A DNA stretch of 64,000 nucleotides from Rufibacter hautae. GTDB taxonomy: Bacteria; Bacteroidota; Bacteroidia; Cytophagales; Hymenobacteraceae. Positions 1 through 64,000 of the stretch are shown here, one piece after another. The notes beneath the pieces were generated by a model that did not search any database, was not told the origin of the DNA, and saw only the letters and a program-made list of their open reading frames with translations. Position 1 is the first letter of the stretch. Each line of letters begins with the position of its first letter. Location: the NCBI RefSeq assembly GCF_008271695.1, contig NZ_VKKY01000003.1, positions 558,001-622,000 of the forward strand, read 5' to 3'. Both the position numbers and the translations under genes were made by a program.

Positions 1-379
1 TCTCCCGAATTTCATGACGGATGAACAATTTTAAATCCAGCAGCACCTGGTCGTTGCGGGAACGGCCGCTGTGGATTTTCTTGCCCGCCTCGCCCAGACG
101 GCGGGTTAACAGAAGCTCAACCTGCGAGTGCACATCTTCCACGCCCGGTTCTATATGAAATTCACTGCGTTCAATGCTTTTGTAAATCTCCTTCAATTCA
201 CGCTGCACGGCGGCCAGGTCTTCCGGTTCCATCAGCCCGATGCTCTCCAGCATGCGCGTGTGTGCCAGCGAACCCAGGACATCAAAAGGAGCCAATTGTA
301 AGTCCATTTCGGCGTCTTTGCCCACGGTGAATTTTTCAACGTTCTGCGCGACGGAGGTTTCTTTCTGCCAGAGTTTCAT
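1..379 (-). CDS. argH: Argininosuccinate lyase, N-terminal part (cut by window edge)
   Basis: Last enzyme of arginine synthesis: splits argininosuccinate into arginine and fumarate in the cytoplasm. The 126 visible codons begin MKLWQKETSV and include the N-terminal GRSRNDQV motif typical of the argininosuccinate lyase/fumarase superfamily. The ATG (379-377) follows the argE stop after a single base, so the two genes are almost certainly translationally coupled in the same minus-strand operon. The C-terminal catalytic loop lies beyond the window, so integrity of the gene cannot be judged. Confidence 0.95.
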   Translation of the reverse strand, partial: MKLWQKETSVAQNVEKFTVGKDAEMDLQLAPFDVLGSLAHTRMLESIGLMEPEDLAAVQRELKEIYKSIERSEFHIEPGVEDVHSQVELLLTRRLGEAGKKIHSGRSRNDQVLLDLKLFIRHEIRE

Positions 380-380
380 G

Positions 381-1445
381 CTAAGCGGTAATAACGGGTG
401 TCAATAATTGTATGTAAAGGGCGATGCCTTCTTCCAGTTCTGAAAGGTAAATAAATTCATCGGCTGTATGCGACCGCGCCGAATCACCTGGACCAATCTT
501 GAGCGAGGGAATGTTCAACAGCGCTTGGTCTGAGGTAGTAGGGGAGCCGTACAAGTTCCTTCCCAGCTTAATCCCCGACTGCACAATAGGGTGCTCCCTG
601 TCAATGGAAGAGGGCCGCAAACGCGTAGACCGCGGTGTCACCTCACTTTTCACGTGCTCCCGAATGATGCTCAACACTTCCTCTGGTTGGTAGGCATCGG
701 TCATGCGCACATCCACGGTGAATTTGCATTGGTCCGGCACCACGTTGTGCTGCGAACCTGCCTGAATGATGGTTACGCTCATTTTTATTGGCCCTAAAAA
801 GCTGGACTCCTTCGGGAAACGGAACGTACAGAACCACTCTAAATCTGGTAATGCTTCATAGATGGCATTTACGCCTTCCTCGCGAGCAGCATGACCACCT
901 TGGCCATGGGCCACACAATCCAGTACCATTAGGCCTTTTTCGGCCACGGCCAGGTGCATCTGGGTAGGTTCGCCCACTATGGCAAACTCCACCGCACCTA
1001 GTTCTGGGTACACCATCTCAATGCCGTTTCTGCCTGAGATTTCTTCCTCGGCAGTAGCTGCCAGCACCAGATTATAGGCTAAATCCTTCCGCTCATAAAA
1101 GTGCAGAAAAGTAGCTATCAAGGACACCAGGCAACCACCAGCGTCATTACTGCCCAAACCAATCAGTTTGCCGTCTTGCACCGTAGGCGTAAACGGGTCA
1201 AAGGTCCAGCTAGGGTGGGGCTTCACGGTGTCATGGTGGGAGTTCAGCAGCACCGTAGGCAAGGCAGGATTGTAGTGTTTGTTAAATGCCCAGAGGTTGT
1301 GCTCCTTACGATGAATCTCCACGCCTCTAGCCTGTAAAAACTGCGCAATCGCCTTCGCCGTTCCTGCCTCTTCACGGCTGAAGGATTGGATGGAGATAAG
1401 TTGCTGGAGTAAGCTTAAAGCGTCTTGGTATAAGGTGTTGTTCAT
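381..1445 (-). CDS. argE: M20-family N-acyl-L-ornithine/citrulline deacylase
   Basis: Zinc-dependent amidohydrolase of the M20/DapE-ArgE family, 354 residues. In a transcarbamylase pathway acting on N-acylornithine, it removes the acyl group from N-acylcitrulline. Visible metal-site motifs: SHHDTV near residues 69-74, the bridging Asp in GSNDAGG (residue 101), the catalytic glutamates in TAEEE (about 132-135), VGEPT, and a late His in SHTADEF. It lies between proC (154 bp upstream) and argH (1 bp downstream). Whether it takes N-acetyl or N-succinyl substrate cannot be read from the protein alone; see the argF' finding. Confidence 0.88.
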   Translation of the reverse strand: MNNTLYQDALSLLQQLISIQSFSREEAGTAKAIAQFLQARGVEIHRKEHNLWAFNKHYNPALPTVLLNSHHDTVKPHPSWTFDPFTPTVQDGKLIGLGSNDAGGCLVSLIATFLHFYERKDLAYNLVLAATAEEEISGRNGIEMVYPELGAVEFAIVGEPTQMHLAVAEKGLMVLDCVAHGQGGHAAREEGVNAIYEALPDLEWFCTFRFPKESSFLGPIKMSVTIIQAGSQHNVVPDQCKFTVDVRMTDAYQPEEVLSIIREHVKSEVTPRSTRLRPSSIDREHPIVQSGIKLGRNLYGSPTTSDQALLNIPSLKIGPGDSARSHTADEFIYLSELEEGIALYIQLLTPVITA

Positions 1446-1469
1446 TTAAGAGGTACGCTACTAGATAGT

Positions 1470-1523
1470 CCCCCTTTGAAGGGGGTAGGGGGATGATTAA
1501 ATCTTAGGGGGATGATTAAATCT
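1470..1523. repeat. Hairpin plus two 19-nt tandem repeats in argE-proC spacer
   Basis: CCCCCTT-TG-AAGGGGG (1470-1485) is a perfect 7-bp hairpin. It is followed by two identical 19-nt units, TAGGGGGATGATTAAATCT, at 1486-1504 and 1505-1523. The G-rich motif resembles the C-rich/G-rich intergenic repeats at 39.1, 54.15 and 60.9 kb. Confidence 0.7.
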
Positions 1524-1530
1524 GCTGATT

Positions 1531-1565
1531 CTTTTTCGACTTGTTTTTAAAAATTAGGCCGAAAC
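1531..1565. repeat. Copy of the 36-nt palindromic repeat
   Basis: 35-nt copy ending in GGCCGAAAC, located inside the arginine operon between argE and proC. Confidence 0.6.
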
Positions 1566-1599
1566 TAGCAATGCGTGTAGACAAGGCAGTGCCTGGTCT

Positions 1600-2421
1600 C
1601 TACTTTTCATCGGTATACAATTTCTCGGCTTTGCTTGCAGAGGTCTTGATGCCTTTAATCATGGCTGAGCTGAAGCCGTTGTGCTCCATCTCGTTCAGAC
1701 CGGCAATGGTACAGCCTTTGGGTGAGGTCACTTTATCAATCTCGTTTTCTGGGTGACTCCCGAAATGCAGTAGGAGCGAGGCCGCGCCTTTGGCGGTTTG
1801 AGCGGCCATGCGCAACGCATCACCCGCGTGGAATCCAATCTCGGTGCCACCCTGAGCTGCGGCGCGAATGGAACGCAAAAAGAAGGCGATGCCGCATGCC
1901 ACCAGTGCTGTAGCCGAGGACATGAGTTCTTCTTCAATTTCCACGGTTTCGCCCACGGCAGAGAAGATTTCTTTCACCAGCTTGATGTTTTCAGGCGAGG
2001 CATTCTTACTCGTGATACACGTCATAGACTCCCGGATGGCGATGGCGGTGTTGGGCATGGCACGCACCACTTCTACCACTTTGCCCAAACGAGTAATGAT
2101 ATCGGTCACGGCCACGCCGGTCACGATGGAGATGAACAGGTGACGGCTCGGGTCGATGCTCTCAGAGATGTTGTCCAACACACTATCCAGTTGTTGCGGC
2201 AGGATACTTAAGACCACAATATCAGCATCGGCTACGGCCAGGGCGTTGTTGTTGGAGGCGCGGTAACCTTGCTCCACCATTGCATCTAACAACTTGGTGT
2301 TGCGGCGGGTGAGGGTAATGTCTTCGGCGCGGTATTTACCGGAGGCCACCATGCCTTTGGCCAACGCAATGCCCATGTTGCCGCCGCCCAGAATGGCTAT
2401 TTTCTTGTACTGTTCAATCAT
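1600..2421 (-). CDS. proC: Pyrroline-5-carboxylate reductase
   Basis: NAD(P)H-dependent reduction of pyrroline-5-carboxylate to proline, cytoplasmic. 273 residues, the usual family length. The N-terminal Rossmann motif GGGNMGIALAKG is at about residues 12-23; VRAMPNTAI marks the mid domain; the C-terminal family signature (VTSPKGCTIAGLNEME, around 223-238) is intact. Placing proC inside an arginine operon is common in Bacteroidota and ties the two glutamate-derived amino acids together. Spacers of 145 bp to argB and 154 bp to argE each hold one copy of the 36-nt palindrome. Confidence 0.93.
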   Translation of the reverse strand: MIEQYKKIAILGGGNMGIALAKGMVASGKYRAEDITLTRRNTKLLDAMVEQGYRASNNNALAVADADIVVLSILPQQLDSVLDNISESIDPSRHLFISIVTGVAVTDIITRLGKVVEVVRAMPNTAIAIRESMTCITSKNASPENIKLVKEIFSAVGETVEIEEELMSSATALVACGIAFFLRSIRAAAQGGTEIGFHAGDALRMAAQTAKGAASLLLHFGSHPENEIDKVTSPKGCTIAGLNEMEHNGFSSAMIKGIKTSASKAEKLYTDEK

Positions 2422-2504
2422 ATCTCTTTAGGTTGCAGCCGGCGCACCAGCTTCGGTACAAAAGTTCTCCCTGCAAGAAAGGTATTTTGCAGTTTCCTCA
2501 AGTC

Positions 2505-2540
2505 GATTTCGGCTTGTTTTCTGAAAATCAGGCTGAAAAC
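2505..2540. repeat. Copy of the 36-nt palindromic repeat
   Basis: Well-preserved 36-nt copy: GATTTCGGCTTGTTTTC then TGAAAATCAGGCTGAAAAC. Located in the proC-argB spacer. Confidence 0.75.
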
Positions 2541-2566
2541 AGGAGTTGCGCAGTTCCTACGAGTGT

Positions 2567-3364
2567 CTACAACGTAATTCGGGTTCCGGCTTTCTCGCCA
2601 GTCGCTATTCCCTTGATTTCCGCAGCATCCCCAATAATGACCGCTTTCACACCCTGCTGCAGTGCGGCGAACGCATTGTCTAACTTCGGCAGCATCCCTG
2701 AGAAAATGGCGCCCTGCTTTTTCAGTTCAGCATAATACTGCGGTTGCAGATGATGAATCACGCTGGTGTCATCCTCCACATCCAACAGCACGCCTTTCTT
2801 CTCGAAGAGGTAAATCAAATTCACCTCAAACTGACGGCTCAACGCTACGGCTAGGGTAGAGGCGATGGTATCTGCGTTGGTATTGAGTAGACTGCCTTGG
2901 CCGTCGTGCGTGAGCGCTGCAAAAACCGGAGTCAAACCTTGTTCGGCCAAAGAGGCTAGGAACGTCACGTTCACCTGTTCGGGACTTTCCACATCGCCCA
3001 CAAAACCGTAGTCAATGTCTGTAACGGGGCGTTTATGGGCCGGAATCACGTTGGCATCGGCACCGGTCAGGCCAAGGGAGTTGCAGCCGCGGGCCTGCAG
3101 TTGCGCCACCAGGTTCTTGTTCAGCAATCCGCCGTAGACCATGGTGACCACGCGCAGGGTATCGGCATCGGTAATGCGACGGCCGTTCACCATGTTGGGT
3201 TCAATGCCCAGCTGTTTACTTAATTCTGAGGCAATTTTCCCGCCGCCGTGCACCAGTACTTTCGGACCTTGTATCGAGGCAAAATCAGTGAGGAACTGTT
3301 CCAACTGCGCTGGGTTATCCAATACATTTCCCCCTATTTTGATGACGTTGATTTTGGTAGACAC
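2567..3364 (-). CDS. argB: N-acylglutamate kinase (acetyl- or succinylglutamate)
   Basis: Amino-acid-kinase family enzyme of 265 residues that phosphorylates the gamma-carboxylate of N-acylglutamate, the second step of arginine synthesis. Visible motifs: IKIGGN (about 8-13, phosphate binding), LVHGGGK (about 37-43), NGRRITD and the LGLTGAD loop. It is followed by proC and preceded by argF' across a 253 bp spacer full of repeats. Family membership is clear; the acyl specificity depends on the pathway version (see findings). Confidence 0.92.
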   Translation of the reverse strand: MSTKINVIKIGGNVLDNPAQLEQFLTDFASIQGPKVLVHGGGKIASELSKQLGIEPNMVNGRRITDADTLRVVTMVYGGLLNKNLVAQLQARGCNSLGLTGADANVIPAHKRPVTDIDYGFVGDVESPEQVNVTFLASLAEQGLTPVFAALTHDGQGSLLNTNADTIASTLAVALSRQFEVNLIYLFEKKGVLLDVEDDTSVIHHLQPQYYAELKKQGAIFSGMLPKLDNAFAALQQGVKAVIIGDAAEIKGIATGEKAGTRITL

Positions 3365-3402
3365 TAGATGTTAGACGTTAGATACCAGACTTGCTCAAAT
3401 TA

Positions 3403-3564
3403 TTTTTGTCATCCTGAAAGTACCTTGTGGGCGAGTTTGGAAAGCGGTGGATAAGAGCTTTGCTTTCTTTTTGGCCCATATTCGATAAATCAGCCCTAAA
3501 AGAGGTCTTCACTTTTAGCAACGGCTTATCTGGTTTGCCCACAAGGTCCTTGCAGGATGACAAA
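3403..3564. repeat. Inner-type inverted repeat (TGTCATCCTG family), copy 3
   Basis: Left arm begins TTTTTGTCATCCTGAAAG (3403-3420) and continues CCTTGTGGGC. The right arm (3533-3564) has GCCCACAAGG and then GGATGACAAAG. The arms match the inner arms of the composite elements at 5.9 and 57.4 kb. A degenerate 36-nt palindrome lies between them. Confidence 0.7.
3467..3502. repeat. Degenerate copy of the 36-nt palindromic repeat
   Basis: CTTTTTGGCCCATATTCG followed by ATAAATCAGCCCTAAAAG. It sits inside the larger inverted repeat at 3403-3564. Confidence 0.5.
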
Positions 3565-3572
3565 GAGGGGGG

Positions 3573-3607
3573 AAGACCTCACAGGTTTTCAAAACCTGTG
3601 AGGTCTT
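3573..3607. terminator. Perfect 17-bp palindrome downstream of argF'
   Basis: AAGACCTCACAGGTTTT, one central base, and the exact reverse complement. On the minus strand it lies directly after the argF' stop codon. The same CCTCACAGG core recurs after ruvB (60739-60769), so it is both a repeat and a possible terminator or processing hairpin within the operon. Confidence 0.65.
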
Positions 3608-3617
3608 TGCAGTATTG

Positions 3618-4574
3618 TTACTGAATACCTTCTAAAAGACGCTTCAATACCACTTGGGCAGCGAACTCGCGGTTGGCGGCGGTGTTCACCACTAGTGAAT
3701 TCGGGCCATCCAGGATTTCATCACTTAACTCCACGTTACGACGGACTGGCAAGCAATGCATCACTTTGGCATTGTTGGTGTTGGCAAGGTGCTGGTTGGT
3801 GAGCATCCAGTTGGCGTCTTGCGTGAGTACCTCACCATAGTTGGGCTGAAAGGTGGACCAGTTCTTCACATAGATGAAATCAGCGCCTTCTAAGGCCTCC
3901 TGTTGGTTGTGGGTGATAGTGGCGCCATTGGTAAACTGCGGATCCAGTTCGTAGCCTTCCGGGTAGGTAATCACAAAGTCTACATCTGCCGCGCACATCC
4001 ACTCCGCAAAGGAGTTAGGGACTGCCTGCGGCAACGCTTTCACGTGCGGAGCCCAGGTCAACACCACTTTCGGCCGACGGCCTTTGGGGGCGTGCTCGGT
4101 GATGGTGATTAAATCTGCGAGGCTCTGAAGCGGATGGCGAGTGGCAGATTCCAGACTTACGAACGGCACGTTGGCGTACTGGATGAACTTCTTCAGGATC
4201 TCCTCGGAGTAATCCTCCTCCACGTTCTGCAGTTTCGGGAACGAGCGCATGCCCAGTACATCGCAGTACTGGCCCATCACCGCGGCGGCGTCCTTAATGT
4301 GCTCCACGGTGGTGCCGTTCATGATGGCACCGTCCTTGGTTTCCAGGGCCCAGCCTTCCTGGCCCATGTTCATCACCATCACGTTCATGCCCAAACTCTG
4401 GGCGGCTTTCTGCGTGCTGAGGCGCGTCCGTAAGCTAGGATTCAGGAAGATGAGACCTAAGGTTTTATGTCTGCCCAGGCTCTCATGAGCATAAGGGTGC
4501 TGCTTCAACACCAGCGCTTCCCGCACCAGTGACTCTAAATCTTCTACGTCGTGAACGGAAGTGAATTGCTTCAT
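3618..4574 (-). CDS. argF': N-acylornithine carbamoyltransferase, probably N-succinyl type
   Basis: Transfers the carbamoyl group from carbamoyl phosphate to an N-acylornithine. 318 residues, cytoplasmic. Carbamoyl-phosphate motif NPSLRTRLST (about 45-54), HPLQSLADL, and the C-terminal HCLPVRRN are all present. It matches the Bacteroides SOTCase/Xanthomonas AOTCase branch rather than classical ArgF or aspartate transcarbamylase: the TTVEHIKDAA stretch (88-97) and the YPEGYELDP segment are branch features. By recalled alignment, Val90 falls at the published specificity position (Pro90 in Bacteroides SOTCase, Glu92 in Xanthomonas AOTCase), which favours N-succinylornithine. It sits between argD (75 bp) and argB (253 bp). 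Confidence 0.9.
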   Translation of the reverse strand: MKQFTSVHDVEDLESLVREALVLKQHPYAHESLGRHKTLGLIFLNPSLRTRLSTQKAAQSLGMNVMVMNMGQEGWALETKDGAIMNGTTVEHIKDAAAVMGQYCDVLGMRSFPKLQNVEEDYSEEILKKFIQYANVPFVSLESATRHPLQSLADLITITEHAPKGRRPKVVLTWAPHVKALPQAVPNSFAEWMCAADVDFVITYPEGYELDPQFTNGATITHNQQEALEGADFIYVKNWSTFQPNYGEVLTQDANWMLTNQHLANTNNAKVMHCLPVRRNVELSDEILDGPNSLVVNTAANREFAAQVVLKRLLEGIQ

Positions 4575-4649
4575 CTTTTTATGGGATCAAGTATCGCGTA
4601 CTGGGTAGCACGACACCGGTTTGACATACATCTAAAATCGTGAGACGAA

Positions 4650-5786
4650 CTACGCGCTACGTGATACGAGCGCGGCGAACGCTTCTAAGAATCTATCCAA
4701 CTCGGCCTGTGTTACGTTCAGGGCGGGCAAAATACGGATGGTGTTTTTGTTGGACGCGGAGCCGGTGAAGATGCGGTACTCGTCTAGCAGGGCTTTCCGG
4801 AGGGGAGCGCAAGGGTTTTCCAGCTCGATGCCTACCATCAAGCCTTGTCCGCGCACTTCTCGCACGCCGGGAATTGCTTTGGTTTTCTCCATGAGGTAAT
4901 CGCCCATAGTAGCGGCGTTCTCCACCAAGTTCTCCTGCCCTATCACTTCCAATACCGCCAAAGAAGCAGCGCAGGCCAGGTAATTGCCCCCGAAGGTGGT
5001 GCCTAGCATACCGTGCTTGGCCGGAATTTCAGGGGAAATCAACACGCCCGCCACCGGAAAACCGTTGCCCATGCCCTTGGCGATGGTAATCAGATCTGGT
5101 TTGATGCCTGCATGTTGGTGCGCGAAGAATTTACCGGAACGTCCGTAACCCGACTGAATCTCGTCCAGAATCAGCAACGCGCCGTGTTTCTTGGCTAGTT
5201 TTTCCAAATCCTGCAGAAAGGGCACGGTAGGAATATTCACACCACCCACGCCCTGGATGCCTTCCACAATAATGGCGGCTACCTCGTTCGTGGCTAAAGC
5301 TTCTTCCACTGCGGCGGCGTCATTGAGCGGCAGGAAAAGGATGTTCTCGGTCTCGTTCACCGGGGCCACAATGCTACGGTCATCTGTCGCCGCTACTACC
5401 GCCGAGGTTCTTCCGTGAAACGACTTGCTGAATGAAATCACCTTCTTGCGGCCCGTATGGAACGAGGCCAGTTTCAGGGCATTCTCATTCGCCTCCGCGC
5501 CGGAGTTGATCAGGAACAGCTGGTAATCTTCGTAGCCGCTCAATTTACCCAACTTATCCGCGAGTTCCTGCTGCTGCGGAATCTTCACAGAGTTAGAGTA
5601 AAAGCCCATGTTGTTCAGCTGCTCGGTGAGGCGCTGCACATAGTGCGGGTGGCTGTGGCCGATGGAAATCACGGCGTGACCGCCGTACAAATCCAGGTAC
5701 TCGGTACCGTTCTCGTCCCAAAGCTTAGAGCCGAGGGCCTTCACGGGCGTTATGTCAAAAAGGGGGTAAACGTCAAAGAGGTTCAT
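4650..5786 (-). CDS. argD: N-acylornithine aminotransferase
   Basis: PLP-dependent class III aminotransferase converting N-acylglutamate semialdehyde to N-acylornithine. 378 residues from the ATG at 5786 (MNLFDVYPLF); a GTG four codons upstream is less likely. Visible: NSGAEANENALK, LDEIQSGYGR, and the PLP-lysine segment TIAKGMGNGFP. The last codons (VSRSA, stop) are read from a simple-sequence stretch, CGTATCACGTAGCGCGTAG, that continues past the stop, so the C-terminus appears to have been rewritten by repeat DNA. A 365 bp spacer holding a composite repeat separates it from argC. Confidence 0.92.
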   Translation of the reverse strand: MNLFDVYPLFDITPVKALGSKLWDENGTEYLDLYGGHAVISIGHSHPHYVQRLTEQLNNMGFYSNSVKIPQQQELADKLGKLSGYEDYQLFLINSGAEANENALKLASFHTGRKKVISFSKSFHGRTSAVVAATDDRSIVAPVNETENILFLPLNDAAAVEEALATNEVAAIIVEGIQGVGGVNIPTVPFLQDLEKLAKKHGALLILDEIQSGYGRSGKFFAHQHAGIKPDLITIAKGMGNGFPVAGVLISPEIPAKHGMLGTTFGGNYLACAASLAVLEVIGQENLVENAATMGDYLMEKTKAIPGVREVRGQGLMVGIELENPCAPLRKALLDEYRIFTGSASNKNTIRILPALNVTQAELDRFLEAFAALVSRSA

Positions 5787-5826
5787 AGTCGGTAGCACGT
5801 ATCACGATACACGTAAAACGATTTCT

Positions 5827-5860
5827 GTTTTAAGTCGATATTTCAGGAAAACCGCAAAAC
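5827..5860. repeat. Copy of the 36-nt palindromic repeat
   Basis: 34-nt copy, GTTTTAAGTCGATATTT then CAGGAAAACCGCAAAAC. Preceded by ATTTCTG, as in the copy at 46890. Confidence 0.55.
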
Positions 5861-5887
5861 GGCTTTTCCTGAGTTCTGTTTCAATTG

Positions 5888-6090
5888 CGCTGGCGCGAGC
5901 TTGCTGCTCGTTTCCGCACGCACTTTAGATCATTCTTTTTGTCATCCTGAAAAAATCTTGTGAGCGAACGATAACGGCATTTTTCTGCTGCTTTTCTAGT
6001 TTGCCCACAAGATCTTTCCAAGATGACAAGAGTGGGGAATCAACACTCTCAGCCATGTGTGCGGACACGAGCGGGTCGCTCGCGCCAGCG
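5888..6090. repeat. Composite nested inverted-repeat element, copy 1 (203 bp)
   Basis: The outer ends are inverted: CGCTGGCGCGAGC (5888-5900) pairs perfectly with 6078-6090, and the similarity continues inward through TCCGCAC to about 35 nt per end. Nested inside is a second inverted pair (5936-5970 and 5998-6032) built on TTGTCATC and CACAAGATC motifs. No coding capacity. A second full copy is at 57350-57597. It resembles a REP/MITE-type non-autonomous element and occupies the argC-argD spacer. Confidence 0.8.
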
Positions 6091-6110
6091 GAGCCTTAGT
6101 AGCTGTTTTC

Positions 6111-6144
6111 GTTATCAGCCCGTTTTTTGAAAACAGTCCGAAAG
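6111..6144. repeat. Copy of the 36-nt palindromic repeat
   Basis: GTTATCAGCCCGTTTTTTG then AAAACAGTCCGAAAG, between the composite repeat and the argC stop. Confidence 0.6.
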
Positions 6145-6151
6145 CGTAAGC

Positions 6152-7144
6152 CTAAAACCCGATGGCTTTCAACTGCAAGCCAGCCCTTTCGTCCAGCCCG
6201 AACAGCAGGTTCATGTTCTGCACGGCCTGGCCCGAGGCACCTTTCAGCAGGTTGTCAATCATGCTGGTGATCACCAGTTGGTCCTCGTGCTTCTCTAGAT
6301 ATAGGAGGCACTTGTTGGTGTTTACCACCTGTTTCAGGTCTGGATTTTGAGATGTGATGAGGGTGTACGGGTGCCCTTCATAGAACTGCCGGTATAAATG
6401 CTGGGCTTCTTCCAAGCTCAAATCAGATTGTAAATAGGTCGTACACATGATGCCCCGGCTGAAGTTTCCGCGATACGGGACAAACCTGATAGCTGGTTTG
6501 GCATCAGCTTGCAGCAATTGCAGGCTTTCCGTAATCTCGTGCAGGTGTTGGTGCCCAAACACCTTGTAGCTGGAGATGTTGTTGTTGCGCCAGCTGAAGT
6601 GTGAAGTCTCGGCTAATTTCTGTCCTGCGCCGGTAGAACCTGTGATACCGCTTACGTGTACTTCCTGTGGCAAAGAGCCGTTCTGCGCGAGCGGGAGTAA
6701 GGCCAGTTGGATAGCCGTAGCAAAGCAGCCAGGGTTTGCCACGTTAGCGGCGGTTTTAATCTTCTCACGGTTCAGCTCAGGCAAGCCGTACACGAACTGA
6801 CGATTGTCAGAAGTAGACTTCGCTGTTAAGCGGAAATCCTGGCTTAGGTCAATAATCTTTACTGTATCCGGAATAGGGTTAGCATCCAGAAACTTTTTCG
6901 CATCACCGTGGCCTACGCAGAGGAACAGAGCATCAACATTGGTGCCCAGTTCGTTGGTGAAGACCAGATCAGTGTCACCTAACAGATCGGTGTGGGTGTC
7001 GGTCACGGGTTTACCGGCCTGGCTGTTGCTGTGCACAAAGCTGATGTGTACGTGCGGATGGTGCACCAGCAGCCGAAGCAGCTCACCACCGGTGTAGCCT
7101 GCTCCGCCCACGATGCCCACTTTTATAAGATTACTCTGCGCCAT
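6152..7144 (-). CDS. argC: N-acyl-gamma-glutamyl-phosphate reductase
   Basis: NADPH-dependent reduction of N-acylglutamyl phosphate to the semialdehyde, third step of arginine synthesis. 330 residues. N-terminal GxxGxxG motif GIVGGAGYTGGELL (about 10-23); catalytic cysteine in NPGCFAT (Cys140); the HQHLHEI and FVPYRGNFSRGI segments complete the family pattern. Its ATG overlaps the end of argG by 14 bp, so the two genes are translationally coupled. Confidence 0.94.
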   Translation of the reverse strand: MAQSNLIKVGIVGGAGYTGGELLRLLVHHPHVHISFVHSNSQAGKPVTDTHTDLLGDTDLVFTNELGTNVDALFLCVGHGDAKKFLDANPIPDTVKIIDLSQDFRLTAKSTSDNRQFVYGLPELNREKIKTAANVANPGCFATAIQLALLPLAQNGSLPQEVHVSGITGSTGAGQKLAETSHFSWRNNNISSYKVFGHQHLHEITESLQLLQADAKPAIRFVPYRGNFSRGIMCTTYLQSDLSLEEAQHLYRQFYEGHPYTLITSQNPDLKQVVNTNKCLLYLEKHEDQLVITSMIDNLLKGASGQAVQNMNLLFGLDERAGLQLKAIGF

Positions 7145-8327
7145 CTTCGCCGTTAATTAAGCGGTACATCATGGTCTGGTTCCCGAAGATCTTGGAGAAG
7201 CCTTTCACATCTTCGCCGGTCCAGGTGTTGTTCATTTCGCCGTAGGAACCGAATTTGGAAGACATGAGGTCATGGGCAGACTCAATACCTTCTACCTGGA
7301 AGCGGTAAGGCGCCAGCAGCACGTGTACTTTTCCGGTCACGGTTTTCTGCGTGTCGGTCAGGAAGGTCTCAATGTTGCGCATGGTAGGGTCCAGGAACTG
7401 GCCTTCGTGCATCCAGTTACCGTACCAGGTAGCCAGGCTGTCTTTCCAGTACAACTGCCATTTGGTGAGGGTGTGTTTCTCTAAGGCATGGTGCGCTTTG
7501 ATGATAACCATAGGAGCAGCTGCTTCAAAGCCAACTCTTCCTTTGATACCAATAATAGTATCGCCCACGTGGATGTCACGGCCAATCGCGAAGCCGCTGG
7601 CAATCTCCTGTAGTTTCTGGATCACGTGCACCGGATTATCGAATTGCTCGTCATTCAAGCCCACGGGCTCGCCGTTTTTGAAGTGCAGCGTGATGCGCTC
7701 CGGCGTATCTTTGGAAAGCTGGGTAGGGTACGCAGACTCCGGCAATGCTTGGTGCGAAGTCAAGGTCTCTTTACCACCCACCGAGGTGCCCCAGATGCCT
7801 TTGTTGATAGAATACTGCGCCTTCTGAAAATCCATCTCCACGCCGCGTTCTTTCAGGTAGGCAATCTCTTCTTCACGCGACAGTTTCAAATCCCGAATTG
7901 GCGTAATCACCTGCACATTGGGCACCAGAATATTGAACACCATGTCGAACCGAACCTGATCGTTACCGGCGCCAGTGCTACCGTGCGCTACGGCTTCGGC
8001 ACCGATTTCCTGGGCGTACTTGGCTATGGCTACGGCTTGAGAAATCCGCTCCGCGCTCACCGATAGGGGATAGGTGTTGTTTTTGAGCACATTCCCGAAA
8101 ATCAGGTACTTCAGACAAGACTGGTAATAGTTATCGGTTTCGTCTAAGGTTACGTGGTGAGTTACACCTAAATTCTCAGCCCTTTGGGCAATCTCCGCTA
8201 ACTCCTCTTCTGAGAAGCCGCCAGTATTCACGATGGCCGAATAGATTTCATAATCTTGTTCCAGCAGGTACTTCACACAGAAAGATGTGTCTAAGCCGCC
8301 ACTGAACGCGAGAACTACTTTTTTCAT
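7131..8327 (-). CDS. argG: Argininosuccinate synthase
   Basis: ATP-dependent ligation of citrulline and aspartate. 398 residues, the standard length. The N-type ATP pyrophosphatase P-loop AFSGGLDTS (about 7-15), GSTGAGNDQVRFD and the SINKGIWG region are clear. It overlaps argC by 14 bp downstream. Upstream, a 103 bp spacer with a tandem inverted repeat separates it from the GNAT gene. The gene lies early in the operon, ahead of the acylornithine steps. Confidence 0.96.
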   Translation of the reverse strand: MKKVVLAFSGGLDTSFCVKYLLEQDYEIYSAIVNTGGFSEEELAEIAQRAENLGVTHHVTLDETDNYYQSCLKYLIFGNVLKNNTYPLSVSAERISQAVAIAKYAQEIGAEAVAHGSTGAGNDQVRFDMVFNILVPNVQVITPIRDLKLSREEEIAYLKERGVEMDFQKAQYSINKGIWGTSVGGKETLTSHQALPESAYPTQLSKDTPERITLHFKNGEPVGLNDEQFDNPVHVIQKLQEIASGFAIGRDIHVGDTIIGIKGRVGFEAAAPMVIIKAHHALEKHTLTKWQLYWKDSLATWYGNWMHEGQFLDPTMRNIETFLTDTQKTVTGKVHVLLAPYRFQVEGIESAHDLMSSKFGSYGEMNNTWTGEDVKGFSKIFGNQTMMYRLINGEDGAE

Positions 8328-8346
8328 GGGTGTAATGAGTGATTGA

Positions 8347-8438
8347 GAGAATGAATTTTATTGAATGATTGAGAGATTGAATGGTTGAATGATTGGGAAA
8401 GATTATTCTCTCAATCATTCAACCATTCAATCATTCAT
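8347..8438. repeat. Tandem TTGAATGATTGA repeats forming a 21-bp hairpin
   Basis: Imperfect repeats of TTGAATGATTGA occur on both sides. 8375-8395 pairs perfectly with 8412-8432 around a 16-nt loop. The right arm includes the stop codon of the GNAT gene, so the last codons of that gene are part of the repeat. It could form an RNA hairpin between the first two operon genes. Confidence 0.8.
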
Positions 8439-8991
8439 TGTCCGCCTTTGGCGGAACAAACAGCATGGCCGTGCAGAGGCAGTTGCTGCGGTTTTTGGCC
8501 GTAAGAATGTCAAAGTTCACGCAGCTGCGGCAGCCTTTCCAGAACTCCTCGTCCTTGGTTAGTTCTGAATAGGTTACGGGGCGGTAGCCCAGATCTGAGT
8601 TGATTTTCATCACCGCCAAGGCCGTGGTTAACCCGAAGATTTTCGCCTCAGGGTACTTGGTGCGCGACAACTCAAATACCTTCTGTTTGATGCGCTTGGC
8701 CAATCCGCTTTTGCGCAGATGCGGCGACACAATCAGGCCTGAGTTGGCCACGTACTCGCCGTGGCCCCACGTTTCAATGTAGCAGAACCCAGCCCAGTTG
8801 CCTTCCCCATCAAACGCGATCACGGCTTTGCCTTCCCGCATCTTCAGGGCCACGTAGTCTGGGGAGCGCTTCGCAATGCCGGTGCCGCGGGCCTTTGCCG
8901 AGGACTCCATTTCATCACAAATATGTTGCGCAAAGGGAGTGTGCTCCTCAGTAGCCACCACTACTGTGAAAGCGTTATTAGAAGTTTCCAT
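8431..8991 (-). CDS. GNAT acyltransferase, candidate glutamate N-acyltransferase (first step)
   Basis: 186 residues from the ATG at 8991 (METSNNAFTVVVATEEH); an ATG 18 codons upstream (9045) is possible. GNAT features: the central beta strand and acceptor loop around GLIVSPHLRKSGLAKRIK (the acyl-CoA pyrophosphate-binding area). It is first in the arginine operon, which otherwise lacks the enzyme that acylates glutamate, so N-acylglutamate synthase activity (acetyl or succinyl) is the natural inference. The C-terminal region carries CRSC and CLC cysteine motifs, a possible metal site that I recall as conserved in Bacteroidota homologues. The end of the gene is within the TTGAATGA repeat hairpin. 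Confidence 0.75.
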   Translation of the reverse strand: METSNNAFTVVVATEEHTPFAQHICDEMESSAKARGTGIAKRSPDYVALKMREGKAVIAFDGEGNWAGFCYIETWGHGEYVANSGLIVSPHLRKSGLAKRIKQKVFELSRTKYPEAKIFGLTTALAVMKINSDLGYRPVTYSELTKDEEFWKGCRSCVNFDILTAKNRSNCLCTAMLFVPPKADNE

Positions 8992-9132
8992 GGAAGGAAC
9001 AGATGCAATAGGCTGCAACGCTACAGCCGAGGCGTATGTACGCATCGCTATATGTTTGTTAATAAAATTAAAAAAGGGAAAGGGGGTACTGCTACCAGCC
9101 TAAGAGGTGGTATACAGGAATGCATCCGGGTT

Positions 9133-9149
9133 GGTTGTCTATCACAACC
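9133..9149 (-). promoter_or_regulatory. 6-bp hairpin in arg operon leader
   Basis: GGTTGT-CTATC-ACAACC is a perfect 6-bp stem with a 5-nt loop, downstream of the two terminator-like hairpins and upstream of the GNAT start. It is a possible further element of leader folding. Confidence 0.4.
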
Positions 9150-9161
9150 TGCGCCGGTGGC

Positions 9162-9293
9162 CTAGCGCCTGGATCGGGTAAGGTAAAGAGGTTGACAAAA
9201 AACTGTTCTGGACAGAACAGAAAAAAGCGCACTCCTTAGGACGGAGCGTTTTACCGTTGCCACAACAACTGATAAAAGCGACTTTTTATTCAT
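9162..9293 (-). CDS. Possible arginine-rich leader peptide of the arg operon
   Basis: A 43-codon frame starting MNKKSLLSVVV and ending LTRSRR-stop, read through the two terminator-like hairpins. It contains six arginine codons: two within the first hairpin (RSVLRS) and three in the last four codons. This is the arrangement expected if ribosomes stalled at arginine codons prevent terminator formation. It could equally be a chance frame; no family is recognised. Confidence 0.35.
   Translation of the reverse strand: MNKKSLLSVVVATVKRSVLRSALFSVLSRTVFCQPLYLTRSRR
9197..9248 (-). promoter_or_regulatory. Tandem terminator-like hairpins: candidate arg attenuator
   Basis: On the minus strand, hairpin 1 (9248-9230, CGCTCC/GGAGTG with a 7-nt loop) is followed by six T. 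Hairpin 2 (9220-9203, CTGTTCTG/CAGAACAG) is followed by another six T. No gene ends just upstream: the previous minus-strand gene has its own hairpin at 9659-9706. The pair therefore lies in the leader of the arginine operon and fits transcription attenuation. Alternatively, the 18-bp palindrome could be an operator. Confidence 0.55.
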
Positions 9294-9471
9294 TGATTTA
9301 GGATCGTGTAAAAAATGGTAGCTTCTGCTTGAAAGCTTCCGCAAATATTTCATTAAAAAAATGAAAATACCAACGGTTTGGTTCATTTCTTAATGAAAAA
9401 TTAATTTACATCAGGTAATTCAATTAAGGCAAAGCATGAAGTTCAGGAGTTTCCCCTATTGAAGAGTTTGC

Positions 9472-9506
9472 GTTTTGGGGCTATTTTTCAAGAAATAAGG
9501 CTAAAC
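9472..9506. repeat. Copy of the 36-nt palindromic repeat
   Basis: GTTTTGGGGCTATTTTT then CAAGAAATAAGGCTAAAC, 35 nt. This is the last copy before a stretch of about 14 kb without any. Confidence 0.65.
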
Positions 9507-9658
9507 CGAAGCATAGATGAAAAGCTTAGATTACTGCTATGTCCTGACCTTGCCTGTCTGAGTTTAGATGCAACTGACCTGCATGATTAATTAGGATGAA
9601 TCTGAAATCTCTTCTGGTGCGGTTCATGAAAATCATTGGTGGGCATGGAGATATAAGG

Positions 9659-9706
9659 GCAACGTCCTTGAAGAACAATAAAAGATAAGTTCTTCAAGGA
9701 CGTTGC
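9659..9706. terminator. 18-bp inverted repeat downstream of the 9735-10415 gene
   Basis: A long perfect stem (arms 9659-9676 and 9689-9706, core CAACGTCCTTGAAGAAC) with a 12-nt loop. It sits after the stop of the exported protein gene on the minus strand and has no strong T-run. The rest of 9294-9734 shows no gene that I can support. Confidence 0.6.
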
Positions 9707-9734
9707 TATTTTGGCGTTTATGGCCCGTTTTTAC

Positions 9735-10415
9735 TTAAATGGTGTTATAGTAGTTGATGAGTTGGGTTAAATCTTTGTCATTTTTAAGGTTCAGTTTATT
9801 AGCGGTGATGTAGCCTTTCAGAGTATCTTTTTTGTTTTTCAGCGCAGACAAAACCGATTTCTCCTCGTTTTTTATTTTGGTAAGTTCATCACCCTGTTTA
9901 AGGTAATAGATCGTGACTTCGGCAATCCTTTTGGTGACCGTAGCTGAATTGAATGCCTTGTCTTCTCTTATTACCTTGAAGTCCCTTTTCAGCAGGCTCA
10001 CTGGGCCGGTAGACAAGACTTCATAAAACGTGTTGTCCAATGCATTTTTGTCAACGGTTTGCCCACTTACAAAGGTTCTGGTCTGTTCTGTGATTTTGTC
10101 TGGTGAGTAGTTGATGCTGAAGGAAGATACCGGTTGGGTGAGTTCCATCACTATGCCGTGTTTGTTCTTGAACTGCAGCAAGCCTTCCACCATATCAAAC
10201 TTCAATTCTACGTCTTTGTGGGTAGTGCCATTGGGGAGCGTGATGGTTCCTTTGCTAAAATCCTCCTGTAAAAAGGGAGAGCCTTCCACGTTCACGTACT
10301 GGTTGATCCTGATAGGTCTGCCGTTTACTTCTTCTAAATAAACCTGGGCGCTGGTTTTGATGCTGGTACATGCTATGAGCAGCAATACCAACCATAAAAG
10401 TTTGTTTGGGTTCAT
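9735..10415 (-). CDS. Exported protein of unknown function
   Basis: 226 residues, not recognised. The N-terminus is a hydrophobic signal (LLWLVLLLIAC) that contains both a possible lipobox, LIAC, and a later SAQ cleavage site, so either lipidation or plain secretion is possible. The middle part looks beta-rich and polar; the C-terminal third is lysine-rich and helical (KNEEKSVLSALKNKKDTLKG). It stands alone between the arg leader and the SusD gene, with hairpins on both sides. Confidence 0.7.
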   Translation of the reverse strand: MNPNKLLWLVLLLIACTSIKTSAQVYLEEVNGRPIRINQYVNVEGSPFLQEDFSKGTITLPNGTTHKDVELKFDMVEGLLQFKNKHGIVMELTQPVSSFSINYSPDKITEQTRTFVSGQTVDKNALDNTFYEVLSTGPVSLLKRDFKVIREDKAFNSATVTKRIAEVTIYYLKQGDELTKIKNEEKSVLSALKNKKDTLKGYITANKLNLKNDKDLTQLINYYNTI

Positions 10416-10521
10416 GTTGAATGCTGGAAAGGTGTAAGTTGAAGTAGAGTATTACTAAAATAGCAACGCTTATGAAGCTAGTTAAATTGAGCGCAAGTGA
10501 TTTTGAATCAAGTTGAAATAA

Positions 10522-10552
10522 AATAAGCCCTCAGTAGATCTGAGGGCTTATT
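10522..10552. terminator. Intrinsic terminator after the susD-like gene (minus)
   Basis: AATAAGCCCTCA / TGAGGGCTTATT, a 12-bp stem with a 7-nt loop, directly downstream of the SusD stop on the minus strand. Confidence 0.75.
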
Positions 10553-10601
10553 AGCTTAATAGTTTAGGTTATAATTGAAAGATAAATTCATCTATTACCT
10601 A

Positions 10602-12014
10602 TTATTCCCAACCTGGATTCTGCTGAATGTTAGGGTTAGCAGTTACCTCCGTACGTGGAATTGGCAATACTCTTTTAGGGTCAGAGTAGGCCAGGGTATT
10701 GGGAGCTCTTCTTCTTCCGGTGATATCAACCATAAGCCTGTTAAGAGTAGCAAAACGATCACCTTCAAAAGCCAACTCTTTCCTACGCTCCGCGATAATG
10801 TCATCCAAAAGCTGGGTTCCGGTGGAGGTGTACTCTTTGCCTGGTTCTCTCTCGGCTACCAAAGTGTTCAGGTACGTCCGGGCGAGTTCCTCGTTTCCGG
10901 TGCGCTGCGCTGCTTCGGCGGCAATGAGGTATACTTCAGACATCCGGATCACTACTTTGTCTTCTGCGTCGCCAGAAATAGCATTGTATTTAGTGACAAT
11001 GTAGGCTGGGTTATCACCGGCACCTCTTCTACCTACTGTAATCAACTGTATTCTGATGTCATCAGGTGAATACTGGGTGTAAAGGCTAGGCGTTGCCAAG
11101 TTCTGTCCGTAACCACCCTGGTTGAAGAAGTATGCGTATTCGTTTACCCCGTTGTTCTCCGTTTGGGTAGCGGAAACCTCAAACAAGGACTCTAGGCCTT
11201 GTAGTTTAGTGGCATCTGTCTCTGCCCAATAAGACAAGACAGACTCATAAGGCAGCAGCTCAACACCGCTTTCGTTAATCACTTCCTCCGCTTGTTGTAA
11301 AGCCAAAGCGTAATCGCCTTTGTAAAGATTTACCTCTGCTTGCAAAGCACGGGCGGCATATTTGGATAACCGTACCGTTCCTTCATCCAAGGTCATCATG
11401 GTGTAGGCTTTGTCAAGGTCAGACAGAATCTGGGCGTAAACCTCAGCTACCGTATTACGACTTGGCTGCGCATTGTATTCAAACTCTTTCAAGACAAGCG
11501 GCACACCTAAATGCGAGGCATTGGCAGTTTCATTGTAAGGTCTTGCAAAGTGCCGAACCAACTCAAAATACAGTAGGGCTCTTAATGCATATGCCTCGCC
11601 TTTGTACTGGTCTACCGCCTCTTGATCAGTTACAGTAGGAGAAGAGTTGATAATCGCGTTTGTCCGGTTGATAACGTCATAAGCCCCAGTCCAGATCTCC
11701 GTTACCTCTGCACTGTTGTTCAAGAAGTTGTAGCCAGAAAGAGAGTTGAAATAACCAGAGTTTGAAGTAGCGACATACAAATTGTCGGCGAGCATATCTC
11801 CTAACACTGGTAGGTTTAGGCCATACAAGTTTGTGGAGGCCAAACCGCCGTATGCCCCTCTTAAGGCACTCAGGACATCATTGTCTGTGCGGAGGGCTTC
11901 ATTTGCGTTGATGCCCGTTGAGGGTGTCTCTTCAAGAAAGTCATCACCGCAAGAACTGAGCATGCCTGCAGAAAGCAGCCCAGCCAAAAGCATTACCTTA
12001 TAATTATTTTTCAT
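10602..12014 (-). CDS. SusD/RagB-type outer-membrane lipoprotein
   Basis: 470 residues. Signal peptide with lipobox LSSC (cysteine at about 22), followed by the acidic GDDFLEETPS segment typical of SusD starts. The tetratricopeptide-like SusD core is visible in GEAYALRALLYFELVRHFARPY and the C-terminal RRKELAFEGDRF motif. It is the surface ligand-binding lid of the SusC channel encoded just upstream (14 bp gap, same strand). Substrate unknown: no glycoside hydrolase or regulator lies next to the pair. Confidence 0.92.
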   Translation of the reverse strand: MKNNYKVMLLAGLLSAGMLSSCGDDFLEETPSTGINANEALRTDNDVLSALRGAYGGLASTNLYGLNLPVLGDMLADNLYVATSNSGYFNSLSGYNFLNNSAEVTEIWTGAYDVINRTNAIINSSPTVTDQEAVDQYKGEAYALRALLYFELVRHFARPYNETANASHLGVPLVLKEFEYNAQPSRNTVAEVYAQILSDLDKAYTMMTLDEGTVRLSKYAARALQAEVNLYKGDYALALQQAEEVINESGVELLPYESVLSYWAETDATKLQGLESLFEVSATQTENNGVNEYAYFFNQGGYGQNLATPSLYTQYSPDDIRIQLITVGRRGAGDNPAYIVTKYNAISGDAEDKVVIRMSEVYLIAAEAAQRTGNEELARTYLNTLVAEREPGKEYTSTGTQLLDDIIAERRKELAFEGDRFATLNRLMVDITGRRRAPNTLAYSDPKRVLPIPRTEVTANPNIQQNPGWE

Positions 12015-12028
12015 GAGGTCTTTTTAGA

Positions 12029-15028
12029 TTAGAAGCCAACGTTAATACCAAAAGTGACTGTTTTAGGAACACTAATTTCAAAGTTGGTGGTTCCCGTAAC
12101 TCCCCCTGCTTCAGGATCATAAGGAAGATTGTCATCTTTCACCCAAGTAGCTAAGTTTGTTCCTCTTAGGTAAACTCTTACGTTAGACATTTTTAAGTTC
12201 CCAATTAAACTAGCTGGTAAGCTATACCCCAATGTAACATCTCTCAGGCGAATGAAATCACCTTTGTTCAGGTTGTTTGTAGACAAATTGCGATAACGTA
12301 AGTCATTATCATAAGAAAGCATAGGCACAGAAGCCTGATCGCCTTCTTGTTGCCATCTGTCAAGTTGGGTTGCTCTTTGATTGTATCCGCTCAAGTACCA
12401 TCCGCCACTGTTTAAATACTGGAAGTAAGGGTCACGGATGTAGTTGCCATAGCTATAATAAAACAAGGCATCAAGGGTCAGACCTTTGTAGGTAAGCGTG
12501 GTGCCTGCGCTACCAAAAGCGGTTGGTAAGGCAGATTTTCCTGTCAAAGAATAAGCAGCCTGGGAGTAAGTTTTGGTGGTCTCTGACTGAGAAGCATCTG
12601 TATACCACATCGGCATGCCATCCTCAGGATCCACCCCAGCCCAGATGGGCATGTAGAACTGGTAAATATCATAACCCACTTGTCTGATGAAACCACCAGT
12701 TTGTTGCTTGTCCACCGCAAGTTCTGTGATCTCGTTTTTATTTCTAGAGATATTAAAACTCAAATCCCACTTGAAATCCCCCACCTGGATAGGGGTGCCG
12801 GAAATGGCAAGTTCAAAGCCGCTGTTTTTCATGGCGCCAATGTTTTCCAGAATGCTGGGGAAACCAGTTGTTAAGGAAAGCGGACGGTTCAACAACAAAT
12901 CAGAAGTAGTTCTAGAGTAATAGTCAGCGGTAAAGCTCAACCGGTTGTCAAACAAAATCGCATCAATCCCCACATCAAAGGGCTTATTTTTCTCCCATGT
13001 CAGGTTTGGGTTACCAAGTGATGACGGCGTAGCGGCTACAGAGCCTTCGTAAGTACTGGCATAAGAATAAGTTCTTCTCCAATCATAATTACCAATGCCA
13101 GCGTTACCATTTACCCCATAGGAAGTTCTCAGTTTCAACTGATTGATCCAGTCGTATTCTTGCATGAACTCTTCTTGGTCAACGTTCCAGCTGGCACCAA
13201 CAGACCAGAAATTACCGTATCTGTTTTCAGAACCAAATCTTGAAGAACCATCCCTTCTGAAGGAACCAGACAATACATACTTGCCTTTATAAGAGATATC
13301 TCCTAAAGAAAGTATAGAGGCGAAAGAATAACCTTCATTTGCACCATTGGCAGTGATTGGAGTGGCAGCATTCGAAGGAGCCGTGAAATCAATGTTCAAT
13401 GGCATGTTCTCAGCATACACATTAGATGTGTAGATAGAGGATTTCTGCGCTTCATAACCACCTTTCAGGTTTATTACCCAAGCATTGTCCTGGTTGATGT
13501 CCCAGGTGTAATTCAACAGATTGGTCCATACCCAGTTAAAATAGCGGGTGTAATACCTGGTGGAGCTTCCGCCTACAGATTCTGCATCACCATAGAAGGG
13601 GTTTTGGTAGTTGTCTTCTTCCAGACTGTTGTAGTCAATACCATATTTAGTGGTTAAAGATAGACCTGGCAAGATTTTATATTCAGCATTAAAGCTTCCA
13701 ATTGCTTTTAAGGTGTTGCTCTCGTTTTTGTCCAATTCTGCTAAACGAAGTGGGTTGAAAGGACCTTGTGGTTCTGAATCAAGGCCTAGGGAAGGCATCA
13801 GGAACAAACCGGCCAGAATAGGGTTGGCAAAGAAACCACTGTTGAGCGGACCAGTTTGTGAAGTAGTAGAAAGCAAAAGGTTAGTGCCTACGGCCAACTT
13901 CTGATTTAAGCTGTGTCTGATATTAAATCCACCAGAGTATCTGGTGAACTCAGAATTGAGGGTGGTGCCTTCCTGGTTGAAATAACCACCAGAAATATTG
14001 AAGGTAGTTTTTTCATCTCCCCCGGAGGCAGCAAGGTTATACTGCTGGGTTTTACCGGTTTGCAATACTTCATCTTCCCAGTTAGTATTCACTTCTGGGT
14101 CTAGTCCGAAGTTCTCTTGTATGAACGCCCCAATGGTTTCTTCATTCAGCTCATAAAAGTCCCAGTAGCCATCGTTTTTCAAAGCTTCACCAAGCAGTTC
14201 GATGTTTTCTGCAGTAGAGAGCATACGGGTGTTTTCATTGTAGTATGCGCGCTTGGCAACCCCATACTCGGCGTCAAAACGTACTTTAGTCTTTCCGGCT
14301 CTACCGCTTTTTGTGGTGATTACAATTACCCCATTGGCCGCTCTGGAACCGTAAATAGAAGCAGCAGAGGCATCTTTTAGTATGTTAATGCTCTCTATGT
14401 CATTGGGGTTAATACCGGCTAAGGCATTTGCAGTAGTTGTGTTTCTGGATAAGTCACCAGAGTTGATAGGAACCCCGTCAACCACGAAGAGCGGAGCGGA
14501 AGAGCCTGTGATAGAACCAATACCTCTGATGCGGATCTGCTGGGCAGAACCCGGCTGACCTGAGGCGCCAACTGATTGTAGCCCAACCACCCGGCCTTGT
14601 AGGGCCTTGTCAACAGAAGACATAGGGATGTTCTCAATTTCTGCTCCACCTACCTGTGACACAGCACCGGTTTGCTCCAGTTTTGTTTGGGTACCATAGC
14701 CGGTGACTACTACCTCGCTCAGAGTGCGAGCATCAGTAGACAAACGTGCATCTATAGTTGATTGGCTGCCAATTGCAATTTCTCTGTTGGTGTATCCAAT
14801 AAAAGAGAAGACGAGAGTTCCCCCAGTAGCCGGTACAGAAATGGTGTAGCTACCATTTACATCTGTAGGCGCAGCAGTGCTGGTTCCTTTGAGTTGAACT
14901 GTTACCCCAGGCATGGCATCGCCTGTCGCAGCATCAGTTACCCTTCCTGTGATCGTCCTTGATTGTGCCACGGCCTCCTGTAGAACCATAGACAGCAAGA
15001 AAAGACTTAATAGTAAGATTTTCTTCAT
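12029..15028 (-). CDS. SusC/RagA TonB-linked outer-membrane channel
   Basis: 999 residues. Signal peptide ending VAQ, a carboxypeptidase-regulatory-like domain (about 24-95, RTITGRVTDAATGDAMPGV), TonB-box region LSEVVVTGYG, plug domain (VGLQSVGASGQPGSAQQIRIRG; SIYGSRAANGVIVITTKSG), then a barrel ending in the aromatic GINVGF. It imports an unknown ligand bound by the downstream SusD partner with energy from TonB. The signal and first domain closely resemble those of the divergent SusC at 16509, while the remainder is different. Confidence 0.95.
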   Translation of the reverse strand: MKKILLLSLFLLSMVLQEAVAQSRTITGRVTDAATGDAMPGVTVQLKGTSTAAPTDVNGSYTISVPATGGTLVFSFIGYTNREIAIGSQSTIDARLSTDARTLSEVVVTGYGTQTKLEQTGAVSQVGGAEIENIPMSSVDKALQGRVVGLQSVGASGQPGSAQQIRIRGIGSITGSSAPLFVVDGVPINSGDLSRNTTTANALAGINPNDIESINILKDASAASIYGSRAANGVIVITTKSGRAGKTKVRFDAEYGVAKRAYYNENTRMLSTAENIELLGEALKNDGYWDFYELNEETIGAFIQENFGLDPEVNTNWEDEVLQTGKTQQYNLAASGGDEKTTFNISGGYFNQEGTTLNSEFTRYSGGFNIRHSLNQKLAVGTNLLLSTTSQTGPLNSGFFANPILAGLFLMPSLGLDSEPQGPFNPLRLAELDKNESNTLKAIGSFNAEYKILPGLSLTTKYGIDYNSLEEDNYQNPFYGDAESVGGSSTRYYTRYFNWVWTNLLNYTWDINQDNAWVINLKGGYEAQKSSIYTSNVYAENMPLNIDFTAPSNAATPITANGANEGYSFASILSLGDISYKGKYVLSGSFRRDGSSRFGSENRYGNFWSVGASWNVDQEEFMQEYDWINQLKLRTSYGVNGNAGIGNYDWRRTYSYASTYEGSVAATPSSLGNPNLTWEKNKPFDVGIDAILFDNRLSFTADYYSRTTSDLLLNRPLSLTTGFPSILENIGAMKNSGFELAISGTPIQVGDFKWDLSFNISRNKNEITELAVDKQQTGGFIRQVGYDIYQFYMPIWAGVDPEDGMPMWYTDASQSETTKTYSQAAYSLTGKSALPTAFGSAGTTLTYKGLTLDALFYYSYGNYIRDPYFQYLNSGGWYLSGYNQRATQLDRWQQEGDQASVPMLSYDNDLRYRNLSTNNLNKGDFIRLRDVTLGYSLPASLIGNLKMSNVRVYLRGTNLATWVKDDNLPYDPEAGGVTGTTNFEISVPKTVTFGINVGF

Positions 15029-16508
15029 GTTGGTTTTTGTTTGTTTAGGTAAATGAAGTTTATAAAAATAACAATTAATAATATGAACTAATAACCATTG
15101 CGCTATTAGTTTGTTTTTTTATGTTTTCTCCTAATATAGGTTACTTAACATATGGTTATTTGATGATTGATGGTTTAGAGTTAATTTATAGTCAAAGGAA
15201 TAAATATCTTAGTAATCTATATAGTTTTACTTAGATATCTAAAGGAGGATTTGAGAGTAAGAGGTGATCAGATTGGAAGCGAAAACAAGACAAATGAGAG
15301 AATACAACCTGTAACGATTTTCACTCCTAATAGTTTTACTGATAGAAGGTTGCCGAATGTACTTATGCATTGCCATAACTAACTGTAGTTGGTTTCATAA
15401 CCTAGACGTTTGAATATCCCCATGTAGTTGCCTGGGTTCATCCAAAAGTCAGTGGCTAAGTAGTTCTGCCACAAAAACTTCTAAGACTTCTAGTAAGCAA
15501 TGCCTACTTTGAATATAGGATGAAGCCAGCGACTATTTGAATTGTAAGGTGTAAAACCAAGTAGGCATTGCTATAAATAAATCTGTATTAAATTATTTTG
15601 TAAAAAGATTATCAATTAACTGTTAAATATTTGAAAAGTTATAAATACAATTTACTAAGAATAATAAATTAGATTGTTTTAATATTAGACAAAGTGTCTA
15701 TTTGATAAAAACCCAATTTTTAAAGCCGCAATTTAAATATTATCTTATCTGTATAGAATAGTAATTATTTTGTGAGAATGAGAAAGGTGCAAAGCCAAGA
15801 AGGTTTGCCTTTAATACCTTGAGGTAAAGCTTTATTGTACATATGATGTATACTAGTTAATAAGATGAGACGGATAGAGTGTCCTTGGGAAGTTTAGAAG
15901 GTACAAGCATTCCACAAGGTGAGCAATAAGGCCCTGAGTTGGTGAAAGGGCCGTCAAGTTAGGCAAAGGGAAAGTCACTTCTTATATCGGAAAGTTGCTT
16001 GTTTGTCCTTTTTGCCACTAATACCTCAGTTGAAAACTTGATTGAAGTAATTCTAGAAAACAGTTTCTTGCTTAATCTTCAGAAAATGGCTTGTAAACAA
16101 AAATCTTCTCCCCATATGGAAAATCATCCGCCATTTGAGGTTATGGATTATAAACATACTAAGGCCATGGTGTCAAAGTAGATAGAAGGGGGTGGAAATG
16201 CAATTGTATTATTTTAATATAGTTATAAAGTTTACTAAGAACAAAACTAGAGAGTTTAACGGTGAAAGCCTGTATTTTCCACGTGAGAGTGGTTTTTTTG
16301 CCTACAATAATCTTTTGAGGCTGAGAAATTGACCAAAACAAAACATTCAAATAACATTAGAGTAAAGTTCGGATTTTGCCACTAATGGCAGATTTTGGAA
16401 AAAATGCGCGCTTTAGATTTTTGAAAACTGAAAAACCTTGTTTGTAAGCCTAGAATAGCTTAATATTAGGCAACGATAAAACCATTTATAACCTAACTAC
16501 AACCTAAC
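15029..16508. other. 1.48 kb gene-free gap between divergent SusC genes
   Basis: AT-rich and without a credible gene on either strand; short frames of about 60 codons have no start context or family. It must hold both divergent promoters. A weak plus-strand candidate is TTTG at 16441-16444 followed by TAATATTAG at 16461. The only clear structure is the inverted repeat at 15496-15572. No regulator (anti-sigma/ECF or hybrid two-component) is encoded. Confidence 0.7.
15496..15572. repeat. 14-bp inverted repeat with a 49-nt interior
   Basis: AGCAATGCCTACTT (15496-15509) and its exact reverse complement (15559-15572). It could be a folded leader RNA, a small RNA or the remnant of a mobile element. 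Confidence 0.65.
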
Positions 16509-19500
16509 ATGAAGAAAGTCTTACTTTTAGTTCTTTTTCTGTTCTCCGTGGTGCTTCAAGAAGCCGCGGCACAGAATAGGACTATTACAGGGAAAGTCAC
16601 AGACGCAAGCACTGGCGAGGGAATGCCAGGTGTGACTGTCCAACTCAAAGGAAGCACTACCGCGGTGCCTACGGATGTTAATGGAAGTTATACCATTAGC
16701 GTGCCTGCAAGTGGTGGTACACTCGTCTTCACTTTCATTGGTTACACAAACCAGGAAGTGGCCATTGGGAACCAAACTTCTGTCAACGTAAGATTGGCTA
16801 CTGATGCAGAACAATTGAAAGAAGTTGTGGTAACGGCTTTGGGAGCTGAAAGAACCAAGAACTCTTTGCCTTATGCTGCACAGCAGGTACAAGGTGAGGC
16901 GCTTACGGTTGCTCGTAACCCAAACGCGGTTAACTCCTTGGCTGGTAAAGTGGCCGGTTTGAACATCACGCAAAACAACACCATGGGTGGTTCTACCAAC
17001 GTGGTAATGCGCGGTACCAAATCAATCACTGGTAACAACCAAGCTCTATTCGTGGTGGATGGCGTTCCGATCAGCAACGCGAACACTAACTCTGCTAACC
17101 AAAGAACCGGTCGTGGTGGTTATGACTACGGTAACGCTGCCGCTGACATCAACCCAGATGACATTGAATCAATGAGCGTGCTGAAAGGTGCTGCTGCAAC
17201 TGCACTTTATGGCTCGCGTGCCGCTAACGGTGTGATCATGATCACTACCAAAAAAGGTAGAAGAGGCCTGGGTATCACTATGAACAATGGTGTGACCATG
17301 GGTTTTGTTGACAAAAGCACTGCTCCTAAATACCAGAAACAATATGGTGCTGGTTACGGTGCTTTCTACGGCCCAGATGAAGATGAATATTTCAATCAGC
17401 GTGACATGAACGGTGATGGTGTTCTGGACTTAGTTGTTCCTTTCACCGAAGATGCTTCTTACGGTGCCCCTTTTGATCCAAGCTTATTGGTGTACCAGTG
17501 GAACTCATTGGACCCAACTTCTCCTCAGTATCGTCAGGCAACTCCTTGGGTAGGTGCTAAAAACGATCCTAACTATTTCTTTGAAGATGCAGTGTCTGTG
17601 AACAACAGTGTTGTGTTAGATGGTGGCAACGATAACGGTAGCTTCAAACTGGGTTTCACCCGCAACGAAGACAAAGGTATCTTGCCAAACAGTAATCTTA
17701 CCAAGAACATGATCAATTTTGCGGCTTCTTATAATGTGTCGCCTAAATTGACTACCAGCGCATCTGTTAACTTCTCTAAAGTAGATGGCTTAGGCCGTTA
17801 CGGTACTGGCTATAGCTCTTTCAACCCAATGCAGCAGTTCAGACAGTGGTGGCAAACCAACGTTGACCTGAAAGAGCAGAAAGAAGCTTATTTCCGCAAC
17901 AGACAGAACATTACCTGGAACACTCGTAGTGCAACTGACTTAAGACCAATCTATTCAGATAACCCTTACTGGGTACGTTATGAGAACTATGAGAATGATG
18001 AGCGTTACCGTTATTTCGGTAATGTATCTGCCACTTATAAGTTCGCTGATTGGTTTAACCTGATGGGTAGAGTTACTTTGGACTCTTATGATGAGATGCA
18101 GGAAGAAAGAAATGCCGTAGGTAGTACCGGTGTGGCTGCTTATTCTCGCTTCAACAGAACTGCCAGAGAGTTTAACTATGACCTGATCGCCAATTTCAAC
18201 AAAATGGTAGCAGGCGGTGATGTTAGCTTATCTGGATTGATTGGTGCTAACATTCGTAGAAACTATGAAAGCTCCATCTTTGCTACAACTAACGGAGGTC
18301 TGGTAGTTCCAAGATTGTACTCTCTTTCTAACTCTGTCAGCCCAATCAACGCCCCAACTGAAAGTGAGCAAAGAACTGGTATGGATGGTATTTTTGCCAG
18401 TGCCACTGTTGGTTACAAAGAGACAGTGTTCTTTGATGTAACAGCTAGAAGAGATAAGGCTACTACGTTATTGGCTCCAAACAATGTGTTCTACTACCCA
18501 TCAGTTGCAACCAGCTACGTTTTCTCTGAAACCTTAAAAGAAACTTTGCCTTGGTTAAGCTATGGTAAAGTGCGTTTGAACTATGCAGAAGTAGGTAACG
18601 ATGCTCCTCCATTGTCTATCTATGACGTTTATGACAAACCAACTGCTTGGGGTTCTATTCCATTGTTCTCTGTAGTTGGCACCAAAAACAACCAAAACCT
18701 GAAACCAGAAAGAACCAAGAGTGTGGAAGCTGGTTTAGAGATGGCCTTCTTGCAAGGAAAATTCGGTTTTGACATGTCAGTTTACAAGACCAACACGGTA
18801 GACCAAATCTTACCAGTGAGCGTTTCTACAGCCACAGGTTACAACTCTACCTTCGTGAACTCTGGTAACGTGGAAAATAAAGGTATTGAAGTATCAGCCT
18901 TTGTTAACCCGGTGAAAAACGACGATTTCTCTTGGACCGTGAATGTAAACTGGTCTAAAAACAGAAACGAAGTAATCTCCTTGTATGAAGGTGTTCAAAA
19001 CATCTCATTGGCTACCTACCAAGGTGGTATGTCTTCTAACGCTACCGTAGGTCGTCCGTTTGGTACCCTGCGCGGTGCTGGATTTGTTTACAAAGACGGC
19101 CAGAAAGTAGTAGATGAAGATGGACATTACATGCTTTCTTCAAACAAAGAAATAGGTGATCCTAATGCAAACTGGAGAGGTGGTGTCTCTAACACCTTAA
19201 ATTACAAAGGTATTGGTTTATACTTCCTGGTTGACGTACGTCAAGGCGGAGATGTATTCTCTTTGGACAACTTCTACGGTTTTGGTACTGGTCTTTACGA
19301 AGAAACTACTCAGAACAATGATCTTGGAAACCCATCTCGTCTGCCAATTGCACAAGGTGGTGGAGTTATCCTGCCAGGTGTAAAAGAAGATGGTACGCCA
19401 AATGATAAGCGTGTAGAGAATGGCGAAGGTCTTTATGGCTATTACATGCCACAAGAAGCGCATGTTTATGATGCTAGCTTTGTGAAACTGAGAGAAGTTT

Positions 19501-19721
19501 CTTTGAGCTATTCTTTACCAGCTGCTTTGATGGCCAGATTGAAACCTTTCTCTGCCATTGATTTGTCTTTAGTGGGAAGAAACCTGTGGATCATCCACAA
19601 AAACCTGCCATATGCAGATCCGGAAGATGGTTTGAGCTCTGGTAACTTAGGACAAGGATATATTTCTGGTAGCTACCCAACTACCCGTAATATTGGATTT
19701 AACCTTAGATTCAAATTTTAA
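16509..19721 (+). CDS. SusC/RagA TonB-linked outer-membrane channel (second)
   Basis: 1070 residues. Signal peptide ending AAAQ, a carboxypeptidase-regulatory-like domain (RTITGKVTDASTGEGMPGV), EVVVTALG TonB-box region, plug (ALYGSRAANGVIMITTKKG), and a barrel ending NLRFKF. Codons are strongly biased to GGT, GCT, GTT, AAC and CGT compared with the GC-rich neighbours, which usually means high expression. It forms an operon with the SusD-like gene 9 bp downstream. Divergent from the first pair. Ligand unknown. Confidence 0.95.
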   Translation: MKKVLLLVLFLFSVVLQEAAAQNRTITGKVTDASTGEGMPGVTVQLKGSTTAVPTDVNGSYTISVPASGGTLVFTFIGYTNQEVAIGNQTSVNVRLATDAEQLKEVVVTALGAERTKNSLPYAAQQVQGEALTVARNPNAVNSLAGKVAGLNITQNNTMGGSTNVVMRGTKSITGNNQALFVVDGVPISNANTNSANQRTGRGGYDYGNAAADINPDDIESMSVLKGAAATALYGSRAANGVIMITTKKGRRGLGITMNNGVTMGFVDKSTAPKYQKQYGAGYGAFYGPDEDEYFNQRDMNGDGVLDLVVPFTEDASYGAPFDPSLLVYQWNSLDPTSPQYRQATPWVGAKNDPNYFFEDAVSVNNSVVLDGGNDNGSFKLGFTRNEDKGILPNSNLTKNMINFAASYNVSPKLTTSASVNFSKVDGLGRYGTGYSSFNPMQQFRQWWQTNVDLKEQKEAYFRNRQNITWNTRSATDLRPIYSDNPYWVRYENYENDERYRYFGNVSATYKFADWFNLMGRVTLDSYDEMQEERNAVGSTGVAAYSRFNRTAREFNYDLIANFNKMVAGGDVSLSGLIGANIRRNYESSIFATTNGGLVVPRLYSLSNSVSPINAPTESEQRTGMDGIFASATVGYKETVFFDVTARRDKATTLLAPNNVFYYPSVATSYVFSETLKETLPWLSYGKVRLNYAEVGNDAPPLSIYDVYDKPTAWGSIPLFSVVGTKNNQNLKPERTKSVEAGLEMAFLQGKFGFDMSVYKTNTVDQILPVSVSTATGYNSTFVNSGNVENKGIEVSAFVNPVKNDDFSWTVNVNWSKNRNEVISLYEGVQNISLATYQGGMSSNATVGRPFGTLRGAGFVYKDGQKVVDEDGHYMLSSNKEIGDPNANWRGGVSNTLNYKGIGLYFLVDVRQGGDVFSLDNFYGFGTGLYEETTQNNDLGNPSRLPIAQGGGVILPGVKEDGTPNDKRVENGEGLYGYYMPQEAHVYDASFVKLREVSLSYSLPAALMARLKPFSAIDLSLVGRNLWIIHKNLPYADPEDGLSSGNLGQGYISGSYPTTRNIGFNLRFKF

Positions 19722-19730
19722 TTAAGAACA

Positions 19731-21158
19731 ATGAAGAGAATACTATATTTCTGCATTCCAGCTTTGCTATTCGCTACCTCGTGTGTAGATAGCTTAGATG
19801 ATTATAACATCAACACGAAAGCCGCCACGCAAGTACCGGGTGCTACTTTGGTAACTAGTGCTGAGCGCAGCTTGGCTAACATCATCACCAGTTCCAGCGT
19901 GAATAACAACCCTTTCCGGTTTTATGCACAGTACTGGGCTGCTACTACCTATCCAGATGAAAGTCAATTTGTGATTGCCACCAGACAGGTAGACAGAAAC
20001 TTCTGGGATCCTTTTTATCGGGACGTTCTGCGCGATTTGAAAGAGGCCAAAACCATCATCACGGCGAACAATCTTTTAGATCCGAAGATCAAAGCAAACC
20101 AGTTAGCTTCTATTGAAGTTCTAGAGGTGTATGCCTGGTCTGTATTAGTGAACACGTTTGGAGATGTTCCTTACTCAGAGGCCTTGGACATTAACCAGGT
20201 TTTACCTAAGTACGATGATGATGCTGCCATTTATGCTGATTTAACTGTTCGTTTGGACAAGGCAATTGGCATGTTTGACGCAACAGCTACTGGTTTAGGT
20301 ACTGCTGATCTAATCTACAGTGGCAATGTGCCAAACTGGATTAAGTTTGCCAACTCCTTGAAATTGAGACTAGGCATGACGTTAGCAGACGTGGATCCTG
20401 CCAAAGCCAAGACAATGGTAGAAGCAGCCGCTCCTAACGTGATTATGTCTAACGCAGAAAGTGCAGATATCACTTACTTAGCTACTACTCCTAACACTAA
20501 CCCTGTTTGGACAGACTTAGTACAAAGTGGTAGAGCTGACTTCGTGGGAGCAAACACGATCATTGATAGAATGAACACGCTGAATGACCCAAGAAGAAAC
20601 GAGTACTTCAAACCATTGGAGAACGGAACTTTCAAAGGTGGTACGTACGGTGCGCCAAACTCTTACTCTGCGAACTCGGCTCCTGGTACTATCCTGGAGA
20701 GCCCTACCAACCCTGGTATGCTGTTGTCATACTCAGAAGTTGAGTTCTTGCTGGCTGAGGCAGTAGAAAGAGGATTTGCTGTTGGTGGAACCGCAATGGG
20801 CCACTATAACGCCGGTATCACTGCCTCTATCACAGAGTGGGGTGGTACTGAAACTGAAGCTGCTGCGTACATTCTTCAGCCAGGTGTTAACTACTTGACT
20901 GCCCCTGGAGATTACAAGCAGAAGATTGGTACCCAGAAATGGATTTCCCTGTACAGCAACCCTGTAGAAGGTTGGAAAGAGTGGAGAAGACTAGATGCTC
21001 CAAGCCTGGTAAAACCAGCATTGGGTATCAGTGAAATTCCGCTTCGGTTAACCTATCCAACAACAGAATTTAACAGCAACGGTGACAACGCCGAAGCCGC
21101 TTCTTCTGCCATTGGTGGTAATACCGTAACTTCAAAAATCTTCTGGGATAAATTCTAG
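19731..21158 (+). CDS. SusD-like outer-membrane lipoprotein (SusD-like_2 type)
   Basis: 475 residues. Short signal peptide with lipobox ATSC and a following DSLDDYN. This is the second SusD branch (RagB/SusD-like_2), with LEVYAWSVLVNTFGDVPYSEAL, the SNVPNWIKFANSLKLRLGM-type segment and VEGWKEWRRLD near the end. It starts 9 bp after its SusC partner, so they are co-transcribed, and a strong terminator follows. It probably captures a small oligomeric nutrient; peptide and glycan ligands cannot be told apart from sequence. Confidence 0.9.
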   Translation: MKRILYFCIPALLFATSCVDSLDDYNINTKAATQVPGATLVTSAERSLANIITSSSVNNNPFRFYAQYWAATTYPDESQFVIATRQVDRNFWDPFYRDVLRDLKEAKTIITANNLLDPKIKANQLASIEVLEVYAWSVLVNTFGDVPYSEALDINQVLPKYDDDAAIYADLTVRLDKAIGMFDATATGLGTADLIYSGNVPNWIKFANSLKLRLGMTLADVDPAKAKTMVEAAAPNVIMSNAESADITYLATTPNTNPVWTDLVQSGRADFVGANTIIDRMNTLNDPRRNEYFKPLENGTFKGGTYGAPNSYSANSAPGTILESPTNPGMLLSYSEVEFLLAEAVERGFAVGGTAMGHYNAGITASITEWGGTETEAAAYILQPGVNYLTAPGDYKQKIGTQKWISLYSNPVEGWKEWRRLDAPSLVKPALGISEIPLRLTYPTTEFNSNGDNAEAASSAIGGNTVTSKIFWDKF

Positions 21159-21178
21159 TGAGATTTTAGGCCTAGTGC

Positions 21179-21228
21179 CTGCATAAAAAAAGCTCCCGCA
21201 GATTTCTGCGGGAGCTTTTTTTATGCAG
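21179..21228. terminator. Strong 24-bp intrinsic terminator
   Basis: The GCTCCCGCAGA / TCTGCGGGAGC core with seven A/T pairs on each side and ATGC beyond, perfect over 24 bp. It closes the plus-strand SusCD operon. Between it and 21595 I see nothing else. Confidence 0.9.
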
Positions 21229-21594
21229 TATGTCTACCTTTTAAGGATGCTTGTCGCTAAAGGCCCAAACTGTTTTAATCCAAAAGGGAGAGCGATGCTT
21301 TTGTGGCAGATCACCAAGTTGGACGTATCTTATTAAGATAAACAAATGACTTTGCAACCGAGCTATTCAAACCATTAGCTTACATCGTTTGCAAGTAAAT
21401 CCATAAGGAGCGATGTAATACTGCAAAGGCAAGCTTTGGGCATGAAATCTAAAAAGGAGCCATTAAACGATTAAAACAAGTTAGTTTTAGAGACAAGGGC
21501 ATTGAAGTAGGAAAAGATGATGCCTAATTTGTAAAGCACTTACCAGAGTAGGAGATACGATCCAATGCTCTTTATACATCAAATTATAGTTAAG

Positions 21595-21642
21595 ATAAAG
21601 GCCTGCCTTCTTCGTGAGTCACGGTGGAAGGCAGGCCTTTAT
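21595..21642. terminator. 16-bp terminator of the ABC exporter gene (minus)
   Basis: ATAAAGGCCTGCCTTC pairs with its reverse complement at 21627-21642. The loop itself contains the small palindrome CGTGA-G-TCACG. Confidence 0.8.
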
Positions 21643-21689
21643 TCAAGTAGAAAGGCTGGTTCAAATTAGCACCTTACAATGTTAAGTGC

Positions 21690-23510
21690 TTAATGCACGT
21701 CAAATTGCAACCTGAGAAGGTTGGCGTAAATGCCATCCGGATTATTGGCCAGTACCTCATGCGAGCCTTCTTCCACAATCTGTCCCTTGTCAATCACTAG
21801 GATCTTGTCTACTTTCCTGATAGTGGCTAGGCGGTGCGCGATGATGATGGTAGTACGGTTCTTCATCAATTCATCCATGGCTTCCTGCACCAGCATCTCA
21901 GACTCAGAATCAAGGGAACTGGTGGCTTCATCCAGGATGAGGATAGCCGGGTCCTTGAGAATGGCGCGGGCAATGGCGATGCGTTGCCGCTGTCCTCCGG
22001 AGAGTTTGATGCCGCGCTCACCCACTACCGTATTGAATGCCTCAGGGAAAGACTGGATGAACTGCAAGGCATTGGCTTTCTGGGCCGCTACCAGTACCTC
22101 CTCATCCGTGGCATCTGGGCGGCCATAGGCAATGTTCTCCCTGATGGTTCCGCCAAAAAGCAATACCTCCTGCGGTACAATCCCAATGTTGCCGCGCAGG
22201 TCATGAAGATGCAGGTTGTTGATGTTCTGGCCGTCAATAGAGATGGTGCCCTGCTCTACTTTGTAGAATTTCATGAGCAACTGCGCAATGGTGGATTTTC
22301 CGGCGCCGCTGGAGCCCACCAAGGCAATCTTCTCCCCGGCCTTAATGTCAAAGTCAATGTTCTGCAGCACCGGCAGGTCTGGGCGGGTAGGGTAGGAGAA
22401 GCCTACATGGGTATAGCGTACGTTGCCGGTCAGTCTCACCGGCGCAGCTGCCGGAAGGCCTAAATCAGATTGCTCTACCGGCTGGTCCAGAATCTCCAGG
22501 ATTCGGTCAGAAGCGCCAATAGACACCTGGATCTTAGCGTATAAATCACCCAACCCGGCCACCGAAGCCCCAATAAAGGTAGTATACAGGATAAAGGAAG
22601 TTAAGTCCCCAAAACTGAGTTCTCCTGCCCGCATCAGAGTGGCGCCGTACCAGATTACTAAGATTATGCCGCCAAAGAGCCCGATAATGATAAAGGAAAT
22701 AAATGCGCCCCGGTAGAAAGAGGTAGTGATGGCCGTTTTCACCGATCGGCCTAAGGCTTGTTTGTAGCGGTTAATCTCAAACAGCTCATTGGTAAAAGCT
22801 TTCACTACCTGGATGGCTTGCAGCGTCTCCTCCACAATCACGTTGGTGATAGCGAGTTCGTCCTGGGTTTTGCGAGAAAGCTTTTTAAGCCGTTTTCCGA
22901 AAACCATGGCCAAAATGACCAGCACCGGGAATGTGGCCAGCATGAAGAGCGATAGCTTCACGGAGATGAACATGATAAACCCGATGCCCACCACCAGGGT
23001 CGTCACCTGGCGGAACAGCTCGGCCAAGGTAATGGAGAAGCCGTCCTGAATGTAACTCACGTCTGAGGTGATGCGGCTGGTGATTTCACCTACCCGGCGC
23101 TGCTCAAAGAACGTGATGGGCAAGCCCATGAACTGGCTGTAGAGGCTTTTGCGGACATCGGCGATGGCGTTTTCACTTACCTGGGCAAAGAAGTAAACCC
23201 GGAAGAAGGAGAAAATGCCTTGTAAGGCAATGATCCCGAAAAGTAGCAACGCGATGAAGTTAATGTCTTGGCCAATGGCAGTGGGTTTGCCTGCGGCCGC
23301 ATCAAGGAGCATGCCTGTCACCGCCGGAAAAGCCATGAACGTAAGGCTGGAGAAAAGCAGAAACACCAGGCCCGTGTAGAACTTGGCTTTGTAGGGCACT
23401 AGAAATCTAAATATCTGAAGGCCACGCCGCAAACTCTCTTTGTTCAGCTTGGGTTTGCCCTCTGTCTCAAGTTCGGAAGCCGCTCCCGGCCCGAATCCTC
23501 GTTTTGCCAT
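21690..23510 (-). CDS. ABC exporter, fused membrane and ATPase half-transporter
   Basis: 606 residues, type IV (MsbA/ABCB-like) exporter that works as a dimer in the inner membrane. Six transmembrane helices lie in about residues 40-325. The ATPase domain has Walker A GSSGAGKST (399-407), signature LSGGQRQR (503-510), Walker B ILILDEATSSLD (523-534) and the H-loop AHRL (about 560). Substrate unknown: lipid, peptide or drug export are all possible. On the minus strand a TAACTTTG box (23664-23657) about 150 bp upstream may be the promoter -7 element. Confidence 0.92.
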   Translation of the reverse strand: MAKRGFGPGAASELETEGKPKLNKESLRRGLQIFRFLVPYKAKFYTGLVFLLFSSLTFMAFPAVTGMLLDAAAGKPTAIGQDINFIALLLFGIIALQGIFSFFRVYFFAQVSENAIADVRKSLYSQFMGLPITFFEQRRVGEITSRITSDVSYIQDGFSITLAELFRQVTTLVVGIGFIMFISVKLSLFMLATFPVLVILAMVFGKRLKKLSRKTQDELAITNVIVEETLQAIQVVKAFTNELFEINRYKQALGRSVKTAITTSFYRGAFISFIIIGLFGGIILVIWYGATLMRAGELSFGDLTSFILYTTFIGASVAGLGDLYAKIQVSIGASDRILEILDQPVEQSDLGLPAAAPVRLTGNVRYTHVGFSYPTRPDLPVLQNIDFDIKAGEKIALVGSSGAGKSTIAQLLMKFYKVEQGTISIDGQNINNLHLHDLRGNIGIVPQEVLLFGGTIRENIAYGRPDATDEEVLVAAQKANALQFIQSFPEAFNTVVGERGIKLSGGQRQRIAIARAILKDPAILILDEATSSLDSESEMLVQEAMDELMKNRTTIIIAHRLATIRKVDKILVIDKGQIVEEGSHEVLANNPDGIYANLLRLQFDVH

Positions 23511-23585
23511 GTACTATGTAAGAGTTAAATTTAAATTGTGCCACCCAGAGGCAGCACCAGAATAGCTTCTGAGACTAACAAATCC

Positions 23586-23621
23586 GTTTTACGCCAGTTT
23601 TGAAGAAAGTAGGGCTAAAAC
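23586..23621. repeat. Copy of the 36-nt palindromic repeat
   Basis: GTTTTACGCCAGTTTTG then AAGAAAGTAGGGCTAAAAC, 36 nt. First copy after the SusCD block. Confidence 0.65.
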
Positions 23622-23714
23622 AGGAACAAATCTGCTTAATCTTGGAAAGCAACCTGCAAAGTTAGCCAATCCTCCTGACTTCCGCAGCTTAATAAAACGG
23701 GAGCAAAGGCCTTT

Positions 23715-25163
23715 CTAAGCAGTTTTACGGGCAGATACCAGCCACAGCCCCAGAAACATGAGCAACCCGTTCAAGAGCAGCACCTCAAACCCGAACTGGT
23801 AGCCCCAGAACCACTCCTGCGAGTGAGCGCTGATGACATACGTAAGCACCGGCGACATTACGCCAATCACCGGCACCAGTCTGTCTTTCACGGTTCGCCG
23901 GGTCAGCAGCCCGAAACTGTACATGCCCAGCAAGGGGCCGTAGGTGTAGCCCACCAACGTGAAAAGCGTGGCGATGATGCTTTCATCATTGTACAGCCTG
24001 AAGAGCAGGATGACCACCATCAACAATCCCGAGAAACCTAGGTGCACCCAGTTTTTGTAGCGGATGCGCTGGGCCTCCGGCCGATGCTGGAAGTTCAGGA
24101 AATCCACGCAGAAAGCGGTTGTAAGCGAGGTGAGCGCCGAGTCTGCCGAGGCGTAGGTAATGGCTGTGATGCCCAAGATGAAAGCCACCCCGGCCACCGC
24201 CGGGAAATGGTGCAGCGCCAGTTCGGGGAAGACATCGTCTCCTTTGGTGGGCAGCAAAATTCCTTTCTGGGTAGCATAGAAATAAAGCAGGGCGCCCAGA
24301 ATCAGGAACAAAAGGTTCACCACTAGCAGAATCACCGTGAACCAAAACATATTCTTCTGGGCCTCGGGCAGGTTGCGGCAGCTCAGGTTCTTCTGCATCA
24401 TGTCCTGGTCCAGACCCGTCATGGCAATGGTGATAAACGCACCGGCTACCAACTGCTTCAGCAGGAAATTAGGTGCCTTGGCGTCCCAAACCCACACCTG
24501 GGCGTATTTGCTCTGACCAATAGCCTCGGCTATGCCCGAAAAGGAGAGGTGCAGTTCCTCAGAAACAACCCAAATGCAGATGCCCAGGCACAAAAGCATG
24601 GCCAGGGTCTGGAGGGTATCGGTCCAGATAATGGTTTTCATACCGCCCCTGAACGTGTACACCCAGATTAACCCGATGGTAATGCCCACCGTGCCCGCAA
24701 ACGGAACCCCCAAAGGCCCAAACACCGCCAACTGCAAGACACCCGCCACCAGGTACAGCCGCAAAGCCGCACTTAGGGTGCGCGAGAGCAGAAAAAAGGC
24801 ACTGCCGGTTTTGTATGACCAGAATCCCAGCCGCTGCTCCAGGTACGTGTAAATGGAAACCAACCGCAACCGGTAATACAGCGGCAGCAGCACTAATCCA
24901 ATCACCAGGTACCCCAGCGCGTAGCCTAGCACCATCTGCAGGTACGTGAACCCCGATTTCTCCACCATGCCCGGGATGGACACAAACGTGATGCCCGAGA
25001 GCGTGGTCCCGATCATGCCAAACGCCACCACGTACCATGGCGAGGCCCGGTTGGCTAAAAAGAAGGCCGTTGTTGATTCTCCTTTTTTACTCGTGACAAA
25101 GGAAACCGCCAGCAAAAGGCAGAAATAAGCGACAATTATGCCGAGGATAAGCAGAGGAGACAC
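23715..25163 (-). CDS. Sodium:solute symporter family protein (copy A)
   Basis: 482 residues, about 13 transmembrane segments, SSS (SLC5) family inner-membrane cotransporter. Typical segments: FFLANRASPWYVVAFGMIGT near the N-terminus, RGGMKTIIWTDTLQTLAM, GLDQDMMQKNLSC and ITYASADSALTSLTTAFCVD (sodium-site helix). The neighbouring gene at 25356 is a close paralogue in the same orientation, so the two arose by tandem duplication. Substrate unknown; the nearest families include sialic acid, proline and pantothenate carriers. Confidence 0.9.
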   Translation of the reverse strand: MSPLLILGIIVAYFCLLLAVSFVTSKKGESTTAFFLANRASPWYVVAFGMIGTTLSGITFVSIPGMVEKSGFTYLQMVLGYALGYLVIGLVLLPLYYRLRLVSIYTYLEQRLGFWSYKTGSAFFLLSRTLSAALRLYLVAGVLQLAVFGPLGVPFAGTVGITIGLIWVYTFRGGMKTIIWTDTLQTLAMLLCLGICIWVVSEELHLSFSGIAEAIGQSKYAQVWVWDAKAPNFLLKQLVAGAFITIAMTGLDQDMMQKNLSCRNLPEAQKNMFWFTVILLVVNLLFLILGALLYFYATQKGILLPTKGDDVFPELALHHFPAVAGVAFILGITAITYASADSALTSLTTAFCVDFLNFQHRPEAQRIRYKNWVHLGFSGLLMVVILLFRLYNDESIIATLFTLVGYTYGPLLGMYSFGLLTRRTVKDRLVPVIGVMSPVLTYVISAHSQEWFWGYQFGFEVLLLNGLLMFLGLWLVSARKTA

Positions 25164-25207
25164 TACAGAGAATTATAAATGAAGAATCAGCAAATAGAAA
25201 GCTGGCG

Positions 25208-25215
25208 CAAAAGTA
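25208..25215 (-). promoter_or_regulatory. Candidate -7 box for symporter A
   Basis: Minus-strand TACTTTTG matches TAnnTTTG, about 45 nt upstream of the ATG. No clear -33 TTG is seen. Confidence 0.35.
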
Positions 25216-25285
25216 CACTGAAGAAAGCTGTTTCAGGTCCGCTTTAGGGAAAAGAGCCGCAAAACCCATTTCGGGAGAAACAAAA

Positions 25286-25339
25286 AGTCCCTGCGCTTTG
25301 GGCTTGTTTTCTAAAAAACAGGCCCAAAGCGCAGGGACT
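25286..25339. terminator. Long terminator hairpin that also contains a 36-nt palindrome
   Basis: Outer stem of 18 bp (arms 25286-25303 and 25322-25339, AGTCCCTGCGCTTTGGGC). It continues after one mismatch into TGTTTT/AAAACA. The central part (25296-25330) fits the 36-nt repeat exactly in form, so terminator and repeat are the same DNA here. Serves the symporter gene at 25356 on the minus strand. Confidence 0.8.
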
Positions 25340-25355
25340 CACCAAAGGGAGGTTG

Positions 25356-26828
25356 TTAATAGGCTTGGGTCACATCCACAAACTCGCTTCTTTTCCGGGA
25401 GATGGAGTAAAGGCCCATGAAGGTGAGGAAACCGTTCAGAATCAACACCTCAAACCCGAACTCGTAGCCCCAGAACCAATCCACGGAGTTAAGACTGATG
25501 ATGTAGGTTAAGATGGGCGCCAGCACACAGATCAAAGGTACCAGGTTGTCGCGCACAGGGCGGTTGGTGAACACGCCGAAGGAGTAAAGTCCCAGCAGAG
25601 GCCCATAAGTGTAGCCCGCCACTTTGAAAACCGCCTGCACCACGCTCTCGTCGTTCACAATCTTGAAGATGATGATGACAATGGCCATGATTACCGAGAA
25701 ACCCAGGTGCGTCCAGTTCTTCAGCCTCACGCGCTCCGTCTCAGGCCGGTTCTTGAAGTCCAGGAAATCCACGCAGAAGGAGGTGGTCAACGCGGTCAGA
25801 GCCGAGTCTGCCGAGGCGTATGTGATGGCCGTGATGCCCAAAATGAACACAATGCCCATGAACGCCGAGAAGTAGTTCAAGGCCAGGAACGGGAACACGT
25901 TGTCGCCTTTCTCGGGCAGGCCAATGCCATTTGCTTCGCCATACAGGTACAACAAGGCGCCCAGGCTCAGGAACAGGATGTTCACAAACAGGATGATGAT
26001 GGTGAAGGAGAACATGTTTTTCTGCGCCTCCTTCAGGTTTTTGCAGCTCAGGTTCTTCTGCATCATGTCCTGGTCCAGGCCCACCATCACAATAGAGATG
26101 AAAAACCCGGAGAAGAACTGCTTAAAGAAGTACTTGGGATCTTTCACATCCCAGAAAAACACTTGCGAGAACTTGCTCTCGCTGATGGTGTTCACCATGC
26201 CATCGAAAGAAAGGTTCAGGTCCTGCGAGATGGTGATAATGGTGATACCCACGCAGATGAGCATGGCCAGGGTCTGGAAAGTATCGGTCCAGATGATGGT
26301 TTTCATCCCGCCCCTGAACGTATACACCCAAATCAACCCGATGGTGATGATCACGGTCACCTCGAAGGGCACGCCCAGGTTATCGAACACAGCCAGTTGC
26401 AACACCCCCGTTACCAGATACAGGCGAAGGGCCGCGCCCAACGTTCTGGAAAGTAGGAAGAAACCGGCGCCCGTTTTATAGGACCAATACCCGAAACGTT
26501 GCTCCAGGTATGTGTAGATAGACACCAGGTTAAGCCGGTAATACAGAGGCATGAGCACCAGCGCCACCACAAAATACCCCAGCATGTTGCCCAGAATGAG
26601 CTGTAGGTAAGAAAACTGCGCCTTCTCCACCATGCCCGGTACCGAGATAAAAGTCACCCCGGAAAGCGAGGTCCCGATCATCCCGAACGCCACCACGTAC
26701 CACGGCGACTGGCGGTTGGCCAAAAAGAAACTATCGGTGGACTCGCCTTTTTTACTTGTGAGAAACGAGATGAGGATTAGGATACAGAAATAGGCGGCAA
26801 TGATACCCAGGATAAGCGTTGACGACAT
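25356..26828 (-). CDS. Sodium:solute symporter family protein (copy B)
   Basis: 490 residues, same topology and motifs as the paralogue downstream: FFLANRQSPWYVVAFGMIGT, RGGMKTIIWTDTFQTLAM, GLDQDMMQKNLSC, ITYASADSALTALTTSFCVD. It ends with a longer charged tail (RKRSEFVDVTQAY). Each copy has its own leader, and a terminator separates them, so they are probably regulated independently. Inner-membrane sodium-driven uptake; substrate unknown. Confidence 0.9.
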   Translation of the reverse strand: MSSTLILGIIAAYFCILILISFLTSKKGESTDSFFLANRQSPWYVVAFGMIGTSLSGVTFISVPGMVEKAQFSYLQLILGNMLGYFVVALVLMPLYYRLNLVSIYTYLEQRFGYWSYKTGAGFFLLSRTLGAALRLYLVTGVLQLAVFDNLGVPFEVTVIITIGLIWVYTFRGGMKTIIWTDTFQTLAMLICVGITIITISQDLNLSFDGMVNTISESKFSQVFFWDVKDPKYFFKQFFSGFFISIVMVGLDQDMMQKNLSCKNLKEAQKNMFSFTIIILFVNILFLSLGALLYLYGEANGIGLPEKGDNVFPFLALNYFSAFMGIVFILGITAITYASADSALTALTTSFCVDFLDFKNRPETERVRLKNWTHLGFSVIMAIVIIIFKIVNDESVVQAVFKVAGYTYGPLLGLYSFGVFTNRPVRDNLVPLICVLAPILTYIISLNSVDWFWGYEFGFEVLILNGFLTFMGLYSISRKRSEFVDVTQAY

Positions 26829-26874
26829 GTGCAGGGAGGTAGGGTTTTGTGCGTTTTAGTTTTTGGTGCAAAGG

Positions 26875-26882
26875 CAAATATA
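26875..26882 (-). promoter_or_regulatory. Candidate -7 box for symporter B
   Basis: Minus-strand TATATTTG, an exact TAnnTTTG match about 47 nt upstream of the ATG. The -33 element is unclear. Confidence 0.4.
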
Positions 26883-26948
26883 ACCAAAAAAGAATAGGCC
26901 GTAATTGAAAGAACGAGCGCAAAATAGAAGCAGAAAGGCAAAAAGAAA

Positions 26949-26972
26949 CCTTCCCCACTTGCATAGGGAAGG
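26949..26972 (-). terminator. Terminator of the 27007 gene
   Basis: On the minus strand CCTTCCC / GGGAAGG (7 bp) is followed by TTTCTTTTTG. Confidence 0.7.
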
Positions 26973-27006
26973 CTTTTATAGGAAATCTTAAAAACGGCTG
27001 GTTTTC

Positions 27007-27636
27007 TTAGAAGCCCCAGGGAGAGTTGAACCCGCCCGGATATCCGCCACCGTAGCCATAGCCATAACCAGTGTTGCCGCCGTTGCTGTAGCGCACCCCG
27101 CCCGATACCGTGAAGTTAGGCGCCACCTGGTACTGGGCTTGAAAATGGAAGCCTTGGTTAGGCAGTCGGCCGTACGTGAAAGGGTTGCTGTTGTTCCAGC
27201 GGTTCGCCGCCGAAGGGTTCAGGTCTTTCCAGACGCTGCCGCTGAGCAAGAGCCGGTCGGTCATGGCGTATGTACCGCCCACGTGTAACAAGTACTGGCG
27301 ACTAGGGGTGGCCGTCATGAGGGTTGAAGTACCCTCGCCGGTAGCGGTTCTGAAGGTAGGTCCTCCCCAAGTCTGCAGCATGGTCAGGCTACTGAACACG
27401 TGGAACTTGGGTGAAACCTGGTACTGCAGCCGGGGCTCAACATAAGACACCGACCCAAAGTTGCTGAACGCCGCGCCCGCATTGAGGCCGTAGCTCACCC
27501 TAGGCACAAACGGAGCCGATGCTTTGAGCGAGTCAAGGGAAGTAGCGCCAGTAGTTACCTCCTGCGCCTGGCCCGGCAGAACGGCGGCCACCCAAACCAA
27601 TAAGACTAAAAGTGTATGTGTGATTTTGTTTGACAT
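27007..27636 (-). CDS. Small outer-membrane barrel-like exported protein
   Basis: 209 residues, no named family recognised. Signal peptide to about GQAQ. The body alternates short beta-like strands with Tyr/Phe and Gly (SYGLNAGAAFSNFG, YQVSPKFHVFSSLT, QYQVAPNFTVSGGVRYSNGG). It has a Gly-Tyr-rich linker (GYGYGYGGGYPGG) and ends PWGF with a terminal aromatic residue, as in outer-membrane barrels. Stand-alone gene between the symporters and the peptidase. Confidence 0.7.
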   Translation of the reverse strand: MSNKITHTLLVLLVWVAAVLPGQAQEVTTGATSLDSLKASAPFVPRVSYGLNAGAAFSNFGSVSYVEPRLQYQVSPKFHVFSSLTMLQTWGGPTFRTATGEGTSTLMTATPSRQYLLHVGGTYAMTDRLLLSGSVWKDLNPSAANRWNNSNPFTYGRLPNQGFHFQAQYQVAPNFTVSGGVRYSNGGNTGYGYGYGGGYPGGFNSPWGF

Positions 27637-27756
27637 CTTGGATATTGAATGAAAGCTACCGGAAAGCCGGAATGACTTAGGCCGTAGCTACTCTGCTAAG
27701 ATAAAGGTATTTACCCCTCTAACGCAAGAACTCCCCTCAATAGTTTATCCTTTTCC

Positions 27757-27792
27757 GTTTTAGGCCCTCTTTACAGAATTCAGGGGTAAAAC
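27757..27792. repeat. Copy of the 36-nt palindromic repeat
   Basis: GTTTTAGGCCCTCTTTAC then AGAATTCAGGGGTAAAAC, 36 nt. Confidence 0.7.
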
Positions 27793-27825
27793 GGGTGCCC
27801 CCAGGTCAAGCTGTCATTATCGGCC

Positions 27826-27855
27826 GCCCACAAGATCCTTTCAGGATGACAAAAA
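27826..27855. repeat. Half copy of the TGTCATCCTG-family arm
   Basis: GCCCACAAGATCCTTTC followed by AGGATGACAAAAA. This is a single right arm, without a recognisable partner except a possible CTGTCAT at 27811. Confidence 0.6.
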
Positions 27856-27901
27856 GGGAGGTGTAGGATGGCAGGAGGCGGTTTGTATTATAAAGAATAA
27901 A

Positions 27902-27937
27902 CCTCCTTTATAGAGTTTTTCATCTCTATAAAGGAGG
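27902..27937. terminator. 14-bp terminator of the M61 peptidase gene
   Basis: CCTCCTTTATAGAG and its exact complement around an 8-nt loop, just after the stop at 27956 on the minus strand. Confidence 0.75.
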
Positions 27938-27955
27938 CATAATGTGATAAGGTAT

Positions 27956-29788
27956 CTACTTACTTTTCCTAGCTAACCAAGCTTCTCTTCGGGCTTTGGC
28001 TGCTTTGGAAACCGTCTGGTTTACTTTCTCCAGTGGTACCAGTTCCAGTTGAGGGTCTTGGGCCAGCGTAAGCGGCACGGTTTTCTTCGTGCCCTGCTGA
28101 ATTACCTCCAGCTGCACCTGATCACCGGGTTTAAATTTGGTCAGAAGGCTGTCCAAGGTTTTCTCCGAGGTTAGTTTCTGGCCATTCAGGGTTAGAAGGA
28201 CATCGTCGCGGTCCAGGCCTACTTTGTAGAGTGGGCTGTTGGCGAAGGTGCCCTGGGCAATGGTAGCCTGGTCGTTCTGGAACTTGAATCCTTCCCAACC
28301 CAGCACAGCATTGTTTGAAGCCTGCAAAGCCAAGCCCATTTCACGGGCCAGCGCCTCGTAAGGGATGGTCTCTTTGCCGTAAATGTGCCGTTTAAAGAAA
28401 TTCTGGGCAAAAGCAGGGTCCTTGGTCAAGTCGCCGAGGGCGCGTTCCAGATCTGGCAGGGTGTAGGGCTTCTCGGGTTTGCCGTGGCGCTGCCAGAGCA
28501 GGCGCATGTAGTCATCCAGGCTCAGGTTCTTGAACTTGGTGCGCAGCGTGAAGTCCAAGCCCATGGCGATGGCGTTGCCGTAGGTGTAGTAGGAAATGTA
28601 GGTGTTGGTGCGGTTGGTAGGGTCCACAGAGCGCGAGGCGTCTACAAACGGCGCCTGCTGGCTCATCTCCACCGGCGAGAAATAATCTTTTCCCGGGGAC
28701 ACCTTCACCGCCGTGATAGGATAGGCGGCATTCTTGAGGTAATCGGCTTGCGGGGAAACCCCGGCCCGTTCCATGAGCAGCGTACCGTAATAGCTGGTGA
28801 AGCCTTCGGCCAGCCACAGTTCCCCGCTCATATTAGCATCCGCGAAGTTGAATGGCTCCAGAGTCTGAGGCCGGATGCGCTCCACGTTCCAGGCGTGGAA
28901 AAACTCATGCGACAAGGTGCTCAGGTTGGGGTTCATGCCAGTCTCCAGCGAACGTGAGCTGGTAATTACGGTGGAGTTGCGGTGCTCCATGCCATCGCCC
29001 GGGGTGCCGGGCAGGTAACAGGCGATAAAGGTGTACTCCCCGAAATCAAAGGCTGGTAACTCCCCAAACACCGCCTGCGCCTCGGCCACGATGCGCTTGG
29101 CGCGGTTGGTGTACTCGTCCAGTTGCTCCTGGGTGCCGTTGTGGTGCAGGCCTATCTTTATTTTCTGGGTGCGGTCTTTCTCTTTCACGGTCCACTCGCG
29201 CCACTGCAGGTTGGCCAGTTCGGTGGGGCTATCCATGAAGTACTGGAAGTCGGGGGCCGAGAAGGTGAGCGGCGCGGCTTCGGGCTTGAGTTGGGTAGCC
29301 GCGGTCCAGTTCTGACCGGCCGGTGGCGTGAACTTCACCTGAATAGGCGCTTTCTCCAGGCCGTTGGCGTACATGAACGTAGCCGGGGCGTTCAGGTGAG
29401 CGTGGGTGGTATTCACCCCTGCATAGGTACCATCTGGGTGGTCAGCGAAGAGGGTGTATTTCACGGTCACGGTGCCATCGTGGCCCGAGACGTTCCACTG
29501 GTGCAGGTTGGGGCGGTTCACTTGCAAGGATCGGCCCTGCCCATCGGTAGCCTGCACGTTGTACACGTTCTTGGCGAATTCATGCAAGGCGTAGCGCCCG
29601 GGAGAGGAGCGGGCCATGCGCACTTCCAGCACCGGCGCCGTCACGCCTTTGAAGGTGGCGGTAATGGTGGCTTCGCGGTGGGCCGCGTTTTCAAAAGAGA
29701 CCTGGTAGTTGACGCTCTGTTGCGCCATCACGGGAGTAGCAAACGCCAGGGCCGCCGCGGCCAAGGCAGTGAAGAGGGTTTTCTTCAT
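27956..29788 (-). CDS. M61-family metallopeptidase with C-terminal PDZ domain
   Basis: 610 residues from the ATG at 29788 (MKKTLFTALAAAALAFATPVMAQ, a clear signal peptide); an upstream ATG at 29824 would only mask this signal. Glycyl aminopeptidase-like M61 family: zinc motif HEFFHAWNVERIRP (about 294-307) with the downstream glutamate in LAEGFTSYY. A PDZ domain occupies roughly 500-580 (SPLYKVGLDRDDVLLTLNG). Exported, probably periplasmic peptide turnover. The 29848 methyltransferase ends 59 bp upstream on the same strand. Confidence 0.92.
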   Translation of the reverse strand: MKKTLFTALAAAALAFATPVMAQQSVNYQVSFENAAHREATITATFKGVTAPVLEVRMARSSPGRYALHEFAKNVYNVQATDGQGRSLQVNRPNLHQWNVSGHDGTVTVKYTLFADHPDGTYAGVNTTHAHLNAPATFMYANGLEKAPIQVKFTPPAGQNWTAATQLKPEAAPLTFSAPDFQYFMDSPTELANLQWREWTVKEKDRTQKIKIGLHHNGTQEQLDEYTNRAKRIVAEAQAVFGELPAFDFGEYTFIACYLPGTPGDGMEHRNSTVITSSRSLETGMNPNLSTLSHEFFHAWNVERIRPQTLEPFNFADANMSGELWLAEGFTSYYGTLLMERAGVSPQADYLKNAAYPITAVKVSPGKDYFSPVEMSQQAPFVDASRSVDPTNRTNTYISYYTYGNAIAMGLDFTLRTKFKNLSLDDYMRLLWQRHGKPEKPYTLPDLERALGDLTKDPAFAQNFFKRHIYGKETIPYEALAREMGLALQASNNAVLGWEGFKFQNDQATIAQGTFANSPLYKVGLDRDDVLLTLNGQKLTSEKTLDSLLTKFKPGDQVQLEVIQQGTKKTVPLTLAQDPQLELVPLEKVNQTVSKAAKARREAWLARKSK

Positions 29789-29847
29789 GGAGAAGGATGT
29801 TTCAACCCCCAAGATACACATCAAAGCCGGAATCTTCCAATTGGCTT

Positions 29848-30504
29848 CTATTTAGTTGCCTTCCGGAAAACCTGGGCGCAAATGAAGTTCTCGAAGAAGA
29901 ACGCCTGACGATGGGGTTTATAGCCCAGTTTGGCGTAAAGCGCCTCAAACGGCGGCAGTTCCCTGGCCGGGATATCGCTGACGACCCTGAAGAAGCGGTA
30001 CATGCCCCACAGCATCGGTTTTTGCCACAGTTTCTGGCCAGCGGATGTGCCCATCTGGAAATCGGTGTGGAGCCAGAGGCCGGCCGGCAGCAGGGCCTGG
30101 TCCAGCCGCTGCATCATGGTGAAGGCTATCTCAGAAGGGAAAAGGTCCAGCACAAAAGGCGTGAGCACCACATGGAACCTCTCCTCGGGCCGCAGATTCG
30201 CCTCGGTGCCCAGCCTGAACTCCACCTCGGCCTGGGCCGATGTTTGGGTCAGTCTTTTTTGGGCCTGCGCCATCATTTTGGCGGAGGGCTCCAGGAACAG
30301 CACGTGGCTGGGTTGGCTTTGACGCAGGAGTTCAGGCAGAATCCAACCAGAGCCGCCCCCCAGAACCAAAACCCGCGCACCTTCCGGAATTAAAGTAAGG
30401 AAGTGTGCCTGCGCCTGCTTTTGCGCTTTGCCATAGACCAACTGTGCCAGGGCGTCATACACCGGCGCAATGAAGTTGAAGTCTGGGGCGCGATTGGGCT
30501 GCAT
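29848..30504 (-). CDS. Class I SAM-dependent methyltransferase
   Basis: 218 residues. SAM-binding motif I is VLVLGGGSGWILPELL (about 45-60), with the acidic loop LEPSAKMM. The start DFNFIAPVYDALAQLVYG is similar to UbiE/small-molecule methyltransferases. Cytoplasmic; substrate unknown. It may be read together with the M61 gene (59 bp apart). A 36-nt palindrome sits just upstream of its start. Confidence 0.82.
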   Translation of the reverse strand: MQPNRAPDFNFIAPVYDALAQLVYGKAQKQAQAHFLTLIPEGARVLVLGGGSGWILPELLRQSQPSHVLFLEPSAKMMAQAQKRLTQTSAQAEVEFRLGTEANLRPEERFHVVLTPFVLDLFPSEIAFTMMQRLDQALLPAGLWLHTDFQMGTSAGQKLWQKPMLWGMYRFFRVVSDIPARELPPFEALYAKLGYKPHRQAFFFENFICAQVFRKATK

Positions 30505-30525
30505 CTAAGAAAAGTAGCTGGTGCC

Positions 30526-30561
30526 GTTTTGGGGCTGTTTTCTCAAAAGTAACCTAGAAAC
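30526..30561. repeat. Copy of the 36-nt palindromic repeat
   Basis: GTTTTGGGGCTGTTTTC then TCAAAAGTAACCTAGAAAC, 36 nt, 22 bp upstream of the methyltransferase start. Confidence 0.7.
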
Positions 30562-30580
30562 TAGTTCCCGCTAACATAAA

Positions 30581-30621
30581 AGCAAGAAACCGGCGGAAGA
30601 TTGTCCGACCGGTTTCTTGCT
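30581..30621. terminator. 13-bp hairpin downstream of the CinA-C gene
   Basis: AGCAAGAAACCGG / CCGGTTTCTTGCT with a 15-nt loop. It lies after the CinA-C stop on the minus strand. Confidence 0.65.
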
Positions 30622-30729
30622 CCTGTATCGTTACTTAGCCATTTTTGAAGTAGAGTGGATTATGGCTTTTGAAGTTCCAACCAAAATCAGCAGGGCTAAC
30701 CTGTTTTATAGCTAAGACAATTCCTTCCT

Positions 30730-30765
30730 GTTTTAGGCTTGGTTTTCTGAAATTGTCCCGAAAAC
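30730..30765. repeat. Copy of the 36-nt palindromic repeat
   Basis: GTTTTAGGCTTGGTTTTC then TGAAATTGTCCCGAAAAC, 36 nt. Confidence 0.7.
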
Positions 30766-30829
30766 AGTGGCGGCCAAATTATCTGCTCAGAGAGAGTTCG
30801 CGCTGAACCGATATGGATTAGAAGACACC

Positions 30830-31327
30830 TTATACGGCATGCTGATAGTGCCGGTCAACGGTATCGTTGAGTTTGTTGAAGATGAAATCCTGGGCTTGGT
30901 CACGCATTTTCTGGGCATCGCCTTTGAAAACCTGGCGGTATTCTTCCACTTTGTCTTTGAAGAGAATGGAGATGAAGGTAGTCCCGATGGGTTTTTCGGC
31001 GGTCTCGGAGCCGCCCTGCCCGAAGAGGCCGGTGACGGCGATGCAGACATCGGCTTTGAGGAGTTTGTAGAGACCCTGCACCATCTCGTTGGTGACCTGC
31101 TGGCTCTCGGCGGTGAAGAGTTTGAGGGTTTCGTTTTTCACGCCCAGCACCTTGATTTTGGCCTGTGCGCTATAGGTGACCATGCTGCCCAGAAAGACAT
31201 CGGTGGTACCGGTGGCCTCGCTGAGCGCCGATGCCAGGCTGCCGCCGGTGCAGCTTTCGGCAAAAGCCAGGGAGAGGTCCTTGTCTTTCAGTTTCATGAT
31301 GAGTTGGGTCAGTTCTTCTGGTTTCAT
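30830..31327 (-). CDS. CinA C-terminal domain protein, nicotinamide-nucleotide amidase (PncC-like)
   Basis: 165 residues from the ATG at 31327 (MKPEELTQLIMKLKDKD). A longer in-frame extension to 31471 has no family support and crosses a 36-nt palindrome, so I reject it. Family motifs: AESCTGGSLASALSE (about 20-34, active-site serine), GSMVTYSAQAK, and AVTGLFGQGGS. It deamidates nicotinamide mononucleotide in the pyridine nucleotide cycle. Stand-alone CinA-C rather than the long two-domain CinA. Confidence 0.88.
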   Translation of the reverse strand: MKPEELTQLIMKLKDKDLSLAFAESCTGGSLASALSEATGTTDVFLGSMVTYSAQAKIKVLGVKNETLKLFTAESQQVTNEMVQGLYKLLKADVCIAVTGLFGQGGSETAEKPIGTTFISILFKDKVEEYRQVFKGDAQKMRDQAQDFIFNKLNDTVDRHYQHAV

Positions 31328-31438
31328 ACGGTTTCCTGTTTGGCCTATGAGGCATGATACTGTTTTTAGGGGCGTGGGTTGCCCAAAGGCTGCAGCCCAA
31401 CATGGGCATGGCTGGTTACGTATTTGAAGAATCTTGTC

Positions 31439-31474
31439 GTTTAAGGCGCTGTTTTCTGAAAACAACCCCAAAAC
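31439..31474. repeat. Copy of the 36-nt palindromic repeat
   Basis: GTTTAAGGCGCTGTTTTC then TGAAAACAACCCCAAAAC, 36 nt. Lies between the divergent CinA-C and PAP2 genes, 24 bp before the PAP2 start. Confidence 0.8.
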
Positions 31475-31497
31475 GGCCGTTGCCTTGACTTGAGACT

Positions 31498-32217
31498 ATG
31501 AAAAAAAGATTTCGGAAATTTGTGGCCAGTACCGCGTTGTTCACCGTGGAGTTGGTAGTGATCTGGACGGTGTTCATTCTATGCTTGGTGGTTTTCTTCT
31601 GGCTGGCCAAGGAGGTGCTGCCGGGCCAGGAACTTAAATTTGACAGCAAGGCCTTTGCCTGGGCCGATGATCGGGCCTCGCCCAGCCTGACTGAGTTTAT
31701 CAAAGGCATCACGTTTCTGGCGTCGCGTAACTTCATCTCAGGTGCAGGGCTCATGCTCATCGGGTATTTCCTGTTTGTGAAAAAGCACAAGTGGTACTCT
31801 GTGAAAGTGCCCGTGATTGCGGTGGGCAGTATCTCCCTGAACCTGATTCTCAAGTACCTGTTCAATAGACCAAGGCCGCTGGTGCCGCACCTGGTGGAGT
31901 CTTACGGACTCAGTTTCCCCAGCGGGCACGCCATGATCAGCGCCTCGTTTTACGGCTTGCTAATTTACCTGGTCTACAAGAGCGTGGAGGAAGCCGCCTG
32001 GCGCTTTCTGCTCATCACCCTGCTCGCCTTGCTGATCTTGTTTATCGGGTTTAGCCGGGTGTACCTGCACGTGCACTACGCCACCGATGTGCTAGCAGGG
32101 CTGGCCGCGGGCCTGGGTTGGGTCATTCTGGCGATCTTCCTGCTGAACCGCATGGAGAAATTCTCCAAGCGCAACCTAAACCCCGTGGTGAAAGGCGAAG
32201 GGCAGGTGGTGTCCTGA
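31498..32217 (+). CDS. PAP2-family membrane phosphatase (copy 1)
   Basis: 239 residues, six predicted membrane helices. The three PAP2 phosphatase motifs are intact: KYLFNRPRP (about 119-127), PSGHAM (about 140-145) and SRVYLHVHYATDV (about 184-196). The likely role is dephosphorylation of a lipid phosphate such as undecaprenyl pyrophosphate or phosphatidylglycerol phosphate at the outer face of the inner membrane. A close paralogue lies 4 kb downstream at 36249. Confidence 0.9.
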   Translation: MKKRFRKFVASTALFTVELVVIWTVFILCLVVFFWLAKEVLPGQELKFDSKAFAWADDRASPSLTEFIKGITFLASRNFISGAGLMLIGYFLFVKKHKWYSVKVPVIAVGSISLNLILKYLFNRPRPLVPHLVESYGLSFPSGHAMISASFYGLLIYLVYKSVEEAAWRFLLITLLALLILFIGFSRVYLHVHYATDVLAGLAAGLGWVILAIFLLNRMEKFSKRNLNPVVKGEGQVVS

Positions 32218-32290
32218 AAAATAAGTGCCTGAGCGCGTGGAGGAAATAAAAACTGGTGATGTTTTTGATCAAAAAAAGTAAGCACAGGTA

Positions 32291-32320
32291 TTGCAGATAA
32301 AGAAAAAGTAGGTAGTTTTG
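32291..32320 (+). promoter_or_regulatory. Bacteroidota-type promoter of tRNA-Leu
   Basis: TTG (32291-32293), 19 nt, then TAGTTTTG (32313-32320). Both boxes fit the phylum consensus exactly, 30 nt before the tRNA. Confidence 0.75.
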
Positions 32321-32350
32321 TGCTCCCTAAAGCAATGAAGGGGCATTGAT

Positions 32351-32432
32351 GCGCTGGTGGCGAAATTGGTAGACGCACTGTCTTCAGGTGGCAGCGCCTT
32401 CGGGTGTGGGAGTTCGACTCTCCCCCAGCGCA
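32351..32432 (+). tRNA. tRNA-Leu (anticodon CAG)
   Basis: Acceptor stem GCGCTGG/CCAGCGC with discriminator A. The anticodon stem CTGTC/GGCAG encloses the loop TTCAGGT, giving anticodon CAG (codon CTG). The variable arm is long, as in class II tRNAs, and the T arm carries GTTCGACTC. CCA is not encoded. A terminator follows directly. Confidence 0.95.
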
Positions 32433-32443
32433 CAAAAAGAAGA

Positions 32444-32475
32444 GCCTTGTAACTGAAAAGTTGCAAGGCTTTTTT
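32444..32475 (+). terminator. Terminator of tRNA-Leu
   Basis: GCCTTGTAAC / GTTGCAAGGC (10 bp, one G-T pair), loop TGAAAA, then a T-rich run. Confidence 0.85.
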
Positions 32476-32640
32476 GTTTTGGTGTGTGTGAAAGAGTGCG
32501 TAATAAAAAAAACGTGATTCTCACGAGAATCTAAAGAGTATACAACAAGGTTTTAACTCTAGGCAAGTTTCTCTATAAATTGCGCCTAATACATACTCAG
32601 TTACTCATCTAGTTAAAAGTATAATAAATAATAGATTCAA

Positions 32641-33567
32641 ATGAAAATACGATTACTCTTTCTTGCAGTGCTTCTTCTTACCGGTTTGCAGTCCTTCGCC
32701 CAATATGTGGGGAAGGCAAAGGATTTTGCTGAGTTCACGAAGCGCCCTCTCTTAGTGGTGCTGCCTGAAATCAAGGATGGCTCAGACATAAAATCTGTCG
32801 TGAAAATGAAGGAGGTTATCAAGAGCAGTTTCAGCGGCTTCTGGACTCTCCAGAAGCAAATCTCCTTTCTGTCCCAGGCAGAGTTTAAGGCCATGAAGAA
32901 GAACAAGAAAAAGGAAGCCTTTGCCGTGGTTAGCTTCCCAACCGTGCATGTTGCAAAAGGCAGTTTCACGCCTAACGGCCCTAGGTCAATGGGCTCGCCA
33001 ACCCAATTCAAATATGAAACCACTGCTAGTTTTGACGTGAACTTGATGCTTATGGGCCTTTCCGAGGATGCCCTCTCCAATGACTGGATCTATAGCCACC
33101 CCTTTGCCACTGATTACCCTACGGAGGGAAACATGGCCAGTACCCTGTTGCTGGCGCAAAACATAGTTGTGAAAGGTGCTAAGGAAAGCGAGGAAATCTC
33201 TTTCCCAAAGGAAGCCAAGGAGAACGCATCCAAACTGAAGAACCTGACTCTTTTGATTGATAAAGCAAAACTTGGAAGTAACGTCACAGAGCAGGAGATA
33301 AAGGCCGCCTATGGGTTACCTTTCAAGGTGGTGGAGACGAGCGTGGTAGATGATGCCATCCTCAACAAGACACCCGGATTCGCCTATGTCTATATGCTCC
33401 CTAATTCCGCGGGTGGGAAAAACCTCCAGTTGCAGTTGGTGCTGGATACCGATAAGAGTCAGGTGATTTCCGTTTCCATGCCCGCTACCTTCAGGGTAGG
33501 CAACATCAGAGGTAAGGAGATTAAAGAGGGAAACTTGAAGGATTATGTCAGCTATATAAAAAATTAG
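32641..33567 (+). CDS. Exported protein of unknown function
   Basis: 308 residues, not recognised. Signal peptide cleaved after SFAQ (about residue 20). The body is lysine-rich and mixed alpha/beta, with no cysteine or metal motif that I can see. FPKEAKENASKLKNLTLLIDK suggests an amphipathic helix. It is transcribed away from the tRNA gene and converges on the small gene at 33615; the shared hairpin at 33586-33611 serves both. Confidence 0.75.
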   Translation: MKIRLLFLAVLLLTGLQSFAQYVGKAKDFAEFTKRPLLVVLPEIKDGSDIKSVVKMKEVIKSSFSGFWTLQKQISFLSQAEFKAMKKNKKKEAFAVVSFPTVHVAKGSFTPNGPRSMGSPTQFKYETTASFDVNLMLMGLSEDALSNDWIYSHPFATDYPTEGNMASTLLLAQNIVVKGAKESEEISFPKEAKENASKLKNLTLLIDKAKLGSNVTEQEIKAAYGLPFKVVETSVVDDAILNKTPGFAYVYMLPNSAGGKNLQLQLVLDTDKSQVISVSMPATFRVGNIRGKEIKEGNLKDYVSYIKN

Positions 33568-33585
33568 TAACAACAGGAATAGCAG

Positions 33586-33611
33586 AAAAGCCCCGGTCTC
33601 TCGAGGCTTTT
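33586..33611. terminator. Shared bidirectional terminator
   Basis: AAAAGCC / GGCTTTT stem with a 12-nt loop, followed by T on the plus strand and A-derived T on the minus strand. It lies between convergent genes. Confidence 0.75.
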
Positions 33612-33614
33612 TTG

Positions 33615-33827
33615 TTAACCGAAAACTACTACCAGGTTATCCCCACCTTCGGTTGGCATGATGCGCCTCTTTCTGGTAAGATCCCTTTGAAGCTGTAACC
33701 CCAATCTTCCGCCTGGGTCTAGAACGCCCGCTCCCCTAAGAATTTCACTGAATTCAATTTCTTCGTGGACCAGCGCTGGAAGGACCTGCTCTACCGCCTG
33801 TAATGCTTGTTCGTAGGTATGTGTCAT
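33615..33827 (-). CDS. Small protein of unknown function
   Basis: 70 residues from the ATG at 33827 (MTHTYEQALQAVEQVL); an ATG at 33872 is possible but adds a segment with no helical continuity. The first half is a helical acidic stretch. The second half, GRLGLQLQRDLTRKRRIMP, is basic, and the end GGDNLVVVFG is hydrophobic. No family is recognised. Convergent with the exported protein gene to its left. Confidence 0.5.
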   Translation of the reverse strand: MTHTYEQALQAVEQVLPALVHEEIEFSEILRGAGVLDPGGRLGLQLQRDLTRKRRIMPTEGGDNLVVVFG

Positions 33828-33956
33828 GATATCTTTTAAGTGATTGATGATTACTGTTAAAAGATATGCCATCCTGTCTTCAGGTGGTTACCCATGAAGT
33901 GCTTTGTTCATGTTTTCGTTTCTATTGTATACCATCATCATTTATCTAACAACCGC

Positions 33957-33964
33957 TATCTTTG
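33957..33964 (+). promoter_or_regulatory. Candidate -7 box for the lipoprotein pair
   Basis: TATCTTTG, an exact TAnnTTTG match 32 nt upstream of the ATG at 33997. No convincing -33 TTG at the usual spacing. Confidence 0.5.
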
Positions 33965-33996
33965 GGAAACTTCAAATAATCCCAATATTCAATTAA

Positions 33997-34419
33997 ATGA
34001 AAAGATTACTACTCCCTCTACTGCTTTCCCTTGCAGTATTCTCCGGTTGCGGCGATGATGAAAAAGAAGATACCCCAACTCCTACCCCGGTAGTTGAAGA
34101 GAAGCCTAAGGTTGCGGATGTAGAGACCATCTCAGCTAAAGCAGAGGCAGATGGTAGCGTAACCTTATCGGGTAAGATCAACAAGTTCAAACCCACTGAC
34201 TTGGATTACGGGTTCATCGCCGCAGAAGACAGTTTATTCAAAGTAATTCCGATTAAGTTGGTTCTCAAGCACGCGAAGCCCGAGTTAGGCCCATATACCA
34301 TGACCATTCCGGCTGATAGCCGCCTATTTGTGAAAGGCAAAAAGTATTATTTCAAAGCAGCAGTGGAGATTGAGAAAAATCTGTACCAAGGCTATAACAT
34401 GATGTCTTTTATTTTCTAA
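33997..34419 (+). CDS. Small lipoprotein of unknown function
   Basis: 140 residues. Signal peptide with lipobox VFSGC (Cys18), followed by an acidic, proline/threonine-rich tether (DDEKEDTPTPTPVVEEKP) and a compact beta-rich domain with a fibronectin-like look (GSVTLSGKINKFKP ... YYFKAAVEI). It is 33 bp upstream of a second lipoprotein gene with a near-identical signal, probably in one transcript. Surface or periplasmic face of the outer membrane. Confidence 0.75.
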   Translation: MKRLLLPLLLSLAVFSGCGDDEKEDTPTPTPVVEEKPKVADVETISAKAEADGSVTLSGKINKFKPTDLDYGFIAAEDSLFKVIPIKLVLKHAKPELGPYTMTIPADSRLFVKGKKYYFKAAVEIEKNLYQGYNMMSFIF

Positions 34420-34452
34420 AGGATCTATAACCCTATATCAATTTCAAACTCA

Positions 34453-34902
34453 ATGAGAAGACTTCTATCCTTATTGCTGGTATTCCTTGTGGTTTTCTCC
34501 GGCTGCTCTAGTGACGATGAAGCTGATGTACTAACCGTTGCTGAGGCAGAGGCCTTACTCCAGGGAAAGTGGTTGCTCACCAGCGGGTCTCAAGATACTT
34601 TTCTGGACAACGGGAGTTTCGTCAGGTCTGAGCAGTTGTCCTTAGAGGATCCAGAGTACCTGTCATTCAGCGGTGGCAATGTTCAGGTGGAAATCTTTGA
34701 TAAAGAAGATTCCTCCAGGCGGTTGTATAACCTTTCAGAGGGGTTCGTAATTGCCTCCAATGCTGGCAAAATAACCCTTAGATTTAACCAAAATGATTAT
34801 GAAGTGCTTGTCCTTTCCCAGGAACAGCTTCGGTTGCGCATTGAGTTTGACAATGGCGGGGAGTACCTACTTAAGAATTATAACTTCACAAAAACAAAAT
34901 AG
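34453..34902 (+). CDS. Small lipoprotein, lipocalin-like size
   Basis: 149 residues. Lipobox VFSGC followed by SSDDEAD. The mature part begins with LLQGKWLLTSG, the pattern of lipocalin-like domains in Bacteroidota (GKW followed by alternating strands), but the match is only by feel. It shares signal sequence and orientation with the gene 33 bp upstream. Nothing between its stop and 35134 except a C/G-rich repeat fragment at about 35028-35046. Confidence 0.72.
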   Translation: MRRLLSLLLVFLVVFSGCSSDDEADVLTVAEAEALLQGKWLLTSGSQDTFLDNGSFVRSEQLSLEDPEYLSFSGGNVQVEIFDKEDSSRRLYNLSEGFVIASNAGKITLRFNQNDYEVLVLSQEQLRLRIEFDNGGEYLLKNYNFTKTK

Positions 34903-35134
34903 AGGCCTTATTCTGAGTTAACTTAAATGAGAATCCTTTTACCCGTCGTGGCCTCTTCCTAGTAAGTAACGTCAAAGCGTGCGTCCGTCACTTGCATTTA
35001 CTTCAGCGGGTCACACCCATTCTCCACCCGAGAGGAGAGGGGGGCACTCAGGGAAGAGGAATACGGAATGGTAGCAGTCTTCCAGTATTTTTACGGGAGC
35101 CTGTGAGATGTAAAGGACTACATTCTGAATGATG

Positions 35135-35174
35135 CGAAACTTACCTTTTTCTTTGGTGAAAAAGGTAAGTTTCG
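35135..35174. terminator. 17-bp terminator of the 35210 gene (minus)
   Basis: CGAAACTTACCTTTTTC and its exact complement around TTTGGT. Confidence 0.75.
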
Positions 35175-35175
35175 G

Positions 35176-35210
35176 GATTCGGCCCTGTTTTTGGGGAAAT
35201 ACCCCAAAAC
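35176..35210. repeat. Copy of the 36-nt palindromic repeat
   Basis: GATTCGGCCCTGTTTTTGG then GGAAATACCCCAAAAC, 35 nt. It begins right after the terminator and reaches the first base of the 35210 stop codon. Confidence 0.6.
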
Positions 35211-35692
35211 TACTGTCTTCCTTTCTTGAAGGTTAAGATGGCTGCTAAGTCAAACGCCATTCCCACGGAGAAAGCCGTTGCAAATGCCGCTCTTGCGTTT
35301 TTGACTTTCTTGTCGCGTTCACTGGCCTTTTGATGGTAGACCAGCATGGCTTGCCTGTACTCGTTGCTTAATTGCTGATAGGCAATCGGGTCGCTGCTGG
35401 CCGCGGCCGCCAAGGCATAGCTGTATTCTAGCGTAGGATCATATGGTTTCTTGTATAAGCCCGGAGCCAGCATGTAATAACCTGCACTGGCGATATTCAA
35501 AGCCAGTCCCACCAACAAAAAACGGTCTGCTCTTTTGGTGTATACATACGGGTAGGTTTCCTCTTTTGAGGAAGGCAATGAAAGATTGATGGCCGTAGTG
35601 GTAGGGGGCTTTGTGGCTAGCGCCAAGGTTGTTTGGGCCATTCCTCCAAATGAAAGGGTGAGGGCAAACAAAACGAGTATAAATTTTCTCAT
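35210..35692 (-). CDS. Exported or membrane protein of unknown function
   Basis: 160 residues. Signal peptide to GMAQ, then a Thr/Pro-rich linker, a hydrophobic segment (FLLVGLALNIASAGYYMLAPG) that is probably membrane-embedded, a charged helical region (EYRQAMLVYHQKASERDKK) and a second hydrophobic stretch (FATAFSVGMAFDLAAILTF). No family recognised. Confidence 0.68.
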   Translation of the reverse strand: MRKFILVLFALTLSFGGMAQTTLALATKPPTTTAINLSLPSSKEETYPYVYTKRADRFLLVGLALNIASAGYYMLAPGLYKKPYDPTLEYSYALAAAASSDPIAYQQLSNEYRQAMLVYHQKASERDKKVKNARAAFATAFSVGMAFDLAAILTFKKGRQ

Positions 35693-35871
35693 AGGTCTTT
35701 GTTTCTTCTAAGATAGCAAACCTTTCACTAATAGTTTCTTTTCAGGGGTAGCAATTCTGGTCAAGTGATTCAATACCTGTCTTCATAAATCCATCGGGTC
35801 ACTTAGGGATTTTGATGTTGAAAAAATGCAAGGCACTAGGGGATTGGTTTATTCTCAATATAGAAAAGCCG

Positions 35872-36126
35872 TTACTGTATTTGTAAGTTTTCCAGACTTA
35901 TCTGGTCTAAGTAGGCGGTGAAATCAGGTTCCTCGGTGAGGGCGTTGATCTGCTCATTGCGGCCGCTGCGGCGAGAGTGATACACCTCGGCAAAGAAATT
36001 CTTGGTCCAGTAGAGCTGTACCTCAAAGTGGTCCTCAGAGCGGCTGGCCACGTAGCGGCCATGCGTCAACAGATAGTCGGCGCGGCCGGCGAAATCCAGG
36101 TAGAGAAAGCCCAACAGGTACAACAT
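35872..36126 (-). CDS. Small conserved protein of unknown function
   Basis: 84 residues. Starts MLYLLGFLYLDFAGRADYLL, then RYVASRSEDHFEVQLYWTKNFFAEVYH. From memory this pattern (YLDFA-RADYLL, G-R-VASR) occurs in small cytoplasmic proteins of other Hymenobacteraceae, which supports it as a real gene. No function can be assigned. Divergent from the PAP2 gene that starts 122 bp to its right. Confidence 0.65.
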   Translation of the reverse strand: MLYLLGFLYLDFAGRADYLLTHGRYVASRSEDHFEVQLYWTKNFFAEVYHSRRSGRNEQINALTEEPDFTAYLDQISLENLQIQ

Positions 36127-36248
36127 GCCTCATATACGCAGCCGGTGCTTCCCCTGGATTTTACTTGCCTGGCTTTCCAGAAGTCAGCATTAGGTGTATC
36201 TATCCTGGGGGGCTCTTGCGTACAACTGGGAAAAGACCTGACGTGCCT

Positions 36249-36962
36249 ATGCAGGAAGAAGTGGAACAGAAAGGAAAGAAAGCGGGGGCGTTTCTGGCGG
36301 TGGTAACCCTGCAGATGGTGGTGGCCTGGCTGGTGTTTGCGGGCTGTGCCTTGTTGTTTTTCTGGATGGCCACCGTGGTGTTTGTGGAGCAGGAAAAAGC
36401 CCTGGACCAAGCCGCCTTCGCCTTTGCCGGTGACCTCACTGATCCCGAGACCACCGATGCCATGTACTTCATCACCTTTTTTGGGTCTAAGAACTTTCTC
36501 ATCTTCGGGTCATTGGGGCTGGCGCTGCTTTTCCTGGTTTTCAAAAAGTGGCGCTTCTATTCCCTCAAGATCATCGCCATCTCAGCCACTACCACGCTGT
36601 TCAACCAGAGCATGAAGGTTTTCTTTGACCGGCCCCGGCCCGTTACCGCGTTTATGCAGGTGAACGGCAACAGTTTCCCCAGCGGACACGCCATGATTGG
36701 CGGGGCGTTCTGGGGTTTGCTCGTGTACCTGGTCTGGACCAATGTGCGGCAGGTCTGGCTTAAATGGCTTTTGAGCATCTTACTGGGTATCTGGATTCTG
36801 CTCATCGGGTTTAGCCGCGTGTACCTGAACGTGCACTACGCCTCAGATGTGCTGGCGGGCTGGGCGGCGGGCATTTTCTGGCTTATCATCGCTATTTTCC
36901 TGCTCAACAAACTGCAGCAAAGGTTTGGCCGGCGGGTAGACAAGGAAATGCAGCAGCCCTAA
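36249..36962 (+). CDS. PAP2-family membrane phosphatase (copy 2)
   Basis: 237 residues from the ATG at 36249 (MQEEVEQKGKKAG); the in-frame upstream extension has no membrane or family character. Motifs KVFFDRPRP, PSGHAM and SRVYLNVHYASDV are intact. The last 50 residues (IGFSRVYLNVHYASDVLAG) are nearly the same as in copy 1 at 31498, so the two are paralogues. Inner-membrane lipid phosphate phosphatase. Confidence 0.9.
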   Translation: MQEEVEQKGKKAGAFLAVVTLQMVVAWLVFAGCALLFFWMATVVFVEQEKALDQAAFAFAGDLTDPETTDAMYFITFFGSKNFLIFGSLGLALLFLVFKKWRFYSLKIIAISATTTLFNQSMKVFFDRPRPVTAFMQVNGNSFPSGHAMIGGAFWGLLVYLVWTNVRQVWLKWLLSILLGIWILLIGFSRVYLNVHYASDVLAGWAAGIFWLIIAIFLLNKLQQRFGRRVDKEMQQP

Positions 36963-36973
36963 CAGAAAAGCCT

Positions 36974-37009
36974 GATTTTAGCCTGTTTTCTGGAAACTAG
37001 CCCCTAAAC
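36974..37009. repeat. Copy of the 36-nt palindromic repeat
   Basis: GATTTTAGCCTGTTTTC then TGGAAACTAGCCCCTAAAC, 36 nt, 11 bp after the PAP2 stop. Confidence 0.75.
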
Positions 37010-37116
37010 CCGACAGCAAAGCGTGGTCTCTGGTGTATTTTCTCAATAAAAATGACAAATTTACGCCTGCAAACGACATCCCATACGTACAGACCCGTCT
37101 GTTAAACCAGCATCAT

Positions 37117-38307
37117 ATGATTATTACGCCCAGAGTACGTGGCTTTATCTGCCTCACCGCCCATCCCCAAGGATGCGAGCAGAATGTAGTGAACCAGATT
37201 AACTATGTGAAATCCAAGGGTTCTGTGGAAGGCCCTAAGAAAGTTTTGGTCATTGGTGCCTCCACCGGTTTCGGGTTGGCCTCCAGAATCACCAGCGCCT
37301 TCGGGGCCAATGCGGCTACCATCGGGGTTTATTTTGAGAAGCCTTCGGCCGAGGGGAAACCAGGCTCACCAGGCTGGTACAACACTGCCGCCTTTGAGAA
37401 ACACGCGCATGAAGCCGGCCTGTACGCCAAAAGCATCAACGGCGATGCCTTCTCTGACGAGATCAAACAGAAAACGCTGGACCTCATCAAAACCGATTTG
37501 GGACAGGTAGACCTGGTGATCTACAGCCTGGCCTCACCGCGCCGGGTGCACCCTAAAACCGGCGTTGTCCACAACTCCGTGCTCAAGCCCATCGGGCAGA
37601 CGTTCTCCAACAAAACCGTTGATTTCCATACCGGCAACGTGTCTGAGGTGAGCATCACGCCGGCTTCTGAGGAGGACATTGAAAACACCGTGGCCGTGAT
37701 GGGCGGCGAGGACTGGGCCATGTGGATGGATGCCCTGAAAGCCGCCGATCTGCTGGCACCGGGCGCCACCACCGTGGCGTACTCGTACATCGGGCCGGGT
37801 TTAACCGAAGCCGTGTACCGCAAAGGCACCATCGGGCGGGCCAAAGACCACCTGGAGGCCACCGCCTTCACCATCACCGATTCCCTGAAAGACCTGAACG
37901 GAAAAGCCTATGTGTCTGTGAACAAGGCCCTGGTGACGCAAGCCAGCTCGGCCATTCCGGTGATTCCGCTGTATATTTCCTTGCTCTACAAAGTGATGAA
38001 AGCCAAAGGCATCCACGAGGGGACCATTGAGCAGATCCAGCGCCTGTTCCAGGAAAGACTCTTCGCCGGGGCAGACGTGCCGGTAGACGAGAAAGGCAGA
38101 ATCCGGATTGATGACTGGGAGATGCGCGAGGACGTGCAGGCCGAAGTTGCTGCCCTCTGGGAGCAAGCCACCACCGAAACCCTTCCCGAAATTGGAGACC
38201 TCCAAGGCTACCGCACCGATTTCTTCAACCTGTTCGGGTTTGAAGTGGAAGGCGTGGAATACGGCACCGATGTCAACGAAGTAGTGGAAGTGCCTGGCCT
38301 GGTATAA
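37117..38307 (+). CDS. fabV: Trans-2-enoyl-CoA/ACP reductase, FabV type
   Basis: 396 residues from the ATG at 37117 (MIITPRVRGFICLTAHPQGC, the characteristic FabV start). NADH-dependent reduction of the enoyl double bond in fatty acid elongation. The nucleotide-binding stretch KKVLVIGASTGFGLASRI (about 40-57), IYSLASPRR, and the extended Tyr-x8-Lys active site (in the YSYIGPGLTEAVYRKGTIG region) are visible. FabV enzymes are generally insensitive to triclosan. Stand-alone gene with a terminator downstream. Confidence 0.94.
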   Translation: MIITPRVRGFICLTAHPQGCEQNVVNQINYVKSKGSVEGPKKVLVIGASTGFGLASRITSAFGANAATIGVYFEKPSAEGKPGSPGWYNTAAFEKHAHEAGLYAKSINGDAFSDEIKQKTLDLIKTDLGQVDLVIYSLASPRRVHPKTGVVHNSVLKPIGQTFSNKTVDFHTGNVSEVSITPASEEDIENTVAVMGGEDWAMWMDALKAADLLAPGATTVAYSYIGPGLTEAVYRKGTIGRAKDHLEATAFTITDSLKDLNGKAYVSVNKALVTQASSAIPVIPLYISLLYKVMKAKGIHEGTIEQIQRLFQERLFAGADVPVDEKGRIRIDDWEMREDVQAEVAALWEQATTETLPEIGDLQGYRTDFFNLFGFEVEGVEYGTDVNEVVEVPGLV

Positions 38308-38364
38308 GCCTCACCACAGGTATTTATAAGTAGCAGCCTACGTAGCTTTACTGATCTTTCCTCA

Positions 38365-38437
38365 AAAAAGGACCTTGCAAAAGACATGGAAGACCTCAAC
38401 TGATGAGTCATTCCAATCTATTTGCAAGGTCCTTTTT
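38365..38437. terminator. 17-bp terminator between convergent fabV and macrodomain gene
   Basis: AAAAAGGACCTTGCAAA / TTTGCAAGGTCCTTTTT. The 39-nt interior folds further through TGGAA/TTCCA. Confidence 0.8.
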
Positions 38438-38476
38438 GATTTCTAGGCTTAAAGCAGCGGATTGGTTTCCAGCCAA

Positions 38477-39019
38477 CTAAGACTTTAGATGGGCCAACTG
38501 CTCCTCGTACAAACGCAGGTTTTCAGGGTCAAAGACAACAAATGTTACTTGCTCCGGTACGTCATGTTGCGCCAGATAATGGAGGACTGTCTGCACGGCC
38601 ACGGCCGCGGCTTTGTCTTTGGGATAACCATATATGCCCGTGCTGATATTGGGGAAAGCGATGGTTTTAAGGCCATGTTCCTGGGCTAGTGCCAAACAGT
38701 TGCGGTAGCAGTTGGCCAGTAAGGCGGGTTCATTTTTGTGACCTCCGTTCCAGACCGGCCCTACCGTGTGGATGACGTACTGGGCTGGTAACCTGCCGCC
38801 TGTGGTAATCACCGCCTCGCCGGTTTTGCAGCCGCCCTGGCGGGCCACAATCTTTCGGCAATTTTCCAGAATGGCGGGTCCGCCCGCCCGGTGAATGGCC
38901 CCGTCTACGCCACCGCCGCCCAGCAGACTTGAATTAGCCGCATTCACAATGGCATCAGCCTTTACTTTGGTAATGTCTCCTTGCAAAAGTTGGATGCGGT
39001 GGGCGGTAGAATCTGGCAT
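38477..39019 (-). CDS. Macrodomain protein, O-acetyl-ADP-ribose deacetylase-like
   Basis: 180 residues, a single macrodomain. Motifs: [19 protein letters not shown] (about 16-34), [10 protein letters not shown], the catalytic-loop neighbourhood AGGPAI, and ISTGIYGYP near residue 125. It most resembles the YmdB-type MacroD class that hydrolyses O-acetyl-ADP-ribose and ADP-ribosyl esters. Cytoplasmic, stand-alone. A 36-nt palindrome directly precedes its start. Confidence 0.92.
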
Positions 39020-39022
39020 ACG

Positions 39023-39057
39023 GTTTTATGGCTGTTTTTAGAAAATCGGGTTGAAAT
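39023..39057. repeat. Copy of the 36-nt palindromic repeat
   Basis: GTTTTATGGCTGTTTTT then AGAAAATCGGGTTGAAAT, 35 nt, three bases upstream of the macrodomain ATG. Confidence 0.7.
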
Positions 39058-39107
39058 GATGCGTGGGAGCGGCTCTGAAAGAGAAACCTTTGAAACAAAT
39101 CTGCAAG

Positions 39108-39246
39108 CGTCAACCCACCCCTGCCCCTCCGAGGAGGGGATTTTGCAAACCCGTCCAAAGATCTACTTTATTCCGAAATTCTATCTTCTCTTAGTTTTTA
39201 CTTTACCTGATATTCCCCTTCTCGTAGGGGTAGGGGTGGGTTGACG
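39108..39246. repeat. 139-bp element with 21-bp terminal inverted repeats
   Basis: CGTCAACCCACCCCTGCCCC (39108-39127) pairs with the end at 39226-39246 with one mismatch. A CCCCTCC-GAGG-AGGGG hairpin lies inside the left end. The interior is AT-rich and non-coding. MITE-like; single-end fragments are at about 54153 and 60904. Confidence 0.75.
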
Positions 39247-39275
39247 ATTTTAGAGTATTCAATCCTCCACTTCCT

Positions 39276-41612
39276 TCAGCATTTGATCTGCACCCGAAGG
39301 GCTTTGAGGCCGCTTACGCCTTGCAGGTCTTCCACCTCCAGTTGCTCCACCTCCTCGGTTAAGACGCCTTTGTTCTGCAGATATTCAATGTACTCAAGGT
39401 ACTCGTTGGCCTCGCGGGCCTGGGAGTAGACAATCGCGATCTTGCCGGGTTGGGTGAGGCGTTCGTCGGTGTCCCGCACCAGGGCTTTGTCAATGCGTTT
39501 CTTCACTATCTCGTAGCGGATGTTGTAGGCGCCGTCCACATCAAACTTGCGCTCGTCTTGCCGGAACCTGATGGCCAGCGGCTGGCTGTGGATGAGAATC
39601 AGTTGGGTGGTTTCCAGGGGCACTTTCAGTTTGGGTTTGAGGGCCTGCGTGCGGCGGGCCACCTCGCAGATCACCATCAACTGCCAGAGCCGCAGGTTCC
39701 GGAGGAACATGATGTCAAAGGGCATGTTTTCCACCAGAGACTGGCCCACGTAGATGTTTAGCTCCACGCCATCGGTGACAAACCGTTCAAAATAATGCGG
39801 GTACATTTCCTGGGCGTTGAGTTCTTCCTGCTCCACGTACTCAGAGATGGTCTCGTTGATGAGGGTAAGGCTTTCCTCAAAGGCTTTCCGGCGTTTGTAC
39901 AGGATTCCCAGGTTGGGGTCCATGGCCTCGCGGTAAGTGTTGATGGTTTCCACCAGTTCTGGGTTGGTGGCCTCCAGAAACTGGAACATGGGTTCCACCT
40001 GGGTGCGCAGGGTCTCAAAAATGGTGATACCGTCCTGCACCAACACGCCCTTCCTAAGCTGGCGCAGGTGCTTAGAGACCGAGAACCGGAGTTCGTCCAG
40101 GATAGGCAATGCATGTACCTCTACGGCTTTCCTCAGCACATTCTCGGCCAGTTCCAAGTGCTCTACCAGGTCGCCTAAGATGGCGGTGTTACGCTCGGTG
40201 CTGGAACTGCGTATGTCGGCCACGGCGTAAAGCGGGTACACATCAGGGAAAATGATGGCCTCCATCTCGGGGCTGGGCGCGATGGGCGAGGCATTGATCT
40301 TGTCCAACATGTTCATGGCCGCTTCCCTAAAACGCCACTCCAGCACCGGGTGGATGGCGGTGAATTTCTCCCGGATCACCGACTGCACGCGAGCCTCAAT
40401 CTCCTCTGAGTTGCGGTTCACAGCCACCGAGAACAAGGGCAGAAACTGCTCTACCTTGGAAATGGAGAAGTTGTCCAGATCGCCTGGTTGGGGCGAGCCC
40501 AGTTCTAAAATACCGATGGGGTCATCGCCGTAGCGGAGCAAGGCCAGCACAATGTTTTTGATGCCCATGTTCAGCATCTCCTCGCGCACCCCGCTGGGGA
40601 GCTGGTTTGAGTTTTCTACGTTCTTGATCACCAATGGCGCCCCGTCTCGCACCAGTTCGTCATAAATGGCCTTAAAACCCGCGTAACTGGAGCTGGTGAT
40701 CTCGCTCTGGAGCAGGAAACTGTGGTTGATCTTGTTCCCGAAGTTGACGAATGCGCTCTTGTTTTTGTGGAACGCCGCCACGCCCAACTGCAGGTGCGGC
40801 CGCTTAAATAGAACCCTTATTTTTTCCTGCAATTGCTCAAACCGGTCGGGGGCCAGCATCACATCGCGCTCCAGCAGATCGTTCTTGAGCGAGGACAATA
40901 CTTCCTGGTCCGTGACGTCGCGCAGGCTCATGATGTAGAACCCGCTGATCTCAAAGTTCTGCGGCGGCAACAGCTCCATCCAGATGTCCATGTCCCGGAT
41001 GTTGTCCAGCATGGTCTGGATGTCTTCCTCGCTGAGGTCGGGCAGAGTCTGGGTGGGCGTGATGTCCAGAAACTGGGTGTTCAGCACCACGTTGTAGTGG
41101 CGGTAAAGCCCCAGTTGGTAATCTGGCACGGTATAGATCAGGAACTCCTCGTGCGGCACCTGCACCTGGTAGAATTTCTCCAGAATGAGCAGGTACACCA
41201 TGCGCACCCGGTTAAAGAGCATGCGTTGGTCGTCTATGTTGAGCGGCCGCTTGAGGTGGTTATGGTCATTGAGGATGATCTGCTTGAAGGGCTTGGTGAA
41301 ATAGAAGCTGGCATCATAGCGCGGGCTTACCGCGCCGCTGGCCTCAGACTCATGGGTGGCCGGCGGAAAAATGGCCGTCATGAGCAACTCTATGAGGCAA
41401 TGGTGCTCATCGTCCAGCGCGGTTACATCCGTGATGGGGTCCAACAGTTCTGGTACCTCCTGCAGTTGCCGGTTTACTTCTTGGGCGCTCAGCGTGAAGC
41501 TGCTCTTACAGTCATCCTGAAACTGTTGCCAGTAAGATATAATGGGCTTTAGGCTTAAACTAGCCTTGAACGGAAACGAAGAGACACTTATCTGAAAATC
41601 GTTGGATTGCAT
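39276..41612 (-). CDS. Large GAF-domain-type protein of unknown function
   Basis: 778 residues, soluble, no signal peptide or membrane helix. The central section (about 325-395: GAPLVIKNVENSNQLPSGVR ... DDPIGILELGS) has the shape of a GAF sensor domain with the closing strand-turn IGILELGS. Both flanks are long and mostly helical (for example LVEHLELAENVLRKAVEVHA). No kinase, cyclase or DNA-binding domain is present. I recall similar long single-GAF proteins in Cytophagales, but not a function. Stand-alone gene bounded by repeats. Confidence 0.72.
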   Translation of the reverse strand: MQSNDFQISVSSFPFKASLSLKPIISYWQQFQDDCKSSFTLSAQEVNRQLQEVPELLDPITDVTALDDEHHCLIELLMTAIFPPATHESEASGAVSPRYDASFYFTKPFKQIILNDHNHLKRPLNIDDQRMLFNRVRMVYLLILEKFYQVQVPHEEFLIYTVPDYQLGLYRHYNVVLNTQFLDITPTQTLPDLSEEDIQTMLDNIRDMDIWMELLPPQNFEISGFYIMSLRDVTDQEVLSSLKNDLLERDVMLAPDRFEQLQEKIRVLFKRPHLQLGVAAFHKNKSAFVNFGNKINHSFLLQSEITSSSYAGFKAIYDELVRDGAPLVIKNVENSNQLPSGVREEMLNMGIKNIVLALLRYGDDPIGILELGSPQPGDLDNFSISKVEQFLPLFSVAVNRNSEEIEARVQSVIREKFTAIHPVLEWRFREAAMNMLDKINASPIAPSPEMEAIIFPDVYPLYAVADIRSSSTERNTAILGDLVEHLELAENVLRKAVEVHALPILDELRFSVSKHLRQLRKGVLVQDGITIFETLRTQVEPMFQFLEATNPELVETINTYREAMDPNLGILYKRRKAFEESLTLINETISEYVEQEELNAQEMYPHYFERFVTDGVELNIYVGQSLVENMPFDIMFLRNLRLWQLMVICEVARRTQALKPKLKVPLETTQLILIHSQPLAIRFRQDERKFDVDGAYNIRYEIVKKRIDKALVRDTDERLTQPGKIAIVYSQAREANEYLEYIEYLQNKGVLTEEVEQLEVEDLQGVSGLKALRVQIKC

Positions 41613-41776
41613 ACAGGGCTTTTAACGGAAAAACAGGGGGCCAGATACATAAAAAGGCTCTCATTATGTGGGCGGCCGTTTTCTGGCAAAAACAAACCCC
41701 GGCAAAGGGAAGAAAGAAGACTTCAGAGGGACCCACGTCTGGGTTGTGCGCGGAAAGAGAGCCTGAAGTCAGTTGC

Positions 41777-41812
41777 GTTTACGGGCTGAAATCCTGGAAA
41801 TGGCCCTAAAAC
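41777..41812. repeat. Copy of the 36-nt palindromic repeat
   Basis: GTTTACGGGCTGAAATCC then TGGAAATGGCCCTAAAAC, 36 nt. A more degenerate match lies at 41664-41700. Confidence 0.65.
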
Positions 41813-41815
41813 AAA

Positions 41816-41838
41816 GAAGCCCACCAAAGGCAGGCTTC
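41816..41838 (-). terminator. Weak terminator of the fasciclin gene
   Basis: GAAGCC/GGCTTC 6-bp stem, followed on the minus strand by TTTGTTTT, which is the end of the adjacent 36-nt repeat. Confidence 0.45.
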
Positions 41839-41861
41839 CTGGCATGAAAAGGGAAAGGAAA

Positions 41862-42407
41862 TTACATGGTGGGCAGGACCACGGTATCAATCACGTGGGT
41901 TACGCCGTTGCTGGACATCACATTTGGGGTAGAGATGCGTGCACCGTTGATCATCACATCGTTGCCTTTCTTAGACACGGTTAAGGTTTCGCCCTGCACG
42001 GTGGTCAGCTTCTGGCCGTCTTTCAGGTCTTTGGCCTGCAGTCTGCCGGGGACCACGTGGTAGGTCAGCACCGAGGTGAGTTTGGCTTTGTTTTCTGGCT
42101 GAAGCAGCGTCTCCACGGTACCGGCCGGAAGTTTGGCAAAGGCAGCGTTGGTTGGGGCAAACACCGTGAAAGGACCTGCGCCCATGAGGGTCTCCGCTAA
42201 GCCGGCGGCTTTCACAGCGGCCACCAGGGTGGTGTGGTCACTGGAGCCCAGCGCATTGGCCACAATATTTTTGGAAGGTACCATAAGGGCACCCCCTACC
42301 ATCACGCCTTTTTCCTTGGCGTTGGCAGAAGCGGTCTGGGCAGAAGCGTTAAAAGTGGTCAGGGCCATAGCGCCTGCCACGGCGAACAGATAAAATAACT
42401 TTTTCAT
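41862..42407 (-). CDS. Fasciclin (FAS1) domain exported protein
   Basis: 181 residues from the ATG at 42407 (MKKLFYLFAVAGAMA); the 13-codon upstream extension is rejected because it hides the signal peptide. The signal ends at about ASAQ. One FAS1 domain covers about 45-180: AGPFTVFAPTNAAFAKLP, LTYHVVPG and the closing GVTHVIDTVVLP. Secreted or surface-associated adhesion-type domain; in Bacteroidota these single-domain proteins have no settled role. Preceded by about 490 bp without genes. Confidence 0.9.
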   Translation of the reverse strand: MKKLFYLFAVAGAMALTTFNASAQTASANAKEKGVMVGGALMVPSKNIVANALGSSDHTTLVAAVKAAGLAETLMGAGPFTVFAPTNAAFAKLPAGTVETLLQPENKAKLTSVLTYHVVPGRLQAKDLKDGQKLTTVQGETLTVSKKGNDVMINGARISTPNVMSSNGVTHVIDTVVLPTM

Positions 42408-42563
42408 TAGATCTTGTTTGGATTGGTTAGGTAAATGATGACTCACTTACGGCCTCGCCACCTCGCCTGGATTTTTCAATTAGCAAACTATTTCCCCGCT
42501 CCAGCAGATATATCGGTCAAAAGCTTTTAGTAGAATTGGGTTTAAGCAGGACAAGTACTTGGG

Positions 42564-42599
42564 GTTTTCAGCTTGTTTTTCAGAAAACAGGCCTGAAAC
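42564..42599. repeat. Copy of the 36-nt palindromic repeat (near consensus)
   Basis: GTTTTCAGCTTGTTTTTC then AGAAAACAGGCCTGAAAC, 36 nt. One of the best copies. Confidence 0.85.
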
Positions 42600-42830
42600 A
42601 ATGGGGTGGGGCTACCATCTGGAGAACACCAGAATGCAGGCAGGGCAGAGAAGAAGCTGTTTAAAAGCTGATTTGCCCAAAACGTTTTCAAAACATCGGG
42701 GGCAGTACCAGAAAAAAGCCAATCCGTGGACACGGGCTTCCAAAATGGGGTGATCCGAAGAGGCAAGAGTACACAACCCACCTGTTAAGAACCAGGCAGA
42801 AATATCAGGCGCTCTCTGGTGGGCTACCCT

Positions 42831-42866
42831 GTTTTTAAGCTGATTTTCCAAAAACAGAGGAAAAAC
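42831..42866. repeat. Copy of the 36-nt palindromic repeat
   Basis: GTTTTTAAGCTGATTTTCC then AAAAACAGAGGAAAAAC, 36 nt, downstream of the pullulanase stop on the minus strand. Confidence 0.7.
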
Positions 42867-42900
42867 GCCGCCGCGGAGAGGCCAAAAGTAAAGCCGGAAA

Positions 42901-44892
42901 CTACTCCTGGTACAGGATAAGCATAGACACCGGCGGAACGGCTATTTTGTCTTTCACCTTGCGGCCGCCCTGCAGCTGGATGGTTTCGCCCTCGGCGGCT
43001 ACGGTCCATTCCCCGTTCAGGCGGATGTCGGCGGCGGTTTCGCGGCCATTGTAGTACACCAAGATGTTCTTCCAGGAATCGCCGTGCGCGTGGTCTTTGA
43101 GTTGGTAGCCTACCAAACCCGGGAAAGTGGTTTTGAACTCCAGGTGTCTGTTCACCATCTGGCCAGTGGGCATCCAGAAGGCCGGGTGGGCCTTGCGCAG
43201 GGCAATGAGGTTCTTGTAGTAAGTGAAGACCTCCTGATGGGCGGTTTTCCAGTCCCAATTGATCTGGTTCACGGCATCGGGGAGGTTGTAGCTGTTGTGC
43301 TCGCCGTTTTTGGTGCGCATCAGCTCCACGCCCGCGTGCAGAAAAGCGGTTCCCTGGCTCGTGAGCACGATGGCATTGGAAAGCAGGTGCATCCTTTTGA
43401 GCTGGTCCGCAGAGGCTTTCTCGTTGGAGGCTTTGAGCTTGTCAAACAGCGTCAGGTTATCGTGGCAGGATACGTAAGAAACCGCCTGCCAGGGCTCGCG
43501 GGCCCAGGGCGCCTTGGAGTAGTTCACCTTCTTGATCTCTACCTGCGGATGCGCAATGCTGCCCACCACGCCAAACTTGATGCTTTCCTCGGTGTTCGGG
43601 GCGCCGCTCACAAAGCCTTTTGACTTCTCATCGAAGACCGAGCCTTTAATCGCATCGCGGATGTCATCTGAGAAGGCGGCGGTGTGCTGCAGGAGGTGCG
43701 TATTGGCTTTGAGGGCTTTGGCATTGTCGGGCAGGGGGCTTTGGCCGGCAGTCCAGCCCTCGCCGTAGATGATGATGTTGGGGTTGATCTTCTTCAACTC
43801 GGCGGTGAGTTGGTTCATGGTCTCCAGGTCATGGATGGCCATCAGATCGAACCGGAAACCGTCCAGATGGTACTCCCGCGCCCAGTATTTACAGGACTCA
43901 ATGATGAACTTGCGCACCATGGCGCGCTCGCTGGCGGTCTCGTTTCCGCAGGCCGAGGCGTCTGAGTATTTTCCCTCGGAGGTCTGGCGGTAGTAATAAT
44001 CGGGGAACTCCAAGTTGAAGTTGGAGCCTTTGGTGAGGCCCGTGTGGTTGTAGACCACGTCCAGCACCACGCCCATTCCCTGGTCATGGAACCCCTTCAC
44101 CATCTGCTTGAATTCTTTGATGCGGACCTCGGCGTTAAAGGGATCGGAAGAATAGGAACCCTCGGGCACGTTGTAATTCTGCGGATCGTAGCCCCAGTTG
44201 AACTGCGGTTTACTTAGGGCCGCCTCGTCAATGGAGCGGTGGTCAAAGGAAGGCAGCAGGTGGATGTGCGTCACCCCCAGGTTCTTCATGTGGTCAATGC
44301 CGGTAGCCTGGCCATCCTTGTTCTTGGTGCCGGGCTCTACCAGGCCCAGAAACGTACCTGCTTTGGTACTGCCCGAGGAAGGGTGTGTGGTGATGTCGCG
44401 CACGTGGGCTTCCCATAAAACCACTTCGTTGGGCGTTTTCACGGTAGGGCCTTTGTCCTGCGCCCAGCCAGCAGGGTTGGTGGAAGCCAGGTCCAAGACC
44501 ATGGCCCGCTGGCCATTCACGCCCACCGCCGTGGCGTAGATGCCGGGTGTTTCGTCCAGCCAATGGCCGCCGGTTTTCACGTGGTAGGTATAGTACACGC
44601 CCTTGAGGTCTCGCTTCACGGTAAGTGACCACAAGCCTTTCTCGCCCTTCACCATGGACAGTTTTTCCCGCGCCGCGCCGCCGTTGCCTTTGTCGTAAAG
44701 CTTAAGGATTACTTCTTCGGCCACTGGTGACCAAAGCTTGAACGTTGTTTCCTTGGGTGAATACGTCGTCCAGAGGTTGGCCTCTACGGGGGTAGGGTAC
44801 TGGTCAAACTTATGGGACTGCGCCCAAACGCCGGAAGAACTCATCAGGTACAGGAAGATTAGGAGTGCTGAAAAAGACTTACGTCGTTTCAT
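42901..44892 (-). CDS. pulA: Type I pullulanase (exported)
   Basis: 663 residues from the ATG at 44892 (MKRRKSFSALLIFLYLMSSSG, signal peptide to VWAQ). Debranches alpha-1,6 links in pullulan and glycogen-type glucans, GH13 family. N-terminal CBM48-like domain (TTFKLWSPVAEEVILKLYD), then the pullulanase signature FNWGYDP, DVVYNHTG, catalytic Asp in GFRFDLM, catalytic Glu in IIYGEGW, and the transition-state Asp in SCHDN. A C-terminal beta domain ends VSMLILYQE. Not next to a SusCD pair. The MFS gene upstream is 124 bp away on the same strand. Confidence 0.94.
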   Translation of the reverse strand: MKRRKSFSALLIFLYLMSSSGVWAQSHKFDQYPTPVEANLWTTYSPKETTFKLWSPVAEEVILKLYDKGNGGAAREKLSMVKGEKGLWSLTVKRDLKGVYYTYHVKTGGHWLDETPGIYATAVGVNGQRAMVLDLASTNPAGWAQDKGPTVKTPNEVVLWEAHVRDITTHPSSGSTKAGTFLGLVEPGTKNKDGQATGIDHMKNLGVTHIHLLPSFDHRSIDEAALSKPQFNWGYDPQNYNVPEGSYSSDPFNAEVRIKEFKQMVKGFHDQGMGVVLDVVYNHTGLTKGSNFNLEFPDYYYRQTSEGKYSDASACGNETASERAMVRKFIIESCKYWAREYHLDGFRFDLMAIHDLETMNQLTAELKKINPNIIIYGEGWTAGQSPLPDNAKALKANTHLLQHTAAFSDDIRDAIKGSVFDEKSKGFVSGAPNTEESIKFGVVGSIAHPQVEIKKVNYSKAPWAREPWQAVSYVSCHDNLTLFDKLKASNEKASADQLKRMHLLSNAIVLTSQGTAFLHAGVELMRTKNGEHNSYNLPDAVNQINWDWKTAHQEVFTYYKNLIALRKAHPAFWMPTGQMVNRHLEFKTTFPGLVGYQLKDHAHGDSWKNILVYYNGRETAADIRLNGEWTVAAEGETIQLQGGRKVKDKIAVPPVSMLILYQE

Positions 44893-45015
44893 TGATTTAG
44901 GTGGAAAGCGGTGATACGTTGAGGTAAAAGTAATAAGGCAGGCGCAATCACTCCACATCAGATGTGATTTAAGGGCATTTTATAAAATTTATGGCAAAAA
45001 AGCCTGCAAAAGGAA

Positions 45016-46176
45016 TTAGGCCTCTTCCGATTTAACCCGGCTGGAAAGCAGGGCTACGCTCACGCCCATGAGCGCGATGGTGGCAAAAGACAACCGCAAG
45101 CTGCTCAGGCCCGCCAGCATGCCTATGAGCGGAGGACCCACCAAAAATCCGGCAAAGCCGATGGTAGACACCGCGGCCAACGCCATGCTAGGCGCCATGG
45201 TCTTGCTTTTTCCGGCCACGCCGTACACCAGCGGCACCACCGCCGATACCCCAGCCCCCACCAGCAGGAAACCTATGATGGCTGTGACCATGTGCGGGAA
45301 AATCACCGAGATAGCTAGCCCAACCGCCGTGAGCGTGCCGCTGAGCTGCAGCACTTTCTTCAGGCCCAGTTTGGTGGTAAGCCAGTCGGCGATGAAGCGG
45401 GTGAAGGCCATGGTGCTCATGAAGGCGGTATAACCGGCAGCAATCCAGGCCTTTTGAGCGCCTACCACTTTCTGGAAATACACACCGCTCCAGTCAAACA
45501 TGGCGCCTTCGCAGATAAGCGAACAAAACGCAATCAGACCCAGGCCCATAAGCGATTTGTCTGGCATGACAAACAACGGTTGATCGGTGGGTGCCGGGGC
45601 GTCTTTGGGCCAAAGGTACTGGTAGGCAATGGCCAGGCCCGCAATGATCACCGCCATGATGATGAAAAAGTGCTGAAGCGGCTCCACATCGGCACCGATC
45701 ATGAGCGTACCGATGGCGGCGCCCACAAAACCCGCCAAGCTCCACAAACCGTGGAAAGAGGCCATGATGGATTTGTTGTACAGGCTTTCCACGCCCACCG
45801 CCTGCGTATTCACCGAGATGTTGGCCATGTTGCTTCCAAACCCGAACAGAAACAGCACCAACGTGAGGTGCAGCACGCTCTGGCTCATACCAATGAGCAC
45901 CAGGGTGGAACTGTACAGCAGCAGGGCAATGGTAACCACCTTCCGGCTGCCTATTTTAGACGTAAGCCAGCCCGTGAACGGCAAGGACAGCATCAGGCCC
46001 ACCGGCAGCGCGAAGAGCACGGCGCCCAACTCCGCCTCTGAAAGATGCAGTTTTTGCTGGATGGAAGGAATACGGGAACCCCAACTGGAAAAGCACAAGC
46101 CCAGCATGAAAAAGAGGGTGCCAACGGCTATTCTATGGGTTTTTCTGGAGAGGGGGAGAGAAGCAGAAGAAAGCAT
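45016..46176 (-). CDS. MFS transporter
   Basis: 386 residues starting MLSSASLPLSRKTHR at 46176. The ATG at 46197 would overlap the presumed -7 box at 46195-46202, so the inner start is preferred. Twelve membrane segments, with the GSRKVV loop after TM2 and a central loop rich in Pro/Asp (LWPKDAPAPTDQP). FCSLICEGAMFDWSGVYF is characteristic of the YbjJ-like branch of MFS. Substrate unknown (sugar or drug). Inner membrane. Confidence 0.88.
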   Translation of the reverse strand: MLSSASLPLSRKTHRIAVGTLFFMLGLCFSSWGSRIPSIQQKLHLSEAELGAVLFALPVGLMLSLPFTGWLTSKIGSRKVVTIALLLYSSTLVLIGMSQSVLHLTLVLFLFGFGSNMANISVNTQAVGVESLYNKSIMASFHGLWSLAGFVGAAIGTLMIGADVEPLQHFFIIMAVIIAGLAIAYQYLWPKDAPAPTDQPLFVMPDKSLMGLGLIAFCSLICEGAMFDWSGVYFQKVVGAQKAWIAAGYTAFMSTMAFTRFIADWLTTKLGLKKVLQLSGTLTAVGLAISVIFPHMVTAIIGFLLVGAGVSAVVPLVYGVAGKSKTMAPSMALAAVSTIGFAGFLVGPPLIGMLAGLSSLRLSFATIALMGVSVALLSSRVKSEEA

Positions 46177-46194
46177 GAGCGAATGAAATTCGGG

Positions 46195-46202
46195 CAAAAA
46201 TA
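46195..46202 (-). promoter_or_regulatory. Candidate -7 box of the MFS gene
   Basis: Minus-strand TATTTTTG, an exact TAnnTTTG match. It would place the transcript start around 46188, just upstream of the ATG at 46176. Confidence 0.45.
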
Positions 46203-46360
46203 CATCTTTCTACGGGAAGGAACTAAACAAGGGCAGTTTCTGTCCATCGCTAAAGCAGTGGTTTCGCCGGTATACCAAGGCATATGGCCTGCGGGCACCC
46301 GCCTGCTGAACGGTGATTTCACCCGCAAAACAACCTCTACCCGACTTTTTCATACCATTG

Positions 46361-46816
46361 ATGTACACATCGCTCTCAGAGGAAAAGACCTCTACGCGCC
46401 TGGAAGAAATTTTTACGCCTACCGGAAAAGTTTTCCTGCAGATTGACCTTCAGCCTAATGGGCCCTGGATCTATAACAACTGGATTGGGTACCCCACCCA
46501 TGACAACGTGGCTAAAGGAGCCTTCAAATATCTGGACTGGCTGCAGGCCAAGGGCCTCTCTGCGGTGCTGAACGATAACCGGAACCTGGTAGGCCGCTGG
46601 GATGGGTCCATGGACTGGCTGGAGCAGAACTGGATTCCGTACGCGGTAAAGGTCGGGTTGAAATACTGGGCGCACCTGGACAACCTTAGCACATTTTCCG
46701 CCCAGTCGGCAGATCAGTTGCAGGCCCGCGTGAAAGGCAAATTTGAGGTGAAACTCTTCGATGACCGTACCGCCGCCGAGGCCTGGCTTACCCAATGCCT
46801 GAGGAAGCATCGGTAA
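46361..46816 (+). CDS. Small STAS/SEC14-like protein of unknown function
   Basis: 151 residues from the ATG at 46361 (MYTSLSEEKTSTRLEE). Its size and pattern (GYPTHDNVAKGAFKYLDWLQ, AVLNDNRNLVGRWDGSMDWL, WIPYAVKVGLKYWAHL) recall the short STAS/SEC14-like cytoplasmic proteins found in Hymenobacteraceae, where a positional Asp-Asn-Arg sits at the end of a central strand. No enzyme motif. Divergent from the MFS gene, with a strong terminator downstream. Confidence 0.65.
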   Translation: MYTSLSEEKTSTRLEEIFTPTGKVFLQIDLQPNGPWIYNNWIGYPTHDNVAKGAFKYLDWLQAKGLSAVLNDNRNLVGRWDGSMDWLEQNWIPYAVKVGLKYWAHLDNLSTFSAQSADQLQARVKGKFEVKLFDDRTAAEAWLTQCLRKHR

Positions 46817-46827
46817 AATACTAAGTA

Positions 46828-46892
46828 AACAGAAATCCCGCTTCCCCGCAAAACCAGGAACAGACCTAAGGCGGAGAAGCGGGATTTCTGTT
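46828..46892. terminator. 17-bp terminator fused to a 36-nt palindrome
   Basis: AACAGAAATCCCGCTTC (46828-46844) pairs with 46876-46892. A further CCGC/GCGG pairing lies inside the loop. The last three bases of the right arm are the first bases of the palindrome at 46890. Confidence 0.8.
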
Positions 46893-46925
46893 TTAAGGCT
46901 GTTTTAAATAAATCAGGCTTGAAAT
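46890..46925. repeat. Copy of the 36-nt palindromic repeat
   Basis: GTTTTAAGGCTGTTTTAA then ATAAATCAGGCTTGAAAT, 36 nt, overlapping the preceding terminator by three bases. Confidence 0.75.
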
Positions 46926-46945
46926 AGATAGGCTTTCACCATTGG

Positions 46946-46980
46946 CTTCGCACCTGATTTCAATAAATCGGCTGTAAAAC
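46946..46980. repeat. Degenerate copy of the 36-nt palindromic repeat
   Basis: CTTCGCACCTGATTTCAA then TAAATCGGCTGTAAAAC, 35 nt. Confidence 0.5.
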
Positions 46981-46989
46981 AGCGCTCGC

Positions 46990-47049
46990 CTAAAAAGAGA
47001 ATCCGGATTCTTGCTGATGTGCTCAGAAGAATCCGGATTCTCTTTTTAG
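46990..47049. terminator. 23-bp bidirectional terminator
   Basis: CTAAAAAGAGAATCCGG and further TT, perfect to 23 bp with a 14-nt loop. GAATCCGGATTC inside each arm is itself a palindrome. Serves the thioredoxin-like gene on the minus strand. Confidence 0.85.
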
Positions 47050-47063
47050 TGAATACTTTAGGT

Positions 47064-47099
47064 GCTTTGGGGCTGTTTTGGTGTAAACAGGCCTGAAAC
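47064..47099. repeat. Copy of the 36-nt palindromic repeat
   Basis: GCTTTGGGGCTGTTTTGG then TGTAAACAGGCCTGAAAC, 36 nt, two bases from the thioredoxin-like stop. Confidence 0.8.
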
Positions 47100-47101
47100 G
47101 C

Positions 47102-47686
47102 TTATTTGCCCGTGCCTTTGATGATGGTGAGCATGTTCATTTCAAGGGTAGGGTAGGCGGTTTCCACAATGCGGCCCAGTTCTTTGCCCTCGCGGTACAG
47201 GATGAACGTGGGAACAGCGGTGATGTTATCTAGTTTTTCCTCGCCGTTAGGGCCGGTTTTGTCTTCGCGCAGGCTTATCAGGTGCAGGCGGGAATGCGGG
47301 AAGTGGGCTTGGTCCAGGAGTTTGTAGAAGCGAGGCACATCGCGCTGGCTGTCTTCGCACCAGCTGCCCATGTAGGCTTTCACGGTGATGGTTTCCAGCA
47401 AAGGCACTAGTTCTTCCATGATTTTCGGGTTGGGCGTGTAGCGTTGGTAGGCCGGGTGGAACCAGGTGCTGTAGGGCGCATTCTCAAAGGCGGCACGGTC
47501 TACGGCCCCAATAAGGATGTTTTCGTTGCCGGCCTTGGCTTTCTCCTCCCGGTTCTTGTTCGCGTCCAGGCCTGTTTGCCCTGCGGCAGAATACCCAGAC
47601 TGTTCAACGGTTGAAGTAGCGGCCGGACGGGAGCAGGCAAAAGCCCCCAGGGCCAGGAAAGCGAAAAAACACAAACGGAAATGCAT
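47102..47686 (-). CDS. Thioredoxin-like lipoprotein with a CxxS centre
   Basis: 194 residues. Signal peptide with lipobox GAFAC (Cys18) and a polar, low-complexity tether to about 75. A thioredoxin fold follows: strand ITVKAYMGSWCEDSQRDVP, where the usual CxxC is Cys-Glu-Asp-Ser, then ITAVPTFILYREGKELGR with the cis-proline. With only one active-site cysteine it should be a monothiol or non-redox thioredoxin-like protein anchored to a membrane. Stand-alone gene. Confidence 0.82.
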   Translation of the reverse strand: MHFRLCFFAFLALGAFACSRPAATSTVEQSGYSAAGQTGLDANKNREEKAKAGNENILIGAVDRAAFENAPYSTWFHPAYQRYTPNPKIMEELVPLLETITVKAYMGSWCEDSQRDVPRFYKLLDQAHFPHSRLHLISLREDKTGPNGEEKLDNITAVPTFILYREGKELGRIVETAYPTLEMNMLTIIKGTGK

Positions 47687-47776
47687 CTTCAGAAGTACTT
47701 TAAAGGAGTGATGACACGGGGATGAAGGAGAAACGAATTTTTCCTGGTAAAAGATATCCTCTGGTCAGATTTTGTG

Positions 47777-49156
47777 TTAGATAGTCTCCAGCGCCCGTGG
47801 GGCGTCCAGGTCCACGAACTCGCCTTCCCAACGGGCAATCACGGCGGTGGCCAGACAGTTGCCAATCACGTTCACCGAGGTCCGGGCCATGTCCATGAGT
47901 TCGTCAATACCCAGGATGATGAAGATTGGTTCTACAGGCAGGTTGAACGAAGCGGCCGTACCCAGCAAGATCACCAAAGAGGCGCGCGGCACCCCGGCAA
48001 TCCCTTTACTCGTCAGCATCAGGGTGAAGACCATCAATAGCTGCTGTTCCCAGGGCATCTCAATACCCGCGGCCTGCGCCACGAAGATAGACGCCAGCGA
48101 TAGGTACAGCGTGGAACCGTCCAGGTTGAAGCTGTAGCCCATGGGCATGACAAACGCCACAATCTTCCGCGGCACGCCGATCGACTCCATGGCCTCCATG
48201 GCACGCGGCAAGGCGGCCTCTGAACTGGTGGTGGCAAACGCAATGGACACCGGCTCTGCGATGGCCTGCACAAACATTTTCACCGGAATTCTAAAGAGGA
48301 GCGCCACCGGCAGCAGCACCAGCAACAAGAAAGCAATCAAGGCCACGTAGAGCGTCGCCAAAAGCTTGAAGAGGTTCACCAGAATCCCGAAGCCCATGTG
48401 GCCTACGGTGTAGGCAATGGCGGCGCCCACCGCGATGGGTGCGAAGAACATGATGATGTTGGTGAACTTGAACATGGTCTCGGCCAGGCTCTCAGTGACT
48501 TCCAGCAACGGCCGGCGCTTGCGCTCGTTCAGCATGGCCAGGGCAATCCCGAAGAGCACGCTGAACACCACAATCTGCAGTACCTGTCCCTCGGCCACTG
48601 ATTTAGCGATGTTTTCGGGGAAAATGTGCAGAATGATGTCTTGCCAGGTTTGGGCCGGCGGCGCGGTGATTTCATCGCTGGTCTGGCCTTTTAGCACGAT
48701 GCCGTCGCCGGCCCGGCTGATGTTAATGGCGGCCAGCCCAATGAACAGTGCAATGGTGGTGACAATCTCAAAATAGATCAGCGCTTTCCCGCCCATCTTG
48801 CCCACCTGTTTCAAGTTGGAATGGCCCGCAATGCCCACCACCAACGTAGCGAAAATGAGCGGCGCAATAACGGTTTTCACCAACTTCAGGAAAATCTTGC
48901 TTAAAACGTTCAGTCCTGAGGCGAATTCCGGGAAAGTGTAGCCAATCTCGGCGCCAATGACCATGCTCACCAGAATCCAGGTGGTGAGGGATTTCTTCTG
49001 CCGGGCAAACAGCATCAGGATTAGGATACCCACCCAGCGGATGCCGGTCAGGACAACTTCAGGCAGGGCGACAAGGCCGTAGTTTTGACACAACGTGAGC
49101 ACAACAGCCACCGTGAGAATCACAAAAGCCGAGATGGCGAGCGTGGATTTTTTCAT
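47777..49156 (-). CDS. Dicarboxylate/amino acid:cation symporter (DAACS)
   Basis: 459 residues, glutamate/aspartate/C4-dicarboxylate transporter family (GltP/DctA-like). Inner-membrane, cation-coupled. Visible: the serine-rich re-entrant hairpin TTSSEAALPRAMEAM, GYSFNLDGSTLYLSLASIFVAQ, TSKGIAGVPRASLVIL and the terminal GIDELMDMARTSVNVIGN, all family hallmarks. Divergent from a dipeptide epimerase gene, which may mean a shared role in glutamate or cell-wall peptide use. Confidence 0.92.
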   Translation of the reverse strand: MKKSTLAISAFVILTVAVVLTLCQNYGLVALPEVVLTGIRWVGILILMLFARQKKSLTTWILVSMVIGAEIGYTFPEFASGLNVLSKIFLKLVKTVIAPLIFATLVVGIAGHSNLKQVGKMGGKALIYFEIVTTIALFIGLAAINISRAGDGIVLKGQTSDEITAPPAQTWQDIILHIFPENIAKSVAEGQVLQIVVFSVLFGIALAMLNERKRRPLLEVTESLAETMFKFTNIIMFFAPIAVGAAIAYTVGHMGFGILVNLFKLLATLYVALIAFLLLVLLPVALLFRIPVKMFVQAIAEPVSIAFATTSSEAALPRAMEAMESIGVPRKIVAFVMPMGYSFNLDGSTLYLSLASIFVAQAAGIEMPWEQQLLMVFTLMLTSKGIAGVPRASLVILLGTAASFNLPVEPIFIILGIDELMDMARTSVNVIGNCLATAVIARWEGEFVDLDAPRALETI

Positions 49157-49256
49157 AAAAGAAGTAAGCTCCCTTCCTTCAGGGAAAAGGAAGAGCGGAG
49201 GTTTTGGTTTAGTTTGTTCACCAGCCCAAAAGGGCCAGCTAAGGTCTTGGAACCTA

Positions 49257-49264
49257 CAAATATA
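49257..49264 (-). promoter_or_regulatory. Candidate -7 box of the DAACS gene
   Basis: Minus-strand TATATTTG, an exact match about 100 nt upstream of the ATG. The -33 element is uncertain. Confidence 0.4.
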
Positions 49265-49296
49265 CTTTTTTCTTCCGGTTCCTAAAGAGCCAAAGA

Positions 49297-49332
49297 GCTT
49301 TGGGGCTCATTTTGAGAGATGCGGGCAAAAGC
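49297..49332. repeat. Copy of the 36-nt palindromic repeat
   Basis: GCTTTGGGGCTCATTTTG then AGAGATGCGGGCAAAAGC, 36 nt, in the divergent DAACS/epimerase promoter region. Confidence 0.6.
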
Positions 49333-49397
49333 ACCTTTTTTATGGACCTTTGCTTCTTTTTTACTACACTTGGAGTCTGCAACCCCTACTATTTGCT

Positions 49398-50396
49398 ATG
49401 CTACACTGGAATTTGGAGGCCCGGGACCTCAACTTGCGCTATACCTGGAAAATCTCACGCAATGCCTCAGACGTGAAAACCAACTTGTTTGTGACCGTTG
49501 GTGATGAGCGATTTCAGGGTAGGGGAGAAGCCGCGCCCAACACCCGCTACGGCGAGACCCCCGCTTTGCTGCAGGAGCAGTTCCAGACGCTGCAGCAGAA
49601 TGGCCTGGCCCAGGTAGAATCTGTGGAGGAACTGCAGCACCTCATGAGCCTGCACGCGGTTTTGCCGGCGCTTAGGTTTGCAATAGAATCTGCCTTCGTG
49701 CATTACGTCTGCCGCAGAAACGGGCAGACCATATCAGAATTTCTGGGCGTACAGCCCGTGACCTCGGCACCTACGGCGTATTCCTACCCCATCATGGACC
49801 CCGGCAAGATCGCCGCCTTCACCAAAGAGCACGGCCTGCACCGGTTTGAGTACCTAAAGGTGAAAGTAAACCAGGAAAGCGGCCTGGACATGCTCTCTGA
49901 GGTGGTCAAAGCCACCAACCAGGGCCTGATCATTGACGCCAACGAAGCTTGGCAAGACCCAGATTCCCTCATGCGTTTCTTTGAGGGGCTGAAAAAATAC
50001 CCCGTGCTCATGATTGAGCAGCCCATGCCCTCAGACCTGCAGGAAGAATACCTGTACCTGAAAAAACGCTCGCCCTATGACCTCTTCGCAGATGAATCTG
50101 TCACTGACCACGCCGATTGGGAACTCCTACAGCAGCAGTTCCACGGCGTGAACATGAAACTCATGAAAGCCGGCGGTTACCTCAACGGATTGGCCATTCT
50201 GCAGAAGACCCGGACCCTAGGCCTGAAAACCATGATCGGCTGCATGATGGAGACTTCCATGGCCATTTGGTCGGCGCTGCAACTGGCCCACGGCGTGCAC
50301 CTGCTGGATCTGGACGGCATGCTGGTGGTGAAGGACGAGCCATTCAACTTGGTGAAAGAAGAAGCCGGTCGCCTGTACCCCGTGGAACAGCCGTAA
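49398..50396 (+). CDS. Dipeptide epimerase (L-Ala-D/L-Glu epimerase-like)
   Basis: 332 residues from the ATG at 49398 (MLHWNLEARDLNLRY); the long in-frame extension to 49095 overlaps the divergent gene and is rejected. Enolase superfamily, MLE subgroup: the KxK base in EYLKVKVN (Lys154/Lys156), metal ligands Asp180 (IDANEAW), Glu207 (IEQPM) and Asp232 (ADES), the second lysine in MKLMKAGG, and IGCMMETS. It epimerises Ala-Glu from peptidoglycan turnover or related dipeptides. Cytoplasmic. Confidence 0.9.
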   Translation: MLHWNLEARDLNLRYTWKISRNASDVKTNLFVTVGDERFQGRGEAAPNTRYGETPALLQEQFQTLQQNGLAQVESVEELQHLMSLHAVLPALRFAIESAFVHYVCRRNGQTISEFLGVQPVTSAPTAYSYPIMDPGKIAAFTKEHGLHRFEYLKVKVNQESGLDMLSEVVKATNQGLIIDANEAWQDPDSLMRFFEGLKKYPVLMIEQPMPSDLQEEYLYLKKRSPYDLFADESVTDHADWELLQQQFHGVNMKLMKAGGYLNGLAILQKTRTLGLKTMIGCMMETSMAIWSALQLAHGVHLLDLDGMLVVKDEPFNLVKEEAGRLYPVEQP

Positions 50397-50407
50397 GCCG
50401 CCAAAGG

Positions 50408-50443
50408 CCTTTCGGGCCTGGTTTTCATAAAACAGCTTGAAAT
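50408..50443. repeat. Copy of the 36-nt palindromic repeat
   Basis: CCTTTCGGGCCTGGTTTTC then ATAAAACAGCTTGAAAT, 36 nt, 11 bp after the epimerase stop. Confidence 0.7.
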
Positions 50444-50482
50444 TAGGAGAAGCGCTATCTGAACTTATCGGCACTTAAAAAG

Positions 50483-50518
50483 AAAGGCCCTCTGCCTATA
50501 AAGACAGGGGGCCTTTTT
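50483..50518. terminator. Terminator between convergent epimerase and DUF4142 genes
   Basis: AAAGGCCCTCTG / CAGGGGGCCTTT (one G-T pair), loop of 10 nt, then TT. Confidence 0.8.
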
Positions 50519-50538
50519 AACGCTAAATACAAGCACAT

Positions 50539-51078
50539 TTACATGCCATCCACGGTGGCTTTTACCTGTTGGGCATGCTGTAAGTGCATCCGGAGAGCAG
50601 GTAAAGTGGCATCAATGAAGGCTTGCACCTCTGTATCGGTGATTTGCTGGTCAGCGGTCTCAAACAGGGCGATGGCCTCTTGATGCGATTGAACTTGCGC
50701 ATTGGCGAAGTCTTTGTCAAAGGTGATGCCTGATTCACTGTCTAAGCGGTTAACAATGGTCATTTTGGCCGCAGGCAGCGTGGTGGGCAGGTTAACGTCT
50801 CTTTCATCTGCCATCTCCATGATTTGCCCAGCGGTCATGGTATGGTCTTCCACCAGCATTTCGCCAAACATTTGCACGTCATCGGTCATGCCCTGTTCCT
50901 GGGCCATAGTGCCGGTCATGATCTCAAACATATCACTTTGGGCTGCGGACTGTAAGAAGGCTGCCACGCGGGTTTTATCCTGATCCATGGCGTCATCGTC
51001 GTCGTCACTGCAAGAAGAAAGTACGGTACAGCTTACCATCAATGCCCATAAGAGCATCCATACGTTGTTGTTTTTCAT
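50539..51078 (-). CDS. DUF4142-type ferritin-like lipoprotein
   Basis: 179 residues. Signal peptide with lipobox VLSSC (about Cys23), then SDDDDDAMDQDK. The remaining four-helix pattern with His/Glu/Met (FGEMLVEDHTMTAGQIMEMA, SHQEAIALFETADQQI, LPALRMHLQHAQQV) is that of DUF4142 proteins, a ferritin-like fold with no proven activity. Membrane-anchored, stand-alone; often stress-related in other bacteria (family knowledge, not visible here). Confidence 0.85.
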   Translation of the reverse strand: MKNNNVWMLLWALMVSCTVLSSCSDDDDDAMDQDKTRVAAFLQSAAQSDMFEIMTGTMAQEQGMTDDVQMFGEMLVEDHTMTAGQIMEMADERDVNLPTTLPAAKMTIVNRLDSESGITFDKDFANAQVQSHQEAIALFETADQQITDTEVQAFIDATLPALRMHLQHAQQVKATVDGM

Positions 51079-51257
51079 AGTAAAAAATTAAACATGATGA
51101 ACTTGGTGTACGGGTTGGGTGGTGAATAGCTGTGAAAAATGATATTAGTTCCTTTAATTAGGTATAAACACTAAGCTTGATATATAAATAGTTATATCCT
51201 TGGGTATTTAGATAAACTCATAGAATTAAGGTCTCCCTTTAAGATATTTTCAGCTTT

Positions 51258-51294
51258 GATTTTCGAGTTGATTTTAGGAAATCGCCCCTAAAAC
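51258..51294. repeat. Copy of the 36-nt palindromic repeat
   Basis: GATTTTCGAGTTGATTTTAG then GAAATCGCCCCTAAAAC, 37 nt. Its last five bases are also the first bases of the next terminator. Confidence 0.65.
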
Positions 51295-51331
51295 AGAACG
51301 CCTCCCAAAGATTTGGGAGGCGTTCTGTTTT
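51290..51331. terminator. 20-bp terminator of the 51351 gene
   Basis: AAAACAGAACGCCTCCCAAA and its exact complement around GA. Shares its left arm with the palindrome at 51258-51294. Confidence 0.85.
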
Positions 51332-51350
51332 ATTTTAAATGCAGCTGTTA

Positions 51351-51932
51351 CTATTGCTTTTTCTTCTCTTCGGTGGCAATCAGCTGCTGGAGTTTGGCTA
51401 AGTCGGTGTCCAGTTTCTTCAGCTCGGTTTGACTGGGCTTGTTCTGAACGGTTTTTTGCAGGAGCTCGCCCTTTTGCTGCAGTACCCGCTGTTTTTCCTG
51501 GAGAAGCCGGAGGCGGTCGTTCATCTGCTGGGCTTGCAGCAGCTGTTTGCCTATGCCCGTGGTGTCGCCGGTGACGGTGGTGCTTCTGTGCGTGATCACG
51601 GTGGTGCGGTGCATATTTCCCTTCAGGTCTACATGGTCGCCTTCGTTCAGCTGGATCGCCTCCCCGCCCGATGCCGTCAACGTGCCGTTTGGTTGCAGCG
51701 TAGCGCCGTTGGGGAAAGTCCGGGCCTGGGTCAAAGGAGTGAATTGCTGGCCGTTGATCTCCATCATTTTGCCGTTGCGCATGATAATGCCCTGCCGTAA
51801 CGGGGCTACGCTGGTTGTGGTGGTGCGGCCGCGCTCGCTTTTCCCGATGGAGGCATTCTGGGCCTGCGCCATCTCCGGGGCAAGAAGAACGCCTACAAAC
51901 AAGCCGCCGGCTAAAAGGTATCTATGTAGCAT
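51351..51932 (-). CDS. Exported protein with repeated Gly-Asn-Gly motif (DUF6799-like)
   Basis: 193 residues. Signal peptide to MAQAQ. The middle holds a two-part beta repeat (QGIIMRNGKMMEINGQQFT and FPNGATLQPNGTLTASGGEAI) of the kind I associate with the DUF6799 family; that name is from memory. The C-terminal third is a coiled coil with many Gln/Lys (LLQAQQMNDRLRLLQEKQRV). Periplasmic or surface; function unknown. Confidence 0.72.
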   Translation of the reverse strand: MLHRYLLAGGLFVGVLLAPEMAQAQNASIGKSERGRTTTTSVAPLRQGIIMRNGKMMEINGQQFTPLTQARTFPNGATLQPNGTLTASGGEAIQLNEGDHVDLKGNMHRTTVITHRSTTVTGDTTGIGKQLLQAQQMNDRLRLLQEKQRVLQQKGELLQKTVQNKPSQTELKKLDTDLAKLQQLIATEEKKKQ

Positions 51933-51955
51933 AAAGGTGATTGGTGGTTTTGGGT

Positions 51956-51991
51956 ATTTATACGATGATTTCTCTAAAACAGGCCGAAAAC
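51956..51991. repeat. Half-degenerate copy of the 36-nt palindromic repeat
   Basis: Only the right arm (CTAAAACAGGCCGAAAAC) is well kept; the left arm is eroded. Confidence 0.45.
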
Positions 51992-52007
51992 AGCCTTGCG
52001 CACTTGC

Positions 52008-52652
52008 TTACGCGTTGGCGCCTTTCCGGCGCTCCTGCCAGTACTGGAAGATGCCCGGAAGGATGGACAGCAGGATAATGACCGGAATGGCGTAGTGCAG
52101 ATAGTCCTTCAACTGCGGGAACTGCTGGCCCAGGTAATAGCTGGCCAGTACCAGCGAGCAGATCCAGAGGGCAGTGCCCATGCCGCTCAGGAGCAGAAAC
52201 CTGCCCATTTCCATGCCCGTGACCCCGGCCAGCAGCGGATTGAAGGTGCGCACCACCGGCACAAACTTGCCCAGCACAATGGCAGATTTGCCTTTCTCGC
52301 GGTAGAACTTCTCGGCGCGCTCCAGGTTCTTGCGCTTGAAGTACCAGGTATCCTGTTTCCGGTAAAGCTTCTTGCCCATCCGCCGGCCAATGGTGAAGCC
52401 CAGCAGATCGCCGGCTATGCCAGCAGCGGTCATGCTGACCAACAGCACCGCCAACGGAACGGAGAGCACATCGGCGCCCGCCAATAAACCGGTGGCCAGC
52501 AAAAGGGAGTCGCCCCCGGGAATGACCAAGCCAATGAGCAGGCCGGTTTCCAGGAACACGATGGCCAAGATAAGGGTGAGGCCGCCGTACCGGATCATGT
52601 TCTCAGGACTGGAGAACAGGTCTGCCCAGGAAACCAGAAAAATGTCTGCCAT
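52008..52652 (-). CDS. DedA family membrane protein
   Basis: 214 residues from the ATG at 52652 (MADIFLVSWADLFSS); the upstream in-frame ATG at 52688 adds a basic stretch without support. DedA/SNARE-associated family: FLETGLLIGLVIPGGDSLLL, GDLLGFTIGRRMGK, RAEKFYREKGKSAIVLGKFVPVVRTFNPLLAG (the conserved re-entrant region with Arg and Pro), and C-terminal hydrophobic helices. These are thought to flip undecaprenyl phosphate or phospholipids. Inner membrane. Divergent from marR. Confidence 0.9.
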   Translation of the reverse strand: MADIFLVSWADLFSSPENMIRYGGLTLILAIVFLETGLLIGLVIPGGDSLLLATGLLAGADVLSVPLAVLLVSMTAAGIAGDLLGFTIGRRMGKKLYRKQDTWYFKRKNLERAEKFYREKGKSAIVLGKFVPVVRTFNPLLAGVTGMEMGRFLLLSGMGTALWICSLVLASYYLGQQFPQLKDYLHYAIPVIILLSILPGIFQYWQERRKGANA

Positions 52653-52746
52653 GCGCCGTTTGGGAATAGATTCACGGGAAATACGCACGAAGGAAGCCGG
52701 ATGTTGGTAGTATCTTTGTGCCGGCCGCAGAAAAAGCCCCGCTAAG

Positions 52747-52777
52747 TTGCTGATTTTGCGGTAGGAACATATATTTG
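52747..52777 (+). promoter_or_regulatory. Bacteroidota-type promoter of marR-yceI
   Basis: TTG (52747-52749), 20 nt, TATATTTG (52770-52777), 28 nt upstream of the marR ATG. Confidence 0.65.
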
Positions 52778-52804
52778 AGTATTGCCTGAAGCCTGGAGAT
52801 CAAG

Positions 52805-53254
52805 ATGAAAATAGAAGAAGAAATTAAGCAGAGTGTTTTCAAGGATGTTTACCAGAAAGCGTACATCAACATGGTCTACACTTCCAACTGGCTGGAGCAA
52901 AGGCAGTCTGCTATGTTCAAGTCTTACGGGGTCACGCTGCCGCAGTACAACGTGCTGCGCATCCTGCGGGGGCAGTTTCCCAAGCCGGCCACGGTGAACC
53001 TGCTCATTGACCGCATGCTGGACAAAACCTCCAACGCCTCGCGCATTGTAGACAAACTGGAGGCCAAGGAACTGGTCACCCGCGAGCAGTGCCCCACAGA
53101 CCGCCGCACCGTAGACATCCTCATCACCCAGAAAGGCCTGGACCTGCTCACCGAGATGGACGGTCTGGGCAACGCAGGCTTCACCGGCCTGAACAACCTG
53201 ACTGAGGAAGAGGCCGAGATTTTAAATAACCTCCTGGACAAAGTCAGAAGCTGA
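52805..53254 (+). CDS. MarR-family transcriptional regulator
   Basis: 149 residues. Winged helix-turn-helix of the MarR family: QYNVLRILRG, VNLLIDRMLDKTSNASRIVDKLEAK (recognition region about 60-84), and the wing EQCPTDRRTVDILITQKG. The dimerising helices are at both ends. No conserved sensing cysteine, so it is more likely ligand-responsive than OhrR-like. The yceI gene follows after 59 bp, and the pair likely shares the promoter at 52747. Confidence 0.9.
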   Translation: MKIEEEIKQSVFKDVYQKAYINMVYTSNWLEQRQSAMFKSYGVTLPQYNVLRILRGQFPKPATVNLLIDRMLDKTSNASRIVDKLEAKELVTREQCPTDRRTVDILITQKGLDLLTEMDGLGNAGFTGLNNLTEEEAEILNNLLDKVRS

Positions 53255-53313
53255 AATTTTCATACCTTATAGCGTTAAAGCATTTTATACTAACCCACTT
53301 ACCCTTTATTTCC

Positions 53314-53988
53314 ATGAAAAAAGTTTTCCTCTCTGTTTTGGTAGCGGCCGCTGTAGGGGTTTCTGCCTTTAATATGGCGGCACCAGGTACGCCGGCCAAG
53401 GTAAAAGCCGCTAAAACCGTGGTTGCCGCTGCCGTGCAGAACTACAAAGTGATTCCCGCCGAAAGCAAAATCACCTGGACTGGCCGCAAAGTAACCGGCG
53501 AGCACACCGGCAACATCGCCCTGGCCAGCGGCACCATTCTCATGGACAAAGCGAACCTGCGCGGCGGAACCTTCATCATGGACATGACCTCCATCACCAA
53601 TACTGACCTGCAGGGCGGTTCCAACAAAAGACTCGTAGACCACCTTCGGTCAGACGATTTCTTCTCAGTGGAGAAAAACCCTACGGCCAAGTTCGCCATC
53701 ACCAACCTGACACCCAAGCAGAATGCCAAAGGCGATGCCGCCAACTACACCATCACCGGCGATCTTACCATCAAAGGCATCACCAACCAGATCTCCTTCC
53801 CGGCGCTGGTAACCGTGAAAAAAGGCGTAGCCACCGCCAAAGCCAACCTGAAGTTTGACCGCACCAAGTGGGACATCAAGTTCCGCTCCGGCAATTTCTT
53901 TGAGAACCTCGGTGACAAAGCCATCATGGATGACGTGGAACTGAACATTGAGCTGGTGGCCAAACAAGAGGCAGTAGCCAAGAAGTAA
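53314..53988 (+). CDS. YceI-family lipid-binding periplasmic protein
   Basis: 224 residues. Signal peptide (MKKVFLSVLVAAAVGVSAF). YceI/lipocalin-like barrel: YKVIPAESKITWTGRKVTGEHTG, DMTSITNTDL, LVDHLRSDDFFSVEKNPTAKF, GDLTIKGITNQISFP, FDRTKWDIKFRSGNFF. These proteins bind polyisoprenoid or other apolar ligands in the periplasm. Follows marR on the same strand and ends in a strong terminator. Confidence 0.92.
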   Translation: MKKVFLSVLVAAAVGVSAFNMAAPGTPAKVKAAKTVVAAAVQNYKVIPAESKITWTGRKVTGEHTGNIALASGTILMDKANLRGGTFIMDMTSITNTDLQGGSNKRLVDHLRSDDFFSVEKNPTAKFAITNLTPKQNAKGDAANYTITGDLTIKGITNQISFPALVTVKKGVATAKANLKFDRTKWDIKFRSGNFFENLGDKAIMDDVELNIELVAKQEAVAKK

Positions 53989-54001
53989 GCCAGCGAACCA
54001 T

Positions 54002-54050
54002 AAAAAAAATCGGCTAAGATCTTAACAAAAGGTCTTAGCCGATTTTTTTT
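54002..54050. terminator. 18-bp terminator of marR-yceI
   Basis: Eight A/T pairs around the ATCGGCTAAGA / TCTTAGCCGAT core, loop of 13 nt. Confidence 0.88.
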
Positions 54051-54082
54051 ATTCCCTGTTTTTCGAAAACATGCCTCAATCT
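54046..54082. repeat. Degenerate copy of the 36-nt palindromic repeat
   Basis: The TTCCCTGTTTTTCGAAAAC core is kept. Directly abuts the yceI terminator. Confidence 0.5.
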
Positions 54083-54152
54083 GAAGCACAGAACCGGTTT
54101 CTAAAAGCGAAGTACCCCAAAGATCGGCCTTCCGAGTCAGTAGCCGATAATT

Positions 54153-54178
54153 CCCCCCTCCTGGGAGGGGTGGGGTGG
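54153..54178. repeat. C/G-rich repeat fragment
   Basis: CCCCCCTCC-TGGG-AGGGG followed by TGGGGTGGG; related to the ends of the 139-bp element at 39108. Confidence 0.55.
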
Positions 54179-54185
54179 GTTCCCT

Positions 54186-54221
54186 CTTTTGAGCCCATTT
54201 CCAGAAAATCAGCCCGAAAAC
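54186..54221. repeat. Copy of the 36-nt palindromic repeat
   Basis: CTTTTGAGCCCATTTCC then AGAAAATCAGCCCGAAAAC, 36 nt. Confidence 0.7.
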
Positions 54222-54288
54222 GAAAACCCGGAAGCTTAGCTTTCTGGGCCATGCTTCCGGGTTTTGGCACTCCAGGAAATGGATAAAA

Positions 54289-54510
54289 TTATAGGGTGTT
54301 CTTTACCAGAGACCTATTGTAATCAGGTTCCCAGTCATTGATGGGCAGGCAGATGCCTGGTGGAAGGTCCAGATCGGGTAAACCATCGTTGATTGGTTCG
54401 CCTCCGTCATCGTCATTGTCATCTTGCGGCGGTACGCTCATTCTTTTACGTGGGGCCAGCGCCAAAAAGGCAATCAAGGCAAACATGGCCAAAGAGTATA
54501 CAATCATCAT
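54289..54510 (-). CDS. Small acidic membrane protein of unknown function
   Basis: 73 residues. One N-terminal helix (MMIVYSLAMFALIAFLALAP), then PRKRMS on the inside and a long acidic, proline-rich tail (DDNDDDGGEPINDG ... LPDLDLPPGICLP). Coding is plausible from the amphipathic order and codon use, but no family is known to me. Divergent from the TPP-riboswitch transcript. Confidence 0.5.
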   Translation of the reverse strand: MMIVYSLAMFALIAFLALAPRKRMSVPPQDDNDDDGGEPINDGLPDLDLPPGICLPINDWEPDYNRSLVKNTL

Positions 54511-54641
54511 AAAATCCGATGAATTAAAAGTCTCACATCACATCCACAGCCGGGTTGGCGACTCTTTTCTGTTCAACGTATGGGGGCCGTGCTATGTTGA
54601 CTGATGAAGCAAAAAAATATTTGAAGTTCTTTCTGGCTTCA

Positions 54642-54672
54642 TTGGTTTTGCAGGAAGACGGGCGTAGCTTTG
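54642..54672 (+). promoter_or_regulatory. Bacteroidota-type promoter upstream of the TPP riboswitch
   Basis: TTG (54642-54644), 20 nt, TAGCTTTG (54665-54672). The transcript would begin right at the riboswitch. Confidence 0.7.
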
Positions 54673-54679
54673 CCTCAGT

Positions 54680-54752
54680 TTAGGGGTGCCTTAATATAAC
54701 GGGCTGAGATCATACCCATTGAACCTGATCCGGGTAATGCCGGCGAAGGGAA
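54680..54752 (+). promoter_or_regulatory. TPP riboswitch (THI element)
   Basis: The conserved parts are unmistakable: GGGGTGCC, then GGCTGAGATCATACCCATTG, GAACCTGATCCGGGTAATG and CCGGCGAAGGGA. It binds thiamin pyrophosphate and lowers expression of the following receptor gene, whose start is about 80 nt downstream. The stretch between may carry the expression platform. Confidence 0.95.
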
Positions 54753-54830
54753 AAACAAGGGAACAAAACAGAGTGGGAGCACCGGCCCCTGGTGGCTCCT
54801 GGTTGTTTTATCTATTTTTCACTTTTTCAC

Positions 54831-57266
54831 ATGAAAAAAGCTTTAGCCCTTCTTCTGGGCTGCCTGCTGCCGTGGTTTGCCATGGCACAGAACACGTTGT
54901 CTGGCCGCGTAGTAGATGCTGCCACAAAGGCTCCGCTTACCGGTAGCACCGTCACCTTGGGGACCAGCCACCGCGCCACCCTCACCGATGCCTCCGGCCG
55001 ATTCACTTTCTCCAACCTGCCTACCGGCGATTACCATCTGCAGATCAGCTACCTGGGCTACGCTAACGCCACCCAGACCGTCACGGTGCCAACTTCGGCT
55101 CCGCTGGATTTCAGCCTTACCCGCACCAGCGTGGCCACCAAGGAAGTTCTGGTAACGGCCACCCGCGCGAATGAGAAAACCGGAACCACCTACACCAACG
55201 TGGGCAAACAGGAACTGGAGAGCCGCAATTTTGGGCAAGATTTGCCTTACCTGCTGGAAAACACCCCTTCTCTGGTGACTAATTCAGATGCCGGGGCCGG
55301 GGTAGGCTACACCAGCATGCGCATCAGGGGTTCAGACATCACCCGCATCAACGTGACCGTGAACGGAATACCGGTGAATGACGCCGAGAGCCACGGCGTT
55401 TTCTTCGTGAACATGCCAGATTTTGCCTCCTCGCTGCAGGATGTGCAGATCCAGCGCGGCGTGGGCACCTCGTCTAACGGACCAGGAGCCTTCGGCGCCA
55501 GCCTGAACCTGCAGACTCAGGATGCCAGCCCTGAGGCCTACGCCCGCACCGACAACGCCTATGGGTCTTACAACACCTGGAAAAACAACGTGCAGTTTGG
55601 CACCGGCCTTCTGGGCGGAAAGTTTGCCGTGGACGGGCGTTTGTCAAGAATCACCTCAGATGGCTACATTGACCGGGCCTCCTCTAACCTGAAATCGTTC
55701 TACTTGTCTGGAGGGTATTATGGCGCCAAGGATTTGCTCAAGCTAGTGGTGTTTGGCGGCCACGAGGTAACGTACCAGGCCTGGAACGGGGTAGACGAGG
55801 AAACCCTGAAAACCGACCGCACCTTCAACTCCGCCGGCACCGATTACGGCAGCACCGATATCCCCTATGACAACGAGGTAGACGATTACCAGCAGTACCA
55901 CTACCAATTGCACTACGCCCACGAGTTCAGCCGGGCCCTTACCTTGAATGCCGCCCTGCATTACACCCGCGGGTTTGGGTTCTATGAGCAGTTCAAGGTG
56001 AACGAGCGCCTCACCAACTACAACATTCCGCCTATAATGGCAGGCGGGACGGCTATCACCCGCACCGACCTGGTAAGCCGCAAATGGCTGGACAATGACT
56101 TCTACGGCAGCACTTTCTCTTTTCAGTACAACGGGCAGGGCAAACTGTCGGCGGTGTTGGGCGGCGGCTGGAACCGCTACGCCGGAGACCACTTTGGCGA
56201 AGTGATTTGGGCGCAGTACGCCTCCACCATCCGGCCGCGCCACCGTTACTACGAGGGCGATGCCCAGAAAACCGATTTCAACGTGTATGGCAAGGCCACG
56301 CTCCAAGCCACCGAGAAACTGAGCCTTTTCGGGGATATCCAGCTCCGGACGGTAGATTACAAAGTTGACGGGACAGATGATGACCAGCGCGACGTCACCA
56401 ACCGCGCCGATTACCGGTTCTTCAACCCGAAAGCGGGCGTTACGTACGCTTTCTCCAGCCAGAACAGCCTGTACGCCTCGGTGGCGGTTGGGCACCGCGA
56501 GCCTACCCGCTCAGACTTCGTGGACCGTCCGGTCAATGACAAGGCCCGGGCAGAGCGCATGATTGACTACGAAGCCGGTTATCGCCTGAATTATCCGCTG
56601 GGAGAGTTGAACGGCCTGCCGCTGCGCTTTACTACTGATCTGACCTACTTCTACATGGACTACAAAGACCAACTGGTGCTTACCGGTCAGCTCAACAACG
56701 TAGGAACGGCCCTCAGAACCAACATCCCGGAAAGCTACCGCACCGGTGCCGAACTGGCCGCCGGCGTGGGGTTGGGTGAACTGGCGCGCCTTTCTACCAA
56801 CTTCTCTTTGAGCCGCAACCGCATCAAGCAGTTCACCGAGACCCTGCCCATTGACTACAACCCCGAAGATGTGGTGGTGAACCAGTATGACGAGACCACC
56901 ATCGCGTACTCGCCCAGCTTCGTGACGTCTACCCAACTGGAGGTGCAGCCTTTGACCGGACTGCGGTTCGCGTTCCAGTTCAAGACCGTGAGTGAGCAGT
57001 TCCTGGACAACACCGGTAGCCAAAACCGCCGCATCCGACCTTACGAGGTGGGCGATGCCCGCGTGTTCTACCGTTTCCAGCCGGTGAACTGGATGAAAGA
57101 AGTGGAACTGGGCTTGCTGGTGAACAACGTCTTCAACGAAGAGTACGAAGCCAACGGCTACACCTTCACCGAGCTGTACGCCGGAGACACCAACCGCCAT
57201 GACTACAACTACTATTTCCCGCAGGCGCCTCGCAACTTCATGGCCCAGATCAGCCTTCGTTTCTAG
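54831..57266 (+). CDS. TonB-dependent receptor under TPP control (thiamin uptake candidate)
   Basis: 811 residues from the ATG at 54831 (MKKALALLLGCLLPWFAMAQ, signal peptide). A carboxypeptidase-regulatory-like domain (about 22-100), then EVLVTATRANEKTG (TonB box), plug with MRIRGSDITRINVTVNGIPVND, and a barrel ending QISLRF. The TPP riboswitch ties it to thiamin or a thiamin precursor; receptors of this kind with THI elements were predicted earlier in Bacteroidota, there usually next to PnuT. No PnuT or thi gene is adjacent here. The stop codon lies inside a 36-nt palindrome. Confidence 0.92.
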   Translation: MKKALALLLGCLLPWFAMAQNTLSGRVVDAATKAPLTGSTVTLGTSHRATLTDASGRFTFSNLPTGDYHLQISYLGYANATQTVTVPTSAPLDFSLTRTSVATKEVLVTATRANEKTGTTYTNVGKQELESRNFGQDLPYLLENTPSLVTNSDAGAGVGYTSMRIRGSDITRINVTVNGIPVNDAESHGVFFVNMPDFASSLQDVQIQRGVGTSSNGPGAFGASLNLQTQDASPEAYARTDNAYGSYNTWKNNVQFGTGLLGGKFAVDGRLSRITSDGYIDRASSNLKSFYLSGGYYGAKDLLKLVVFGGHEVTYQAWNGVDEETLKTDRTFNSAGTDYGSTDIPYDNEVDDYQQYHYQLHYAHEFSRALTLNAALHYTRGFGFYEQFKVNERLTNYNIPPIMAGGTAITRTDLVSRKWLDNDFYGSTFSFQYNGQGKLSAVLGGGWNRYAGDHFGEVIWAQYASTIRPRHRYYEGDAQKTDFNVYGKATLQATEKLSLFGDIQLRTVDYKVDGTDDDQRDVTNRADYRFFNPKAGVTYAFSSQNSLYASVAVGHREPTRSDFVDRPVNDKARAERMIDYEAGYRLNYPLGELNGLPLRFTTDLTYFYMDYKDQLVLTGQLNNVGTALRTNIPESYRTGAELAAGVGLGELARLSTNFSLSRNRIKQFTETLPIDYNPEDVVVNQYDETTIAYSPSFVTSTQLEVQPLTGLRFAFQFKTVSEQFLDNTGSQNRRIRPYEVGDARVFYRFQPVNWMKEVELGLLVNNVFNEEYEANGYTFTELYAGDTNRHDYNYYFPQAPRNFMAQISLRF

Positions 57267-57293
57267 GCCGTTTTCAGAAAAATAGGTCAAAAC
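57259..57293. repeat. Copy of the 36-nt palindromic repeat overlapping a stop codon
   Basis: GTTTCTAGGCCGTTTTC then AGAAAAATAGGTCAAAAC, 35 nt. It includes the last codon and TAG of the receptor gene and runs into the terminator. Confidence 0.7.
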
Positions 57294-57333
57294 AGAAATC
57301 CCTGGTAGTTCGCGCTGCCGGGGATTTCTGTTT
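57290..57333. terminator. 13-bp terminator of the TonB receptor gene
   Basis: AAACAGAAATCCC / GGGATTTCTGTTT with a partly paired 18-nt loop. Same AACAGAAATCCC start as the terminator at 46828. Confidence 0.8.
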
Positions 57334-57349
57334 AAGGCCTAACGAGGCC

Positions 57350-57597
57350 GCTGGCGCGAGCTTCCAGCTCGTGTCCGCACGCATTTCTGAACGATTAATC
57401 CCGATTTGTCATCCTGAAAGGACCTTGTGGGCAAACTAAATAGGCGTTGAAGTAAGCGCTATTAAAGTTGTCTCACAAGATCTTTCCAAGATGACAAAAG
57501 AGGGGGAGGCTTTGATAGGCCAGAAAGCTTAATTTCTGAAAAGCAGGAAAGAACCATCTGGAATGCCTGCGGACACGAACCAGAGGCTCGCGCCAGC
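57350..57597. repeat. Composite nested inverted-repeat element, copy 2 (248 bp)
   Basis: GCTGGCGCGAGC (57350-57361) pairs with 57586-57597. Both ends continue with GTGTCCGCAC/GCGGACAC. Inside lie the TTTGTCATCCTGAAAGG arm (57406-57422) and its inverted partner (57468-57500). Same architecture as 5888-6090 with a longer right spacer. Confidence 0.8.
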
Positions 57598-57641
57598 TAA
57601 AAAGGCATGGCTTATCTCTCTATGGACTGCCTTCTGCTTCT

Positions 57642-57677
57642 ATTTTTCGCCTGTTTTCCGGAAAACAACACAAAAAC
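57642..57677. repeat. Copy of the 36-nt palindromic repeat
   Basis: ATTTTTCGCCTGTTTTCC then GGAAAACAACACAAAAAC, 36 nt. Confidence 0.75.
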
Positions 57678-57719
57678 GAACAGCGAAATCGATGGCGTGA
57701 AAGGTTTTGCTAACAAGTG

Positions 57720-57750
57720 TTGGCGGAGGTGCGGTTTCTTGTTAAGTTTG
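57720..57750 (+). promoter_or_regulatory. Bacteroidota-type promoter of the acyl-CoA dehydrogenase
   Basis: TTG (57720-57722), 20 nt, TAAGTTTG (57743-57750), 32 nt upstream of the ATG. Confidence 0.68.
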
Positions 57751-57781
57751 GAAACAGACATCGCAGTTAATCCCACAAATT

Positions 57782-58960
57782 ATGGCTTCAGACAACTCCG
57801 GCGCCCCAGACTATTTCAACATAGACGACCTGCTCACCGATGAGCACAAGCTCATCCGGCAGACCATGCGCGATTTCGTGAAGCGCGAAATCTCTCCCAA
57901 TATTGAGAAGTGGGCGCAGGACGCGCACTTTCCGTCTGAGATTGTGCCCAAGTTTGGCGAGGTGGGGGCTTTCGGCCCAACGATTCCCACGGAGTACGGC
58001 GGCGGCGGGCTGGACTACATCAGCTACGGCATCATCATGCAGGAGATTGAGCGCGGCGATTCTGGCATGCGGTCCACGGCCTCGGTGCAGGGTTCGCTGG
58101 TGATGTACCCCATCTACGCCTACGGATCTGAGGAACAGCGCCGGAAATACCTGCCCAAACTAGCCTCCGGTGAGTGGCTGGGCTGTTTCGGGTTGACCGA
58201 GCCGGATTTCGGGTCTAACCCGGGCGGCATGGTCACCAACATCAAAGACATGGGCGACCATTACCTACTCAACGGCGCCAAACTCTGGATCTCCAACTCT
58301 CCCGAGAGCCAGGTGGCTGTGGTGTGGGCCAAAAACGAGGAGGGTCGCATCAAAGGCCTGATTGTGGAGCGCGGCATGGAAGGCTTCACCACCCCCGAGA
58401 TCCACAACAAATGGAGTCTGCGCGCCTCCACCACCGGCGAGCTGGTGTTTGATAACGTGAAAGTGCCCAAAGAGAACCTGCTGCCCAACATTGACGGCCT
58501 CAAAGGTCCATTGGGTTGCCTGGACTCGGCGCGCTACGGCATTTCCTGGGGAGCCATTGGGGCAGCTATTGACTGCTATGAATCGGCGCTGAACTACGCC
58601 AAACAGCGCATCCAGTTTGATAAACCTATCGCTTCGTTCCAGCTTATCCAGAAGAAACTGGCCGAGATGGTCACCGAGATCACCAAAGCCCAGCTCATGG
58701 TTTGGCGTCTGGGCATGCTCAAAAACGAAGGCAAAGCCACTACCCAGCAGATTTCCATGGCCAAGCGCAACAGCGTAGACATGGCCTTGCACGTGGCCCG
58801 CGAAGCACGCCAAATTCACGGTGGCATGGGCATTACGGGCGAGTACCCCATCATGCGCCACATGATGAACCTGGAAAGCGTGATCACCTACGAAGGCACC
58901 CACGACATCCACCTGCTCATCACCGGCGCCGATATTACCGGCATCCAAGCTTTTAAATAG
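57782..58960 (+). CDS. Acyl-CoA dehydrogenase, glutaryl-CoA dehydrogenase-like
   Basis: 392 residues, FAD enzyme. Motifs: GCFGLTEPDFGSNPGGM (about 139-155), KLWISNSPESQ, the LRASTTGELVFDNVKVP stretch typical of the glutaryl-CoA dehydrogenase branch, RQIHGGMGITGEYPIMRH, and the catalytic glutamate in TYEGTHDIH (Glu371). It would oxidise glutaryl-CoA or another short acyl-CoA in amino-acid breakdown. No partner genes nearby. The following small gene begins one base after its stop. Confidence 0.88.
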   Translation: MASDNSGAPDYFNIDDLLTDEHKLIRQTMRDFVKREISPNIEKWAQDAHFPSEIVPKFGEVGAFGPTIPTEYGGGGLDYISYGIIMQEIERGDSGMRSTASVQGSLVMYPIYAYGSEEQRRKYLPKLASGEWLGCFGLTEPDFGSNPGGMVTNIKDMGDHYLLNGAKLWISNSPESQVAVVWAKNEEGRIKGLIVERGMEGFTTPEIHNKWSLRASTTGELVFDNVKVPKENLLPNIDGLKGPLGCLDSARYGISWGAIGAAIDCYESALNYAKQRIQFDKPIASFQLIQKKLAEMVTEITKAQLMVWRLGMLKNEGKATTQQISMAKRNSVDMALHVAREARQIHGGMGITGEYPIMRHMMNLESVITYEGTHDIHLLITGADITGIQAFK

Positions 58961-58961
58961 T

Positions 58962-59396
58962 TTGAAAGAAGATGAGAAGACAGAGCAGAGAAAAAGCTGG
59001 CGGTTCCGCTGGCTTAGTATGCTGTTCGGATTCTCACACTTAGAATACCTGAAAGGCCTTTGGCTGGAACAAAAGTTTCCTAACGAAATTGGGTTCTACT
59101 CAGAAGACATATGTAAATACTTCAATGACTTGGGTATTGAGGATAACTACAGGACTCAGTTCCAAAATGGATTCATTTCTGACAAAGAATTAGAGACTAT
59201 CCTTTCTTTTCATACCTCCCTTGACCATTATGATGAGAAGAATAAAACTGAATTAGAAATTTTGAATGATCCGCAATGGCTCAATATTGTAAGTGAGGGA
59301 AATAAAGCTTGGGCAGGCCTGAAAAAGATTAATACTGATCCGCAGGAACTGAAACACATAGAAGAAATGGAGAAGAGGTATCTTGATCAGCCATAA
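58962..59396 (+). CDS. Small protein of unknown function downstream of acyl-CoA dehydrogenase
   Basis: 144 residues if started at the TTG at 58962, one base after the dehydrogenase stop; the next in-frame ATG is residue 20. Cytoplasmic, charged, rich in Glu/Lys/Trp: SHLEYLKGLWLEQKFPNEIG, then LGIEDNYRTQFQNGFISDKELETIL. More AT-rich than its neighbour. The TTG start and the tight spacing suggest translational coupling. No family recognised. Confidence 0.55.
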   Translation: MKEDEKTEQRKSWRFRWLSMLFGFSHLEYLKGLWLEQKFPNEIGFYSEDICKYFNDLGIEDNYRTQFQNGFISDKELETILSFHTSLDHYDEKNKTELEILNDPQWLNIVSEGNKAWAGLKKINTDPQELKHIEEMEKRYLDQP

Positions 59397-59454
59397 GACC
59401 AACATACTTATTGTAAACAAGAAAGGCAGTTGCGAAAACGTGGCTGCCTTTCTT

Positions 59455-59490
59455 GTTTTCCGGCCATTTTGAAGAAACCAGGTTAGAAAT
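59455..59490. repeat. Copy of the 36-nt palindromic repeat
   Basis: GTTTTCCGGCCATTTTG then AAGAAACCAGGTTAGAAAT, 36 nt. Confidence 0.7.
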
Positions 59491-59641
59491 AAATTTGCTA
59501 AAATAGTTAGTTGTGTGAATGGTTTTTGGTAAAAATAATAGCAAAAAGAATGCTTTTTCATGCGTTAATGGACCGTTTCTAGGAGGAATACTGTTATCTT
59601 TACATCTGAATCTTTGCTTCATCCGCTAAGAGATTTTACAA

Positions 59642-60685
59642 ATGAGAGAAGACTATTTAACCGGCTCTGCCGATCACCTGTCACCCGCCGAGAAGGAGTA
59701 TGACAAGGCCCTCCGGCCGTTGGACTTCAGCGACTTTACTGGTCAGGCAAAGGTAGTGGAGAACCTGAAGGTATTTGTGGGAGCGGCCATCATGCGCGGC
59801 GAGGCTCTGGACCATGTTTTGTTGCACGGACCTCCCGGCCTGGGCAAAACCACGTTGTCGCACATTATTGCCAACTCTTTGGGCTCTAATATCAAGATCA
59901 CCTCTGGTCCGGTACTGGACAAACCCAGCGATTTGGCGGGTTTGCTCACCAACCTGGAGAAGAACGATGTGCTTTTCATTGACGAGATTCACCGCTTGAA
60001 CCCCATTGTGGAGGAGTACCTGTACTCGGCCATGGAGGACTACAAGATCGATATTATGCTGGACTCGGGCCCTAATGCCCGTTCTGTGCAGATTTCATTG
60101 AACCCGTTTACCCTCATCGGGGCTACTACGCGTTCTGGTCTGTTGACCTCACCGCTGCGGGCTCGTTTCGGGATCAACTCACGTCTGGAGTACTATGATT
60201 CCAAACTGTTGACCTCCATTGTGCAGCGCTCCGCCGAGATCTTGGGTTCGCCCATCTATGAGGATGCCGCCTTTGAGATCGCCCGCCGGAGCCGTGGTAC
60301 ACCGCGTATCGCCAACAACCTGCTGCGCCGTACCCGGGACTTCGCCCAGATCAAAGGTGACGGAACTATCACGGTAGAGATCGCGCAGTTCGCCCTGAAT
60401 GCCCTGGACGTAGACCATAACGGCTTAGACGAGATGGACAAACGTATCCTGAGCACCATCATTGACAAGTTCAAGGGTGGTCCGGTAGGCCTTTCCACCA
60501 TTGCGACGGCTTGTGGCGAGGAAGCTGAGACCATTGAAGAAGTGTATGAGCCGTTCCTGATCCAGGAAGGTTATATCAAGCGCACCAGCCGGGGCCGCGA
60601 AGCCACCGAAGCCGCCTACCGTCACTTGGGCAAGATTCCGCCTAACCATGTACGCAGCGGCACCCTGTTTGATAACGCTGAGTAA
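59642..60685 (+). CDS. ruvB: Holliday junction branch-migration helicase RuvB
   Basis: 347 residues. AAA+ motor that drives branch migration with RuvA. Walker A GPPGLGKT (63-70), Walker B/DEIH (114-117), sensor [18 protein letters not shown] with the arginine motif, GPNARSVQI beta-hairpin contacting RuvA, and a winged-helix C-terminus ([18 protein letters not shown] ... [13 protein letters not shown]). ruvA and ruvC are not adjacent, which is normal in this phylum. A near-consensus TATCTTTA (59595) upstream may be its -7 box. Confidence 0.97.
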
Positions 60686-60691
60686 AATCTG

Positions 60692-60726
60692 GTTTAGGCC
60701 TTATTTCTGCAAAACAGCTCTGAAAC
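60692..60726. repeat. Copy of the 36-nt palindromic repeat
   Basis: GTTTAGGCCTTATTTCTG then CAAAACAGCTCTGAAAC, 35 nt, 6 bp after the ruvB stop. Confidence 0.7.
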
Positions 60727-60738
60727 GTAAACTTATCC

Positions 60739-60769
60739 AACCTCACAGGTTTTCTGAACCTGTGAGGTT
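60739..60769. terminator. 13-bp CCTCACAGG-type hairpin after ruvB
   Basis: AACCTCACAGGTT / AACCTGTGAGGTT, loop TTCTG, then TCTTTTTT. Same core as the palindrome at 3573-3607. Confidence 0.78.
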
Positions 60770-60850
60770 TCTTTTTTAGAACTGCAGTCGAGAAATAGGT
60801 GTGATTGGAAGTGCTGATCAAGGTGCGCTTGGTTTTGAGGCTCTCCCTAC

Positions 60851-60900
60851 GGCAGTTGCAAACTGCCCATCATTATAGGTCCAAGTCACAGACTTGAACC
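60851..60900. repeat. Two small palindromes
   Basis: GGCAGTT-GCA-AACTGCC (60851-60867), and CAAGTC-ACA-GACTTG (60882-60896) extended by GGT/ACC. Probably intergenic repeat DNA. Confidence 0.5.
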
Positions 60901-60903
60901 ATG

Positions 60904-60940
60904 GAAAATCAACCCACCCCTGCCCCTCCGAGGAGGGGAA
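60904..60940. repeat. C/G-rich repeat fragment
   Basis: ATCAACCCACCCCTGCCC followed by CTCC-GAGG-AGGGG; one end of the element type seen whole at 39108-39246. Confidence 0.65.
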
Positions 60941-60989
60941 TTAGAACATCCTAAAGGTCTTCTTATCCGCTAACGAGGGGAAGGTTTGC

Positions 60990-61190
60990 AGTACCGGGCT
61001 GTAAAGGCTGTAACTACTTGTACCATTTCCAGCCTTTCGGTTGAGCGCCTTGTCAGGTTCCGGTGCCGCAGGCATTGCGACCGAAGGGAGCAAAGGAAGC
61101 TGGCGCAGCGCGATGCCGGAAGGCGGGGCCTCGCGGCCGTGAGCGCACGGAGCCCAGCGATGCAACAACTCAGCTCATGCACCCAGGAAA
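60990..61190. repeat. GC-rich non-coding segment, probable dispersed repeat
   Basis: About 200 bp clearly richer in G+C than its surroundings, with paired patches such as GCAGGCATTGCG and GCGCAGCGCG. Frames exist on both strands but none looks coding. Its appearance recalls intergenic repeats of other Cytophagales, but only one copy is in this window. Confidence 0.4.
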
Positions 61191-61241
61191 ACTACGGTGC
61201 CACGCCAGCGCAAACAGACTACATGACCAAACAAAAAATCC

Positions 61242-61277
61242 TTTTTAAACCTGTTTTCCGCAAAACGAACCCAAAAC
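61242..61277. repeat. Copy of the 36-nt palindromic repeat
   Basis: TTTTTAAACCTGTTTTCC then GCAAAACGAACCCAAAAC, 36 nt. Confidence 0.68.
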
Positions 61278-61349
61278 ACAGAAAAACGCTGTAAGTGAAA
61301 TTCTTTTCCCCCAATTTTGTTCTTTCCTAGCAGCTTACCTCAAAAATCA

Positions 61350-62324
61350 ATGTTCAACCTTGCCCCTAAGCATACCCACCTCATCAAGCAGAAAGCCCAA
61401 GAACTGGGTTTTATGTACTGCGGTGTGTCCAAGGCTGATTTTTTGGAAGAAGAGGCACCCCGGCTGGAGCATTGGCTCAACCAGAACATGCACGGCCAGA
61501 TGCACTACATGGCCAACCACTTTGACAAGCGCCTGGACCCGCGCTTGCTGGTAGACGGTGCAAAATCAGTGGTAAGTTTGTTGCTGAACTACTTCCCGGA
61601 GGAAACCCAGGCTGAGGATACGTTCAAGATCTCGAAGTACGCGTACGGCCAGGATTACCACTTCGTGATCAAAGACAAGCTCAAAACGCTGTTCAACTAC
61701 ATTCAGGAGGAGATTGGGGAGGTGGGCGGACGCGTGTTTGTGGACTCGGCGCCGGTCATGGACAAGGTGTGGGCGAAGAAAAGCGGATTGGGTTGGGTAG
61801 GCAAGAACAGCAACCTCATCAGGCCGGGCGTGGGTAGTTTCTTTTTCATCGCGGAGCTTATCCTGGATCTGGAACTGGAACCCGATGGACCCATCAAAGA
61901 CTATTGCGGTACCTGCACCAAATGCATGGACGCCTGCCCTACAGACGCTATCTCACAGCCATACGTGGTAGACGGCAGCAAGTGCATCTCTTATTTTACC
62001 ATTGAACTGAAAGACCAGATCCCGCAGGAAGTAGAAGGGAAATTTGGAAACTGGGTTTTTGGCTGCGACATCTGCCAGGATGTTTGCCCTTGGAACCGCT
62101 TCAGCAAAGCACACAGAGAACCGGCGTTTGCGCCTCATCCAGAGTTGCTCCACCTCTCCAAATCTGATTGGCTGGAGCTAACCCAAGACGTTTTTAAGGA
62201 TGTTTTCAGAAAATCGGCGGTGAAACGTACAGGCTTTGACGGGCTTACCCGTAACCTGCATTTTGTGGCGAAAGAGCCAGCCGCTTTCTTAGGCAGTGAG
62301 GACGTTGCCGAAGACCTTATCTAA
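61350..62324 (+). CDS. queG: Epoxyqueuosine reductase
   Basis: 324 residues from the ATG at 61350 ([20 protein letters not shown]). Last step of queuosine synthesis in tRNA, using cobalamin and two [4Fe-4S] clusters. Cluster motifs [12 protein letters not shown] (Cys186, 189, 192, 196) and [12 protein letters not shown] (Cys239, 242, 246), the catalytic Asp in VDSAPVMDK (Asp132), and GLGWVGKN are intact. Residues 281-293 ([13 protein letters not shown] region), conserved in the family, are encoded by DNA that matches the 36-nt palindrome. Overlaps the convergent gene at 62289 by 36 bp. Confidence 0.95.
62190..62226. repeat. 36-nt palindrome-like sequence inside queG
   Basis: GTTTTTAAGGATGTTTTC then AGAAAATCGGCGGTGAAAC, 37 nt, in frame within conserved codons. 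It may be coincidence or an accommodated copy. Confidence 0.4.
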
Positions 62325-62483
62325 AATTGTGTTATAAGCGCCTGAAAAGTGATTGTAGCACCATTCCCGCAAGGTTTCCAGCTCTTTGTGCATTAGCATC
62401 CGCATACTTTTCCGCAGTTCTTTTTCAAACAAACTGGAGTCAAAGCTTACTTTGTCTAAGATCAATTTCACGTACTCTAACAT
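62289..62483 (-). CDS. Small conserved protein of unknown function
   Basis: 64 residues: [25 protein letters not shown], then [14 protein letters not shown]. The pattern (LEYVK, KVSFD, LFEKEL-K, LK-WCY) is one I recall from small proteins in many Cytophagales, which supports a real gene. Function unknown; soluble and helical. Convergent with queG, sharing 36 bp. Confidence 0.65.
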
Positions 62484-62607
62484 GACTTTAAATAAGATGT
62501 GATTTAATTTATGATGAATTAGATATTATGCAGACACAAAGATGCGACTTTTAATTCCATTCAGATTAACTATTTGTTAAAATATTTATACGGAATTGTG
62601 TTTGTAT

Positions 62608-62657
62608 TTATACAAAAAAGGGCTGAACTTGTACAAGTTCAGCCCTTTTTTGTATAA
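62608..62657. terminator. 24-bp terminator of the ferritin-like operon
   Basis: AAAAAAGGGCTGAACTTG, central TA, and the exact complement with six T. Lies right after the stop at 62668 on the minus strand. Confidence 0.88.
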
Positions 62658-62667
62658 TATTTATAAT

Positions 62668-63516
62668 TTATGCAATAAACGGCATCACAATTGCATTTAC
62701 CTGGGCAACAGTCAACGGCTCATCAAAGGCTTCTGAGGCCGCATTGGCGTCGATCGTGATTCCTCCGAAGGTTCCAGTGATGTTTACGGTAGCTTGGGTA
62801 GTAACTTCCTCGCCATCATAGATGCCCTGGAACTCGGCAGGAAGTCCGCCTCTGTCTTTCATGGTGATCCAAGGTTTCAGGCCAGCCACGCCACTGGCCA
62901 TATCGCGACGCATGCGGCGCAGGTGAGCGGCGTGTCTTGCTTCTACAGAGTGGATCTGCAGGGCGGCTTGTAGAACAATGTCGTTGCTCATCAGGGCCGG
63001 AGCGGCACCTTTGTAGGCTCTAACGCCAGTGTCTTCAAACGCCTGGGCCACGGCCAACATGGTTGGATAGCTGGTGAAGGTGGCGTTACCCAACAAGCCG
63101 TTAGCGGTCCAGTCAAAGCTAGCATCGGTGTAAGGGGTAGGGGCAGCACCGCCCAGGCCTGAGATGGCTGTGCGCAAGAAGTCTACGTGCGCTTTTTCGT
63201 GGTCACGGATCACACCGAAAGCAGTTTTACCGGCAGCGCTTGGGAAAATGTCCGTAGCAGCGGCTCTCAGGTAGAAGTGGTACTCCAGGTTTTCCAGCAA
63301 CAGCGCAAACTCCAGCACTTCGCGCACCGATGGCATGGTGGTGTTTTGGCCATAGGCCTTGTTCAGCATGGACCCAAACGCAATTGGAATAGCAGCAGCC
63401 GCCAGTTTCTTCCCGAAACCACCGAAGTGTTTGAAGACCTCGCGACGCGGATCAATGCGGTCAAAGATTTCCGGATCTACTTTCTCTACCTCTTTTAGTA
63501 TATTGAAGATATTCAT
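62668..63516 (-). CDS. Ferritin-like domain protein with Tat-like N-terminus
   Basis: 282 residues from the ATG at 63516 (MNIFNILKEVEKVDPEIFDR); the extension to 63618 overlaps the upstream gene and is rejected. DPRREVFKHFGGFGKKLAAAAIPIAFG (about 22-48, split twin-arginine and hydrophobic core) looks like a Tat signal. The Ferritin_2-type four-helix body follows: EFALLLENLEYHFYLRAA, RDHEKAHVDFLR, EDTGVRAYKGAAPAL, HSVEARHAAHLRRMR with Glu/His pairs. The family includes desiccation-related proteins; activity unproven. 13 bp downstream of a related gene, same operon. Confidence 0.85.
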   Translation of the reverse strand: MNIFNILKEVEKVDPEIFDRIDPRREVFKHFGGFGKKLAAAAIPIAFGSMLNKAYGQNTTMPSVREVLEFALLLENLEYHFYLRAAATDIFPSAAGKTAFGVIRDHEKAHVDFLRTAISGLGGAAPTPYTDASFDWTANGLLGNATFTSYPTMLAVAQAFEDTGVRAYKGAAPALMSNDIVLQAALQIHSVEARHAAHLRRMRRDMASGVAGLKPWITMKDRGGLPAEFQGIYDGEEVTTQATVNITGTFGGITIDANAASEAFDEPLTVAQVNAIVMPFIA

Positions 63517-63529
63517 GGTTTTCTGATGA

Positions 63530-64000
63530 TTAGGTGGTTGGTAAACTGCTTGCGTTGATGGTTTCCTTGATGAAAGGCTGAGCGGCGGCCAATACCTGGG
63601 TTGGCGTGAGGGCCACATCCAGACCGTTGGCGTCTACAATGTTACCGGCTGTAATGCCAGCGGCGCCACTGGCGAAGGTGCCATTCTCAATCATGTCTCT
63701 GATCTCAGCGGCGTGTCTGGCCTCAACGGAAACAATTTTACCGGCAATGCCCAAGAAAGCAGCGCTGGTAAGCAATTTACCTGCCCCGTTGTAAGCGGCT
63801 ACACCCAGGTCTTCAAACGTTTTGGCATAAGTCAAAATTGAGGCCCGACTAGCCAAAGCATCGGTAGGAAGGTTAGGCGTCAGGCTTGGGATGATTTTGC
63901 TTGCGTCATTGGCGGTGATAGCTGCCTTGAAGAACTCACGGTGCGCCACCTCGTGGTTACGGATATCAGTGAGCACTTGTCTTTCAGTGGCGTTGGTGAA
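63530..64000 (-). CDS. Ferritin-like domain protein, partial (cut by window edge)
   Basis: 157 C-terminal residues visible, reading FTNATERQVLTDIRNHEVAHREFF at the edge. Same fold as the downstream neighbour: NHEVAHREFFKAAI, FEDLGVAAYNGAGKLL, SVEARHAAEIRDM, and the end ALTPTQVLAAAQPFIKE, which parallels LTVAQVNAIVMPFIA in the next gene. The two are therefore a paralogous pair transcribed together. The N-terminus lies beyond the window. Confidence 0.85.
   Translation of the reverse strand, partial: FTNATERQVLTDIRNHEVAHREFFKAAITANDASKIIPSLTPNLPTDALASRASILTYAKTFEDLGVAAYNGAGKLLTSAAFLGIAGKIVSVEARHAAEIRDMIENGTFASGAAGITAGNIVDANGLDVALTPTQVLAAAQPFIKETINASSLPTT

Follow-up and report, generated by a model that had tools for sequence, protein, structure and literature searches.

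A noncoding composite of two palindromic repeat families in Rufibacter: a RAYT-type inverted pair that may carry a separate REP dimer

The nested inverted repeat between the argC and argD genes of Rufibacter hautae is a composite of two repeat families, each of which also lives on its own. We regard it as probably a noncoding mobile element, in which an outer inverted pair of the RAYT (REP-associated tyrosine transposase) type carries a separate inner REP dimer. A more specific reading, a composite REP transposon in which a CGTC-like dimer with no transposase of its own rides inside a RAYT-driven inverted pair, has the balance of evidence just barely on its side. The novelty is small but well defined: the composite joins two families with a largely fixed polarity, and only one of the partners is linked to a transposase. 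The window referred to throughout is the whole 64,000-nucleotide stretch analyzed (G000:C3:558001-622000), which comes from a 5.84-Mb genome in 8 contigs.

Two composites, neither assigned to a strand, were located in the window by a repeat finder and by pattern. Copy 1 (positions 5888 to 6090; 203 bp) is the short form and is intergenic between two minus-strand genes that we take, following the naming in a preliminary description of this DNA, to be argC (6152 to 7144) and an argD-like gene (4650 to 5798); the protein of the former has 88 to 93% identity to Rufibacter and Sabulibacter sequences among the best nine loci. Its outer REP arms, at 5888 to 5922 (plus strand, 1 mismatch to the pattern) and 6056 to 6090 (minus strand, 0 mismatches), are 35 nt long and 83% complementary by the repeat finder, which returned only this pair; the TGTC-tagged inner REP arms of type A (5940 to 5962, plus) and type B (6006 to 6028, minus) were placed by pattern. 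Copy 2 (57350 to 57597; 248 bp) is the long form. Pattern matches put its outer arms at 57350 to 57379 (plus) and 57568 to 57597 (minus), with inner arms of type A at 57407 to 57429 (plus) and type B at 57474 to 57496 (minus), while the repeat finder gave outer arms of 58 nt (57350 to 57407 and 57540 to 57597; 74% complementary) and inner arms at 57405 to 57437 and 57466 to 57498. The preliminary description had reported outer ends of about 35 nt around an inner inverted pair and the same architecture with another interior length at the second site, and both observations are confirmed as real. The window also holds a lone type A inner arm (27829 to 27851, minus; exact pattern match) and an unstranded 156-bp inner-type dimer without outer arms (3407 to 3562) between argB-like and argF-like genes. 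The latter is a second inner-type dimer in the same arg gene cluster, and composites occupy its site in genomes G042 and G006.

The outer arm has the approximate consensus GCTGGCGCGAGC-N5-GCTCGTGTCCGCACGCATTCCTGAT and a small hairpin of its own; the inner arm approximates TGTCATC(C/T)TG(A/G)AA(A/G)GATCTTGTG. With up to 3 mismatches allowed, pattern matching in the window gave 4 outer and 7 inner arms, compared to 0.00 of each expected from 100 shuffles. Genome-wide, the same threshold yielded 48 outer arms (24 forward and 24 reverse) and 66 inner arms (33 and 33), with 0 matches to the reversed control of either. Clusters drawn from 52 regions around arms and from the two window copies numbered 57—15 composite, 16 outer only, and 26 inner only—and these totals were identical at up to 4 and up to 5 mismatches. 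Both outer arms were present in 11 of the composite clusters and one in the remaining 4. With up to 5 mismatches allowed, pairs made up 9 of the 16 outer-only clusters (spanning 92 to 130 bp) and 15 of the 26 inner-only clusters, the others being single arms. The nest had been described as one kind of element; its assignment to the mobile-element type stands, but it is made up of two repeat families that also live apart.

Evidence from congeners ties the outer arms, which are REPs, to RAYTs of a single clade. A total of 45 Y1_Tnp matches were found in 15 of the 16 genomes of the genus. Among 40 distinct Y1_Tnp loci scanned for arms, those from the protein search included, six had outer arms, all in congeners: on both sides of the gene at L258, L259, L263, and L344 (where the gene is broken), and on one side, within 1.5 kb, at L272 and L273. 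A tree of 25 proteins groups the RAYTs of L258, L259, L263, L272, and L273 in a single clade (SH-aLRT 100); 5 of 30 loci were left out of the tree as giving no protein by the motif test, and the L258 protein was cut at its stop. L263 scores 94.9 against NF047646 REP_Tyr_transpos (cutoff, 80), and L344 (G045) is a broken relative of this type, with 68 to 72% identity in pieces. RAYTs of the L263 type (77 to 100% identity) occur in G006, G032, G042, G063, and G051, the last with one stop in the gene. The preliminary description had proposed a REP/BIME- or MITE-type element whose movement depends on a transposase gene at another locus, perhaps of the RAYT kind; with outer arms adjoining one RAYT clade in five congeners, that interpretation is supported as right in kind.

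Outer arms are also more numerous where this RAYT is present. At up to 2 mismatches, the five genomes named above have 63, 84, 67, 27, and 69 outer arms, respectively, and the other eleven have 42 (the window's own genome), 21, 8, 7, 4, 3, 2, 0, 0, 0, and 0 (27 to 84 versus 0 to 42; P = 0.0015, Mann-Whitney test, uncorrected for kinship). A family survey at this threshold found the outer arm in 37 of 200 genomes. The protein search of the window's genome returned no RAYT of the outer-arm clade, its two RAYTs being 54% identical to that clade, and the window copies are therefore probably immobile relics. The two resident genes, L031 (G000:C1:1295932) and L032 (G000:C2:189439), were rejected as probable movers of the outer arms, since their ends are different and outer arms are absent from the 1.5 kb around them. 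Each has its own hairpin ends, and a genome-wide search allowing up to 3 mismatches counted 14 copies of the CAAGTTTGAGCGAAGCGGTAACTTG arm.

The outer pair resembles REPINs and BIMEs with RAYT (PMC3116915) in its two inverted REP hairpins, variable spacer, and adjoining Y1 gene in some genomes, and it shares the trend reported for Escherichia coli, where REPIN copies are more numerous when a RAYT is present (PMC8049555). It differs from REPINs in having no GTAG at the hairpin foot, the arm starting with GCTGGCGCGAGC, and in that some pairs enclose a complete dimer belonging to another, unrelated family of REPs. The L263 protein is similar to RAYT subclass 2.6 (group 5) of Bacteroidetes (PMC6006769): a length of ~180 amino acids, the motifs WQ and YIH[QN]NP (FWQQ and YIHQNP in L263), and occurrence in Bacteroidota. 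In both, "atypical secondary structures" that recur at other places in the genome lie to either side of the gene, whereas L263 has SHVH compared to NH[LIV]H in that subclass (PMC6006769). Judged by its motifs, the outer-arm RAYT appears nearest to subclass 2.6.

The inner family is of a different kind. Its unit is ~89 bp long and joins two REPs with tags outward, in most cases a type A REP (CCTGAAAGG) with a type B REP (CTTGGAAAG). In an alignment of 25 dimers with type A placed first, the tag occupies columns 1 to 4, with TGT invariant and C at ≥90%, and each monomer has a 5-bp stem and a 3-nt loop (91.6% of cells paired), with CTTGTG after the stem. The local hairpins contain 4 double-change cells, a count reached by 1 of 500 shuffles (45 of 500 by pair number). 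The long-range stem of these dimers showed no covariation above chance, and at two of its column pairs 21 of the 25 dimers are unpaired; unlike the local hairpins, it was rejected as a conserved structure on that account; the conserved object of the inner family seems to be the monomer hairpin. A pyrimidine-rich tract of ~12 nt upstream of the tag is alike in 26 arms near an outer arm and 38 free arms. Inner arms were found in all 16 Rufibacter genomes (15 to 110 arms each) and in 61 of the 200 genomes of the family survey, both at up to 2 mismatches. None of the 40 Y1_Tnp loci is flanked by inner arms on both sides, and a RAYT for the inner arms was therefore dismissed; those near Y1_Tnp were a pair on one side at L270 and a single weak arm (5 mismatches) at L256. 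Since G017 keeps 62 inner arms with 0 outer arms and 0 Y1_Tnp matches, the inner family persists without the outer one.

The closest comparison for the inner REPs is with CGTC-class REPs, which are reported from five phyla and as having no dedicated transposase (PMC3733652). Shared features are the TGTC tag, a stem whose first two pairs are A-T and T-A, dimers in which the tags face outward, the occurrence of heterodimers, and no association with a transposase (here, Y1_Tnp). However, the inner REPs have a stem of 5 bp and a loop of 3 nt rather than 8 to 9 and 4 to 5, CTTGTG after the stem rather than a 3-nt, mostly CCA tail, and a pyrimidine tract upstream (PMC3733652). Given these departures in stem, loop, and tail, we call the inner pair CGTC-like and do not file it as a member of the CGTC class. 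Searches of the open-access literature returned nothing on repetitive extragenic palindromic sequences of Rufibacter or on the inner-arm 15-mer, and the composite was absent from titles and abstracts among the listed matches on RAYTs, REPINs, and Bacteroidetes.

The two families most likely spread as a unit, with the RAYT-type repeat carrying the inner dimer in what would be transposition. We compared 34 composites with both outer arms from 23 sites in seven genomes, which are only a sample of the relatives' total. The polarity count omits 8 of the 34, which a simple motif test classed as A/A or B/B, as well as composites whose spacers differ by less than 5 nt. In A/B composites, the longer spacer lies on the type B side in 14 of 15 cases at a difference of ≥20 nt and in 21 of 23 at ≥5 nt; by site, the counts are 12 versus 1 (P = 0.003) and 16 versus 1, with 1 mixed (P = 0.0003), the exceptions being L378 (G042) and L349 at the L139 site, both opposite. 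Similarity among the long spacers was 14.8, compared to 8.4 when shuffled (standard deviation, 0.2), in a set of 14 sequences, among them 2 pairs of orthologs and the recently copied pair of G051. Largely fixed polarity and similar long spacers point to few origins and favor joint copying over repeated insertion. The half-pattern of the composite, counted by exact match as a lower bound, was confined to the seven genomes with ≥20 outer arms, a distribution that is weak alone because few outer arms mean few chances for composites.

Individual copies lead in the same direction. The G051 composites L357 and L363 (250 to 253 bp) are recent copies of each other: they are 97.2% identical, the match stops at the outer arms, and the flanks are unrelated. 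In G042, the members of another pair share 84% identity over 237 bp, and here too the match does not extend beyond the composite. G032 has an empty site at the position of L357, with flanks that are ~80% alike, and another composite lies past the neighboring gene. Several points speak against spread as a unit driven by the RAYT. The 97% pair could reflect gene conversion, as the L363 site holds a composite in the window's genome too (L103); the G051 RAYT has a stop codon; and sites turn over, with the argC-argD inner dimer accompanied by an outer relic in three relatives.

If inner dimers preferred the loops of existing palindromes, nesting would reflect target choice by independent insertions and not co-mobility. 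REP dimers within palindromes are known in other bacteria (PMC3733652): CGTC-1 dimers of H. neapolitanus lie inside longer palindromes, although the enclosing palindrome was not found alone there, unlike the encloser here, a RAYT-linked family that also lives alone. Also in line with independent insertion, a third palindromic element in the genus encloses the outer pair, spacers differ between short and long composites, and polarity is opposite at one site and mixed at one. Yet the 16-to-1 polarity and shared long spacers would be unexpected, as would near-identical whole composites at unrelated sites, and the flanks of the 26 free inner loci gave no sign of an outer relic, so that the inner family needs no outer-pair targets. 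We consider this alternative distinctly unlikely. Nor do the same 26 loci (16 dimers and 10 single arms) look like decayed composites: their flanks scored 7.3, compared to 7.8 for the incorrect orientation and 8.8 for positions far away, in a check that had no positive control.

Orthologous sites in relatives include some without the inner part and some without any recognized element. Between argC and argD, inspected by eye in 10 species, a composite is present in the window and in R. latericius (L147) and is degenerate in L146; L145 and L151 have outer arms only, L148, L152, and L153 have an inner dimer with an outer relic, L150 has a different repeat pair, and L149 has none. At the 57350 site, among 16 genomes, the window and G006 have a composite and G027 a degenerate outer-only form; the remaining 13 yielded no recognized element, and in some of these the downstream gene is a different one. 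The orthologous flanks are too diverged for reading a target duplication or an exact empty-site junction. To our knowledge, IS200/IS605-type enzymes leave no target duplication.

Interiors thus change at old sites, and they differ between species at argC-argD, the 57350 site, and others. This would be expected if exchange between outer arms, by homologous recombination or by gene conversion, had been spreading interiors among old sites since transposition ended. Such exchange would leave unexplained why a site is occupied in one genome and empty in another (L357 versus G032) and why outer copy number corresponds to the RAYT; as a full account we think it unlikely. It is compatible with mobility of the composite and not exclusive of it, and gene conversion possibly accounts for part of the similarity among composites.

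A conserved RNA or DNA regulatory hairpin selected in the arg operon, such as an attenuator or mRNA stabilizer, would be a third explanation. As RNA, the 203-nt copy folds very strongly (−107.3 kcal/mol; z = −11.8; 0 of 200 shuffles as low), the local hairpins show compensatory changes, an inner dimer, free or nested, is present at argC-argD in 6 of 10 species (the window counted), and clusters are rare between divergent genes (38 tandem, 17 convergent, and 2 divergent, with 0 inside ORFs as crudely called). On the other hand, the 57 clusters lie in many other places, the long-range stem lacks covariation above chance, and the argC-argD element is missing in L149 and replaced by the other repeat pair in L150. 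A known RNA family was rejected after a search of four loci against Rfam 15, which gave nothing at the gathering score and no match of any kind in L001 or L010, the loci of the two window copies. Selection as a regulatory hairpin therefore seems very improbable, although the composite may influence arg mRNA. The preliminary description had noted no obvious terminator T-run in copy 1; this holds, because the sole terminator-like match in 5780 to 6180 is on the plus strand, in the reverse orientation to the arg genes, against an expectation of 0.5 from shuffled sequences. The 14 subthreshold Rfam matches all fell in L147, where a strong inverted repeat of R. latericius (1689 to 1771) matched microRNA families on both strands; presumably these reflect merely a long palindrome.

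For the preferred reading, a mobile composite, we envisage the following course. The outer inverted pair would be REPIN-like and belong to a REP family linked to RAYTs; a single-strand (HUH, Y1) transposase would recognize its hairpins, copying the DNA between them. An inner dimer of the separate TGTC-tagged family would have ended up between the outer arms and been copied thereafter as their cargo, the RAYT doing the moving and the inner part being its passenger; the window's genome would later have lost its RAYT. If true, this provides one concrete route for moving orphan CGTC-type REPs, and riding inside a RAYT-mobilized pair would account for part of the spread of CGTC-class REPs. It also suggests that a RAYT-copied unit can reach ~250 bp with a foreign dimer inside.

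Nesting in the genus extends to the third palindromic element, whose arms read GGTTCAAGTC.. and CTGCAGTTTGTAACTGCAG. It encloses an outer pair at L114 (G000:C1:1833573 region) and, in relatives, at L351 and L358, and in G051 and G042 the nest has three levels, with this element outermost.
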